64,000 nucleotides of DNA. It comes from Brachionus koreanus. Its lineage: Eukaryota > Rotifera > Eurotatoria > Ploima > Brachionidae. The notes beneath the pieces were generated by a model. That model was not told where the DNA came from, ran no database searches, and saw only the letters and a program-made list of their open reading frames with translations. The DNA lies in NCBI GenBank assembly GCA_016987375.1, contig PJRA01000216.1, positions 1,134,438-1,198,437 on the forward strand, in the 5' to 3' direction. Of this stretch, positions 1 through 64,000 are shown piece after piece; position 1 is the first letter of the stretch, and each line of letters begins with the position of its first letter. The translations under genes and the position numbers were made by a program.

Positions 1-124
1 TAAAATATTTGTAAATAAAAAAATTCAAAATCTAATTCAATTTAATTATTTTATTTATTATTAGGCTTTGTCTCCTAATTGTTTAAAAATCTAGTTAAAT
101 TTGAATTAATGAATTTAATTTAGG

Positions 125-925
125 ATGAATAGATGCCTATTAAATAGTTTCAAGAATGCAGTTGAATTTAATGTCCAAAAAAGAATTGATTGTAAGCAAA
201 TTATAAGCCTTTATAAAACTGATTTTCACAAATCAAGTTATAGTTGCTGGTCATGTAAAAAAAATCTTAATGAATTAGAGACCAAGTCTCAATTCTGTCC
301 TTGTGATAAAAAAGTTATTTTACCACCTAATAATAATATAAGTTATTTTGAAATTTTCAATATAAATATGGATTATAGAATAGACATGAGAGAGCTAACA
401 AAAAATTTTCGTCAAAATATGCGAAAACTGCATCCAGATTTATTCACAATGAAATCTGATGTAATATTTTTTGTATTATTTTTTTTAATTTTTCTAAAAA
501 CAAATTTGGAAATTTGAAAGGTTGAAAAAAAATATTCAGCTGATCAATCAAGTTTGGTAAACAAAGCTTATGATGTTCTAAAAAATCCAATTAAACGCGG
601 CGAATATTTGCTAAATTTAATTGAACCAAAATACTCCACTGAAATGATCGAATTTCATGAGTCAGATTCGGAAAAGAAACAAATTTTGATGGAAATATTA
701 GAGTTGAATGAAATAATTGATGAAATAAAATTACCTAAAGAAGTAGCAGAATTAGCTCAAAGACTTGAAGAGATAATGAAACCATTTGAAGATGACCTTG
801 AGAAGGCATTCAATTCTAAAGATTATAAACAAGCTTATTCAGTCATTTCTAAAATGAAATATTTCAAGAATGTTGATGAACGTATTAAAGATTTGCAATT
901 AAAATTTAATATAGAAAATTCTTAA
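125..925 (+). CDS. HSCB: HSCB, mitochondrial iron-sulfur cluster J-domain co-chaperone
   Basis: Two exons, 125-460 and 521-925, joined in phase 0 over a 60-nt GT-AG intron, give 246 residues (human HSCB is about 235). The family hands the ISCU-bound cluster to the HSPA9 chaperone in mitochondria. The N-terminus is basic and hydroxylated as expected of a presequence. It is followed by the metal-binding pair CWSC near residues 41-44 and CPC near 58-60. A J domain follows, with the HPD triad in LHPDLF near residues 102-107, then the conserved block LVNKAYDVLKNP. The C-terminal HSCB domain is helical and acidic. The ATG sits directly after a TTTAG, so an upstream exon is possible. A polyadenylation-like AATAAA lies near 1066. 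Identification is firm; the exact start is less so. Confidence 0.9.
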
Positions 926-1175
926 ATTAAATTTTTAGTTCAACTGAATTTTATTTAAATTTTAAATTGTTTTTAAATCAAATCTTTAATTGAGATATTT
1001 TTTAATTTTTTTTTCCCTAATTTTGAAAAATTTAATTATAAATTTTACAGAAAATTTTTTTAGAAAATAAAAGAATTTAAAAATTCTCTTCATAATTTAT
1101 CGCTTTTTTACTTTCGACATTCAAGATAAATTAATTGAAGTTAATCCAAGGCTAATAGTTTTCAAAAGTTAAGAA

Positions 1176-1202
1176 ATTATTATTATTATTATTATTATTA
1201 TT
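1176..1202. repeat. (ATT)9 microsatellite
   Basis: A perfect run of about nine ATT units in the spacer after HSCB. It is a simple repeat with no visible link to a gene. Confidence 0.9.
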
Positions 1203-1432
1203 CGACAAAAAAACTTGTATAGACCTCAGGTCAAAATTTATAAAAAAAAATAATTAAAAAATTAAATAAAATATAATAAAATAAGAAATTATTTTTCTCT
1301 TTCCTTACAAGTAATTTTTCTTCGGTAGAATATTTTTACGTGAAATAATAGATCGTAAATTAGATTTAATCAATTTTTTTACGTGAAACCTCTCTTATGT
1401 GTGATTCAATTGAGATATTTTTATTAGTATTA

Positions 1433-1507
1433 GGTACCGTCAATAGCAGCCAAAGGACCGCCAAAAATGGTGTTGTCAGTTTTGATGGCCTTGTACAAAA
1501 ATAAAAT
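1433..1507 (+). mobile_element. Dispersed repeat, copy A (GGTACCGTCA element)
   Basis: About 75 bp starting GGTACCGTCA and ending near TTGTACAAAAATAAA. It aligns with the reverse complement of 57354-57428, sharing GGTACCGTCA, GGACCG, AGTTTTGAT, GCC and CAAAAATAAA in the same order and spacing. A Tc1/mariner transposase fossil lies within 100 bp to the right and points towards it, so this may be a transposon end or its 3' region. That link is inference. Confidence 0.6.
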
Positions 1508-1599
1508 TAAAAAAAAATTTCCAATATGAAAATTTGATAGATAGAAAAAATTGAGTATAAGAAAAAACAATAAAATTTAGACCATCAATACGGCCAACA

Positions 1600-1745
1600 C
1601 TAATCTTTATTGAGGTTAACCAATTTGATATCCATATATGGTTGATATCTGATCAGAGGCGATAACATTTAAGAACCTCAATCTTTTGTTCCTTGAACCA
1701 GTAACTTACTGAGTGAGTTGGATGTACCGATGCACCATCATAGTT
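1600..1745 (-). pseudogene. Tc1/mariner-type transposase fragment (3' part, decayed)
   Basis: Read on the minus strand, this stretch encodes DGASVHPTHSVSYWFKEQKI followed by EVLKCYRL, a stop, and S-D-I-N-H-I-W-I-S-N-W. The first part matches the Tc1/mariner block around the second catalytic Asp (QDNAPIHT...WFKEHNIE). The second part is a degraded form of the SPDLNPIENLW block. A stop codon interrupts it and the upstream reading frame breaks at a TGA, so it is a fossil. No intact partner is seen in the window. Confidence 0.7.
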
Positions 1746-2066
1746 GAGATGGGATCATCTGATTTAAAGTGTAAGCTCAAGGAAAAAGTGGATGAGGAAA
1801 AGCAAAACAAGTACATGCAAGTAAATGAATACTTGAGCAAGCTTTAATCAGTAGTGAAAAATATTTGTGGGAAAAATTGTGTAATATTTTGAGCCTTAAA
1901 AATTTAAGTTCTTTAAAAGCTTGGGTCAGATTTTTAATTTTAATATCCTTGTACCTAAAGTCATATTATATTCTAGAAAAAACAGAATTATATGCTCTTC
2001 CTAGTGATATGTTTTTTTTGCTCTAAGAAATTTTATAATGAAAAATTTAAATTTAAATTTTGGTAC

Positions 2067-2530
2067 TGTTACGTCATTATTGGAAAAAGATCTGTCAGCA
2101 ACAGCAGTTACTTGTCAAATTTTTCTAATGGTGAAAAGGTGTTTAAAGCTAGAAGAGTACAGGATTGTTTAAAAAAATTTAAAAAAGGTGACCAGCCATT
2201 CTCGTTCAGAATGGTCTGCTAATGGCTATTGAGAGCAAACCAAAGCTTACCAGTCACCAATTATCAAACGACTGTGATATAGCGACATCTTTGTCGATAT
2301 CACTGGATTAGTTAACTAACTTAAACCCTGAGCGTTTAAGTTAGAATGGAGTATAAATAGCTGCTCCTAATATATTTTTGAACTTATGAAAACATAAATA
2401 AATGGTTGGGTCGATTTCAACCAGTCAGTCAGTCGTGAAAAGAAGACGCTTTGATTGTGTGCTAATTGGAAGTGATACACTTTGGACTGGTTCCTGAAAG
2501 TCTTGCACAACTATATTTGAGTAATTAGAA
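2067..2530 (+). mobile_element. Candidate solo LTR or promoter-bearing retroelement fragment
   Basis: The stretch begins TGTTACGTC, a common start for Gypsy-type LTRs. It carries three consecutive perfect hairpins (2196-2344), a TATA box GTATAAATAG at 2351-2360, an AATAAA about 50 nt further on, and a CAGTCAGTCAGTCG motif. That order (structured upstream part, TATA, polyadenylation signal, short downstream part) is typical of an LTR. I could not define the 3' boundary, a target-site duplication or a primer-binding site, and no gag or pol is adjacent. It could instead be a promoter of an unrecognised transcript. Confidence 0.35.
2196..2344 (+). repeat. Three consecutive perfect inverted repeats upstream of a TATA box
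   Basis: Hairpin 1: CCATTCT (2196-2202), 5-nt loop, AGAATGG (2208-2214). Hairpin 2: GTGATAT (2274-2280) pairs with ATATCAC (2297-2303), with CGAC/GTCG pairing inside. Hairpin 3: CTAACTTAAAC (2316-2326), 7-nt loop, GTTTAAGTTAG (2334-2344). The last arm ends 6 nt before GTATAAATAG. Confidence 0.75.
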
Positions 2531-2869
2531 CGAATGTATGCTTCTTTGGTCAACTAAAAGCTAGGTTTGTTTTTTTCAAGATAACGCTCAAACAAAAAGA
2601 AGAACAATGGCAAAAGCAGAACAGCTGTGAAAAATCGGACTTTTAGCATGTAGCCCTGATCTTTCTCATTGTTATTATCATTTTTTTCGTTCAATGACTC
2701 ATTTTCTTAGAGGACGGGATTTTACTAACCAAGAAAATTTGAAAAAGGATCTCGTGAGTTTTTTGTCTCCAAAAGCCGTAAATGGTAAAATAAAGGAATC
2801 GAAAAAAAATACTTAAAATTGGAAAAAAAATAAAAAAAATTGATTTATGTTATTTTTATTTATTTTGGC

Positions 2870-4349
2870 TCAATCGGATTCATCACTGCTGGAATATTCC
2901 GAGTCATCAGACTCATCATCGCTGCTATTGTTAATTTCGTCTTCATCTTCTTCATTATCTTCAACTAAATCGGAAAAAAAATTTTCCGATTTTCCTTTAG
3001 CAGTTAATTTTTTATTTTTTAAAGATTTGTTTTTTGACTTTGACTGGGCGTCTATATTTTTATTTTTAAGACTTTCCACATTCCAAAATTTTATCTTGTG
3101 GTCATGACAAACACTAGCACATACATTTTTATCGCTGGACAAGTTTAATTTATGAATCGGAAATCCTTCATGATTACCAACAACACCAACGAAACGATTA
3201 GGTAAAATATGACAAGCTCTTACAAATTTTTCACTCGGTTATTTATTTAATTTCTAATATACTTATTTAAAAAAAAACCTACCTTATATTCCCATCAAAA
3301 CATCCAGTCAACACAATATTATCTGATAATGTGGCCATGCAATCAATGGATGATGGATGACCTGGAAACCTGTCAGATATATTGCCCCATTCGCCATAAT
3401 TGAATATGTCTATTACTCCTTCACCAGTGCCACAAACAACTTTTCGGTCACCCTTTAAAATCATTAATTAAAACATTAAAACATTTTAAAAAAAAATGAA
3501 ACCTTCATTATTCCTACACATAAAAGTTCTGAGTCCATAAGTTCTGACTGTAGCTCTAGCTTTTTCTTTCTTATATGAAAAGCATTAAGTGTACCCTCAC
3601 CACTTGATTTAAAATTTAGAAAAATTAAAATATTATTTTTTTAAATTACCAAGTAGCTAGAAGAATTTTTTTATCATTGCTCACGGCAAGATCACTAATG
3701 TAATCTGAACAATCAGATTTAGATTCCATGCACGCATTTTTTTTTCTATAATCCCAGATCTAAATTCAAAAAAGAAAAAACTGAAAATTTTAAAAGTAAT
3801 AAAACTCACTTTAACCCCTCCGTCGTCATCAGCAGATGCAATAAGCCAATTATCGATTGTTACCAAACAATTTATTGGAGATCTTTTAGAAATTAAATTA
3901 AAGAATTATTTTAGATTTTATTTAGAACATGATTGAATACTCGTGTGCATCTTCTAATGTTAAAATATTTGATTCTTGTTTAATATCTGTCAATTTTATT
4001 GATTTGTCTTTTGAAGCGGTAAATACAATATTTGAGTTATTTGCTGGAAAAGAAATTTTTCTAATGCTTTTTTTATGAATTTTTTGAGCGCTGATCAATC
4101 TTTTTTTAGCCTTGGACACATCATATCTTTTTAATATAAAAATTTAAATTTCATTTTGAGTAAAATCTTTATCTACATTTTTAATTTTCCATTTATTAGA
4201 GCAACATTAAGGACATTGTTTTCGGATGGATGGAATAGAATATCCAAGATTTCAATCTTTGATTTTAGTTCATTATAAACTTGTACTTTTTCCTCTAAAT
4301 TTTCCGAATTATCTTCCTCGGTAGAAATTTTTTCAGATTTTGAATTCAT
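2870..4349 (-). CDS. WDR55: WDR55, nucleolar WD40 repeat protein
   Basis: Seven minus-strand exons: 4177-4349, 3941-4126, 3810-3882, 3650-3759, 3503-3602, 3283-3452 and 2870-3218. All phases agree and give 386 residues (human 383). The introns are 47-64 nt. WDR55 works in rRNA processing and nucleolar organisation. Diagnostic blocks align in order with the vertebrate protein: SKDKSIKLTDI, SADDDGGVKIWD, CGTGEGVIDIFN, SIDCMATLSDNIVLTGCFDG, NIRACHILPNRFVG and CHDHKIKFWNV. The acidic, serine-rich C-terminus is also typical. I took MNSKSEK at 4349 as the start rather than the longer upstream frame, because that extension has no counterpart in the family. AT-rich DNA follows the stop. Confidence 0.93.
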
Positions 4350-4439
4350 TTTATTGAAGATAAATTTAAATTGGAAAATAAATTTATGATTTTTTTTTTT
4401 TATTATTCGACATGAGTTTTCAAACATTTGAATTTTTTT

Positions 4440-7400
4440 TTAAAGTTGGCAAAATTTATTGTCTTAACTCAAGTGTAGAATTATATTCCCTTAAAAAGGT
4501 ATAATAAGATACAACAGAAAGTTCTGCTGATTATTAATAAAGCTATCAAATTTGGTAATGCAGACAAATCAAATATTTTTTTCTGAAAATTAATTGAAAT
4601 TTTTTTAAGAATTTAAAACAAGATGCTTAGTTTTTAAAATCAATTTTGTAAAATTTTCAATTTTTTAATAAAAGGTCTAAAAAAACCATCCGGCTTTCTA
4701 TTGTTAATAAATTTAATTAGAAACTATCTTCGTAAAACCATGCTAAATCATCAAAAAATCAAAATATGTGGAGAAGATATACTTACAGTTTAAGAAGTTT
4801 GTTATTGGTTTTTATAATTTATCAAGTTCTTAATTTTTCAAAACTTGTAAGTATGTTTAATTTATCAATCAAAGTTAACTTTTCTCTGTCAAAAAAATCT
4901 TCTATTTTGCAATTTCTGTAAAAGCCAAAATTTTTAAGACTTCTTTTCTCCCTTATTTTGATTATTGCTCTTCTTTTAAAAATTTTAATTTTTATTATGA
5001 CTCGGTTTAAAAATCTGAAACTTTGATTAAACAAATATTAACCATAAAAAAAACAAAAAAAATGTAAAGACCCGTAAAACTTGAGACCATATCCATGGCT
5101 ATTTTATAACGGTTATTTTAGCTGTCCAAAATTGTGCTGCCAGAATTTATGGTCTAGAAACTAGCCGCAAGAACTTGTCTTGTTTAAAATAAAAATTTAT
5201 AATTTTTCTAATTTTTTATATTCCAAAATTTTAATCATCCTAATTGAGTTCCTTGCTGTTAAATTTTTTCAAATAACTAAGTAATTTAAAAAAAAATCTT
5301 CAATCATATTCTTTTTATATTTTAATTAATTTTTAAAATTTTAAATTTTAATATCTATATTTTATAATGAATTTAGGAGCACTAGCCTGTTGATGAACCG
5401 ACAAAGCTATGCACAATCATTCGATAATTGATAGTCCTTTTTTTGGATCTTGTGATTTATAATTTTTTTAATGTAAAATTTTTCTCAGCTTAACAAATAT
5501 TTTACACGCAGTCAATGTCACTTAATGATTGTTCAAAATTAGTTTGATCTGGCTTAAAAAATTTTTATACTTTGTTTCAATCTAAATTTAAAAATTTATA
5601 ACTTTGATTTTGTTGAAAAATCTATCCAAACTATAAATTTGATAAAAATCTTTAAAATTTTTATTCTAATAGTACTAAAAAATTTAAGAGTTGTATTGGA
5701 TACCACATTCAAAATTATAAGTCTTTTTTATATGAGTGTTCACCAGATTTAAACCCAATAGAGATGGTTTGGCATGGTCAGGCTATTAATAGCTATCAAA
5801 AAAATTCAAAAAATAAAAGTGTTTTGCTACAAATTTTACTGGTTTTTACTTTCTTATCGTTTTTTACCATTTTTACCAAAATTTACCAGTAAAATTTAGG
5901 ATTTTACCAATATTTACGTAAAAAATGGTAAAAAAAAACTTTAAAAAGAATTTTCGCTTTAGAAAAAATCGTTTATTTTTGCAAAATTTTGTGAAAAACA
6001 GCAAAATTTGAGATTTTTTTGGCATTTTTGGAGTTTACATAATTTAAAGTAAAAATTGGTAATTTAACTTTTTTATACACAATTTTTTTATACATATTGT
6101 ATGAATAAAAAGTGTTTTATTTAAATTTTTAACAGTTTTATTATATTTTGTTTGACCTTTATTTAAAAAAAAAAATAATTCTTAAAAGCTGAAAAACTTC
6201 AAAATCAAGCTTGAAAAAAATCAAACGGCACATTTTAATATATCATTTCAAATATTTGCCTATTCAAAACAGAAGAGCATTTTTAATTAAAATAACGCAT
6301 ATACGTGACAAAAATGCTTTATTAAATGTTTTTTTTTTCATAAATAAACAATAAATAGTTGCTTTTTTCATTTATTAAAGACTTTTTCTCAAATTTTGTA
6401 GATTCTCGTTTATTACATACTCAACTGATTAACGTATTTTTTTTTTAACAATTTATAACAAAAACCATGTATTTTTAATGATCCCCTAAATCCATAAATT
6501 CTAATTTTTTATGGGTTAGGTTATTCATTTAATATAGTTATCTATCATTTTTTGTTGCCGATTTTATTTAATTAAAGTTAAAGTGTACTTTGGATTTTGT
6601 AATCTAACAAGTTTGTTTCGAATGATTTTTGTTTAAATTTCATTAGTTAAAAATGAAATCAATATATAGAAAATTCTAAATTGGCTATTTCTTTAGTTTA
6701 TTAGCTATCCTAGCATCTTATTGTTCTATTTTTTATCTTACTTATAATCAGTCTTTTTAGTCTAAACTAAAAATTGTTATCTTTTTCTTTTTATTGCTTG
6801 AAATAATCAATTTATCAACAATTTCAAGTTTTCTGTATTTCAAATTCAGGTCAATAAAAAATTCTCTAGCTATGAATGAGTATTATTTTTATTTATTTGA
6901 AAAATTCACTTAAATTGAATAAAATATGATGAATCTTGAAAATTCGATATTTTTAGATCAATAACTAAATTGTAAATTAAATTTAAAACATGTTAAGAAA
7001 ATGTTTTTAAAGTGTTTTCTTTTAACAATTTTTTTTATTTTTTGTGACAAAAAAATTTGCTTTTTTAATTATTCAAAAACTAGCTTAGAGTTTTTTGGGT
7101 CACATTTAAAAGATTAGTGAAACGATCCTATTTAATGCTAATTAACGATGTAAAAGGTCATTTAGTCTTAAGCATTAAGGTTTTAAAGACGCCTTTTTTT
7201 TGCTTAATTTACTCCGAAATTATTTTTTACAATTAGGATTTTTTAAAATTTATTCCAGCATAAAAAATCTAATTTTTTTAACAAAAACAAACAATCACTT
7301 TTTCTTGAAATATTCAGACAAAAATCAATAAATTATTTCAACTATCTAGAGCTGATAAGATTCGACATTTTGACAATTTTGCCTAACACTTTTTTATTTT

Positions 7401-9187
7401 ATATATCCCTAGCATTTCTAAATTCCACAAAGAACAATTAAGCATATTTTTGTCACGTTCAATTATACTTTTTTTTTTGTTAAAAAAGAAATATTTTTGG
7501 GGATTTACCCCTAGGACTCTCCCAAACGGCTTTATCGGTCTTTTTACTCTCTTTTAATGACATATTTTTAGATTAATTAAAATGACATCATTAAATTCTT
7601 TTTAGCATTCTCTATTTTGTAAATGTTAAATTTAATGATTTCAATGGTTAGGAGTTCATTTTTTTGGTTTGTAAGTGATTGATAAAAATGATAGTTATTG
7701 AATAATTTTTGTTTTTTTGTTGCCAACAGACACAAAATTATAATTCAAAGTGTTCTATTATATCAGTCAATTTATTTTTTTTGAGGTTTTGAAAAATATG
7801 GTTAATTTTAGCTTTTATTTACGCTAAATAAGGCATTGCAAAGCGATTTAGTAATCCAAATGAGAAATTTTAACTAATTGATTTTTTTCAATTATTTAAA
7901 AATTACAATTTTTTTCCTCAATTAATAAAACATTTCCAAATTTTTTAATTAAACACCAGACATTTTTAAAATCAATTTATTTTCGAATAATTCATGAGTT
8001 CTTGAGGGAAACTTAGAGCTGAGAATTATTTTGTCACGAAACCTTATTTTATTCATTCAAAAAAAAATGATAAGCACTTTTTGAATTATATATTTATTTA
8101 AATTGAATAATTTTGAGCTTTTTTAAACCCAGATTGTTAAATTTAAGGATTAATATATTCTTTTATAGCCGATGTTGAAAATCTCTTCCGTTTTTTGAAC
8201 ACACATAGGCTATTATAATGAAAAAATTAAAAAATTAAATTATAAAAAAAAATTTTTAATTTTGAAATTTTTTTTATTTAATTGGTCAGCATATAATTTT
8301 TAAATGAAATAAAATTTTGTTATATATAAATTGAATTTTTTATAGTTCACAACATCAATTTATTTTATAGCTTATAATTATTTGAAGACAAAATAAAAGC
8401 TATTGCACGTTTAAATGAAAATTCTCATGAATTTTATTTATTTTTCTATAAGCTATATTAAAAAGAGTATTAGAATCATTATTGCAATTATCAACTGATT
8501 GAATTTCCTAAAAAAGAAGATCGCTTATTTGAATTTTTACTCACTTTCAAAAGCATAAACCCTTTTAACATTTATGACTCAGTGAGAGATTTTAGGTTCT
8601 CATAGTTTGGTCTTAATTAAAGTACTTTTTATAACTTAATTTTGTTATCCAAGATTATTAGTATTTTACGGGTTCATAGAATTGCTTTTAAGAAGACATT
8701 TCATTTAAAAAACAAAAGAGTTATTAAAAAAGAAGAAATCTTGTTTTGTGTTAGATTGCAAGTATAGAGATTGTTGAAATATTTTATTTTAATAATTTTT
8801 CATATTTCCAATAACAATAGAGCAAAATATAAAATAGAAAAACAAATGAGAAATGCGCATAAAATTGCATCAATGATACATAAAACTTAAAGAAAAAATA
8901 TTTACTACAAAATTAAGCTATTTTTTGTAAGTTAATTTAAGCTTGTCGGACAAATAAAACTTATTAGTTGAATGCATGCAAATTTTTTTTAACAGCAACT
9001 AAAACACATCTTCAATAATCAAAATATTGGGACCAAGTAGCGACTAAACAAAGAATCACTCTCTACTTAACAACAAAATAAAAATTAAATTATTTTTTTT
9101 CATCATCTATTTAGATACTTATGGAATTGGATTGAACCAACATTTTATTTGAAAAATAATTGAATTTAATAATCTATATTTGTCAAA
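4440..9187. other. Gene-poor AT-rich spacer
   Basis: I see no supported gene in this 4.7-kb stretch. It contains the Tc1-like fossil at about 5670-5790 and a cluster of TTTACC/TTTTACCA motifs at about 5830-5940. The remainder is homopolymer-rich AT sequence with stops in all frames. The last part should include the ABHD17 promoter and 5' UTR. Confidence 0.5.
5670..5790 (+). pseudogene. Tc1/mariner-type transposase fragment (SPDLNPIE block)
   Basis: A plus-strand frame reads YHIQNYKSFLYE followed by CSPDLNPIEMVWHG. The SPDLNPIE...W motif surrounds the last catalytic acidic residue region of Tc1/mariner DDE transposases. The preceding residues fit the helix that usually stands before it. The frame is short, ends in stops on both sides, and has no visible terminal repeats, so it is a decayed fragment. 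Confidence 0.7.
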
Positions 9188-10488
9188 ATGAATGGTTTGT
9201 CGGTAGGTGAATTATGCTGTTTGTTCTGTTGTCCACCGTTTCCATCACAGATCGTGGCCAAACTTGCTTTTCTGCCGCCGCCACCAACCTATAGTCTTAT
9301 AATTAATCATGACGTCACTGCATCACTTGGCGAGCAATCATCACTGAATCAAGCGCAGCAAAACAACAGCCAAACAACAAATTCTAACAATTTGAATACG
9401 TCAGGTCGCAACAACCGGACCTCAAATGGTATAGGCAATTTTTTTGATCTTATTCGAAATTCTGGACGAAGATTGTGTTCAAGTTTAGTATGCGCTAAAC
9501 ATAACTATGCTCATCAAACTGGGCAAGTGGTTGCACCCCCTTTAACCAATGCTAAAATTGTGATGAAGGAAAAAGCCGAATGGCAGTATGGACCGGGCGA
9601 ACTTGAAAAATTGGAAGTGTTTTTGACCCGAACTGAAAGGGGCCATCAAATTGCCTGTCTATTTGTTCGATGTACCGCTAATCCAAAATACACAATACTG
9701 TTTAGTCATGGAAATGCTGTAGACATTGGTCAAATGAGCAGTTTTTATTTTGGACTTGGTTCAAGATTAGAATGCAATATTTTTACTTATGATTATTCAG
9801 GTTATGGTGCCAGTAGTGGTACACCGACAGAAAAAAATTTATACGCAGATATTAGAGCTGCATGGAACGCATTAAGAAGCAGATATGGAGTTAGTCCTTC
9901 AAATATAATCCTGTATGGCCAGTCGATTGGAACTGTGCCCACTGTAGACTTAGCTGTGAGTTATTTTTTATCTTTTATCCCAAACTGTTTCAAACAAATC
10001 ATTTAATCAATAAAATAAATACAAATCAAAGTTTATTTAGAAAAAAAATTAATTAATTTTTTTATAAAAAAAAGAGCAAATATGATTGTGCAGGAGTAAT
10101 TTTGCACGCCCCTCTAATGTCTGGCATGAGAGTGGCATTCAATACTAAAAGAACTTGGTGTTGTGATGCTTTTCCAAGCATAGATAAAGTAAACAATATA
10201 AGCAGCTTGGTCTTAGTCATTCATGGAACTGAAGATGAAGTTATCGATTTATCACATGGTATGGCCATTCATGAAAAGTGTCCGAAGGCTGTTGACCCTC
10301 TATGGGTTGAGGGTGCGGGTCACAATGACATTGAAATTTACGCTGCTTATGTTGAGCGTTTAAAGCGTTTTATCAATGAAGAAATTCGAATGCATCAATA
10401 TTCTATAATGACTTCAGCAAATGCTCAACAAGTTGCTTCTTCATTGGCACAAAATATCCAAACTAATCAGCCTGTACAAAATGAATGA
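9188..10488 (+). CDS. ABHD17: ABHD17-family depalmitoylase (alpha/beta hydrolase)
   Basis: Two exons, 9188-9955 and 10075-10488, joined in phase 0, give 393 residues. ABHD17 proteins remove palmitate from membrane proteins such as N-Ras and PSD-95. The start [17 protein letters not shown] is the family's palmitoylated cysteine cluster, and [14 protein letters not shown] follows as in vertebrates. The catalytic serine is Ser246 in the nucleophile elbow GQSIG. The acid lies in HGTEDEVID and the histidine in GAGHND. Vertebrate members are about 290-330 residues; the extra length is a low-complexity Gln/Asn/Ser insertion at residues 48-100, before the hydrolase core. A polyadenylation signal AATAAA is at 10887-10892. 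I cannot tell which vertebrate paralogue (A, B or C) is closest. Confidence 0.93.
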
Positions 10489-10899
10489 TATCGACCGTGT
10501 TTTAGATAAGTTAGCGTATCCATGTGTGACGTACAAATTATTTATTGTTTTTTCATCATTTTTTTCTCATTGAGGATTTTGTTATTTTTTAGGCAGTTCA
10601 ACGCGATAAAATTAAAATTCTTTTTCTTTGTGACAACTAATCTTTGATCTTTTTTATGCAAGCATTAAATATTTAAAAAATTTGTGAAAAAAACATCGAT
10701 TCACACTAAATTAAACATCTTAGGCAACTTTTTTTAATGTATTTCTTTGAAAATATCAATTAAATATTTTTTTTGTATAGGTTTTTATTTCGATAATAAG
10801 AATATATTGTATTTTTTTTATTTTGTATTTTTAAGCTTAAGAAATCAATAATGTAAATTTAGTTAAAATGTTTATACAAATTAAAAAATAAAATCCAAT

Positions 10900-11460
10900 T
10901 TAAATTTTCTTTTTATGTTAACCTCAAGTTCATTATTTAATTTTTGCTTTTTTATGAATTAAAAAATTAATTGTTAATTATTCCTTTGGTTTTAAATTAA
11001 GGTCATCTGTTTTTAAAAATATCAATAAGCTAAAAAAGTTTGAAATTGTCAACTGATTGATTGAATAACAAGTTTTAAATTAAGAATCAAAAAAGCAAAA
11101 ATAATAAGCAAATATTTAGAATTATGATAAAATAATGATCTAATTTATTTAAAATCGAGTAATTTTTAATAGGTAAATTGAAGCAGGTAATTATAGATCA
11201 ATTATTTGATTGTTAATTTTTTTATTAAATATTCAAGTCTTATCTATCTAAACTACGTATATATTAGTTAACTGTAATTAAAGGTTTTAACAATAAAAAA
11301 AAAAAAAAAATTGTTTGAGTAAATCTTTTTTTTTAAACTATTTTAAATAATTTAGTTATTTTAATAGTTTATTCTAATTTTTTTTCTGAAAAAGCTTTTG
11401 CTTGGTAAATTAATCAAATACAAAATACACAGACTTGACGTATCTATTCTATGACTAAAA
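10900..11460. other. AT-rich spacer downstream of ABHD17
   Basis: No gene is supported here. The stretch holds a 16-A homopolymer near 11295-11310 and otherwise plain AT-rich DNA. Confidence 0.5.
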
Positions 11461-11570
11461 GTTATCGAAGTTGAGTGCAAAAAATTTCAGGATAGAAGTG
11501 AGTCTTACTTTTCAATTGTTCGTTAAATAAGTGATAGAAATAAAAAGGAAGCTTATTTATTTTTTTTTTT

Positions 11571-11761
11571 CTGTGCCGAGCTAGAGCTCCTTCAGAGTAA
11601 AGTAAATAAAAATAAAAATAAAGTAAATCAGATAAAAAAAAATGTAAAGAAAGTTTAAAAGGCATAGGATAATACATGTGACAGAAGTTTACATAGTTGA
11701 AGCTTCATGAAAAAGAGGAAATAGTAAGGTAGCAATTACACAATGGAGAAAGTTTCGAAAC
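11571..11761 (+). repeat. Direct repeat copy 1 (GCCGAGC ... AAGAGGAAATAGTAAGG)
   Basis: This is the first of two diverged same-orientation copies. The left block CTGTGCCGAGC...GCTCCTTCAG is followed by a variable AT-rich middle. The right block AAGAGGAAATAGTAAGGTAG continues to about 11748 and is nearly identical in copy 2. No coding potential is seen. Confidence 0.75.
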
Positions 11762-12009
11762 AAGATGTTTTAAATAATGGACAACATTGTCTTAATGAAA
11801 AATTACTAGTTTTTCTTTTTCGTGGAAATATCGATAAATAAACAAATGTATACTATATAGCTTCATTAAAAATATTTTTGAATTTCTTTATTTTTATTCT
11901 ACTAGATTTAACTTTATTGTGTTTAAATTTTTTTCCTTTGAAAGGGCAGCTCAGCACGGAATAACAAATGATTAATATATGAAAATTAAAGGAAAATTAA
12001 TTAATATAT

Positions 12010-12238
12010 TTGTTTTCTGTACCGAGCTTTTCTGTAATGCTCCTTCAGATTAAAAAAATAAAAATTAAGTTAATTTAAAATAATAAAAAAAAATATAGTA
12101 AATATGATTTAAAAAGAAAAAAAATAGGTAAATTAAATAGAGAGTAACAGGATACTTATGTTTAAATTTCTGATGGCTCAGGCAAAAAAGAGGAAATAGT
12201 AAGGTAGCAATTACACAGTGGAGTAGGATATTCGAAAT
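12010..12238 (+). repeat. Direct repeat copy 2 (GCCGAGC ... AAGAGGAAATAGTAAGG)
   Basis: This is the second copy, with the same left block (CTGTACCGAGC...GCTCCTTCAG) and right block (AAGAGGAAATAGTAAGGTAG) in the same order. Just upstream, near 11950, an inverted partial match (GCTCAGCACGGAATAACAAA) can pair with its left end. The family is unidentified; it looks like a non-autonomous element. Confidence 0.75.
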
Positions 12239-12590
12239 TAAATAAGAAACAAAATTTAAAACAATTAATTGAATATTTCAAATTATTTTCCATACGTATC
12301 AAAATTCAGATACTTATCAGAAAATATTTGAAAAGTTTATAAAAAAAAGCAGATGATTAGTTGATTGATTCATGATATTTATTTAATTAATTGATTGATT
12401 ATTTAAAAGTGTCAGTTAAAAAAACGATTAAGTAATTTTTATTTATTAATTATCTATGATAAGTTATTAACTTACTTAAAGTGATAAGTAAACGCTACTC
12501 ATAAAAGTAAATGATGATTGATTAATTTGGAGATTTACAAATTTTATTTATGCTAAAAATCAATTTAAAGGTGAACCAGGTAGTTCTTTA

Positions 12591-12600
12591 TATATAAATA
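12591..12600 (+). promoter_or_regulatory. TATA box of the SH3-domain gene
   Basis: TATATAAATA stands about 75 nt before the ATG at 12669. That leaves room for transcription to begin about 30 nt downstream, with a 5' leader of about 45 nt. Confidence 0.45.
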
Positions 12601-12668
12601 CTGTTGATAAATGCACTTTTAATTACACAACAAAAAAAATAAAAAATTATTAATCATCAAGTCTGAAA

Positions 12669-13685
12669 ATGGATCTCAAACGCCAATCATTTAAATTTCA
12701 AGTAAATATTTTTTTATATTTTAATCATCCAAAAATAAAATATTTAATATAATTTTTTTTAAAGAAAACCAAAAAAAATTTTCAACTACCAAAGTGCTTA
12801 CAGTTGAGTGGCTTGACCAAATCATTATTTTCTTGCAAAACAACCCGAAATCCCAATCAAGACAACTATGTTATTATGGACTTTTCACAAAAGACTGTAT
12901 CATCCGAAAATCCATTGACCAGCACAATGATTGAGAATTACGATTTTGAAGCTTCCAATTCCCAACCTATTAAAAGAAAAAGCTTAACAACTGGTCACAA
13001 CATGAACGACTATTATGTATTGTATCCCGATTGTGTCTCACACGATTTTTCGCTAAACTATCCGAATCATATTGAAGAAACTCGAAAAACTACACCTCCA
13101 GTATCCTCAATGACTACCTATATTAGTGATTATGATGATGTTACCATTGTTAACAACCAAAAATCCCCTATTTCGAACAAATTAAACGAAATAGATGATT
13201 CTATGCAAGAATATTTACAAAGTACAAAGATATCACATGAAAATTTAAATTTTTTATCTAGTTCTGTTTTAACAAATAATTTATCTCCTTTACCAATGAA
13301 CAAACAATCTACAATGCTTCACTCTCCAATACATTCGCCAATTGCTTCCTCCAAAAATGCTCCCTCTATTTCAACAAATTTTCTTGAAGCATCAACGGAT
13401 TTGGAAACTTTGATATTTAGTTTGTCTTCCATTTATGATGAAGATTCTAATACAAAAATATGTACTGAATGTTACGAAGCAACCTTTGTAGATGATGTTA
13501 CTGTTCAATTTGCTGAGACTTTAACCATATTAAAGGATGATAATGACGATTGGCTTTACGTTGAACTAAATAGTGATAAACGAAGGGGTTTTGTACCCAA
13601 AAACATTGTTTCCAATTTACCAGACTTCATTTATCAACTTAAACTCAGGTATAATCAAATCGTTCAATGTTCAATTAAAAATTGA
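12669..13685 (+). CDS. SH3-domain protein, otherwise unrecognised
   Basis: A short first exon (12669-12701, MDLKRQSFKFQ) is spliced in phase 0 to 12765-13685, giving 317 residues. Residues 1-240 are polar and Ser/Thr/Asn-rich and look disordered. Residues about 247-300 form an SH3 domain: YEATFVDDVTVQFAETLTIL, then DDNDDWLYVEL and GFVPKNIV, which match the RT loop, the first Trp and the 3-10 helix of the fold. SH3 domains bind proline-rich ligands, so an adaptor role is the default inference. A good donor (CTCAG/GTATAA) at about 13648 could splice to a short last exon near 13780 and replace the final residues. The gene has its own TATA box. The family was not identified. Confidence 0.7.
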
Positions 13686-14078
13686 TATTTTTTTTTCCTA
13701 TTATTTTATTTATCCATTTTTTTTATCAAATAAAATATTTAATACATTTAATTTTAAATTTTTATCTTCCTCTTTAAAGTCCAAATATATTTTTAAAAAA
13801 AAATACTTCTGTTCAATAATATTTCATAGTTCCTGTTAAATTATGGCATAATATATTTGTTCCTCACTTAAATAAATACCAACTTATTGTCTCTTGTATA
13901 CTTAAAGTAAAACTTAAAATTAAAATTCTTGATTAATAGTTAACATATTTTTGTCAACTAATTTTATTATTTAGATGATGTGTTAATTTTTTTGATATTA
14001 TTTCAAAAAAATTTTATTTCGATTTTTTAAATTTCCTTCTTGAATTAATAGAAGTAAATAACTACTACTTAAAAAGAA

Positions 14079-16846
14079 ATGTCATCAAGTACTTCTTGGG
14101 AAGAGATTAAAAAATTAGCTGCTGATTTTCAGCGTGTTCAACTTGTTGAAAGTAGCTACAAGTAAATATATTTTACTTTTTCTCATGTATCTTTAAACAT
14201 ATATTTTTTTGTCTAATTTTAGATTATCCGAAAGGAATTGCATTGAAATAATAAACAAACTAATTGGCCTAGATTTAATAAATCTTTATCATAGCACTGA
14301 TGGAAAAGAGTTTATTACTCAAAAGCACTTGGAAAAAGAAATCTATGACGAGATATTTGTGCATGATGGCAGAATTAACATAGTTGAACTTCAAAGCCTC
14401 CTCAATATTGATATTAGTTACATTGAGGCTAAAGCTAGCGAAATTATCAAAGATGATCCTAATCTCACCCTTATATTGGGTCAAATAATTAGCAAGTAAA
14501 ATTCCATTGAAAAAGAAAAAAATATTTTTTATTTTTTTTTCATGTCAAGGGACTATATGAATAAAATATCGGAAGAAATTAACGAACTTCTTAAAGAAAA
14601 AGGAAGTGTGTCTGTTGCAGAACTTACCAATATTTATAGTCTTCCTGGTGATTTTTTATATCAAGTAAATATTAATTAAATTAGGACATAGTTTTATTTA
14701 ATCTAAAAATAATTTAAGGTTATTAAACCAAGAGTTGGTGAAATAATTAAAGGAAACTTTGATGGAAACATAATATTCACCCACAACTACATAAATCACC
14801 AAAAAGCTTTATTAACTGGAGTCTTAGAGGCTTCAATTAGGCCTATTAGATTTTCCCAATTAATAAAAGAAAATAATTTGGATCAAAGCATGATTTTTGG
14901 TTAAAATTTAAAAAACAAAGTAAAATACACAATTTTATATTAATTTTTTTAGAAATTTTCGATGAACTTATCGCGTCAAAACAGATAAATGGAAAATTGT
15001 TTGGCTCTCGTCAAGTTGCCTCTGCTGTTTTTGTTCCAGATTTTTTCATTAAAGCTCAAGATCAATATATTCAAGCATTTTTCAAACAAAATGGTTATAT
15101 TGACTTTTCAACTTTGAAAAAAATTGGAATCACTGAGCCAGATAATTATGTCAAATCTTTGTTTGCAACAGAGGACATACAATTTTTATCTTCTAGCTGT
15201 ATTTCTAATTTTTTCATTGAACAATTGGTTCAAGAGATTGAAGAACAGTTGAACAAAAATGGAATAAGTGAAACAATAGTATTTTTCTAACTTAATCAAA
15301 TGGTTTTAGAACTTAATTTTTAATCAAAGCAAATTCTGCCATCCAACTTAAGTGAAAAAGATGTTGCTTCATTAACAGCTACTTTTTGTCAAAAGCTTAA
15401 GCAAAATATCGATTGTGTAATCATGGCAGAAACATATCTAGTTAGCAGAAATTTTATTAAGGATTTCCAAAATAAATTCCAAGATCAAATGGAATCAAAG
15501 TCAAAAGAAGATCTGACCAAAAAGAACATTGTTCTTGCAATAAAATCAGAAACTTTAATTGTTGGATCATTGGACGGAAAGCCGGTGATTTCGTCCAAAA
15601 GTTCCAAATCAAAATCAAAATCAAAATCTGTTCAAGAAAGTGACCATGTTAATATTGAAATTGTTTTTATAGACAAAAATAATTTGATCAATCAACTAAA
15701 ATTACTAGTCAACGAAGATATAAATGATGATCTAATGGATTCTTTGGTTGAATATTTTCTCAAACCTTTGAATTCACAATATTTGGATTTGCTTAAATCA
15801 AAAGTAGAAAAAGGTCTTGTAACTATTTCTGAGACAGATCAAAGTGCTGATGGAAAACCAGCTCCTAAAAAATTGACTATAAAGGAAGTCCAGGAAAAAG
15901 TGAAATTCTTTTTAATTCAAGGCAAAATATTTGACAAAGCGCTCAAATTGTTTTCAAGTATTAAATATTTATTGAAATAAATTCATCACTTATCAATTAT
16001 TTTAAGATCAAAAAGTTCAGGATCAGCTTAACAAGCATTTATTGAAGACTAGTTGTTCAGAAATTACTAATGAAATGCTCAAACTGATTGCCAATGAGCA
16101 AATGATTCAAATAACTGATCAAAATTTGAATTCAGATGTTGTTTTTATTTAGTTTGCTTAAAAATTAAAATAATGGTTATTTTTAGAGTCGAAATAAAAT
16201 AATTCAAAAACTGAAGGATCCATTCAAACAAAATTTTGTCGAACTCAATCAATCATTGACTAATCAAGTAAAAATTGAAATTTTTTCTCTTAAAAACATT
16301 TATTTTGTCCCAGAGTTGTTCGGAAGTAATTGATTTGATTGAAAAAGTAGCTAAGGAATGTGTTGAACTGGCAGTCAAAAAAGATCCAAAGCGCGAAAAG
16401 TAATCAGTTTTTTTATCAATTCAATTTTTATTTATTGTTTTTTTTTGAAGAGAAGTTATTTTACAACTAAGAGAAAGTACTAAAGCGAGTTTAAATGAAG
16501 AAAAAGATCCAGCCACAATACTGCAATTGGCTTGCTTACTTATTTTTCATAGCTCAACAAATTTATTTTTGAATGCTCCCGGACGATGTGTGCCTAATAT
16601 TCTTGAATTTTTGCAACCAAACCTAAAGGAAGAAGCATACAAAAAACTAATCAATTTTCAAAGTAATTTTTCTTTCATCTAAGAAAAATTTTCTTTACTA
16701 ATGTGTAAAAAAATTAAGATGTTGTTATTGAAAATGCAAGCAAGCACAAAACCGATGAAATAGCGAATATTTCAGCAGAATTAGTAGAAGAGATAAAATA
16801 TATTGGCCTAAACGCTAAACAACATTTGCTCGAAAACAAAAATTAA
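14079..16846 (+). CDS. UFL1: UFL1, E3 UFM1-protein ligase 1
   Basis: Eleven exons: 14079-14161, 14223-14495, 14550-14664, 14719-14899, 14953-15278, 15330-15957, 16007-16137, 16187-16267, 16314-16399, 16451-16662 and 16719-16846. Every phase closes and the product has 747 residues (human 794). UFL1 transfers UFM1 to substrates such as ribosomal protein uL24 at the ER, together with DDRGK1. Conserved blocks appear in order: WEEIKKLAADFQRVQ, LSERNCIEIINKLI, DGKEFIT, GRINIVELQ, LVLGQ-type LILGQIISK, SRQVASAVFVPD, FFKQNGYIDF and LNAPGRCVPNILEFL. A lysine/serine-rich loop near residues 400-410 is shorter than in vertebrates. The introns are 46-61 nt, which sets the normal intron size for this genome. 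Confidence 0.95.
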
Positions 16847-17154
16847 ATTTTATAAACATTTTTCTCTAGAAGTTTATTAATTCTTTTTAGTCTAAATAAA
16901 GTCTGGAATTAGGAAAAATGATTTTTTCTATTTTTCTTTTGATAAATTTTCTAAAATATTTTCACATCAGCAAAAAAAATAATTAGAGATAATTGGCCTG
17001 AATTAGGTCATTTAAAAATAACTGAAAAATATTGCTCACATGGTATCAATTTTTTTTAAGCTTGAACAATAAAACGCATACAAATAAATAATTTTTATCC
17101 GTAACTTTAATTTTAATTTCCCTATATTTTAAACTATTTTATTTTATTTTAATT

Positions 17155-17177
17155 NNNNNNNNNNNNNNNNNNNNNNN
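17155..17177. other. Assembly gap (23 N)
   Basis: A run of 23 undetermined bases in AT-rich DNA between UFL1 and the tropomyosin promoter region. Confidence 0.99.
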
Positions 17178-17973
17178 TAAATAATAAATTAATTTATTCT
17201 AGTTTAAATGCGTCTGGTATCAAAATTGATATGCCTAACAAAAAAATCATACAATCTCTTTAAAAAATTCATTGATATCTATTGATTAATTGAAATTATC
17301 TAAAATTGATTTCAAGCTTATTTTTTTTTCTAAATTTAAATTAATTAAATGTAAAAAGAAATGAATTCAAATTTAGTTATATACTTGTGAAAAATTAATT
17401 TATTTATAATTTTGAAATTCATTAAAGAGTTCAATCGATGAAACTAGAATAGTTTAGCTAATGATAGAATAGTAAAAATTCGCAATCACTAGTATCTATT
17501 ATTTCTATGAGGTTAAAGTTTTATAAGTATTTTGAAATTGAACATAACAAAAAAGGTAATCAAAAATATAGTTATACTGATTGGTATTATAATAATAAAT
17601 CTGAATTGAATCAATCGGATTGTATTTGAATGCATTATTCAAATTTGGTAAGTGTAAAAAGATTACATTTGTTCCAATTATTAATGTGAGCCTGCATAGT
17701 AAATAGTTCAACTGAATTATTGCCAATTCATTTAATATTCTGCCGATTTAACCAATAACTGATTCACGAATAGAAAATGAAGCCATCTATTAACTTTATG
17801 CCCACGAACATTTATCTTTATTTATTCTTTAATTATAAATTCAAGAATTTAGCATAGATTCCTGATCAATAGGTGCTCGGTAGATAAGATAATTTATTAT
17901 AATTACTGCTAAGTACTCCCTCTGCTTGGAAATACTCTTCGGTTCTTAAGAATTTGGTTATTCGCTTTTTTTC

Positions 17974-17980
17974 TATATAA
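17974..17980 (+). promoter_or_regulatory. Candidate TATA box of the long (HMW) tropomyosin transcript
   Basis: TATATAA is followed about 30 nt later by a TCATTC initiator-like stretch. An acceptor-like TTTTTAG stands at about 18410, 40 nt before the coding start. This fits a noncoding first exon near 18005 and a 5' UTR intron. It is inferred from signals only. Confidence 0.4.
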
Positions 17981-18067
17981 ATGAAATCAAACTTTCAGAA
18001 ATCATCATTCAAATACAACTAAGAAAATATATTTATTTAAAATATAATAAAAATAATAATTTGCATT

Positions 18068-18100
18068 TTCAGCTCGATCAAAAGGTATTATCGAGCTGAA
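18068..18100 (+). repeat. Perfect 11-bp inverted repeat in the tropomyosin 5' region
   Basis: TTCAGCTCGAT (18068-18078), an 11-nt loop, and ATCGAGCTGAA (18090-18100). The arms are GC-richer than their surroundings. It lies between the candidate TATA box and the first coding exon, so it would fall in the 5' UTR or its intron. Confidence 0.7.
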
Positions 18101-18452
18101 CTTTTGTGTTGCTTAATTCAGTTGAACGAACCAGATTCGAGCGTTGTGGTAATTATGATTAAGTTCCACAAACGCACAAGATAAATCTTACAACATCTTT
18201 TTTTTAGTTAATGCCAAGCAAAGAGTAAGATAGGAATATATAAATAATTGAACGCTTTCTTATTCTAAAAGTTTAGTTGATTTATTATGAATTGTAGGTA
18301 GTTTGCCTAATCTGAGTTTATTCGATTATTTATATAAAATAGAATTTTTCATCTATTCTCATTTCTAGTCTAATTTTGATTATTTTATTTCTTTTGTTTT
18401 CCATTTTTAGAAGTTTAATTCTTAAAACTTAAAACAAAAAACACTTATCGAA

Positions 18453-21400
18453 ATGGCCACCCCAACTATGGACTCAATCAAAAAGAAAATGCAAGCCATG
18501 AAGCTCGAGAAGGAGAACGCCATCGACCGAGCTGACCAAATGGAACAAAAAACCAGAGATTTGGAAGACAAACTCAAATTGGTACGAAGCAAATAAATGA
18601 AAAAATTCTCAAATAAAAGAAAAATTCAATTTTTGTCTCTTTAGGCTGAGGAGGAAAACAATGGTTTGTTGAAAAGAATTTCTCAATTGGACAACGATTT
18701 GGACAAAGCTCAAGAAACTTTGTCCGAAGTTAACAACAAACTTGAAACAGCCAACAAAGCATCTGCTGACGTAAGTATTAGCATCAAATGCGGCGGCGCT
18801 TTACTATGGATTCGATTCAAAGCCATAATAAATTAAGAAAAGATAAATAATAATAAATTTTGTTTATTCAAGAAGAAAAGAAAATATGAAATTAGAATCT
18901 GACTAGATCATAGAGAGATTAGATTTTTTAGAATACAGACATGATTTACAACTGAGAATAGAAAAAAAAATTAATTCATTTAACGATAGATAAAAAAGAT
19001 ATGATTATTATCTATATATATATATATATTATTTATGTAAGTTGATACTATTTCCTCTTATTTCGACGAATTCACACAGTTTCTTTTGATTATGTGATAT
19101 CTGAGATTCTTAGATAAATAAAGTTAGCATATAAGTAGCATTTGAAAAAGTCTGCAACTAATCTATTGCGGTTGCTGCTTCCTAAAACTAATTTGAGCTA
19201 TTTTTTCATTTTTGTTCCTTGTTCAACTCTTCATGATTTAAAATTGTAATTCATAATTTATTAATTTTGGTAATCTTGTGTTTTTAGGCTTTTTTTTTTA
19301 TTTCTCTAGCTTTATGTTTCTAATTTTGTCACTCAACGCAAATTTGACTCAAAGTCACGTCAGGCTCAAATCTTATTAAAAAAAAATACATATATAAAAT
19401 GCTGATTTAAAAAAATTTAGACTTAAATATGCTTGGTTAAGTGTTAAGTAAATAATCTGATAAAATGGCATCGAATAACAACGAATATAACCAAATTGAC
19501 GAGCTTTTACAAACCGGTCAGATTTCAAACGCCGTCGAATTCTATAATTACTTTAAGAATAAGTCTAGTGCGCCAAGTGCGCAGGCAGAACAGCCTGCAG
19601 CGATACCCACATCATCGTCATCTTCTTCTATATCATCATACACTGGAAAGCGTACCAAGAAATCCAAATCAAACACACTAAGTGATTATGCATCTTTGTT
19701 AAATGTTCCTGTACAAAGCTATCAGAAGCCCAAGTTCAAAAAAACCTTCTCCTCAAATAGCTTGGCAGCGTACACCAATCCGACCCTTTCGCCAGCAGTG
19801 TCCACGTCCAATTTGTCTGGCAATCAGTTCACGGCATACATGCCTAGACATTCTACCATCTATGACGAGTACATGATGGATCGACAAAGTGCTGAAAGTG
19901 GTCAGGAATATCCCAGTGAGTCAATTTCTTCTATGTTTTTGATGTCGGCCAACAGCTACTATCACAAGTACAAGCAGAAGCAGTCCATTAAGCTAGCAGA
20001 GAGTCATGACGATAAAGAAATGGAGAAGCGCAAGGAAGAGGCCATAAATCGCATCATTCGAAATGAAAGAATTAAAGAAATTCGCATGAAAATGTACGAA
20101 TATGAGTTGCTCAAGGAATATCAAAATTTGGATGTTAATCAGGCACGCAGTGTTCAGTCAAAGTCATTTGAGGATTTTAGTTCGGTTAATGAGAATTTAA
20201 GTGAAGATGGCTACGATGAACAAAAATCAAAATCAAAAAAAAATAGCTATTTTAACCGAACTTATGGCACTAGGACTATTTTTGATGAATACAAGTCGAA
20301 CATGGAAGAGGATGATGATTTGGATGTAGACGACGATGATGATAATGATGACGATGACTATGAAAGCGGCATCGAAGACGATGATTCATTTAGCCATAAA
20401 AAGCATAAAATTAATTTTTATAGTAGTAATAGTGGATTTGGTTTTCCACCAAATCAGTCTAGATTTCAGCTTAAAGTTTCAATTATAAGTGCTGAAGTTA
20501 AGAATATAATTAATGTACTCAAACAGGTCAGATTTTTTTAGTGTCCAAAAATTTTATTCTATTGTCTAGAGCCGATTCAAAATGAACTCATTTTAGAAAT
20601 TTTAAGACAGGTGCTTAGACTCTAATGATTTATTTGCAATTTGCACGCAAATGCTCACGCTTTCAATTTAAACTAGAATAAAAAATAATTGTAAAAAAAA
20701 AAAAGAAAAAAAAAAGACGACAAGACAAGAAATATAGAACTTGATTTATCGCGCCCTTAGTTCTGATATTATAATAATTTATAAGCTAAACAAAGCTTGG
20801 ACTAAATTAAAATTTAAGATACAACTTGTCTATTATTACTATTTCCCCCTCTTGCATTTATTTTATTATTTCTATTATTATTATAATTAAATTCAAAATC
20901 AAATTTCAAATTAAAAAAGAGGTTCATCATGCAAGTCTCATTTTTATTATTTCTCCTAAAAAGAAAAATAAAAAAAAAAATAATAATAATTTTTTATCTG
21001 TTAGTCGAAGTTTTCTTGTGATTTTTAGGACCATTTTACTAATTCTATTTTTCTATCTCATTCTCTTAGAGTTTTAATTTAGCGGCTTTTTGTCAAATAT
21101 TTGATTAAATTCCAATCGATAGCTTTCCAGTTTTTCTAAATATTTTAAATTATGTCCTCAATGAATCGTTTGGGAGTTGCTAGGCCGTCGAATGGCGAAT
21201 CGTCAGGCATAAACGGTCTTTCGTCGCAAGGCTCGACAATACTAGACACTCTTAAGAAAAAAATGAGCCAGCTTAAGGAAGAGCTTGAGGTGTCCAAGGA
21301 CGAGCTAGAGAAAAATAAGCGCGTTTTAGATGAGGAAAAAAAGCGCCGAGAATGTGTAAGTTTTGAATCGGAAACCAGGTTTTGCCGCGCCAATCTCATT

Positions 21401-23819
21401 AGGCTTTTTGCTCTGCACTAGCGGGTTTTTTTCTAACAATTTTTCCTTTTTTCAGGCTGAATTGGAAGTGTCTGCTTTGCAAAGACGTGTTCAATTGATA
21501 GAAGAAGATTTGGAAAAGACCGATGAGCGTCTTAACCAAGCCACTACCAAGCTAAACGAGGCTTCTCAAGCTGCTGACGAAAGCGAAAGGTACACAAGAA
21601 AAAGCTTAATTATTTTTTTGTTTTTTCTCCAAATTATTAAACTCACTTAATTGTGAAAATTGTTCTAAAAACAAAATAATTTAATATTAGAGTTCGTAAG
21701 CTAATGGAGACTAAACTTAACCATGATAGCGATAAGGTAGAGCTTTTAGAAAGACAATTAAAAGAGGCTAAGGAACTAGCCGCCGAGTCTGACCGAAAAT
21801 ACGAAGAAGTATTTGAATTTTCTAATAGGATAAAACACCAATTTTAGGATTATTTTGAGTGTGTCTGTCTGTGTATGAGTGAAATAATAAAATATTTTTA
21901 ATTTTAATAACTAATCAGACAACGTAAATCGTTGGAGGCTAGAAGCATGGTTGATGATGAGCGTATTGCTACATTGGAGAAACAATTAGCCGAGGCTCAA
22001 ATTATTGCCGAAGATGCTGACAGAAGATATGATGAGGTGAATATGAAGAAAAAAAAAAATAAATAAAAATTTTATTTTATTTTTATCAAACAATAAGGTC
22101 GCTCGTCGTTTGGCCATCATGGAAGTTGATTTGGAAAGAGCCGAAGATAGAGCTGAGGCTGCCGAAGCGTAAGTATTCGTGTGCCAACTCTCTCTTTCTC
22201 TTGAGCAAATAATGACAATAAACAAGGGATGTAAATATTTGAGTGCTTGTGTTGATTTGTTTTGTTTTTTATTTTATTATTATTATTTTATATTTTTGAT
22301 TCAAAATTGAAATTGGTGTTTTATTAATTTTATTTGAATGCATGACTAATTTTGCTAACAGGTTTCAAGAAAACTGGTTGTCCTAGAGTCGAATGTTGAA
22401 CGATCCGAAGATCGTGCTGGTCATTCCCAATAGTGAGTGCTTTACCAAGTCAAAATGAACTAATCTTGCATGGTGTTTTTTTTTAGTAAAATAGAAAAAT
22501 TAGAAGAAGAACTACGCTTGCTAAATAATGTCCTAAAAACATATGAACACAACGAACAAAAGGTAATTAATCATTGATGTCATTATATGTTCGGGATAGA
22601 ATTTCTATTTGTCCATATTTCAAATAATAACTTGTTTCTTCTAGTAAAATCCTCGAACTAGAAGAGGAATTGAAGGTCGTCGGTAACAACATGAAATCTC
22701 TTGAAGTTTCTGAACAAGAGGTAGATAGTTTGATTTTTAAGGAGTGTTTAAGCATGGGATTTTATAAAATATAGGAAAAAATGAAATATGCATGACGACT
22801 TTTGGTTTTGGTTTGGATAATAATTCACAATTTTACTTTTTTTTTTTTTTCAAGGCCATTCAAAGAGAAGAAAGCTACGAAGAACAAATCAGAGACTTGT
22901 CTTCCCGTCTAAAAGATGTAAGCCCATTAGCTAAAAACATTATAATTTTTTTTAGGCATCAATCAATGGCAGTTGTTTATTAGATTATTTAAAAAATAAA
23001 AAAAGAAAGAGAAAAAACTACTGTCATTTGATTAAAATCAGCTCTTGAAGACTTTTATTTTATACTTATATTATATGATATCTTAGGCCGAACAAAGAGC
23101 TGATTTGGGTGAGCGCACCATGGCCAAATTACAAAAAGAGGTCGACAGATTGGAAGGTAATTTACTCAAAAACAATTTAGCTATCTGTTTAGTTTTTGAG
23201 TTTTATTGCATGTTCCTTATTTTTGTTTTGGCAAATAAACCAAGTTTTAAGAGCTATTTAGACTGTTAGTTTTAATTTTAAATTAAGGCTGAAAACCGAG
23301 CTGACCATTCAGCACGGCGAGTAGTCAAACTTGAAAAAGATGTTGAAAAACTTGAAGGTACTTGAAAGCTCAAATAGCTCTAAAAGCTCTAAATCTAAAT
23401 TATTTAATATATTATTATTTAATAGCTATTTTATTTATTTATAATCAAGTTATTATTTAAATTACTAACACTAAATGCTTGTTGTTTGTTTGAGTGTTTA
23501 ATTTTTTTGCATGATTTGTAGATGAACTAGCCGAAGAACGGTCTAAGACTAGAAGCTTGCAAAGCGAAATGGAAAAATGTATCGCTGACTTGCAGTCAAT
23601 GTAGCTTGATACCCCTTTATCGAACAATTTAATTTTTTTTTGTCTAAAATTGTGTATTTGTATTTGATCTAGTTTATTATTAAATATTTTCACTAACTGA
23701 TTGCAATATGATCTAATTATTTAATTTCTTAAATAGACGAATTATTGGCCGAAAAGGAAAAATACAAAAACATCAGCGAAGAATTGGATCAAACCCTCAA
23801 CGAATTACAAGGTTATTAA
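18453..23819 (+). CDS. TPM: Tropomyosin gene with five pairs of mutually exclusive exons
   Basis: Tropomyosin polymerises along actin filaments and controls myosin access. Exons: 1a 18453-18581; 2 18645-18770; 3 21456-21589; 4a 21691-21808 and 4b 21919-22036; 5a 22098-22168 and 5b 22362-22432; 6a 22487-22562 and 6b 22645-22720; 7 22855-22917; 8a 23087-23156 and 8b 23288-23357; 9a 23522-23604 and 9b 23737-23819. Sizes from exon 2 on are 126, 134, 118, 71, 76, 63, 70 and 83 nt, identical within each pair and equal to the classical tropomyosin exon lengths through exon 8. From MDSIKKKM at 18468 any path gives exactly 284 residues; the upstream ATG adds MATPT. 9b carries the conserved end [12 protein letters not shown]; 9a has a divergent end. 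Heptad coiled coil runs throughout. Exons 4, 5, 6 and 8 are not multiples of three, so double inclusion would break the frame. Confidence 0.95.
19465..20541 (+). CDS. 358-codon frame inside the tropomyosin intron: nested gene or long alternative first exon
   Basis: An uninterrupted frame begins ATGGCA after AAA. The protein is not recognised. It has a Ser-rich stretch near residues 50-60 and aromatic, Ser/Tyr-rich segments. A basic helix ([20 protein letters not shown], near 187-206) continues to the ELLKEYQ segment. An acidic run of Asp/Glu follows near 285-310. Two readings are possible. It may be an independent single-exon gene, since a stop at 20541 is followed by AATAAA at 20677-20682. 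Or it may be a first exon: CAG/GTCAGA at 20526/20527 is a phase-0 donor four codons before the stop, and tropomyosin exon 3 accepts phase 0. The second reading would fuse 354 residues to the tropomyosin coiled coil, as some insect tropomyosin isoforms have long extensions. The frame is certainly coding-like; which reading holds is open. Confidence 0.6.
   Translation: MASNNNEYNQIDELLQTGQISNAVEFYNYFKNKSSAPSAQAEQPAAIPTSSSSSSISSYTGKRTKKSKSNTLSDYASLLNVPVQSYQKPKFKKTFSSNSLAAYTNPTLSPAVSTSNLSGNQFTAYMPRHSTIYDEYMMDRQSAESGQEYPSESISSMFLMSANSYYHKYKQKQSIKLAESHDDKEMEKRKEEAINRIIRNERIKEIRMKMYEYELLKEYQNLDVNQARSVQSKSFEDFSSVNENLSEDGYDEQKSKSKKNSYFNRTYGTRTIFDEYKSNMEEDDDLDVDDDDDNDDDDYESGIEDDDSFSHKKHKINFYSSNSGFGFPPNQSRFQLKVSIISAEVKNIINVLKQVRFF
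21152..21355 (+). CDS. TPM: Alternative first exon of short (LMW) tropomyosin
   Basis: An ATG-started exon of 68 codons ends at a GTAAGT-like donor (GTAAGTT) in phase 0, 100 nt before tropomyosin exon 3. Its last 39 residues ([20 protein letters not shown] onward) are heptad coiled coil and correspond in position to vertebrate exon 1b. It would produce an isoform lacking exons 1a and 2. The first 28 residues are a Ser/Gly-rich head that typical short tropomyosins lack. It implies an internal promoter in the 2.7-kb intron. Confidence 0.85.
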
Positions 23820-24999
23820 ACCAAATGCCCATCTACATCTACAAATTAGAAACTACCAAATATTTCACGCTTATTTATTTTATCATCAACTTCTTCTATT
23901 CAAAATATTGTTTGAAAAATTAAATTATTTTTTTTTTGAATCAGTAATAATGAAGTTCTTCTCTTTTATTTTTTGTATTATCAAAACACTTAGAATTAGT
24001 CATTTTTATTTTTATTTGGAAACAAATACACGTAGTTAATTAAAATAAATTTTCTGAATAATACCGCAAAAGCCAGCAAGAATTTTGTATTTCTCAATTG
24101 GTTTCGATCGTAAAATTTTGCTGATACCAATTTTGCCAAGAAATATAATTTTGTGTTTTAATTAATTATAATAATTTAATTTTTAAAAAAAAATATTCTA
24201 ATAAATATAATAATAAAAAAAAGAAAAATGTTTTAATTTTCGCAACATCGAAAGTTGTATCCTCAAATATCTAAGAGAGTTTTTTCTTTTTTTCTTTATT
24301 TTCATTTTTCAATTATTGGCTTTGAGTTTAGAAAATATTTTTTATAATAAAAATAAAAATGACAATAACATTTTTTAATTTCAATCTTTACCGACTTATA
24401 AAATTTTGAAACAAATTGATTTTTATTAAGACACTTGGATGAGTCAGCCTAGAAGATCGAAGACTAAGAGGACAATTAATTAAAATCTTTTAAATATTAA
24501 ACAAATATGACGAAATTAACTTAATAGAAAGGACAAACTTTTCAAAGAGTTTCAGCATGAATGTAAAAAGAGAGTAGTAGGTTACAACTTTTAAGAGAAA
24601 TTGATAAACGAGAAACTGGAATGAGTAACCACAGTAATAAATTTCAAATTAGCTTTTTGTATACAACCAAAACAGCTAAGAAAGACTGTCATGAATTCAG
24701 TGAAGTTGATTGCCGATTTTTCTACACTCCATTTAGCATTGCAACTTCAATTTTTTAAAAAAACATTTTGAAAACAAAAAAAAATACTATTTAATTATAT
24801 TTCTCAGGCCAATTTCCAAAAAAAATATCTTTTAAAGCATTTTCTCTATTTTTACAATTAAAAAAAACAATAACAAAATTAATAATTCACTCTCAAAAGA
24901 AATCAAAACAAAAATTTTTTATTTTAAAGACGAATAGAATTATTAAAAAAAGACAGTCAAATTGTTACGATATATTTTAATAATTTAATGGATAATTGT
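23820..24999. other. AT-rich spacer after tropomyosin
   Basis: No gene is supported. AATAAA near 24050 may end the 9b transcript. The rest is AT-rich with stops in all frames. Confidence 0.5.
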
Positions 25000-25372
25000 T
25001 TAAAGATAAGGTTTATCATTTGGTGATTCCGGATAAATACAAAGACATTCATTCGGAAATATTGGAAAAATGCACAACGATCTTGTTATAATGCTCATAC
25101 TTAAATATAAATTAATAAAAGAAATAGAAATTAGTTAATTTAATATAAAATTACCATTGCATTTTTCCACAGCATATGGGCCCATAAGAATTACAAATCG
25201 AAATTTGTTCTAAACATCGACCAGAATTATATGGTATCTATTCGAAACTTGATTAAAAATTTTATTAAAATGTTTAAAAAAAAATTACATTTAATGTGTT
25301 TGAAGTTTTGAAAAAAATTATTAAAAAATAAGATAAAATTAATAAATTTTCAACACTTTTAATTGTCTGCAT
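25000..25372 (-). CDS. Small secreted cysteine-rich peptide, three exons, knottin-like spacing
   Basis: Three minus-strand exons, 25289-25372, 25155-25237 and 25000-25099, are joined by GT-AG introns of 51 and 55 nt, the usual size here. Phases close (0, then 2/1) and the product has 88 residues. Exon 1 is a textbook signal peptide: a short polar head and a hydrophobic core LLILSYFLIIFF near residues 10-21. Exons 2 and 3 encode a mature part with eight cysteines at residues 36, 43, 50, 51, 56, 65, 74 and 76, spaced C-x6-C-x6-CC-x4-C-x8-C-x8-C-x-C. The first six fit the inhibitor cystine knot pattern and the C-x-C end adds a fourth pair. A TATATAAA-like element lies about 65 nt before the ATG. 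Role unknown: hormone-like, defensive or other. No function should be assumed from the fold. Confidence 0.75.
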
Positions 25373-26251
25373 TATCGAAAATCTAGAATAAGAAATAATA
25401 GTGTTTATAAAATTTGAAAATATCAGGCTATAAATTTATATATTCAGTATTGTTTTGTAATTCTATAATGTAATCAAAATAGATAAAAATCAATCGATTT
25501 ATTAAAAATAATATTTTTAAAAACATTAATCCTACCAAATTTTTTAAAAAGGATTGAATCACTTTAAAAAGTAGACATCTGTTTTTAGATTCTCTTTCAA
25601 AAATTTTGTTTTTTTTTGAATAATAAATAAAAATTAATTATTGTCAAAAATATATTTGGGTTATCATTTTTGTCAATTTATGAAAACAAACTGTTAAAAT
25701 GAATGTGTTATTTAATAGTTCTAAAATAAAAAAATTTTTTGTTTGTATTTTGAGTAAAACAAAAAAATTTAATCTTGAAAAACAAATTTTATCAAAACAG
25801 CTCAATTTTTAATACAAAAATTGATATGTTTTTTTAACGATTTTTTCAAAAATTTAAAAATTTTTAAGAAAATTACATTAAATCCTAGAAAGCTCATAAT
25901 AAAATAAATCAGTTTATAAGATTCATCTAATAATTTTTTAGAACAAATCATCGATATTAAAAAATATTTTTTTTCTACATTTTTTTTAATATGTTTTGAT
26001 TAAAAAGCCTCTTCGCGAAACTAAGACTAAAATTAATCATCTAATAATAATTGAGAGTTATTTAACCTTTTAAGAAAAATGATTCCCAACACAAAGATAT
26101 AATTATAAGGTAATAATTTGATTGCTAAATATAAAAGCTCTTATTCTCTTAATTTAATCTAAATTTTATTTAGAAACCAAAAAATATTTATAATACAACA
26201 AAAACATTTTTATTTTATTTTCAGTATTTTTCATAAAAATTTGAAATATTT

Positions 26252-26892
26252 CTAATGATGATTGTGTTTGTGCGAGCCCTTTCTTTCTTTTAAAGGTCCC
26301 TTAACGAAAGCCCAACTAACAGCTATTTGTTGACCATTTATTTCTTTTCCATTCATTGCATTAAGCGCATTTTTAGCTTCGTTAAATGATTCATACTCAA
26401 TTAACGCGTATCCCTAAAAAAATATTATAATTTTTTATTGAAACTAGACTGGTGATAATACCTTTAAATATCCAGTTCTGCGATCGATATTTAGATGAAT
26501 ATTTTTTATCATTCCAAAATCTCCAAATGGTGTTGCAATATCATCTTCAGTGGATTCCTCCTGAATTCCAGTTACAAATAAAATCCATCCTTCAATAGAT
26601 CTTTTTGGTCCTGTTTCATCGCTTTCTTCTTCCATTGCTTCATATTCAGCTGTTCTATCCTCTATCGTTTCCTGATTTTCTAAAAATAAAAAGTTAAAAA
26701 AAGGAAAAAATTATTTTAAATTAATCTATGATACCATTTACTTGATTGAAGCCTCGACCTCGTCTTCGGGTTGCCTTTTCTTTTATTTTTTGAACGTCTT
26801 GTAAAAAAATTAATTAGTTTATGAGTTTATTTTTAAAAAAAGTCAGTACGATCTTCAGCAAATTCATCTCCTTCAACATGTATGTCCATCAT
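26252..26892 (-). CDS. RBM8A: RBM8A/Y14, exon junction complex core subunit
   Basis: Four exons, 26850-26892, 26735-26797, 26462-26679 and 26252-26413, give 161 residues (human 174). Y14 pairs with MAGOH in the exon junction complex and marks spliced mRNA for localisation and nonsense-mediated decay. After an acidic N-terminus comes [14 protein letters not shown], then the Y14 signature [19 protein letters not shown] and the RRM with [20 protein letters not shown] (RNP1 region) and [15 protein letters not shown]. The C-terminal tail is short and histidine-rich (HKHNHH) instead of the usual Arg/Ser-rich one. Two ATG codons stand in tandem at the start. Confidence 0.95.
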
Positions 26893-28647
26893 TTTTGAAG
26901 CAAATTTTAGATGATATTGAACAATCTTTAATTTAAGATGATAAATATTTTAATTTTCAAAAATTCTTGTATATTAAAAAAATCATGACTATACCGTCGT
27001 GGATTAATTCTTATTCTTAGTTTTAAATTTATACCTACACATAATTAAAATTTTTCTTTAAAAAATAGATGCAAATTTTTTGTCTGAAATTCGTTTCCTT
27101 ATTTTTATTAGAGACTATTTTTTAAGTCTGCTTTTTCTATACAAAAGCAAGTTCGCTTCTTGAAATGGTTTAAAATTTTCTTTAGAAAAATCATATAACG
27201 ATAAAATTTTTTATACCACAAATTTTACATAAATCCCAAAATAAGTCAAAAAATAATTTACTTGCACAATTCATATATTTATTTCAATTTTATAACAAAT
27301 ATTTTACATATCAATTTCTTTTTCTGTTATAAATTATAGATTCTGGTGATTCCGTCGATCATGCATATAGCTTTAAAAGTAATACTGGACTCGTGTTTAA
27401 TAATTTTTGCATGCGATGTTTATGTGCTATATTTACACATAACTAATATAGACAACATCATCAAATTTTTTTTTTTTTTTGATTGGGACACTTATGGCAT
27501 TAAGCGCACTTTTTGGTAAACTATTTTCTTCTTCAACTTCTGAGACTAAATTTTATAAACTGATATTGTAAGCTTTGATGTGTTAACTTTGCAGTTCTTT
27601 TCTTACTTTTTGTTCAAATTTGTAAACCTATACAGACATTACTGTATAGGGTTTAGGGTGTATAGGTTTTTTACTTAAACACGGACTCATATTTATCTCT
27701 TAAAAAAAGCTCTGCCAATTATCAACATTTTACCAGTTTTCAGCTAAAATCAAAGTTTAAATAATACAATTTATATTATTTTCAACAAAACAAATTCAGT
27801 CTTCATTTAAGCATAAAATAAACTTTAAAAAACCTAATTGTCAGATTTTAAAGACATGTTGCCATATAATCTTTACAATGTCATAAAACCTTGTCGTTAA
27901 TTCTGAAAAGCAAGATATAATGAAATTTTTTAAAAAAGATCAATTACGTTATTTATTTTTAAACTTGCAATTATTAATTTATTAATTAGATTTAGCTTTG
28001 CTATTTATAAAAATTATGGATTATTAATATTTAGGACGTGAGAAATAATAAGAACATCTTTTTTATTAAAAAATATTAATTATTTTGCTATGATTGTAAT
28101 TCAATTAAAAACATATATTTTAATAAAAAATACTCATTATCTCAAAATACTTTTTAGATTTTTCAATCATTATCTCAAAATAGCTTTTGAATAATTTTTT
28201 ATAGAAATTGATGAAACTTTCTTGGACCAGAATTGCGCTCATTATTTTTTTCTTTTTTGCTTAAATATTAATATTCTATTATTTTTTTAAAAGTTCAAAC
28301 TGAAACAATTTATATATTTTCTATTTTAAACTATTAATTTTCAAATAAAAAAATAAATATCGAATTTAGTGTTTCTTTGGTTTTTCAATATTTTTTACTA
28401 ATACTTGTTTATTCTAAGTTAAAAGTTTGATAAAAGCGAAAAGATTAAAAAATAGCAAAAATTTCTGCTGAAACAAAAAAAATATTTAATTTAAAAAATT
28501 TATCAGAAAAAAAGATTAGATATTATTTTTTTTGTTGCAGATACAATTCAGACTTTTTAAATTAGAATTAATAGTAGAATCTGCAATATTGATATTTCTA
28601 AATACACTTAGGCTTTAAAGCGTTTAGCCTTAAAAAAGTAAGTAAGT
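26893..28647. other. AT-rich spacer with a small palindrome
   Basis: No gene is supported in this 1.7-kb stretch. It holds the inverted repeat at 27624-27670 and borders a LINE fossil on the right. Confidence 0.45.
27624..27670 (+). repeat. Palindromic CCTATACAG/CTGTATAGG cluster
   Basis: CCTATACAG (27627-27635), six bases, and CTGTATAGG (27642-27650) form a perfect 9-bp stem. A third related arm, GTATAGGTTT, follows after GGTTTAGGGT. The whole motif is more GC-rich than its surroundings. Confidence 0.7.
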
Positions 28648-29088
28648 TTATGCTTCTCGCCATTTCAAAGAATTTATTGTCAATGGCTGTTTTGAAACCA
28701 TTTATTGTTTGCGAATTAATATCATTTATTGATAAACTGTTTCACGATATTACAAAGCGATTTGTTAGTGAGCTTGTGGGATTTATTTCTCGGACAAGTC
28801 TTTTATCATGTGGTCTTCGTAGATATTGTGCACTAACACAGTGAAATTGACACCATCAGTTATCGATATGTTTTCAAAACCATTTACAATTTTATTTACT
28901 TGAATCAAGTCACCGCTTAAGCGACGATTTTCAAGATTTATGCATTTCAATCTGTCATCATAAGTCTTAGTTTCAATAGAATCAATCAGCTTTGTCGCTC
29001 TTTTTACTTTTGTAAGAATTTAAATATTTGTTTTTATATATGGATTCCAATTTCATTCTGAATACTACAGATGAGGTCTCACAAGAGA
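28648..29088 (-). pseudogene. LINE reverse transcriptase C-terminal fragment (CR1/Jockey-like)
   Basis: On the minus strand the conserved C-terminal blocks of non-LTR reverse transcriptases appear in order: LVRPHL, NWNPYIK, KVKRATKLIDSI, TYDDRLKCINLENRRLSGDL, IQVNKIVNGFENI and finally NGFKTAIDNKFFEMARSIN. Several stops and frame changes interrupt them. The fragment lacks the catalytic YADD part and is a typical 5'-truncated dead copy. A small AGGCT/AGCCT stem lies just beyond its 3' end. Confidence 0.8.
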
Positions 29089-29399
29089 AACCTTTCGGTC
29101 AGATAACAGTGAGAAAATGTATTTTGGGTAGAAACTTTTAGTGATCCTTAATAAAAGAGCCACTGATAGCTTGCTCGAATTTGAATTTTTTATAATTGAA
29201 AAATCATATTTTTTCATTGTTTGAGAAGAAATTTTTTTTATAGAAACAAAAAAATTTGGAGTTTTTTAATTTTAAGTAAATTTAATAAATAAAATTTATA
29301 TTTAAATATATATTGATATAAACTTAATGGATGATATAATTAAAAATGAGTCATTATGATTTTAAAAAAAAATGGAATTTTTTATCAAAAATATTTGAA

Positions 29400-32300
29400 C
29401 TATTTGCTTTTAATTACAACACATGAAAGAAATAAATCTTGATTTTCAGTCCATAATTTTAGCATTATTTTGTCCATGTATTCTCTTAAGCGAATATTAG
29501 CTTGCTTTTCCTCGTTCAATTTTGCCAAAAGCTAAATTTAATGAAAATAAATTTGAACTTAAGCATTATTTCAAATTTAAAATCTTACGTCGTCTTTTGA
29601 CGATGTTTCCATTTCGGCAGCCAACGAAGATCCTGATGTTACTCCATAAGTTGATGAAATGGTTGGTTCATCATCGAATAAATGATTTATTTTTGTGTTA
29701 ACTGATCCAACATCAATATTTTGAGATGATAATTTTTCATCTTGGATATTTTGTACAGGCTGTATTGCTTCATTAATAATGGTCGATGTAAGTGTATTTT
29801 TTAAATTTTCATTTTCATCTTTCACAATTTCTAAATTTTGCTCAAGAGAATCTATTTTCTAAAATATTAATTTTAATTAGTTATATTTAGACTTAATTTC
29901 TTCAAATTTACTTGACAGTATTCATTGAGCTGCCTGCTCATTTCATCTGTTAATAAATCTTTATCGGATTCTAATTTTTGATTTTCACTTACAATTCTCC
30001 TAAAATTATCACTCAATTTCTGAAAGTCTTCTTCACACTTTTCATTTTTCTATTTCAAATAAAATTAATAAGTTTTATTAAATTGTTTGAGAGTAAGATA
30101 TTACTTTTAAAATTTCATTAAGTTCTTGAGAAATTCTAGAATTCTCTGCTCGATGTGAATCTAATTGTTTTTCCAAATATTCATTTCTATTTTTTAGAAT
30201 AGAATTAAAAAATATGTACATAAAAAACAATAATTTAAATAAATTTGAATTTTTTTTTAAGCCACAAGTGTAAAAAAAAATTACTACTTTGTAACTTTAA
30301 AGTAATTATTAATTTATTTAAAGAAATTTATTATTAAATAAAACAAAAACTTATAGTTTAAATAATTTCTGGGTTTTTACTTTACAAGGTTTTATTAATT
30401 TACCAAAAATAATTTAGTTTGTCTTTGATTCAAGTTATTTAACTTATGCAAAAGCGAATAGTCCAGGTTGGCCAGAAATGAACTTACAAATTATATTTTT
30501 TAAAATTTAAATAAAAAATTTTATAGATTATGAATATTCTTTATAAATCAATGATTTTATCCAACTATTCAAAGTCATGTCTTGTACTTTTTTAATTTTT
30601 TCCAACAAGCCAAGGTCTTTACTTTTAACTCTACTTTTTACTGACTTGCTGAGACATTTTTCCTTACTTTTGTACAAATCTGTTTTTTAATATTATTTAC
30701 TTTGAATGTTAATCAAAAATGATATTCATTATATTTTTAGCACTCCTCTTATAAATTGTATATTAAGACATATTTAATTTTCAATCTTCAGAACAAAAGT
30801 CATTAGTAATCAAGCTGAGAACTAATCTCTTTCCATTCGGATAAGTCCGAATAAAGAGCTTAATTTATTTGAAAAAGAAGATATTTTTTTAGATCATTTT
30901 TGAATAACAAAAATATCCTTAAATTTATATATTTTTATATAAATTTATTTTTTTATTTACGAGTATGTCTATAATTGTATTTTTCTTAATCTTAACTGTA
31001 GCGGTTTTTTACTGATTTGATAATGATTGATAATGTTTATGATCTTCAAGCTTACAGACAAGATGAAAAATTTGACAAGACAATTTAAAAGCCAAAAAAT
31101 TAAAAAATGATTTAATAAAAAATTAATTAACTCCCATTGAATTAATTAAAAGATAATTCATTTTTTTTTCTAAATTTTTTCTATACTTATTTTAAAAAAC
31201 AAAACTAACCTTTTTGAAATTATTTCTTTCTCATCGTTCCATGAGCAAATGTTAGTTTTAATTTCTTCCTTTAATTTCGAATTTTCTATTTTTAGCTGAT
31301 TAATTGTTTGCTCCAACGCATGATTTAACTCGTTTACTTTTTCTAACTCTGTATATCTAAAATTTTGGATTTAATCAAAATTTTTAAAATTGTTTAGCAA
31401 AAAATGCTAACTTTGTTTCTATTAATTCATAATCACATTTTATACGATCAATTTGATTGTAAAGCTCTCTGTTTTCATTTGAAAGATAATTAACTTGTTG
31501 GGTCAATTCACTTATCTAAAATGAACCTTCATAAATTTTGCCACAATAAAAATTCAAGTCAAATACCTTGTTTTCACTTATTTTTAAATGTTCTTCATAA
31601 TTTTCTATTGCATCATCAGTGATTGCAATGCTGAGCCGTGGATTATCGTCAATTATATCCGGAATTTGCTGACGATGTGGAAGGCTTTGAAATGACCGAT
31701 CCCTCAGCATTTTTTTTCTTATAAAAAAATCTATTACATTCGAAACTATTGAAATAATAAATACTTAGACAAAGATTGATCGTAAAAACTTGATGTGGAT
31801 TGAGAGTAGGGCAAATCGTTTGAATTGCTATTGTTCATATTATCAAGACTAAAAAATATGTTGTCTAAATCATTTTTTGGCATATTTAATCTTAAATTAT
31901 TTAAAAATAGTGAAGCAAAAAATTAATTTTTTTAATAAAGTATTTTTACGATGATTCAATGTCGTATTCTCCGTAAGTATTGTTAGAAAAAGGCGATGAC
32001 ACCAATGACTAAATATAAATTATTTCTTAGCAATTAAATAGAAAAAATATTTTGATATAATAAATGAAATTTAAAAAAAAAATTTTTATTTTTATTGTTT
32101 AATCTCACCGTGTTTTTCTCTAAGTTGGGGCTTTGACTATCGTAAATGTCGTCAATTAAATCATCTTTAATCGATTTTAGATCTTTTAAATTTATTTAAA
32201 TAAAATCATTACTATCTTTGGGTGTTTCAACCGGTTCATTGATGCTGGTTATTTTAGCAATTGCGTTCTTGAGTTGATCATAAGATAAAAAACCTAAATC

Positions 32301-32832
32301 AAATGGATCCAACTCATTTATAACACTTTTTATATCCTAAAAATAAGAAAATAAAATATTTTGCTACTTTTATTTTATAAATTAGTGTAAATATTTTTAA
32401 ATAGTCAATTAAAGCATAAAAAGAGAATCTGGCATTTTTTAACAGCTGCAATAGTTAATTATAAAAATTAATAAAAGCTCAACCAATGCTTGAGAAATAA
32501 ACTCTAAGAAATTGATCTGGTCTACTAAAAATTCACATTTTCGATGTCGACTGAAATAAATTAGTTTCGTGCAAAAACTAAAGCTTTTTTATTTCTATTC
32601 TATTCAAATTGGTAACTAAGATATGTTATTCATTTTATTTAGTAAAATAAAATATATTTACAAATTGCTCCGAGTTGAGGTCTCTTATTAATTCTTCAGT
32701 TTTTGCAATAAAATCTTCTGTTTTGATTGTTCCTGTTCCGTTTGGATCATACAGTTTGAATAAATATTCATAGTTGGTTTCGTGAGAGTCTTTATTGTTA
32801 CTCGTTTTAATTTCATTTTCATCAAAGTTCAT
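29400..32832 (-). CDS. Class II Rab11 family-interacting protein (Rab11-FIP3/4, nuclear fallout type)
   Basis: Twelve exons: 32662-32832, 32213-32336, 32109-32164, 31950-32008, 31765-31890, 31567-31717, 31412-31515, 31210-31356, 30105-30186, 29912-30049, 29589-29858 and 29400-29531. Phases close and give 519 residues. These proteins link Rab11 recycling endosomes to dynein and the cytokinesis machinery. Near residues 28-41 an EF-hand loop is visible (DPNGTGTIKTED), followed by a degenerate second one (DPFDLGFLSYDQ). The middle is polar. From about residue 220 on the chain is coiled coil, and the end, ANIRLREYMDKIMLKLWTEN, matches the Rab11-binding domain. One intron (30187-31209) is 1 kb, the others mostly 50-80 nt. 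For exon 3 I chose the acceptor that gives a 48-nt intron. Confidence 0.85.
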
Positions 32833-33829
32833 TTTTGAAACTAACAAAATTTAAAATTTATAATTTTTCAAAGATTTAAAATTGCGCTCGAAACAGAATA
32901 AAATCAAATTAACTAACTAAATAAGGTCATGTGATTTGTTCTAAGATAGTTTCATTTTATGTTTTACAACATTGTGAGCATTTGAAATTAAACTTTTTCT
33001 TTTCAAGATATTTAGTAATTAGCTAAAGCTTGTTTGAATGCTAATTAAAATGAAAAAAAGGTCGATTGGTTTTCAGTATTTATTTGCCATGAAAAAAACA
33101 TGCTGAGTTAGAAAAAATTAAATAAAAAAGACTATTACTCGTAAATTTGATGATCGGTTAACAAACATAAAATTTAACTTTTCTCGTAAGAGATAATAAA
33201 ATGATACTTGACTTTGGATCTAGAGGCTTCTACTTGTCTTATAAAATATGACACTTTTGCATAAATCAAGGCTATATAGCTAAATAATAAATATCTTTAA
33301 GCACGTCATTAACTTTTTTCCATTTAATTTTGAGTTTAATCCAAACAATTTTTCTCTGAAATTAAAAAAATAATTACTATGGATTTATAATAAGCCATAT
33401 TAATATTAGTTCTGAGTTTAAGTATCATTGTTTTTCTTTCAAATTCTTACTTTTGGTTTAAGTAGAATTTTTTCATTTAAAATAAAATTTACTTCTCCAA
33501 AATTTAAATTATCACTGATAATTAGACATATTGATTTATTGATTTATCAATGTTCTAGTTAGTTTTGTTTGAATTCGATAAATAAAATCTTTGTTTTACC
33601 TTATTCCTCATGGCTATTTGATATAAAAATATAAGTTTTTAAAAAGAGTTTTTTTGTGGCTATATTTTTGTAATAAAAAACGATCATTAAATTTCAATAT
33701 TTTTTAGGACTTATCTTAATTTTTAATCTTTTCTTTGATCTTTTCTAATAATAAAAAACAATTTAAAAATAAATTTAGTTTTATAAGTTTTATTTAAGAA
33801 AATAAAATGGATCTGTTTCAAAAAAAAAT
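32833..33829. other. AT-rich spacer between Rab11-FIP and metaxin
   Basis: About 1 kb with no supported gene or repeat. The Rab11-FIP promoter should lie in its left part. Confidence 0.5.
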
Positions 33830-35191
33830 TTAATTTTTTTCAACATATTCAACATCAGTTTTAATTATATCAATTCGAATGAATCCGATGGCGAATGCAT
33901 AAACAACCATAGCAGATAGGGCAACACTCAATGCTACTAGTTGCGATTTTCTTTTTTCCCATTCTTCAATTTCTGTTAATTTTGAAGTAGTGCTAGACGA
34001 AGTTTGTTTGAACCAGGATTTTACGGAAAAAAAATTCAGCCAACTCAAAAATTTCATTCGACTAGCAAGCTCTTTCACTCTTTTGCTTTCTATTTCTGGC
34101 AAAGCTTGAAAAAATTTGTTCAGTTTGTTCATCATTAATTTTACCTTCTTTATCTATTGGAAATTGCTCTCTTTGTATCCGTGTTATCAGTGAGCATAAG
34201 TTAGAAGAAGCCAGTAGATGGCTTTTTAAAGCTGAATTAATAAAAGGTGCTTTATACAAAACGCTCAAATAGCCAAACAAGTAAGCGTCCAATAATGAAG
34301 GCCTTTTAAAAATCTTAAGATTTCTTTTGTTTTATTCCAAAAAATATACTTGTTTTCAAACATGAATAAATTCTCTCCGAGCTTTGTGGAAATAATATTC
34401 AAGCATTCTTTGCTTTCATACAAGATCTTTTTAAAAATAAAATATTTTAATAAGTTTCCAAAAAAATCTCATATATCTCCGGATTACATGCTGATTTATT
34501 GATTCAAATTGAACATGACTACTTCTATAACCGCTCATGATTACATTTTTTGCATTATCAGCTATTGATTTTAGTTTTATTAAACTAAACGGAAACCATA
34601 AATGTTTTCCATAAGCTTTACGTATTACGCTATAAGTGTTTTCATTGTCTAGCCAGCATAAAGCATTCTAAAAATTAAAAATAAATTATTTCCCTTTTTT
34701 CTTTACCATAAAATTCTTACAAAAGCTGGAATAAATTTTTGCTTGAATAGACACAGGATAGCCAACATGTCAGGATAATTTTTGTCCGATAGTAAAAATT
34801 CATCATTTTTCTAAAAAAAATTGAAAAAATATCCAAAATTTAGAAAACTGTTTACATTTTGCTTAATGAAATCAATAATTTCATCAATACCACTGTAGAC
34901 TTCATTTTTGAATGTTAATCTTGGAAGTGAATCTATTTTAGAATCAAAAATTAAAATTTTTTTTTGTTTGTTTAATTTTATTGCTTTTTAATAAGTCCCA
35001 ATGTTTTTCAACTACTTGAACAGTGTGCTCAATTTGAGAATATTTAAGATAACACTTGAAAATTTTGAAATTAAAACAAAATATAACAAAAAAAGCAAAT
35101 AAATATTTACCAAAGCAGTGAGACACTCTGGGTCCAAACTAGGTAGATCCCATTCACCGGGCCATACATATAGAACAACGGCTTCAGACAT
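33830..35191 (-). CDS. MTX1: Metaxin-1, mitochondrial outer membrane import component
   Basis: Model exons: 35111-35191, 34985-35054, 34856-34932, 34721-34810, 34488-34667, 34362-34426, 34145-34323 and 33830-34104; 338 residues. Metaxin-1 acts with SAMM50 and MTX2 in beta-barrel assembly. The start LYVWPGEWDLPSLDPECLTA matches the thioredoxin-like N-terminus. WFPFSLIK, RPSLLDAYLFGYLSVLYKAP and NLCSLITRI match the GST-C part. A C-terminal anchor (LVALSVALSAMVVYAFAIGF) ends the protein. Three junctions are unusual. The exon 2/3 intron needs a GC-AG pair (52 nt). Introns at 34324-34361 and 34105-34144 are only 38 and 40 nt. For the 38-nt one, a frameshift at a homopolymer is an alternative, because the skipped bases read ENKYIFW, resembling the family's KFFFG block. 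Confidence 0.85.
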
Positions 35192-35546
35192 TATTTTTAT
35201 GTATTCGACTCAATTAAGGCTCATTAAGACAATTAGATCTAAAATTTGAACCAGACTTTAAAATTTTAGTCATTTTTGAGATTTTTTTAAGTAGTTTGCT
35301 TTGAAACACATTTAATCTAGTTTTTATAAAATTTGTTTTTTATAAAAATATTTAGAGCAAAAATGTCTAGTACGTTTAATTAAAAAAAAATATTTTGTGA
35401 AATTATTTTGATTAGTTTTTCAGCCCTTTATTTATGAAATAAAAAAAAAAGAACTTTTTTTTTTATTGTTGCTAAGTACACAAAATCAAATCCGAATATC
35501 AAATCGGATATTAAATTAGAAAAAAAAGAAGAAAAATTGCTATAAA

Positions 35547-36695
35547 TTATTTTATTAATCTTCCAATTACTTGTACAATTGATTTTCGAACAAGAGATCT
35601 TTTATTGAGGTTCATATTAGCTACATTTTTAAGTTGCTCATTAAGCATCTTAATGAAATCTTTTTTATCAGCTAAACAATCTTTTAAAAAATTCGAATAA
35701 TCCGAACCTAATTTTTTAAGTTTTGATTTAACAAAGCGTTTAAATTTTGATTTTATTTCATCTATTTGATCTAGTGATGTAACAAAAAATATAATTTTTT
35801 TAAATAAAATATTTCTTTTTTTCGATTGAGGTTGCTTTTTTTTCTTTATTTTAGTTGAATTTGATTTTTTCTCAATTGCGTCACGATCGATTACTTCACC
35901 GACATCTATTTCATTTGATGAAAAACTCAAAGCTGTATTATTTTCAAAATCCATCATAAATTTTTCAAGAATTTCATTTTGTGACCTAGTCTGTTCTTCC
36001 TTTATGACGAAAGGGAATTCCTCTATGTTAAATAATTCATTCCATTTTACACCTGTCGATTTAATAAAACAAATATTTTCTCTTAGATTATTATACAAAA
36101 AATTTGTATTGACTTGATATTTTTTTACTAAACAATAAATTCTGGCTGTGTTACTCAAATAAAGTAGATTATTAGACAAAAATATACCATTTTTAATATT
36201 TTTAATAATATATAAATAAATTTTGTTTCGAATTATAAAAATAGTATGATCAAAAATTTTGATTATTGAATATAGTCTTGTTAATAGATATTCAAAAACT
36301 TCTCTTGATGGCAGTGAAATTTTTGGCTTTATTTTTTGCGAATTTTCTAATGACCGACTCATGATGTTAATGCTATCGATTAAATTATTAAATTTTAAAT
36401 CAACATAATCATTTAATAAGCGCTTTAATTTTTTCATGTACTGGAGTGATTTTTCTTTGCGCAAAGAATTCCAATTTTTAAAAATTAATTTTTCTAAAAT
36501 TTGCTTTTCGGATAAAAAATAATTTTCTCCCTTTTCTAATAAATATCTCAATTTTTCCAAATGATTTTTGAACAGTACACTAAAATTTGTTGATTGAAAA
36601 ATATCATTAAACTCTTTTTGAGTATAATCCAATGTGACGAACGGGGGAGGATCGATTTTTTTTAAATTCCAAAAATACGTATCATCAACTGCCAT
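35547..36695 (-). CDS. NEPRO-like nucleolar protein (tentative)
   Basis: An intronless 382-residue frame. I compare it with NEPRO (nucleolus and neural progenitor protein). ILEKLIFKNWNSLRKEKSLQ with the following KKLKRLL fits the family's N-terminal block of similar length (a short helix, then K-x-x-x-x-L-K-R-L). A hydrophobic helix pair (residues about 135-195, EYLLTRLYSIIKIFDHTIF onward) fits the LxLxxxxxCKLLLRLLD region. The C-terminal half is very lysine-rich (KIKKKKQPQSKKRN), as expected of a nucleolar protein. No catalytic motif is visible. Similarity is by eye and weak, so the name is a hypothesis; the gene itself is convincing. Confidence 0.55.
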   Translation of the reverse strand: MAVDDTYFWNLKKIDPPPFVTLDYTQKEFNDIFQSTNFSVLFKNHLEKLRYLLEKGENYFLSEKQILEKLIFKNWNSLRKEKSLQYMKKLKRLLNDYVDLKFNNLIDSINIMSRSLENSQKIKPKISLPSREVFEYLLTRLYSIIKIFDHTIFIIRNKIYLYIIKNIKNGIFLSNNLLYLSNTARIYCLVKKYQVNTNFLYNNLRENICFIKSTGVKWNELFNIEEFPFVIKEEQTRSQNEILEKFMMDFENNTALSFSSNEIDVGEVIDRDAIEKKSNSTKIKKKKQPQSKKRNILFKKIIFFVTSLDQIDEIKSKFKRFVKSKLKKLGSDYSNFLKDCLADKKDFIKMLNEQLKNVANMNLNKRSLVRKSIVQVIGRLIK

Positions 36696-36870
36696 TTTTT
36701 TTTTAAATCTATATTAAAAAAAGTTATTTTGTTAAATTTTTAATTTAAAAATGTCAAAAAATAGTTTTTGTTTTGTTTTATATTGATGAAAAATATGATT
36801 GATCAAAAAAGTTTAAGTTAAAAAAGCAATCTTAGTTTTTACTTTAGATTGATAAGTAGTTAAGTTTTTA

Positions 36871-37509
36871 CTATTGTGATGCTTTTTTTAATTGATTAAG
36901 CTTTGTTTTGAAAATTCTGGCAAATGGTTTATAGCGGCCCCCGAATCTTAATTGACCACTTTCCTTAAATCCACCCAGTCCACCACCTAGCCTTCTTGGT
37001 CTCCATCCTCTAAGCTTTCTCTCTAATTCATATTCAATAATTAATTGTCTACCATCAATAGTAGTTTTAGAACTTTCGTGATATGCTTTACTCATATCAC
37101 TTTTATGCTTAAATTCAATAAATGCATATCCACGGGAAAAACCCGTTACAATATCTCGGACTAGTCTTATTTTTTTGATTTTTCCGAATTTAGAAAAATA
37201 CTTTTTAAGAGTGTCTTCTTGTGTGCTAAAATTTAAGCCACCAACAAACAGAGTTCGGGTCAAATCAGTCGTAACTGCTTTATTTGGAAAGTATCTTGAG
37301 TTAATTGCTCGAACTATTCCATGATCATGAGGTTTTTCATCAGTTCCATCTATGCTTCCACATAAAATAGGATCATAAAATCCATAATCTCTGGTATATT
37401 CATAATTCTTATCTATAGAAACTTGTCTTCGTTTTAAATGTTCTTCTAGTGAGAAAATATTGCTATTTTTTGTTCCATTTAGACTTTCACTATCTTTTTC
37501 GACACTCAT
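36871..37509 (-). CDS. SNRNP35: U11/U12 snRNP 35-kDa protein
   Basis: A single-exon frame of 212 residues (human 246). The protein belongs to the U11/U12 di-snRNP of the minor spliceosome and is the counterpart of U1-70K. Diagnostic blocks are CGSIDGTDEKPHDHGIVRAI, RYFPNKAVTTD, RNP2 LFVGGL (87-92), IRLVRDIVTGFSRGYAFIEF (RNP1 at about 126-133) and YELERKLRGWRPRRLGGGLG, followed by ESGQLRFGGR. The Arg/Ser/Asp-rich tail of the vertebrate protein is missing; the chain stops after a short basic tail. Its presence implies a minor spliceosome in this organism. Confidence 0.96.
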   Translation of the reverse strand: MSVEKDSESLNGTKNSNIFSLEEHLKRRQVSIDKNYEYTRDYGFYDPILCGSIDGTDEKPHDHGIVRAINSRYFPNKAVTTDLTRTLFVGGLNFSTQEDTLKKYFSKFGKIKKIRLVRDIVTGFSRGYAFIEFKHKSDMSKAYHESSKTTIDGRQLIIEYELERKLRGWRPRRLGGGLGGFKESGQLRFGGRYKPFARIFKTKLNQLKKASQ

Positions 37510-37752
37510 TTTGTCTATTAATTTTTAAATGAAAAATTTCAAACAAATCGAAAATTATTTTCTAGTGAATATATAAAAATTATATTTATCATACGACACA
37601 AAAATTGACTTGATCATATATGTCAAATTTTTATTTAAAAACTCCGCAGAATTATTTGGAAATTTTTCAAATAAAATTATTTCACAGTTAGTGGGAATAA
37701 AATTTTGTAATTTGAATTGCAGATAAAATTGTTTTCGATTAAATTTTTCCAA

Positions 37753-38466
37753 TTAGAAAAGAGAAAAAATTTAGCTTAAATGCTATCTAATTTTTTTTTG
37801 GAATTTCATTCAATTATTAATTAGTAATTAATATTTATTTATTTCAGTTAACGCCTAGAAGGCGATGTAAAAAAAAAGAATGTAGTGTATAAGACAAAGT
37901 TTAAATGTTATCCAAAAAACTAAAAAAATAAAAATAATTTGAATGCTAATTTTTCCTTTCTTTTTTAATTTTACTAATTATTTTTCATTTTATTGTTTTT
38001 TTTTAATAAAATCCACATATATATAATATTCTTAGTATATTCTAATTTTTTCAATTGATTTATGCATTTGTAAACTTTCTAAATTATTATTAAATTTAAA
38101 TATTTAAAGATAAAATTATTGAAATTTCATGAATATTGTAAAAAAAACAGAGAACTTTTTTAATTTACTATCAATTAAAATTTTAATTTTTAGAAAAAAT
38201 TCAACTTGAGATAAAATTAGATCAATTTTTTATAAAATATCTTAATTATTTATTTAAAAGCACTTTTGCTAATTTTAGACCCCACATATTAAAACCAAGA
38301 CTTGAATTAACTATATGCTATACTCGATGATTTAATGTTTTTTGGAATATTATTTAAAAGCCCAGTCCTTAAAAAAAATTATCATGAATAGTAATTAAAC
38401 TGACTGGCCTGAGACACTGTCAAATGCTGAACTATAAAAAAGAACAAATTCAGAGTCATTAAGTCG
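37753..38466. other. AT-rich spacer
   Basis: No supported feature before the LINE fossil that begins at 38467. Confidence 0.45.
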
Positions 38467-38727
38467 ATGCAATCAATGGTTTCAAATCAATGGAACAAAA
38501 GATTGCAATGGCTTGGGCATGTACTTAAAATGAAAGAAAAAAGAATAGCAAAAAAGGCCCTTCAATGGACACCACAATAGCGACGTAAGGTAGGAAGACC
38601 AGCAGTAACATGGAGGTCAACAATCATGAAAGGGCTCACTGAAATGGGAATGGCATTGGGAGAAGCAAGTGTGAAGGTGAAAGATCGACTTAAAGGAAAA
38701 TCAAAAGTAATGAGCCTCTTGGCCTAA
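38467..38727 (+). pseudogene. LINE ORF2 C-terminal tail fragment (WLGHVLRM type)
   Basis: A plus-strand frame of 87 codons with one internal stop reads NKRLQWLGHVLKMKEKRIAK, KALQWTPQ-stop-RRK, VGRPAVTWRSTIMKGLTEMG and ends normally. The order WLGHVLRM, ALxW-P, GRPxxTWR is the hallmark of the C-terminal tail of RTE-like and related LINE polymerases. It is more intact than the LINE piece at 28.6 kb and belongs to a different family. Everything upstream of the tail is missing. Confidence 0.85.
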
Positions 38728-39725
38728 TATGCGGGTTTAATTCTAAGAAAACATAGATTTTTATTTCAAATTCGATATCTTAGCTATGAAAATGTTTATT
38801 CGTATTTACCAAAGTTTAAGACAGCAAGGAAATGAAACTTATATTTTAGTGATTTTTAGTGAAACAATTGATTATACAGTTCAAATTCACATTGAAACAT
38901 GACTATTGCTAAAAAATGTATTTAATAATAAGATTTCATAAAGTTCAATTATTCTGCAAATTTAAAGGATTCAAAACTTTATGTAATTGAACGTGATGTA
39001 ATTTTTCACATAATTTAAATATAATTAACAAAATTTGACAGTTAATTGCATTAGCTGAATTAAATTTTTTTTCGTTTCTATTATAGAAAATTTTACAAAA
39101 CCGATTTGTTTTTTTTTTTGTGTAAAATTGTTTTTTTTTATTTATTTATTTATTTATAAAAAATTTAAATTAAAATTTTTTGATCCATAAAAGAATTAAA
39201 ATTTTTCTTAACTTAGCTTTTAGAAAATTTTTGTCTTTTATTTAATATCTAGTTTTTTAATAGCTTAATTTTTAAATTAATTGTTGTGGTTAAATCAAAT
39301 GTTAATTAAATACTGCAATGTAAAAATTGGGCATTTAAAAGCAATTTTATAAACTTAGAAAGAAAAAAATGCTAAACTGCAGTTTCATTCTAGTTCAAGT
39401 AAAACTTAACTTTTGGTCCAAATTAGAGATATGAATTAAAAAATGAGGACAAAGAAAAAGTGCATAAATATTTGTTAATTTTATATCCATATAGAGACAT
39501 AATCTCAGCCATATTTAAAAAACTTATGCATCCAACGACATATTAGTTAGAACAATTTTAATAGACTTAAAAATAAAATAATCATAATTTATTCTCATAG
39601 AAACGTTTAGCACACAAGTACTAACATAAAAATCGTTTTTCAAAATACACCAATTTTCATCTTCTTTATAAATTTATATTTTCTAGATTAGTATATTCTC
39701 GCTAAAGAAGAATAAAAGTTGAAAA
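38728..39725. other. AT-rich spacer upstream of eL42
   Basis: No gene is supported. The right end should contain the eL42 promoter. Confidence 0.45.
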
Positions 39726-40216
39726 ATGGTAAGTCATTGCATATTTTAGTGATTTAAATAAATAAGTCGTAAATTGACGTTCTATTTAAATCCGTTTTAA
39801 TCACCAGTATTTATAATGCAACTAATCAATTTTTCGATCAGGTCAACATACCAAAGACTAGACGTACATTTTGCAAGGATAGAGATTGCCGTAAACACAC
39901 CTTGCACAAAGTAACCCAATACAAAACCGGTAAAGCGTCTCTTTTTGCCCAGGGTAAGAGAAGATACGACAGAAAACAAAAGGGTTTTGGTGGTCAGACA
40001 AAGCCTATTTTCAAAAAGAAAGCCAAGACCACTAAAAAGATTGTGCTCAGAATGGAATGTACCGTTTGCAAGGCCAAAAAACAAATTCCTCTAAAACGAT
40101 GCAAACACTTCGAATTGGGTGGTGAAACCAAAAAGAAGGTAATTTTATCCCAATTGTACTTAATTGTAATTAATTTTTTTCACTTTCACCAGGGTGATGT
40201 CCTACAATTCAAATAA
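39726..40216 (+). CDS. RPL36A: Ribosomal protein eL42 (RPL36A/L44)
   Basis: Three exons: 39726-39728 (the ATG alone), 39842-40138 and 40193-40216. The product has 107 residues (human 106). eL42 is a 60S subunit protein at the E site. The sequence [64 protein letters not shown] and [10 protein letters not shown] is near-universal. The zinc ligands follow the CKDRDC...CTVC...C spacing seen in yeast rather than the vertebrate one. Proline in TKPIF is the residue associated with cycloheximide sensitivity. AATAAA overlaps the stop region (40212-40217) and recurs near 40328. A start codon isolated as its own exon is common in ribosomal protein genes. Confidence 0.97.
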
Positions 40217-40483
40217 ATATGTTCGTATTTTTTTAATCGAAAATGTTTGTTACGTATTGGCTTTGAACATCTTCGCAATTTTATATATCACAATACTAAC
40301 TTAACATTTTGATTAAAAAATTCGTCTAAATAAATAAAAAAAAATAATCAAATTTCATCTTTTTTATTTAATTTTTTTTCAGATTTTTAATAGACTTTTA
40401 AGTCTAAAGTCGGCGTTATGTCCGACAGTGTCATCTAGTGTGTCCTCTATAAACTTAATTGTGATTTTAGATTAAAAATAAAA

Positions 40484-42482
40484 ATGACTGAAGGAGAAAG
40501 TACTCAAACGGCAACTACCCAGCCGACTGTATCTACCAACGGCGCCACAAGCGCACCACCGAATGGCCAGAAAGTTGAGCCCACTGCACAGCCCAAGCCA
40601 CCTAGTCAAAACACTGAAGTAAAGCCGATGCCAAATCAGGCTAGCAAACCAACAAATGAACCCAAACAAAATCAGAATAACGCACAGGCTCCTAATCAAA
40701 AACCAATGCCCATTAATCGACCAGTGCAAAATGGTCAAAACAAAAATCAGCCAATTAAACGGTTTAACCCGGTTAATCCTCCCAAAGTTCAGGCCGAGCC
40801 GGTTCAAAGTGAAAAAAAATTTACTGGCAGATGCAGACTATTTGTGGGAAATTTACCGGCTGACATAAATGAGAAAGAATTCAGAGATCTTTTCTCCAAA
40901 TTCGGCGAATTGGGCGAAATATTTTTGAATACTCAACGAAGCTTTGGTTTCGTTAAGTTAGACACGCGTACAAATGCCGAACATGCCAAACAGGAGCTAG
41001 ACGGATACACCTTCAAAGGTAGATGTATTCGAGTGCGTTTTGCTAGCCATGGAGCAGCAGTTAGGGTGAAAAATTTGTCACCATATGTTTCAAATGAATA
41101 TCTGGAACAAGCTTTTTCAATGTTCGGACGAGTCGAACGAGCCGTGGTTATTGTGGATGACAAAGGCAGATCAATCGGCGAAGGAATAGTCGAATTCGAG
41201 AGGAAACCGTCGGCAACTCAGTGTATCAATAAATGTACTGAAAATTGCTTTATTCTTACTAACTATCCGAAACCGGTCATAGTTGAGCCACTTGAGCAGA
41301 AAGACGATGAGGATGGCCTACCAGAAAAGTCCATGATCAAAAACCAGCAGTTTTATGCCGATAGAGAGTCAGCGCCACACTTTGCTCCCAATAATTCTCT
41401 CGAACTTGAAATGGCTCTTAAATGGAGAGATTTGTACGAGTTGGAGAAGCAAATCAAAGAAGAGGGACTAAAGAAAATACAAGAGGCTCGCGAACAGCTT
41501 GAGCATGAAATAGAATTCAGTCTTATTGATTATAGAGAACAGAAAATTAAGGAAGATCTAAGAGCCAAACAAGAAGAACTTCAGCGTATCGAGGACATGC
41601 GCAAACATGAATTTCAAAGACGCAAAGAAATGGACGTTTCGTAAGCATTTTTTTTCACTAATCATTATTAATTTTTCTTTTGAAAATAATTTTTATTTTA
41701 CTTTAGTTTCAGGCGTGATAATATGATGAATCAGCAGCCAAATCAAAGAATGCCACATGGTCAAAATGGACAAAATTTTGATCAACCTATGATGAATCAG
41801 GTAAATGAATAAAAAATTGTCTTTTATTTATTGAGAAATTTTTGCTGATTTTATTCACTGCCAAATTTGTTAATTTAAAAATTTTAATTCTGGTCTTTTA
41901 TAGAGATTTAAATATCAAAAATTAAGAAAAAATTTAAAAAAAAATTAAATAGGATTCTCGTTTTTTTTTAATTATTTATTTAAAAAAAATAATATCAATT
42001 ACTGGTTGTTGAATTTTTTAACCATATTTAATCAATAATTAGTTAAAATAGCGTAATTTTTAGTTGGAAAAAAATTTTTTTAGTACATTTTTTAAACATG
42101 AATTTGACTTAAATTATAGTAAACCAATTTCTTAAAAAAACTAAAATTTTTGTTACAGAACATGCCGCCAATGATGCAAAATGGCCAAGGTCGTCGATAC
42201 GACCAGTCAAATAACTTTAATCAGAATTTAAACCAGATGCCGCCTCAGCAGCAAGCAATGCTGGCAGCGCAGTTATCAGCGTTCGCTATGGCTGCCAATA
42301 TGAGCGGAATGAACGGACCAGGAATGTACGAACAAGGAATGCCGATGCAGAACCAGGGCAGAAATGAGCGCGGGGGTCGCAATTTCAATAGAAGAAGTGG
42401 CGGTGGGGGCAATAATAGAGCTTCGCAACGCGAAGATCCTTCGCCCTTTCCCGGCTTTGACCCCAAACGCGCTCGTTACTAA
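40484..42482 (+). CDS. DBHS-family RNA-binding protein (NONO/SFPQ/PSPC1, NonA)
   Basis: Three exons, 40484-41640, 41707-41800 and 42159-42482, give 524 residues. DBHS proteins dimerise and act in transcription, splicing, nuclear RNA retention and paraspeckle-like bodies. Residues 1-115 are a Gln/Asn/Pro-rich low-complexity region. RRM1 (about 117-187) shows CRLFVGNLPADINEKEF and SFGFVKL. RRM2 (about 190-265) shows AVRVKNLSPYVSNEYLEQAF and GRSIGEGIVEFERK. The NOPS segment (PVIVEPLEQKDDEDGLPEK) and a long charged coiled coil (about 310-385) follow. The tail is Met/Gln/Asn/Gly-rich with RGG-like pieces and ends in GFDPKRARY. Invertebrates normally have one member of this family, so no vertebrate paralogue name is assigned. 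Confidence 0.95.
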
Positions 42483-45213
42483 GTAACGATCATGTAAATT
42501 TTTCATCTTAGATTTCAAACATAAATCAGTGAGCATGTGTGAGTGATCTTTTATCATGTAGACTAAATATTTGTTCTAGATCTTAAGCTAAGTCTACACC
42601 GTAATATAAAGTGTATATAATCAATTATTAGAAATTTTGAATATCATTTTAGAAATTTTTTCTCTTTGGGCACTCATTTTAATTATAATTTATAATTTAA
42701 TTTAAAAAAAAATTAAAAAAAAAAACTTTAATATTGTTTTGGTGGTCAAATTTTGTTATTTGTTGTAAGAAACAAAGTGACACTCATAAGTGTTAGTAAA
42801 TTTTAAAAGTAGTTTTATTTTTTTTTTTGATTTTACAAGAGACTAATTTTTAAATAAAACTAAACTAAAATATAAATAATTTGTTAAATGTATACTTACG
42901 ATTTAAAAAGTTAAATTCCTCAAATTTGTGTAACATCTCAAATAATAGTTAACCAAATTTTAAAATTTCAGACGTAAAATCGACATTTCAAGCCGACCAT
43001 GACTAAATAATTAATTTAAAAATCAATTTCAAAGCAAATATTGATTGGAGTAAAGAATGAATTGTATTTTAATGTTTTCAACTTATGAATTTATGATAAA
43101 TTTTTCTTGTGAGATCTGCTAAATTTTGATCTACTCTTTGAAAATATTAATATTGTAACTGATCGTGCTATTGCTTAAGTCAATTGCAAAAATATAAGTT
43201 TTTTTTATTTTTTAAAAATAAGTTGAAGAAACATTTGTAAAGGATAACTTTGGCTTTTTTAATTGCTTGTTGATCAGTCAATTTTTTCCATTTTTAATGA
43301 ACTTAAAATAAAATTAATTCGGGAAAAAAAGAAAAGAAACGTAATAGAAACAATATTGGTTTTATTTTTTCTGAACAATTCAAATGTCAACCAAGTTCCT
43401 TCAATGTTATTAGAATTTTGTTATTAATTAACGTAAACATGCAAATATTCGTCAATTTGAACTGCTTAATTCAACATTTGAAGCTATTTAAAGAAAATTA
43501 ATTTTTTTATTGTTTTAGATTTTTTAGAAATTAGTTTCAAACATTAAGTTAAGCATTTACACAAAAATGAATAAACTTTTATAACTTTTTTAACTTGAAA
43601 ATTTCAAAAAATTTTAAATAAAATTTATGAGTGTTTTAAAACGAATGTGACTAAAAGAAAAAGTTGTTATACTCACACTTAAAAAAATTATCGAACTTAC
43701 AATTTAAAAATTTTTTTTGTTGTGAAATCCTTGAAAATGTCTGTTTGATTTTGAATAAAAATTTTCTTGAAAAAAATAAACAAATTAATTGTAGAATTAA
43801 AAAAATAACTAGTTTTTATAAAAAAAATTTGTAGAACATTTCAGTCATCATTAAATCAATAATTTGAAAAGAATTATGTTTTAAAAGCAATATGGCATAA
43901 ATTTAAGTCGCTTTTTGTTTTAACTATTATTTTAGCTAAAATTTTAATATAAATTTTCTAGAATTCTGTATCCTAATAGCTATAAAAATATTAGTGTCAA
44001 AGCTTTTTGCTAAAACTTGTAAATCGTTCATAAATTGTTAAACGTTTGATAATTTTGAAATTAAAATTTTATTTTCATTAATTGTTTAATACTTGATATA
44101 GTTTTTTGATATAAAATAAATTGATTAGACATCTAATGAAAAGTTTTTTAAAGGTACTATACTTATATGATAGTCAAAATAAAAATTCCCAGGCAATCTA
44201 GAATCTACTTTTAGCAAGAAATCGTGTTTGATTAAGAAAACTTAGTTAAATGTAATTTATTTTAGTTTATTGAATAAATATAAATGACACAATTGGTAAT
44301 ATTCTATTGATTACAATACTTTGTCTATGAATTACTTTATGTGAAATATTTTATTTAAATTGAATTAAATGATTAAATGAATAAGAAAAAAAGTGATTTT
44401 GCCTGAGTTGATAATTTAGCTGCTTGTACGGCTGTTTTGTTATTAATTTTTTTTTCTGAATGCTTATATATCTAGCTCTTGTTTTTTGAATTCTTCCATC
44501 AATTTTTTTTTCTCGAATGTTCCATCCAATGCCTAGTTCTTTTAAATGTAACCAAAAGTTCTGGAAAGCCGTAATGCAAAACTCTCCTTACGATTCCCAA
44601 TAGAGTGTTTGGATCTAAGCACATTTTGTAATAATGCTAATGATAATTAGGAGTTTAACAGGGAAAATATCCGAAATTGATAATTAATATTATGGCACTA
44701 AAAAATAATTTCTCAATACTTGTTAATACATTTGTAACACGTTCATATCCTTTACCGACTAATTGAACAATGGTGATTTGTTGATTTCCACAATGATGAC
44801 AGAAAGTAAATGACAAATATCAAGAAATCTATACATGAAAAATTGCATTTTTTTTTAATAATTTCGAATCAAATTATTAATTTATATTATTAAAACTTAA
44901 GGTGAAACAATATGAAGAAAAAAGCGATAATTTTAAATTAGAAAAATTTTTCTGGTTGAAACCTTAATTGAGCTTATTCTATGTGGGAAAAATTTTAAAG
45001 ATTTAAAATATTCTAATCAGTAAAAAAATAAAAATCGATCGAAATAGTGAATAAAAAAAACTAAAATTTTTGATTAATTTATATTTCAATACTTAGTTTT
45101 ATGATTTTATGAACAAAATCACATTACTTTAATTTTTTTTAAAAAATGTAATTTTTTTTGCTTGAACTAAACCTATGATATAAATCTCATTAAAAGTTTA
45201 TTAGTATTGTTAA
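42483..45213. other. Gene-poor AT-rich spacer
   Basis: No gene is supported. One coding-like minus-strand stretch at 44420-44640 is listed separately. Confidence 0.45.
44420..44640 (-). pseudogene. Degenerate coding-like stretch, unrecognised
   Basis: On the minus strand, FQNFWLHLKELGIGWNIREK and then KIDGRIQKTRARYISIQKKK run without a stop for about 55 codons. This is unusual in this AT-rich background. Upstream the frame breaks (TAA) and continues in another frame with CLDPNTLLGIVRRVLHYGF. It could be a decayed exon or transposase piece. No family is recognised. Confidence 0.3.
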
Positions 45214-45420
45214 CACTCAAAGGAACGATGACAATTTGAAATTTTTTTTATTCTTATTTATCTTATAAAGAATAAATAATATCCATGCAAAATTTTCTGA
45301 ATCTATTACTTTAAATAAATTTGTTATTATATTAAAATTTGATTTTTGGAAATGTGATAGACAATCCCAAAGATATAGAGCATAAAAAAAGGTGTCAGAT
45401 TGACACCGATCCTTTGAGTG
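45214..45420. mobile_element. TTAA-flanked MITE 1 (piggyBac-like)
   Basis: A 207-bp element with terminal inverted repeats. The left end is CACTCAAAGGAACGATGACA and the right end, reverse-complemented, is CACTCAAAGGATCGGTGTCA, about 25 bp with four mismatches. It is bounded on both sides by TTAA (45210-45213 and 45421-45424), the piggyBac target-site duplication. The right end also contains the palindrome GGTGTCA-GAT-TGACACC. There is no coding capacity. Confidence 0.8.
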
Positions 45421-46158
45421 TTAATCATTCGAAAAAATTGAGCATACTAAGTTTCTTATTTTCATTTTTAAAATTAATCTTCTGAAGCAACAAAAATTCA
45501 ATTTTATAGAAAAATTAATGTAAATTATTTTATGAGCTTATGATTTCATTATTTCATTATAAATTTTTTAAACTCTAATTAAAAGCTTTTTTTTGAAATC
45601 ATTAAATGTTAGACTATCTGATATTACTAAATCCTAAACTAAAAAACCATACTTGAAAAACTTGAAAAATAGCAATCGATTTTGATTCTGTAATATTTAC
45701 AATTCTTCAGTTTTTTCCTATCCTTTTTACCGGCAATTTGAAATTTCTTAATTAAAGCGATCCTTTATATTAACTTTTAATAACTAAGAAATTTAATAAT
45801 AACATAAGTAAATAGTAGAATCTTGTAACTAAGAAAATTGTGTACATGAAAAAAAAATTTGTTTTAAATCATTAAATGATTTATCTTAAGAGATAAACCA
45901 TCAAGTAAAAAACATGATTAATATAGTGTTCAATTCTTATCTAAAATATAATTTCAAAAAAGGTTATATAAAATGTTTATTTTAAAAACAAAACTTATAT
46001 AGGATAAATAAATTTTACTCTTTCAAAAAAAGTTTTATTATCTCATTTTTTTTGCAAGTCCAATTGGCAAAATGACATAAAAAAAATATTAAAATCATTT
46101 CAATGATATAAAATAATTTTTTTTATTATGAACAAAATATTGATGATTAATTAATTTA

Positions 46159-46303
46159 GTAGCCCGTGTAGCCGAGTGGTTTGTGTGTTAGTCATGCAAG
46201 CAGAGGGTGGAGGGTTCAAAACCCACTGAGGGTGGAAAAATCTTCAAAATGTCTCTGCATTACGGGGCGCATGTTTAAACCCCTTTCATCAGAAAAAATG
46301 GGG
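46159..46303 (+). mobile_element. tRNA-derived SINE head, truncated by an assembly gap
   Basis: An internal RNA polymerase III promoter is visible: A box GTAGCCGAGTGG near 46168 and B box GGGTTCAAAACCC near 46215, at tRNA spacing. The acceptor and anticodon stems pair poorly, so it is not a functional tRNA. It is followed by a tRNA-unrelated region and then the gap, as expected for a SINE copy at which assembly collapsed. Confidence 0.65.
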
Positions 46304-47027
46304 NNNNNNNNNNNNNNNNNNNNNNNNNNNNNNNNNNNNNNNNNNNNNNNNNNNNNNNNNNNNNNNNNNNNNNNNNNNNNNNNNNNNNNNNNNNNNNNNN
46401 NNNNNNNNNNNNNNNNNNNNNNNNNNNNNNNNNNNNNNNNNNNNNNNNNNNNNNNNNNNNNNNNNNNNNNNNNNNNNNNNNNNNNNNNNNNNNNNNNNNN
46501 NNNNNNNNNNNNNNNNNNNNNNNNNNNNNNNNNNNNNNNNNNNNNNNNNNNNNNNNNNNNNNNNNNNNNNNNNNNNNNNNNNNNNNNNNNNNNNNNNNNN
46601 NNNNNNNNNNNNNNNNNNNNNNNNNNNNNNNNNNNNNNNNNNNNNNNNNNNNNNNNNNNNNNNNNNNNNNNNNNNNNNNNNNNNNNNNNNNNNNNNNNNN
46701 NNNNNNNNNNNNNNNNNNNNNNNNNNNNNNNNNNNNNNNNNNNNNNNNNNNNNNNNNNNNNNNNNNNNNNNNNNNNNNNNNNNNNNNNNNNNNNNNNNNN
46801 NNNNNNNNNNNNNNNNNNNNNNNNNNNNNNNNNNNNNNNNNNNNNNNNNNNNNNNNNNNNNNNNNNNNNNNNNNNNNNNNNNNNNNNNNNNNNNNNNNNN
46901 NNNNNNNNNNNNNNNNNNNNNNNNNNNNNNNNNNNNNNNNNNNNNNNNNNNNNNNNNNNNNNNNNNNNNNNNNNNNNNNNNNNNNNNNNNNNNNNNNNNN
47001 NNNNNNNNNNNNNNNNNNNNNNNNNNN
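46304..47027. other. Assembly gap (724 N)
   Basis: A run of undetermined bases beginning inside or beside the SINE-like repeat. Any reading frame spanning it is meaningless. Confidence 0.99.
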
Positions 47028-47520
47028 TAAAAAATTTGTCCCTAACGAAATTTCTTTTTTTTTATTTGAAAATATTCAAATTCATATTTAGAATTTTTTT
47101 TTTACTTCAAGCAAGATAAATTTTCTAATTAAATGTAAAAAAATTTTTGCTGATACAGCCTTGGAAAGTTTACTTTTGTACAAAAATAATTAGAAAAACG
47201 AGTACATCAATCAAAAATTTACTTGTCAAATAAATAAAATTAAATGCCTCATAATATGAATTTTAATCTCATGTGTTAATTTTCTACTTCTGCTTGCTTT
47301 CTTAATAGAAACGAAAAGAGAAAAACAAAAAAGAGCAACACTTTTTTTAAATCAAAGAAAAATGCTCAAAAATGGTTGTCATAAGAACGATATTTTAGCT
47401 TTTGTGGTAAATTAAATTTTAGTTAGGAAATTTCTTCTGAACAAGGTATTAAATGTTTAATTTAAAATACATTATATTGTTTAATGATCTTTTAGAATAC
47501 AAATTAATTTTAGATTTAAA

Positions 47521-49900
47521 ATGTCGCGGCAAGACTTAGCTCAAATGAATGAGAGTGAAAGACAATTTTATTTTATTCAAGAGTTAAAAAAACTCGATTT
47601 TTTTAATATTAATGATTTTGTCAGTTTCGAAGAAACTAATCTAAAAAATTTGCAATCAAGCTTTGAATCCGAAAAATCGGAAAAAAGCGTTATCCTAGAT
47701 GATAAAATTCAATTAAATAAAGAACCTTCGAATAGTAAATATTCTTTAAAAATTTAATCAATATTTGAACTTAATCAATCAAGTCAGTGAAAGTTTAGAA
47801 GAAAAATCATCAAAACGAGCCATTGATATAATAAATGAGAAAATATCTAAGTTAGATGATGCATTCGCTCACTTAAGTGACATTAAAGTCAAAGGGCGAC
47901 CTGAGAGCTATCAAATTGTTCCCGATTTAAAACAAAAAGAACTTTTGAATAAACTCAAGGGTACATATTCATCTATAAGTTAAAAATTTAGTTAAATTTT
48001 AAAAATTAAGAAAAAGAAGACAGAGAAATCAAAAGATTTGGTGGCATTTATTCAATCAAGAATGTAATTTATGAAAAAAAAACCTCTATTCCTCTCTCGC
48101 TTTCAATGGTAAATATAAAATTAATTTAAAAAAAAATAAAATTAAAAATAAAACTCTTAATGCAATATAAAATGTTAAACAAAATAAAAATTGATAAAAA
48201 AATTAAATATTTTAGAAAACTGATGAACAAGACTCGACTAAAGGGCCGAAATTAGTCGAGCTTTATCAGTATACTCAATATGATAGCAGAAATATTATAA
48301 GTTTACCCCATGACGTTGAGTTTGAAGAAGTAATGCACAAAGTACTCGAATCGATTACTATTTTGGAAAGAGAGGTAAGTTTATTTGTATAATTAGAATT
48401 GTTAATAAAAAATTTAAAATACTAATTTAAACTCAAAATGAACTTAAATTTTTAAATTTTTTTTATCACTCACAAATTTGATTTTATTAAATTAGTAAAT
48501 TAAAGTCTTTTTAGCCTCATTATAAAAGATTTCTACACAATATTGTTTATAGTAGACCATGTAAATTTTTAATTCATGTAATAATAGCAATTTAGAAGTT
48601 GGCTTTTGATAACGCATTTTGATTAAGGATACATTCTGGTGGTGCTTTCTGCAACGATATCAAAAACTACCCGGTATTCAATTCGAATACTTTAACAGAA
48701 TATCTGAGAATTATGTCAAAATATTATTTAACTTAATGGACTCTAAATACAGAGAAAAATTTTTTAATTCATTGGCAGATCTGTTAGCTTTATCAGTCTA
48801 CACTATTTTTTGTACATGCTTTCCCCAGTCTCATATGACTCATTTTAATGACGAATTTAAAGAATTTCTATGCAACACAACTCATTCTTGGATAAGCGGT
48901 AAAAAAATTTTCTTAAAAAAAATTCATAAGAAAATTTATTCTGATTTTCAGGATGCATGCCTTCACCAAAATCCTTTTCCCATTGGAATTTTAAAGTGAT
49001 TGATCCATCGGCAGCTGTTTTTGCTCAAGAAGTACTCAACAAAAAGCAAAATAACATACTGGAGTTTAATATGGAGACGCCCTCGCATCATAGTGTGATC
49101 AATAGCAAAACTCATAGTAGAATTAGTCATTCTAATTCGTCTCTTGACAAAAAATCAAGTGTTAGCTCAATGATGAAGAGAAAAACAGCTGCTGAAACAA
49201 GTTTTGCCAGTGATGCTCTTTCGAGTAAATCTTCCAAATTGAATAAAATCGTTCGTTCTAGATCGAGTAAGGAATCTCATCCTGCAGGGTTAGATTCAAA
49301 AAACATATTTAAAACAACAGTTTCTTTATTTTTATTTTCAGCAAAGGTCCAAGTTATGAAAATTGTTTGTTTGATTTATATGGAAAAAGTCCCCTAGTCG
49401 AACTTTATCTGTACAATTTCAATGGACAAAAAGTAAATAATGCTGAAACCTTGATTCGTCATCCTAGAGTTATAGAGTTACCTCCTTTGAATGCACCAAC
49501 TTACAGAGATTTAATTGACGAATCTGTAAAAAATATTAGAAAAATAGAAAAAGAACTTAAATTGTATAAAAAAAAAACAAAAAAAAAAAAAATAAAGAAA
49601 AATTGTTCAAATTTTTTAAGGGTTTCATCAAGGCAAAAAAGAGAACATACGAAATTTGTCAAAGAACGACGTAATTCGTTACGATTATATCAAAAAAATT
49701 TAGAAAGAGTTCTCGCTAATCAGAAAGAGGTATCTATTATTGGAGAAATAATAACAATGAACACCAAGGTAATTTTTTCAAATGAAATTTTTATTTATAA
49801 ATTATTTTAAAATTTTTCATAATAGAAAGATCCGAATTCAACAAATTTTACTTTGGATTTAGCTATTAAAAAAGCAATTGCTAATACTTCCAAAATTTAA
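47521..49900 (+). CDS. FAM227-family protein (FWWh domain)
   Basis: Eight exons: 47521-47734, 47784-47960, 48011-48108, 48216-48374, 48628-48898, 48952-49288, 49342-49768 and 49826-49900. Phases close and give 585 residues. The FWWh signature starts at DTFWWCFLQRY and continues through FNRISENYVKILF, LADLLALSVYTIFCTCFPQS, HFNDEFKEFLCNTTHSW and FSHWNFKV. LFDLYGKSPLVELYL corresponds to the family's C-terminal SPL motif. A basic coiled coil ends the chain. FAM227 proteins are testis- or cilium-associated in vertebrates with no defined biochemical role. A Ser/Lys-rich linker (residues about 345-400) separates the two conserved parts. Whether it is closer to FAM227A or B is not decided. Confidence 0.85.
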
Positions 49901-51036
49901 GTGTTTGTTTAAGCTGAATTAAAATGTTTCAGTGGCATGTTTGTTCAATTTTTTTTCTCAAGTTTATTCGAAAAAAAACCATTAATTCATGAAAAAAAAA
50001 GGTTTCTATAGCAATTTTTTATTTGATTAAGGGAAACAAAAAACTATATTTAAAAGTCTAAAAATAATTAAACTATTTAATTGAATAAAAAAATGTTAAC
50101 TCTTTTTAAATTTTTTTATTTTAATTTTTATTTTTCAAATATTTACAATAAAATATTTAAAAAAAATCAAGTTTTACACTTTATTTAACTAAATAATTTC
50201 CAAAAAAAAATACACTAGAGTTGAAATAATAAATATATATATATATATATATACATATATTGTCAAAGAAAACATAAACAACCAATCGAGTGTTTTTAGA
50301 TTTAAAAAAAATAAATCCATTTATAAAATATATATTCCAAACATTTATGTCATGCCAATAAAACTAAAATTTATTTGAATAAAAAAAAATAAAGTAAAAA
50401 TCGCGATCACGAAAATAATATCATGATTTCAATCCTTTAATCACCCATATTCAAATTCAGAAAATTACAATCAATTTAATTAAATAAACAAAATTTCTCA
50501 TAAACACATCTACGTAAACTTGCTTTCAATTTCTTGTTTGTAACTATGGATTTGTTAATTTTTTAATAATTTCCAAAATTAAAAATTACCTCTCAAGTTT
50601 TTTTTCCTCAAAATAATTTCTTTATTGTCGATATATAAATGCTCGAGTTCTAGGCAATCTGAAACAATTAGCCGCAAAGCAAAAAAGGCAAAGATTAGTA
50701 ATTTTCAAAAAAATTCTAATTTAAAAAAAGAAGAAATAAAATTTCAAAAAATTTTTTGTTTCATTTTCAGCTGTTTTTTATTTTTTTTCCATATAATTTA
50801 TTTTCTGATAAATTGATTGAGTTAAAAAATTGATCTTAAAAGTAAAATTTAAAACATTAAAATTTTGTCTCTGCAGATTTCTTTTTTTTCTAAGTAAATT
50901 TATTTATTTCTATTTGTTTCGTATAATTAAAATTTGAAAATTAGATCTTTTACGTCATAGAACAATGTTATTTTTGTAATGAAAAATATTTGAATTTATT
51001 AATTAACTTAAAGTTGAAATTAATCTAAAATCGTTC
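49901..51036. other. AT-rich spacer with (AT)n tract
   Basis: No gene is supported. An (AT)n run occupies 50232-50253. The 63-codon frame at 50625-50816 has no convincing features. Confidence 0.5.
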
Positions 51037-54000
51037 ATGATGGTATCCTCAGTTGCTAAGAAAGAGTTGACTCATGAATGGGAAAATGAACGATACAAAG
51101 ATTACCAAGTAATAGTTTTATTTTTTTTTGTTCGAAGTCAAAATTATAATTGATATTGAAGGAGTCGATGCGGAATTTTCAAAGCTCTTCAAAATCGGAA
51201 ACACATATTCCAAAATCTGCCAAAAAAACATCTAAACAAGAAATTTTTCTTCCCAAGACAAGACTTAGTCGTACTGGGCAATTGCTTCTTTTTACTAATG
51301 AAGATGAAACAGATTTGTATCAGACAAGAATAAATTCAATTCTAGCTAAGAAAACCTACTCGAAAAAATGGATCGAAGATGTTGGTCAAGAATTAAATAT
51401 GGAGGCTGCAAAATTTTTGGATGAAAGAGTAATTTTTTTTTTAAATAAAAATAGATCTTATCTAAATTCAATCAAAGCTTAATGAAAACTTGGACACATT
51501 TTTGACTAATAGAAAAAGTTTGGGCAAGATAATTGGCAGAAATAGTAATTTTCTCATTCAAGACTTGAATATGAAATCTGGGTACAGTAACAACTAATTT
51601 TTTTTTTATTTAATTAAAGAAAAAAAAATTAATTTAGTAAAGACAGAAGACTTCAAAAAGTTCCTTATTTGGAATATTTGCCCACCAATTTTGACCCTAA
51701 ATCTGAGCTAGCTAATGCTCTCAAGTCTCTTAATTCATTGGAAAATTTGGACCGAACGTCAACATCTCATTCTAACAGAATATCTGGTCTTTCGTTTGCC
51801 GAAATTGTTGAATCAAATTCAAGTGATGATGAAAAAAATGAAAAACATGGACCGTACATATTTTTAAAACTTTTCATTAGAATTTATATTTTTTTATAAA
51901 ACAAAAAATTAGAACTTTTTCAAGACTGTCAAGTCAACCTATTCTCTCAACAAAAGCACTGATTAATAAATTGAGCTCATCGGCTAAAATTAGCAATAAT
52001 TTGTCAAGTGAGCTTTATTTGAGTACGATTAATACTTGTTGGATTTAATTTTTTATTAAAGCTAATGAAAAAAATGGTGAAACAAATGAAAAGCCTGAAG
52101 AATTAGTTGAAAATATCCCCGAAAACGAAATTGCCATTAGCTACAAGGACACTTTTGAGCCTGAACTTTCAACTAGCGCCAAACCGAGCTCGAGAAAAGC
52201 TAAATCAAGCGCGAGAGACGACAAAAATGATAAGTCAAGCAGAAAATCAACCGAACTTCAAAAAAATATTCTCAATTCTAAAAAAATCTTAGAAAAACGC
52301 TATGTAATCCGAACACAAAATAGCAGTCCGGTTGCGAACACTAAAACAAGTGAAAACTCAGAGACCATTTCAATAAGCAATACAAAATCAAGCAAACCAA
52401 CTAGTCAAGTAAACACTTCGACTATCACTAAGCCAACCACATATACGGCAGCTAGAAAAAAAATCATATCTCCAAAATTGACTGATAGAGACAATAATCG
52501 GTCCAACTTGAATAGCTTAGCTATATCGGGCGCCAACAAATATGATGCTGATGATTTTCAAAATCCAAATAGCAAAAATCAAAGTTCATTTTATTCGTCA
52601 TTTGTTAATAATCGTGCACCAAATACCCCACTACCCTCACAAGACAAAACTTTCACCTCAGCATCAGCTATCAAGCCGTGCGTTCATTTTAAGCCCATTC
52701 CAGATAACGAAGATCTCGAGCCTATTACGATAAGTGTCACTGAAATTGAAAACGAATTAACTGGCAATTCCATTAGAATAAGAAGATTTTTTGACAGACA
52801 ATCTATCAGAATAAATAAAATGGAAATAAAACAGGAAACAAAGCAAACTTTTTCTAATAAAACAACCAAATCTTTTAGTGCTCAGTCAGCAAAAAAAAGA
52901 GATGTTAAACAGCAGTTGTTTGAGGAAAATAAAATGGAGCCTGAAATTGAAAATTTTAGCATAAAACTAGTTCCGAAAGTAAACCGAACTAAATCAGCTC
53001 CTATAAAGAATTCAAGTCAAACAAAATTTTTGCTTATTCCTAATTTGGAGCTTGAAGCTGAATCAAATCAATCGGATTTTAGACAAACTAATGACCAAAT
53101 TTCAGAAATTTTTCCCACTAATGAAACAGTAGAAAGGGAAGAAAATTTTGAAACGAAAAAAACTGTCGATAATATTCCAGCAAGTGAGCCAAAACAAGAT
53201 TTAGACACTGACAAAGTAAAGACTGAAAATGTTGAAGTGGACTCATCACCTAAAAAAGAAAATAGTGTCTCCGATAAAAATTACTTATCGGCTGACTATG
53301 TTGATAATCTAAGCATTAGCTCTAGAGTTTCGTCTGTGCGTAAGAATAGTACAGATTGGGTCTATTACGAGAATAATTCGGAAAAAAATGAAACTGAAAG
53401 TGAAGCCTACGAAAAATTGAACAAACCAGGTAAAATTTCATCTGAAAAAAAAATTGAAGAAACTTCATCGAGTGATTATCAGCAAATTATGTCATCGAGA
53501 CGTGATTCTGATCAAGAGATTAGCTACAAAGAATACTATGAGACTAAGTATGATGACACTGATATAAGTGGCAAAATTGATACTATATTAGAAGAAAATA
53601 GCGAATGTGTGGCTCAGATTTTGGCCAATAATTTAGAAAACTGTTTGTCTCATGACCAAAATGAAGAAAATAGAACAAGTACTAAGTCGATTGACCAAGA
53701 AGAAAATGAAAAAATTAAAGAAAAGTCTATTGACTGTGAGAAAGTAGAACTAGATTTAAGTGGTAGTCAGAAAGGACAGGAAGTTTCTTTGGCTGATTCA
53801 GATAAGGAAATTATTGCCAGCGAAGATCAAAAATATGAGGCTAATGAATCAAAATCTAATGAAATTAATAAAATTGATGAAAGAGAAAAAATTATTATGG
53901 ACCAAGTTGATTTTAAGAATGAAGCGAATTTAAAAAATGAAAATTCTAAAGATCAAGAAGAAGAATTGAATTCAAATAAGCTTGAAGATGTTCATCAGTT

Positions 54001-57000
54001 GAATTTAAATGAAGAGACTGATTCTCAGAAAGAGAAGGACATGGAGACAAATATTGATGTGAATCAACTTGAATATTTGGAAAAAAATTCTCAAATGGAA
54101 GAAAATCAACTAAAAGAGAATTTAACAGAAGAAAGAGTGGAACAAATTGAACATCAAGATGAAAAAAAATTAGAATTCATTGATTTTAATCCAATTAAAG
54201 ATTTAATTGAATCCGAAAATGTTAAATCAGGTACTATTGAAATATCGGACAAAATTGAAGATTTTGAAGACAGCAATAAGCGAAAAATATCAATATCTAT
54301 TGTAATAAAGCAGCCAGATTTGGTTGAGGAGTCTAATAGCACATTTGGCATAAATGTTTTAATGGATAATAAAATTGAAGCTAATGAAGAAAAAAAAATT
54401 TCAGATAGAACAATTGTCAGTCAAGTTTTAGTTAAAAATGATCATTTAAATCAAATTGAAAATAAAAATGTGTCAAGTTCGAGTAGAATTTATGATGAAA
54501 AAGAAAAGTCAAGTCAGATAGAAGAAAAAACTGTTCAAATTTCATCCGAAAAAGATAAAAATAAAACAGAACTAGTTGAGTTTGATAACAAAAGTAGTGC
54601 TTCTGAAAAACAGACCAAAAAAGTTGAATTTTCGGATCATGTCACTGAGCAGATAATTGCTCCTTCAAATAATGTTTTATCAAAAAATACAAATATCGAA
54701 AAATCTAATTTAAATGAATGCAAAAAACCAACTGATTTAGTAGCTAAACAAAAAAATAAAAATAATTTAGAAAATGAAAAAATAACAACAAACAAAAAGT
54801 CAAAATCAGCAGCATTAACCAAATCGATTGAAGAACGTGAAGAACCTAAAAATGAAATTAAAACCAAAGAAGAAACAGCTGACAAGCCATCGAAGTATAA
54901 GATAAATTTATCTAGCATTGACGATTTACTGGGAATTAAGAATGATGACACTATTAAAGATCAGGAAACCAAAAATGAGCCGAATAAAATACAAAAGCCT
55001 GTTAAAGAAAGTAAATTCGAACGAAAAATGCGTGAAAAAAGAGAACGATATAAAAATTTTCCCTATTTACAACTTCCTTGGGATTCATATAAAGCTATTG
55101 TCGATCAAGAATCATATAAAGAAGCATTTTCAATTCCAGGTAGAAATTTCTGCTCTCTATTTATGAGGCTACTTTCAGTAGGGTTTTTTCTTTTAGTTGA
55201 CTTATTTTTCAAAAGTTGTTTTTCATAACTAATATTTAATTGACAAAAATCGAGACAAGAATATAACCAAAAGTTAAAAAAAAATTTCTCCATATAACTA
55301 AAACTTAACGTAAATAAAATACATAGCATAGAACAAGATGGGCTTAAATATTTTTAAAAAGACATTGTTATTATTGGAAAAAAAATAAAAATTTTGCACA
55401 AAACTGCTAAATTTTCATGATTGTTTTTTAATAAGATTTTTTCCCTTTCCGTTCTTTACTTTTCCGTATTTATCATCAGATATGAATAAATATTTCTAGT
55501 ACTCTCGACATTATTCTGTAAAAGTTGTTAGAAGAATGAAATTTTTCACTTTAAAAATAAATCTTAAAAAAAATATTTTATAATTTTTATTCACAAGATG
55601 TACTTAATCCATTGATCCATCAAATTAACCCCGAAAATACTTCAGTTGACGAGTTGGTTCTTGAAAGAAGAATTTTAGAGGATAAAATTTTGGAATTAAG
55701 ACAAGAGAAACTAACAATGTAATTTATTTTAAATTGAAAATTTTAAATGTTGAATAATGAGAAATTTTATTTTGTTACTTCTAGATTGACAATGACTGAC
55801 GAAGAAAGAGCAAAAATGGCAAAAAAAAATGACAAAAAAAAACCAAATAAAAAAACTGCTGATCTAAAAGTTAAACAAGACATGGAGTTTAAAGATCGAA
55901 TTATCAGAGAAGAACGCATTCGACTTCAAAATGAATCTTATAAGAAAAAATTAGTTACTATTATAATAAATAGAATTAAAAAAAATAATATTTAGTATAA
56001 AATCTTAAAGGAAAGAGACAATGTGAGAAAACTTTTGGATGAAGCTTTGTCTGAAAAAGAAAAGGAAATAGAAAATTTAGAAAATGAATTGAAAGCAAAT
56101 CAGAAGGTTGCTTTTTTTTAAAGAAAAAAATTTAAAAACATTTAAAAATAATATTCAAGGAATTGAATTCACAATTAAATGGAATAATGGAACAAATTTC
56201 TTATTTGGAAGGTACTGAGGATCAAATTAGAGAAGTATTGGCTCAGGCAAGAGTTGAACTTCGAAACAGAATCAAACAAAATCAACAAGAGACAAGAAAA
56301 AATCTTAGAGAAATGCATGAAGAAAGGAAAGAATCAAAATTATTCGATTTTAATGTGAAAAAAAAAGAACTTGAATGGTTGCTTGGAATGTATACAGACT
56401 CTCCTGAGGAGTTGGATAAAATAAAGGCAAAACAAAATTCTCTTGAGTCCGATATTGAACAATGGTTTTTTAAATTTGAAAACGAATGCATTGACCAAGA
56501 GAAAGAACTGGAAGATAGAGAAGTTGAAGAAGACAATATGCTCATAACTATGGAACATGAAGAGGAAGAAAACGCACTAAAATCAATCAAGCAAGAACAA
56601 TTTGAATTGCTACAAGAAAAAAAGAGTTTAATCGAAAATTTTGAAGAAATCAAAACTAAAATAGTTCAACGAATGTAAAATAAAATTACATAATAATATT
56701 TTAGTTTAATTTTTGGTTTTTAAGTGAAATAGTCAAGAAAGAGAAAGAAGTAATGATGGATGAAAAAAAACAGTTTGAATTAAACATTCAAATGGATGTT
56801 GAAAGACAAAATCAAAAACTTTTGGAAATAATTGTAAATTTAATTTAATTTTATTTTTTTTATATTCATTTATTGTTTTGAAAGGATGCGGAGAAACAAG
56901 CTAAAGAAGAAATAAAAAGCGAACTTGAACAATATAAACAAACACTCTTTTTACGAAGAGAAAAAAATTTAAACCTAAAAACCGACTTATCATTTCTGAC

Positions 57001-57172
57001 TCATTCGCACAACATAACAAAGCCGTTTGTGTTTTCTTATGTAATGCATTGGCCGATTGAATTATTTGCCAAGTAAATATTTCTTTAACATTTTTTTTAT
57101 ATAATGTTTAATATTTTTTATTTTAGACCGTTCGATCAAGACAAGATTAAGAAAAGTAAACCTAAAAAATAA
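51037..57172 (+). CDS. Large acidic coiled-coil protein, unrecognised
   Basis: Thirteen exons: 51037-51108, 51162-51428, 51478-51581, 51638-51853, 51913-52007, 52062-55139, 55598-55718, 55785-55953, 56011-56106, 56160-56674, 56725-56833, 56885-57072 and 57127-57172. All phases agree; 1691 residues. The N-terminal exons are moderately basic and structured. The 3.1-kb exon 6 encodes a Glu/Lys/Ser/Asn-rich low-complexity region of about 1000 residues. After it comes a denser block (ERKMREKRERYKNFPYLQLP and WDSYKAIVDQESYKEAFSIP). Long coiled coils follow, and a conserved-looking end NITKPFVFSYVMHWPIELFA before a basic tail. I do not recognise the family. The ordered ends around a disordered middle and the position after FAM227 would suit a ciliary structural protein, but that is inference. 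Confidence 0.75.
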
Positions 57173-57353
57173 AAAAAAATACTCAAACAATACAAATTTT
57201 GAAATTTAAATCTAATAAAAATGTACAATCTTTTAAATTATTTATTCTATCAATTTTTTATTAAATTTATATAGAATTTTTTTTTCTAAATTTTAACTTT
57301 TTTTTTCTTATACTCAATTCTTTTATCTATCAAATTATCTTATTCGATTTTTT

Positions 57354-57428
57354 TTAGTTTATTTTTGAACACGGCTATCAAAACTAATACTATTTTTTAA
57401 CGGTCCAGAGCTCGTCAGTGACGGTACC
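57354..57428 (-). mobile_element. Dispersed repeat, copy B (GGTACCGTCA element, inverted)
   Basis: The reverse complement of this stretch aligns with 1433-1507: GGTACCGTCA, then GGACCG, AGTTTTGAT, GCC, TGTTCAAAAATAAA. Roughly three quarters of the positions match. It lies about 180 bp beyond the stop of the coiled-coil gene. No transposase remains are seen next to this copy. Confidence 0.6.
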
Positions 57429-58450
57429 CAACATTACTTTTAATAGACTAAATTAATTATATTAAAATGAAATTATTCTAGATAAATTATTTTAATTTGA
57501 TGCATTTTTTTAAAAAAAAATATTATTTTTTTATATTTAAATTTATTTCCTATAAAAATAAGTTTGGAAAATACTTATAGCATGATTTTATTTCTTTTTT
57601 AATTTAACCAGTTATGTTGCTAAAGTATTCTATTCTAGTCGACTTAATTGGCGACCAGACCATCAAGTTAATATTATTAATTTTAATAATATCACGGTTG
57701 TTGAAAAATACGAATGTAACTTAACTTCTAAAAATAAAAATGATAATTATGATTTAGGTTGAATGTTTTTTATTATTAAAATAAGGCCAATGAAAATGTC
57801 TGTGGCTCTTTTATAAAAATATCCCCGGCACAATAATTTTTAGGAAAATAAGTTTTATATATCATCTTATAGAAAATTTTACAAGGATTTTAAATTAATA
57901 TAAATTATTTTGAAACAAGGATAAGAAAAGACTGAATTTTGACATATTTTATTTGTTGCTAAAAAAGCAATAGCTTCAAAAATTTGAGAACAGGTAAGGC
58001 CATTTATTTTAATTTTAAACATTTTTTCTGAAGTTAAATTTTAGGCAATTTAGCTAATTTTTTCAAAAAATTAAAAATCCTAAAATTCTCTCTTTCTTAT
58101 CAACTATCCAAAAATTCAGTCAATCTTTGTCTCATATCTAAGTATCATGGCACCGATTTGAACCAATTTGTGAGCATCTAATCAAAAAAGACAGTTGCTT
58201 TGTTTATTCAATTGTTTTGAAAAATAAGCATAAATTCCTGCTAAACTCATATACAATTATCTTGATTTTTGGACGTTTTTTTTTCGGGTAGCAAATTTTT
58301 TTCACCTGATTGTAAAATTATTTTTATATTAGCAAAAATAATAGTATTTAAAAAACAAACAAAAATTTTTTGATAAAATTTTATTCTATTATATTGAAAA
58401 AAGAAAAAATTAATTAGTACCGACAAAAAAAAATTATGTAAATATCAAAT

Positions 58451-58998
58451 TTAAATTTTTTCGATGTCTTTTTGATTTTCTGACAGGACTTTTTTCTGTA
58501 TTTCTTTTTTTAGTTGTAGAACCACGAGGTCTGGCACGGCGTTTTGGACCTTTTGAAGATATTTGTGCATTAGTTTGATTATTTTAACAATATTTAAATC
58601 ATTCAGTTCATCTAATTGTAAAGGATTTGATAAGTTTTCACTATTTATATTTATTTATTCATTATCTATTATAAAAAGTGTATTTATGTGCGTCTTGGTG
58701 AAAGAGCAAATACATATTAATTGGAAAATTACTTTTACTACCTTGAGAATAACATGAATATCGTCATTTTTTTTGATTACTTGATTACCTTTTTTCCATT
58801 TCTGTTTATCGAATATATATTTGCAGATTTATCAGCTGTTTCAAGATCTTTAAACATGCAAAACTCGAAATATTGTTTATTTTGGTTTTGTGAAATTTGG
58901 TGCAAAATAAACAAATAGAAAAAAAATGGTAAAAACTTGGAAAGAAAAGTTTTAAGAGTTTTTAACATTTTGTTCTGTTCTATTGTACTAAATTTCAC
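58451..58998 (-). CDS. Probable small gene with hydrophobic N-terminus; exon structure unresolved
   Basis: Exon 1 (58781-58998) is open from an ATG: MKFSTIEQNKMLKTLKTFL, a hydrophobic stretch FLPFFFYLFIL that could be a signal peptide or anchor, then KQYFEFCMFKDLETADKSAN. A donor in phase 2 fits an acceptor at 58641. The second exon, 58451-58640, reads NLSNPLQLDELNDLNIVKII and continues as an amphipathic helix to a stop, for 135 residues in total. An overlapping frame in the second exon (KGPKRRARPRGSTTKKRN, stop at 58434) has more AT-ending codons and is an alternative. Which frame is real, and whether one or two introns are present, cannot be settled by eye. The product is not recognised. 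Confidence 0.4.
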
Positions 58999-59353
58999 AA
59001 AACCGTTTATTTTTTACCACGTATTTTGTCTTCAAAATCATTCAATTTTTTACTAGCAGAAAGAAATAGATATCCAAATTTTTAACATGGCAAAGATTTT
59101 TTTCCCACTACAAACATTGTAAAAAAAAAGCTTTTTAGAAAAAAAACCTTATTCATAGTGATTTAACTATTTAGACAAAAATTAATTTTTTAATCTAACC
59201 GTTAAATGCAAATTTAAAAATTTCTAATTTAATCTTGTTTTTAATTTAACAGAGTATAATAAGAAAAAATACTTTTAAATTATACTTGCATTTCTTATCA
59301 TTTTTTTTTTAACCAGTGGTTTTTTTTACAATTTTAGAGAGTATATCCTTTAA

Positions 59354-59708
59354 CCCTTACAATCTCAGTATTGAAAACCGATTGTTATCAATAAACCAAG
59401 CATGTTTCTTTATATTTTCAATATTATAGCCTATAACAAAATTTGTAATCGGATTACAAATTTGAAGGATAAATGGCAGGCTATTCATAAAATTAGCGCA
59501 TAATTTTATTTCAAAATAAGGCACTTTTCAAAATCTCAGAATAAATTCTATTTACTCAAAAAAGCTTTTCTTAATCTACTCATAAAATCTTACTAAAATC
59601 ATTTTTTCGGAATTGATTTTTTAAAGCTGTAATCTACAACATCGAAATATAAAGAAACATGCTTGATTTTTTGATAGCTAATGCCATTCAACACTGAAAG
59701 TGAAAGCG
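59354..59708. mobile_element. TTAA-flanked MITE 2 with long terminal inverted repeats
   Basis: A 355-bp element between TTAA at 59350-59353 and 59709-59712. The ends read CCCTTACAATCTCAGTATTG and, reverse-complemented from the right, CGCTTTCACTTTCAGTGTTG. The inverted arms continue for about 90 bp and include a perfect 21-bp match at 59397-59417 and 59645-59665 (CAAGCATGTTTC...). TTAA flanks and a CCCTT start are piggyBac traits. No coding capacity. Confidence 0.75.
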
Positions 59709-59898
59709 TTAAAGCAGATCTTTACAAAAATGGCCAAAAAATAAAAAACAAAATACATAAATTTCGATTTAAAAATGCTTTATTAAAAATAAATTAATTT
59801 TGAATATAAAATATTTTAATCATCGTTTAAAATTAAAATTAAATATCGCTAATATCTATTATCAACTTAAAAATCTGTGCTTGTGAAACTTAAATTTG

Positions 59899-62800
59899 CT
59901 ATAGACTAAAATATAATATAATTATTGAAAATATCAAAAAAGTTACTGTAAAAATTAAAATGCTAAAAAAATCACTAGGCGTTTTGTGATGCAGATTGGA
60001 TTTAGAGTAAATTATCGAATTCTTTTTAGTATTTTTTTTTATTTTTTTAATATTATTGTTAACATTGTTAGTATTCCCAATCCCATTTGCTTTTTCAAAA
60101 CTTAAGTTTTTAAAATCATTCTCAATGAGATCCAATTTTTCAAACTTGTTCTTTATTTCAATTGATCTATCGGTTTCGATATTTAATTTTGTTTCATCCG
60201 ATTTTTGCAAAAATTTTTTCTCTTCTGATTTTAGTTGTTTCGTTTTAAAATGCTTATTTGCATGGGTTGGTTTACCAGTCGAATAAAATTTTGTCTTAGT
60301 ATAAGATTGGCCTAGACTTTTCCGTTCTAATTTTTGATCTTTTTCTTTAAATGGCATCATTTCAAATGATTTTTCACATGAATTTGCCTGCTGAACGATC
60401 GAACTATACGTTTTTTTGAAAATGTGACAATCATCAAAGGTCTCATTAATTTCAACTAAACTATTTTGACTATCATCTAACTTTTCATCCTTTTTAAACC
60501 CAAATATTTGAACTTTATTCAAATTTTGAATTTTTTCATTTGAAATTTCTTCAATTTCTTGATTGGAATGTGTTGATACATATAGGCAATTATAATCTGA
60601 AATATTTCTAATTTCATCATTTGAAATCAAAATATTAGAATTGGATGTTTGATCAATTTTATATTCCTCCGATTGAATGGAGTTCTCTTTGGATAAACTT
60701 TGATCAGAAACTGGACTTGAAATTTGCTTATCATTCTGTTCAACTACCGAGGCAATTAAGTTTAAATTTTTTTCATTTTCTTTATATTCATTATTTTTTT
60801 CAAATTTATCCGAAAAATTTTTTTGATCAATTTCAAGTTCGTCAAATTCTTCTTGAGTAAAATTAGTTTCTTTAAAATTTTGTGCGTCTGTTTCTTGCTC
60901 ATTTATTTTTTCATTTTGGTCCAAGCTAGTCTGCACATTAGTGATTTCTATTAAATTTTCCGACAAAATCGGCACCGTTTGGTCTGAATTTACTAAATTT
61001 TCAGAAAAAATTTCAACATTTTTATCTTGTTCATTTTCATTTTTAACAAAATTTGAGTCATCGTTAGCTGTATATTCATAAATGACTATCTCATTATTTA
61101 CTTGTTGACTGATTCCATTTTGCTCACATGTTTGGTAAACTGCATCATCATTCTCAGAAAAATTTTCATCATCAGAATCATCCACATTATGAACAGATTG
61201 TGAATTACTTTTATCTTCATATAATGATATTCCTTCATCTATGATTAGTTCTTCATTATTTTTAATTATGTCATTATCACTGTATTTTTCATCCTGGCCA
61301 AATCCATTTATATCTTGATCGAAAATTTCTTTTGATTCAAAACATAAATTATCAGCTTCCGATTTAACTAGCTCATCTTTATTTACTTTTGAAGTAAAGA
61401 TCGAGTTTTTGTTTGTCGAATCGACATCAAAATCTGATAAGTTATTTCCATTTGTACCATCAAATAGATTTTTTTCACCATCATGATGAATAAAGGTTTT
61501 ATCTTTTATTTCCATGTTATTTTCATAATCAGACATAATTTTGTCGTCATTCTTCAATATCTCTTCATTACATTGATCAAATGTATTACTTAAGTGATCA
61601 TTTTCTAAAAAATTGTGAGATTTTTTTGCACTTATATCACTAGTTTCACATACTGACTCGGATTCTTTTTTTAATTCCGATTCAATTGACAATTTTTCAT
61701 CATTAACTTTTTCTGTTTCACTCATTTTAATACCATTGAAGAGTTTTTCATCATTTTGATTAATATTTTCTACATGATCATTATTTTCTATAACTAAATC
61801 ATCTATATCTTTACTACATTCAAACTCAAATACAGAATTTTGTTTTTTTTCTTGCTCATCAACAATTTGCTCGCATGTCTCATTAGAATTATTTTCCAAC
61901 TTTTGACCATTTGTTTTATCAGATTGATAATGGATCGATTCATTAGTTGTATTAAATTCCAAAAAAAAATCGTTTGTTATAATTTTTTCAAATTTCACCG
62001 GGTTTTGGACATTTGGCAATACTTGATCGTCATTTTGAAAACAATTCTGCATTTGCGGCACTATTTGCTCATTACTTGTTGAATTTTTTTTGCTATCTGA
62101 TTTTAAAATTTCATCTGATGAACCATTTTGATCGAGCAGAAGAGGACTTTCAGTTAGATATTTAGTCGGTTGATTAGACTCGACACTTCCTTCATGCTCG
62201 ACTATTTGAGTGTCGTCCAAGTCATTCTGATTTTCCTTTAAGGTTTCCTCGAAATTAGACAATTGAAAATTAATATAACTTTCATCTTCAAAACTATATA
62301 GTTCTTTTAGACTATTATCAGATTTATTTTTTAGCTCATTGGTATTTTTTTGAATTTTTCTCATCAAATCAATCAGTGAATCTGTTTGGCTGCTGTTTGG
62401 ATTTGATTCTAAATCGGACATACTTTTCGAGCTTAGATCACTTTTAATATTGCTTAACTTGTCACCTGACTCAAGGCTTTCGTATGAACCATTTATCATC
62501 GGATAGGAATTTAAATTTCTAGTACTCTCGACAGATTTGTTATCATCTAAATCGAAGGAGGAAACTGAGCTCTTTGATTTAGATGCAAGACTTTCTTGAT
62601 ATTTGGGCAATGAATCAACTCGTTCTAGCCTATTCATTCTTTGACCATTTTCGACAATTTTTTGAATTTCACCTCCCATTTTTATTGCTGGTTGTGGCTC
62701 TGTTTTCATCAATGATTTACATTCATTTGAAATTGAAAGAATTTTCTTACAAAATTTGTACTCATAGTCGTGTCGAATTAGAAACAAAAATCCGAGTAGA

Positions 62801-63303
62801 ATTTTCCGATTTCCTTCAACTAATTCGTTTGAAGTAATGCCAATGCATTTTACCTGGCGTATTAGTTCCATAAAATCAATGCATGATTGAAAATTTTTCA
62901 TCATATGCAAACGGGTTGTTGGATTTTCTTTGTTCAAGTGGCATTTGTATAGCACTTCAAGCAAATAAACAACTCTTAAGCCATCTGACAAATCTACAAA
63001 GAGATTTCTAATTGCGTACGAACTGGCTAAATTTTTGTTTATCCACTCAACCAAATTATCAGCTTGATGGTCGTCAAGTTTTTTCCTCAAATCTTTCCAT
63101 TTTTTGTCTTCTCTTAATGATCTGTAGTAAGGAATCAAATAAGCTAGATCAGCTGCATGCTCAATCCTCTCGGTTGCTTCCGGTTTGGTGGTTTTTTTTT
63201 CAATTTGTGCTACTAGCTTTGCATTTGCTTGTTTTCTGGCGCATCGTTGACAAAAAAATTTTCGCTTTGGTGATCTCGAGTCAACAGAATAAACTGTTGA
63301 CAT
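59899..63303 (-). CDS. Calponin-homology protein with acidic linker and C-terminal membrane anchor
   Basis: A single-exon frame of 1134 residues. Residues about 80-183 are a CH domain of the actin-binding CH1 type: DNLVEWINKNLASS, LFVDLSDGLRVVYLLEVLYK, LHMMKNFQSCIDFMELIRQV, and the EGNRKILLGFLFLIR end. No second CH domain follows. Residues 190-1080 are acidic, Asn/Asp/Glu/Ser-rich and probably disordered. The last residues, FFSILIFTVTFLIFSIIILY before FSL, form one membrane helix at the very C-terminus. The layout recalls calmin or KASH proteins: an actin or microtubule-binding head tethered to ER or nuclear membrane by a tail anchor. The end lacks the KASH PPPX motif and there are no spectrin repeats, so neither name is assigned. 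Confidence 0.8.
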   Translation of the reverse strand: MSTVYSVDSRSPKRKFFCQRCARKQANAKLVAQIEKKTTKPEATERIEHAADLAYLIPYYRSLREDKKWKDLRKKLDDHQADNLVEWINKNLASSYAIRNLFVDLSDGLRVVYLLEVLYKCHLNKENPTTRLHMMKNFQSCIDFMELIRQVKCIGITSNELVEGNRKILLGFLFLIRHDYEYKFCKKILSISNECKSLMKTEPQPAIKMGGEIQKIVENGQRMNRLERVDSLPKYQESLASKSKSSVSSFDLDDNKSVESTRNLNSYPMINGSYESLESGDKLSNIKSDLSSKSMSDLESNPNSSQTDSLIDLMRKIQKNTNELKNKSDNSLKELYSFEDESYINFQLSNFEETLKENQNDLDDTQIVEHEGSVESNQPTKYLTESPLLLDQNGSSDEILKSDSKKNSTSNEQIVPQMQNCFQNDDQVLPNVQNPVKFEKIITNDFFLEFNTTNESIHYQSDKTNGQKLENNSNETCEQIVDEQEKKQNSVFEFECSKDIDDLVIENNDHVENINQNDEKLFNGIKMSETEKVNDEKLSIESELKKESESVCETSDISAKKSHNFLENDHLSNTFDQCNEEILKNDDKIMSDYENNMEIKDKTFIHHDGEKNLFDGTNGNNLSDFDVDSTNKNSIFTSKVNKDELVKSEADNLCFESKEIFDQDINGFGQDEKYSDNDIIKNNEELIIDEGISLYEDKSNSQSVHNVDDSDDENFSENDDAVYQTCEQNGISQQVNNEIVIYEYTANDDSNFVKNENEQDKNVEIFSENLVNSDQTVPILSENLIEITNVQTSLDQNEKINEQETDAQNFKETNFTQEEFDELEIDQKNFSDKFEKNNEYKENEKNLNLIASVVEQNDKQISSPVSDQSLSKENSIQSEEYKIDQTSNSNILISNDEIRNISDYNCLYVSTHSNQEIEEISNEKIQNLNKVQIFGFKKDEKLDDSQNSLVEINETFDDCHIFKKTYSSIVQQANSCEKSFEMMPFKEKDQKLERKSLGQSYTKTKFYSTGKPTHANKHFKTKQLKSEEKKFLQKSDETKLNIETDRSIEIKNKFEKLDLIENDFKNLSFEKANGIGNTNNVNNNIKKIKKNTKKNSIIYSKSNLHHKTPSDFFSILIFTVTFLIFSIIILYFSL

Positions 63304-63806
63304 TATGGAGTTAAAATGGAATGGGTTAGAACGAAATTCAACCCTTAAAGGGTTCTGTAAGCTAAAATGACTTGATGATAAATTATTTATCTAGACAAAT
63401 GGCAGTGCAAGATCCGTCATTAATTTTATGATCTAATCTAAAAGAATAATTAAGCAAATCTTTTTAATCGTGCGTCAATATTTTTGTAGCTTTTGGTGAC
63501 CGACTAGTGGGATTTAATTCATTTAGGCTAAATAAAAAAAAAGAAAAAAAAACACAAAAACTTGAAAACAAATATAGTTAATTTGCCTCAACAACAAAAA
63601 AAATTTTTAAAATCGCCTCTTGAACTATTTTTAAAGTGATTTTTACCTATGGTTTGGTTCCATAGATACTTGAGAAATTACGTTAATTTTTAAATTGTAA
63701 AAAGTAAAAAAGAAAAAAGTACATTTAATCTAATCTCAAATATTTGTATTAGATAAATCGAAAATAAAAAAAAATAAAAATAAAGAGTACTAATCCCTAT
63801 TTTTAG

Positions 63807-63964
63807 ATGAAGTCTTAATAAATGTGACTAAACTCAATATTGAAAGGTTTTTATTGCCTCATAATTTAAATCTAATTTCTCAAATATTTAATTGGGCTAA
63901 AGACTTTGAAATTATTAATAGTGTTTTGGCAGGCTCTTTTTATTCTATTTTAATTTGGGATTAA
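63807..63964 (+). CDS. Possible terminal exon of an unseen gene
   Basis: After an acceptor-like CCCTATTTTTAG, a frame of 52 codons runs to a stop: DEVLINVTKLNIERFLLPHN, then ISQIFNWAKDFEIINSVLAG. It is open, balanced in composition and preceded by a good pyrimidine tract, unlike the background. No upstream exon could be linked on this strand. It may be chance or a remnant. Confidence 0.3.
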
Positions 63965-64000
63965 ACTTTGAGAAAATTTAAAAAACAAAAAAAAATTTTT

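Follow-up and report, generated by a model that had tools for sequence, protein, structure and literature searches.

Gene model and genomic setting

The window analysed here, a stretch of 64,000 nucleotides, comes from a genome of 83 Mb in 92 contigs. A tropomyosin-like gene on the plus strand and a Y14/RBM8A gene on the minus strand flank the gap that holds the candidate gene. At window positions 25000-25372, three exons on the minus strand join into an intact spliced frame of 88 residues followed by a stop codon. Exon lengths, intron lengths and matching phases were all found as a preliminary description of this DNA had given them:

Exon 1, 25289-25372, minus strand: 84 nt; ATG and hydrophobic leader, 28 codons, ending in phase 0; GC 0.155
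Intron 1, 25238-25288, minus strand: 51 nt; GTAATT...AATAG; GC 0.137
Exon 2, 25155-25237, minus strand: 83 nt; cysteines 1-4 and two bases of the codon for cysteine 5; GC 0.337
Intron 2, 25100-25154, minus strand: 55 nt; GTAATT...TTAAG; phase 2; GC 0.091
Exon 3, 25000-25099, minus strand: 100 nt including the stop; end of cysteine 5, cysteines 6-8 and a 12-residue tail; GC 0.30

Both introns are of the GT-AG type, with phases 0 and 2, and the second interrupts the codon of the fifth cysteine. The neighbouring Y14/RBM8A gene (minus strand, 26892 down to about 26252; PDB match with E = 6.6e-50) was the only neighbour that we spliced. Its introns measure 52, 55 and 48 nt with a GC of 0.13-0.19, and one acceptor ends in AAG. 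The candidate introns resemble these and are therefore of a usual local kind.

The spliced product carries the cysteine spacing previously reported for it, C-x6-C-x6-CC-x4-C-x8-C-x8-C-x-C, with cysteines at residues 36, 43, 50, 51, 56, 65, 74 and 76; exon 2 supplies the array C-x6-C-x6-CC-x4-C and exon 3 adds x8-C-x8-C-x-C. The leader contains no cysteine and reaches a best 10-residue mean hydropathy of 2.94 (scan threshold 2.2), with a cleavage site that is weak by eye; no obvious propeptide follows it. The composition of exon 1 is intron-like, not coding-like.

Ten nucleotides upstream of the candidate ATG ends a pyrimidine-rich, acceptor-like tract on the minus strand (TTTCTTATTCTAG, 25383-25395), a possible sign of an intron within the 5' untranslated region. 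Trans-splicing at this tract was set aside because an EST study of Brachionus plicatilis gave no evidence of a spliced leader, its authors leaving room for a small subset of transcripts (PMC1925144).

Other features of the window were recorded in passing. The tropomyosin-like coiled-coil gene (plus strand, 21152 to about 23820), recognised by eye from its sequence and not by database search, has many short exons, some of them seemingly duplicated, as with alternative splicing. A single-exon frame of 1134 residues (59899-63303, minus strand) encodes one N-terminal calponin-homology domain, followed by a long stretch that looks acidic and by a hydrophobic C terminus, and by eye resembles a tail-anchored actin-binding protein. 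Within a 312-residue frame at 46181-47119, 724 bases (46304-47027) read as N in the scanned copy.

Search for relatives

The whole product was compared with about 5.8 billion proteins: two candidates shared words with it, and none matched at E of 10 or below. This search used all words of the 88-residue query and reaches only relatives that share exact 5-residue words. Rotifer sequence is present in the database, as shown by the SFPQ/NONO-like protein of the window, which is 79% identical to its Brachionus plicatilis counterpart and shares 84% identity along its full length with another entry; a short three-exon gene would be represented there only given transcripts or good gene models. These identities point to a monogonont rotifer related to, but distinct from, B. 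plicatilis as the source of the window. Against Pfam, the full product gave a single match at E of 10 or below, the irrelevant YnaM (E = 0.91), and the mature part gave no significant match in Pfam or NCBIfam. Neither the mature part nor the exon 2 part, searched as protein against the genome, recovered a paralogue; both found only the locus itself.

The first six cysteines of the product, C-x6-C-x6-CC-x4-C-x8-C, show the order by which knottins are recognised, six cysteines arranged as C-C-CC-C-C with short loops. The sole PDB match was agelenin (2e2s), a spider inhibitor-cystine-knot peptide, aligned along the cysteine framework over product residues 34-65 at a non-significant E of 1.4, and it serves as a lead only. 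Cysteines 1-6 come in the same order in both peptides and with near-identical spacing, whereas the rotifer product has two more cysteines (x8-C-x-C) and no Pfam match to Toxin_35 (PF10530) or Toxin_7 (PF05980), whether the full-length product or the mature part is used. Toxin_35 is the domain reported for agelenin-like cystine-knot proteins of nemertean mucus (PMC10674772).

Genome-wide searches with family profiles were also carried out. The Toxin_35 profile had no match in the genome and none in the control genomes either, so this result says nothing about the genome. The Toxin_7 profile weakly matched two places elsewhere in the genome (loci L024 and L025), both below the family cut-off, and also 3 of 14 control genomes, all of them prokaryotic. 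The spliced-product scan of L025 returned no chain. L024 was rejected as a relative, since this better of the two Toxin_7 places is a spliced model with CBM_1 domains. The Antifungal_pept profile found nothing in the genome and one weak match among the controls.

The L024 model is of interest in itself. Located at G000:C2:92516-95575 on the minus strand, it begins with a leader, has exons at locus coordinates 2053-2000, 1805-1746 and 1587-1483, and contains two stretches assigned to CBM_1, the 'fungal cellulose-binding' domain (Pfam E = 1.8e-15). It is possible that this gene serves the digestion of plants or algae. A CBM_1 gene is unusual in an animal, and horizontal transfer might explain it.

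Small secreted cysteine-rich peptides fill hormone, growth-factor, structural and defence roles, and the candidate could in principle belong to any of these. One alternative, which concerns the role only and overlaps with the reading we prefer, is that of a conserved hormone-like or growth-factor-like ligand, or of a structural component of lorica, egg shell or glue. That the genome searches found no second copy speaks for such a role, while a conserved hormone would be unusual in leaving no relative for the 5-residue-word search to find; we hold this alternative possible, on the doubtful side. Because no relative is detectable, a fast-evolving, outward-acting effector is favoured over a conserved hormone.

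Comparison with known knottin systems

Like the knottin-type CRP-I peptides of Mytilus, the candidate is a small and probably secreted precursor whose cysteines form a C-C-CC-C-C array (PMC10138031). The Mytilus peptides have a dibasic propeptide site and a mature part contained in one final exon (PMC10138031), whereas the candidate has no obvious propeptide, eight cysteines and an array split by an intron. The inhibitor-cystine-knot genes of funnel-web spiders likewise have three exons with the signal or leader exon first; their mature peptide is described as lying wholly in exon 3, with introns in phase 1 and 2 (PMC13172734), in contrast to the phases 0 and 2 and the split mature domain of the candidate. 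The split mature domain counts against membership of known knottin gene families, since the spider and mussel genes described in these two papers keep it whole (PMC13172734, PMC10138031). For one tabulated mussel CRP-I knottin, the mussel study lists no significant protease inhibition and a MIC above 32 uM for four bacteria, and by analogy this inactivity in those assays counts against a defence role for the candidate (PMC10138031).

Chance yield in real and randomised sequence

In DNA of this composition, a spliced cysteine-rich frame could also arise without function. GT-AG pairs are cheap in AT-rich non-coding DNA: the local null sequence holds 11.7 donor-like and 24.9 acceptor-like sites per kb, together with 0.3 open 28-codon hydrophobic starts per kb. 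The chance explanation was evaluated with a scan for cysteine-rich products of 60-115 residues that run from ATG to stop, begin with a hydrophobic leader and contain no more than two introns, each 38-90 nt long.

For real sequence, the cut-offs were at least 6 cysteines and at least 11% cysteine after the leader. From 264,000 bases scanned, of which 81,499 were masked N, the 182,501 readable bases yielded the candidate as the sole product with at least 6 cysteines, and the reversed copy of the same 264,000 bases, used as a control, yielded none. When the window was rescanned with introns of 35-150 nt allowed and at least 7 cysteines required, the candidate was again the only product.

The main null was third-order Markov sequence modelled on 1-kb blocks, 235,061,288 bases in total, with masked stretches dropped and isoforms merged, the mature part being cut at residue 25 for null loci and at residue 28 for the candidate. 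It contained 139 distinct loci with at least 8 cysteines, equivalent to 0.59 per Mb or about 0.038 per 64 kb, a rate at which tens of windows would yield one. With at least 7 cysteines there were 292 distinct loci, and only three of them, in some 235 Mb, had the six-cysteine knottin spacing, a pattern that was picked after the candidate had been seen and is therefore weighted less.

Further nulls were built from the immediate surroundings. With the 2.25-kb gap modelled and both strands scanned, third-order sequence produced 24 products with at least 8 cysteines and one with knottin spacing in 90,400 replicates; second-order sequence from the same gap produced 12 and one, respectively, in 90,200. 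Modelling on the 373-nt block alone gave 4 such products and no knottin spacing (90,400 replicates). In a first-pass null built on the window only (1,536,000 bases), one 7-cysteine product appeared and none with 8 or more. Another first-pass null of 375,672,000 bases gave 195 products with at least 8 cysteines and 7 with knottin spacing; it treated masked N as A and scored each overlapping isoform separately, and the main null is preferred.

The candidate thus exceeds the ordinary chance yield, by too little to exclude chance when many windows are examined.

Composition also argues against chance. The GC of the mature exons minus that of the introns, with cysteine codons excluded, is 0.189, a contrast matched by one of the 276 intron-bearing null loci, and none of the 292 null loci lies in DNA as AT-rich as the surroundings of the candidate (GC 0.205). 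Codon usage, by comparison, carries no coding signal. On synonymous codons the candidate scores -0.5 bits, below 87% of the 292 null loci, and its whole-codon score of -4.4 bits is equalled or exceeded by 37% of them; this comparison is skewed, as the null loci sit in richer DNA than the candidate. Weighing the missing homologue and the silent codon usage against the rarity of the knottin spacing, the low yield of the local null and the GC contrast, we consider a chance origin unlikely. The original reading as a hidden gene holds against the null models and in the GC contrast of exons 2 and 3, while gaining nothing from codon usage, relatives or paralogues.

Contribution of the individual exons

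The preliminary description counted leader, splice phases and cysteine pattern as three independent coincidences. Randomising one part of the locus with the rest held fixed showed them to be of unequal worth. When the DNA upstream was randomised and exons 2 and 3 were kept, a matching leader exon appeared in 473 of 163,950 trials (0.29%). When the downstream DNA was randomised and exons 1 and 2 were kept, at least 8 cysteines were reached in 3,394 of 163,950 (2.1%), at least 7 in 10,534 and at least 6 in 29,813. Given these conditional chances, the leader is a real coincidence, and exon 3, of moderate weight only, is the part of the model likeliest to be wrong.

A further alternative draws on this lesser weight of exon 3: a real secreted gene with another 3' structure, whose first two exons are modelled correctly but whose third is not, or whose second intron stays in the transcript. 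Retention of intron 2 would add a tryptophan and then a stop, giving a product with four cysteines; six would result if an intron of 368 nt led instead to a last exon at 24786-24747. On the other hand, GC rises from 0.09 in intron 2 to 0.30 in exon 3, and the eight-cysteine chain is the richest in cysteine among the six chains listed for the locus. We judge a different 3' end improbable. A decayed copy or a non-coding transcript is very improbable, since the model is free of stops and frame breaks, even with no relative at hand for comparison.

Proposed mechanism

Taken together, the candidate is probably a real secreted cysteine-rich gene. The best overall explanation, which we regard as somewhat more likely than not, is a real monogonont rotifer gene for a small secreted and possibly knottin-type peptide. 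A knottin fold for the product is suggested by the spacing of its cysteines and is, in our estimate, slightly favoured.

Mechanistically, the leader (approximately residues 1-27) would be cleaved off in the endoplasmic reticulum, leaving a mature part of about 60 residues with four disulfides. Cysteines 1-6 would build an inhibitor-cystine-knot-type core through the pairs 1-4 and 2-5 and either 3-6 or 3-8, and the final C-x-C would close an additional loop. The resulting protease-resistant peptide would be secreted outside the cell and would work through binding. Its target would most likely be foreign or extracellular, as for a defence or secretion effector, rather than one of conserved-hormone action. 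We offer a defence-type effector role as a tentative proposal. More speculatively, a rotifer-specific family of secreted eight-cysteine knottin-like peptides, with the knot split by an intron within the fifth cysteine codon, might exist and represent a layer of very short genes that annotation of AT-rich rotifer genomes has overlooked; we consider this rather unlikely.

Significance

Taken alone, the locus would add one further small cysteine-rich secreted peptide to a kind already known. If expressed, it would provide a concrete case of a short, intron-broken gene for a secreted peptide, easily missed by lists of open reading frames and by standard gene prediction. The open-licence literature that we searched on Brachionus and Rotifera contained no report of an inhibitor cystine knot, and none of a knottin for Brachionus; an expressed product would then possibly be a knottin in a phylum with no reported examples in that literature. 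Rotifers can be cultured and are in use for ecotoxicology and aquaculture (PMC1925144), so that a role of the peptide in defence, feeding or signalling would be testable in the animal itself.
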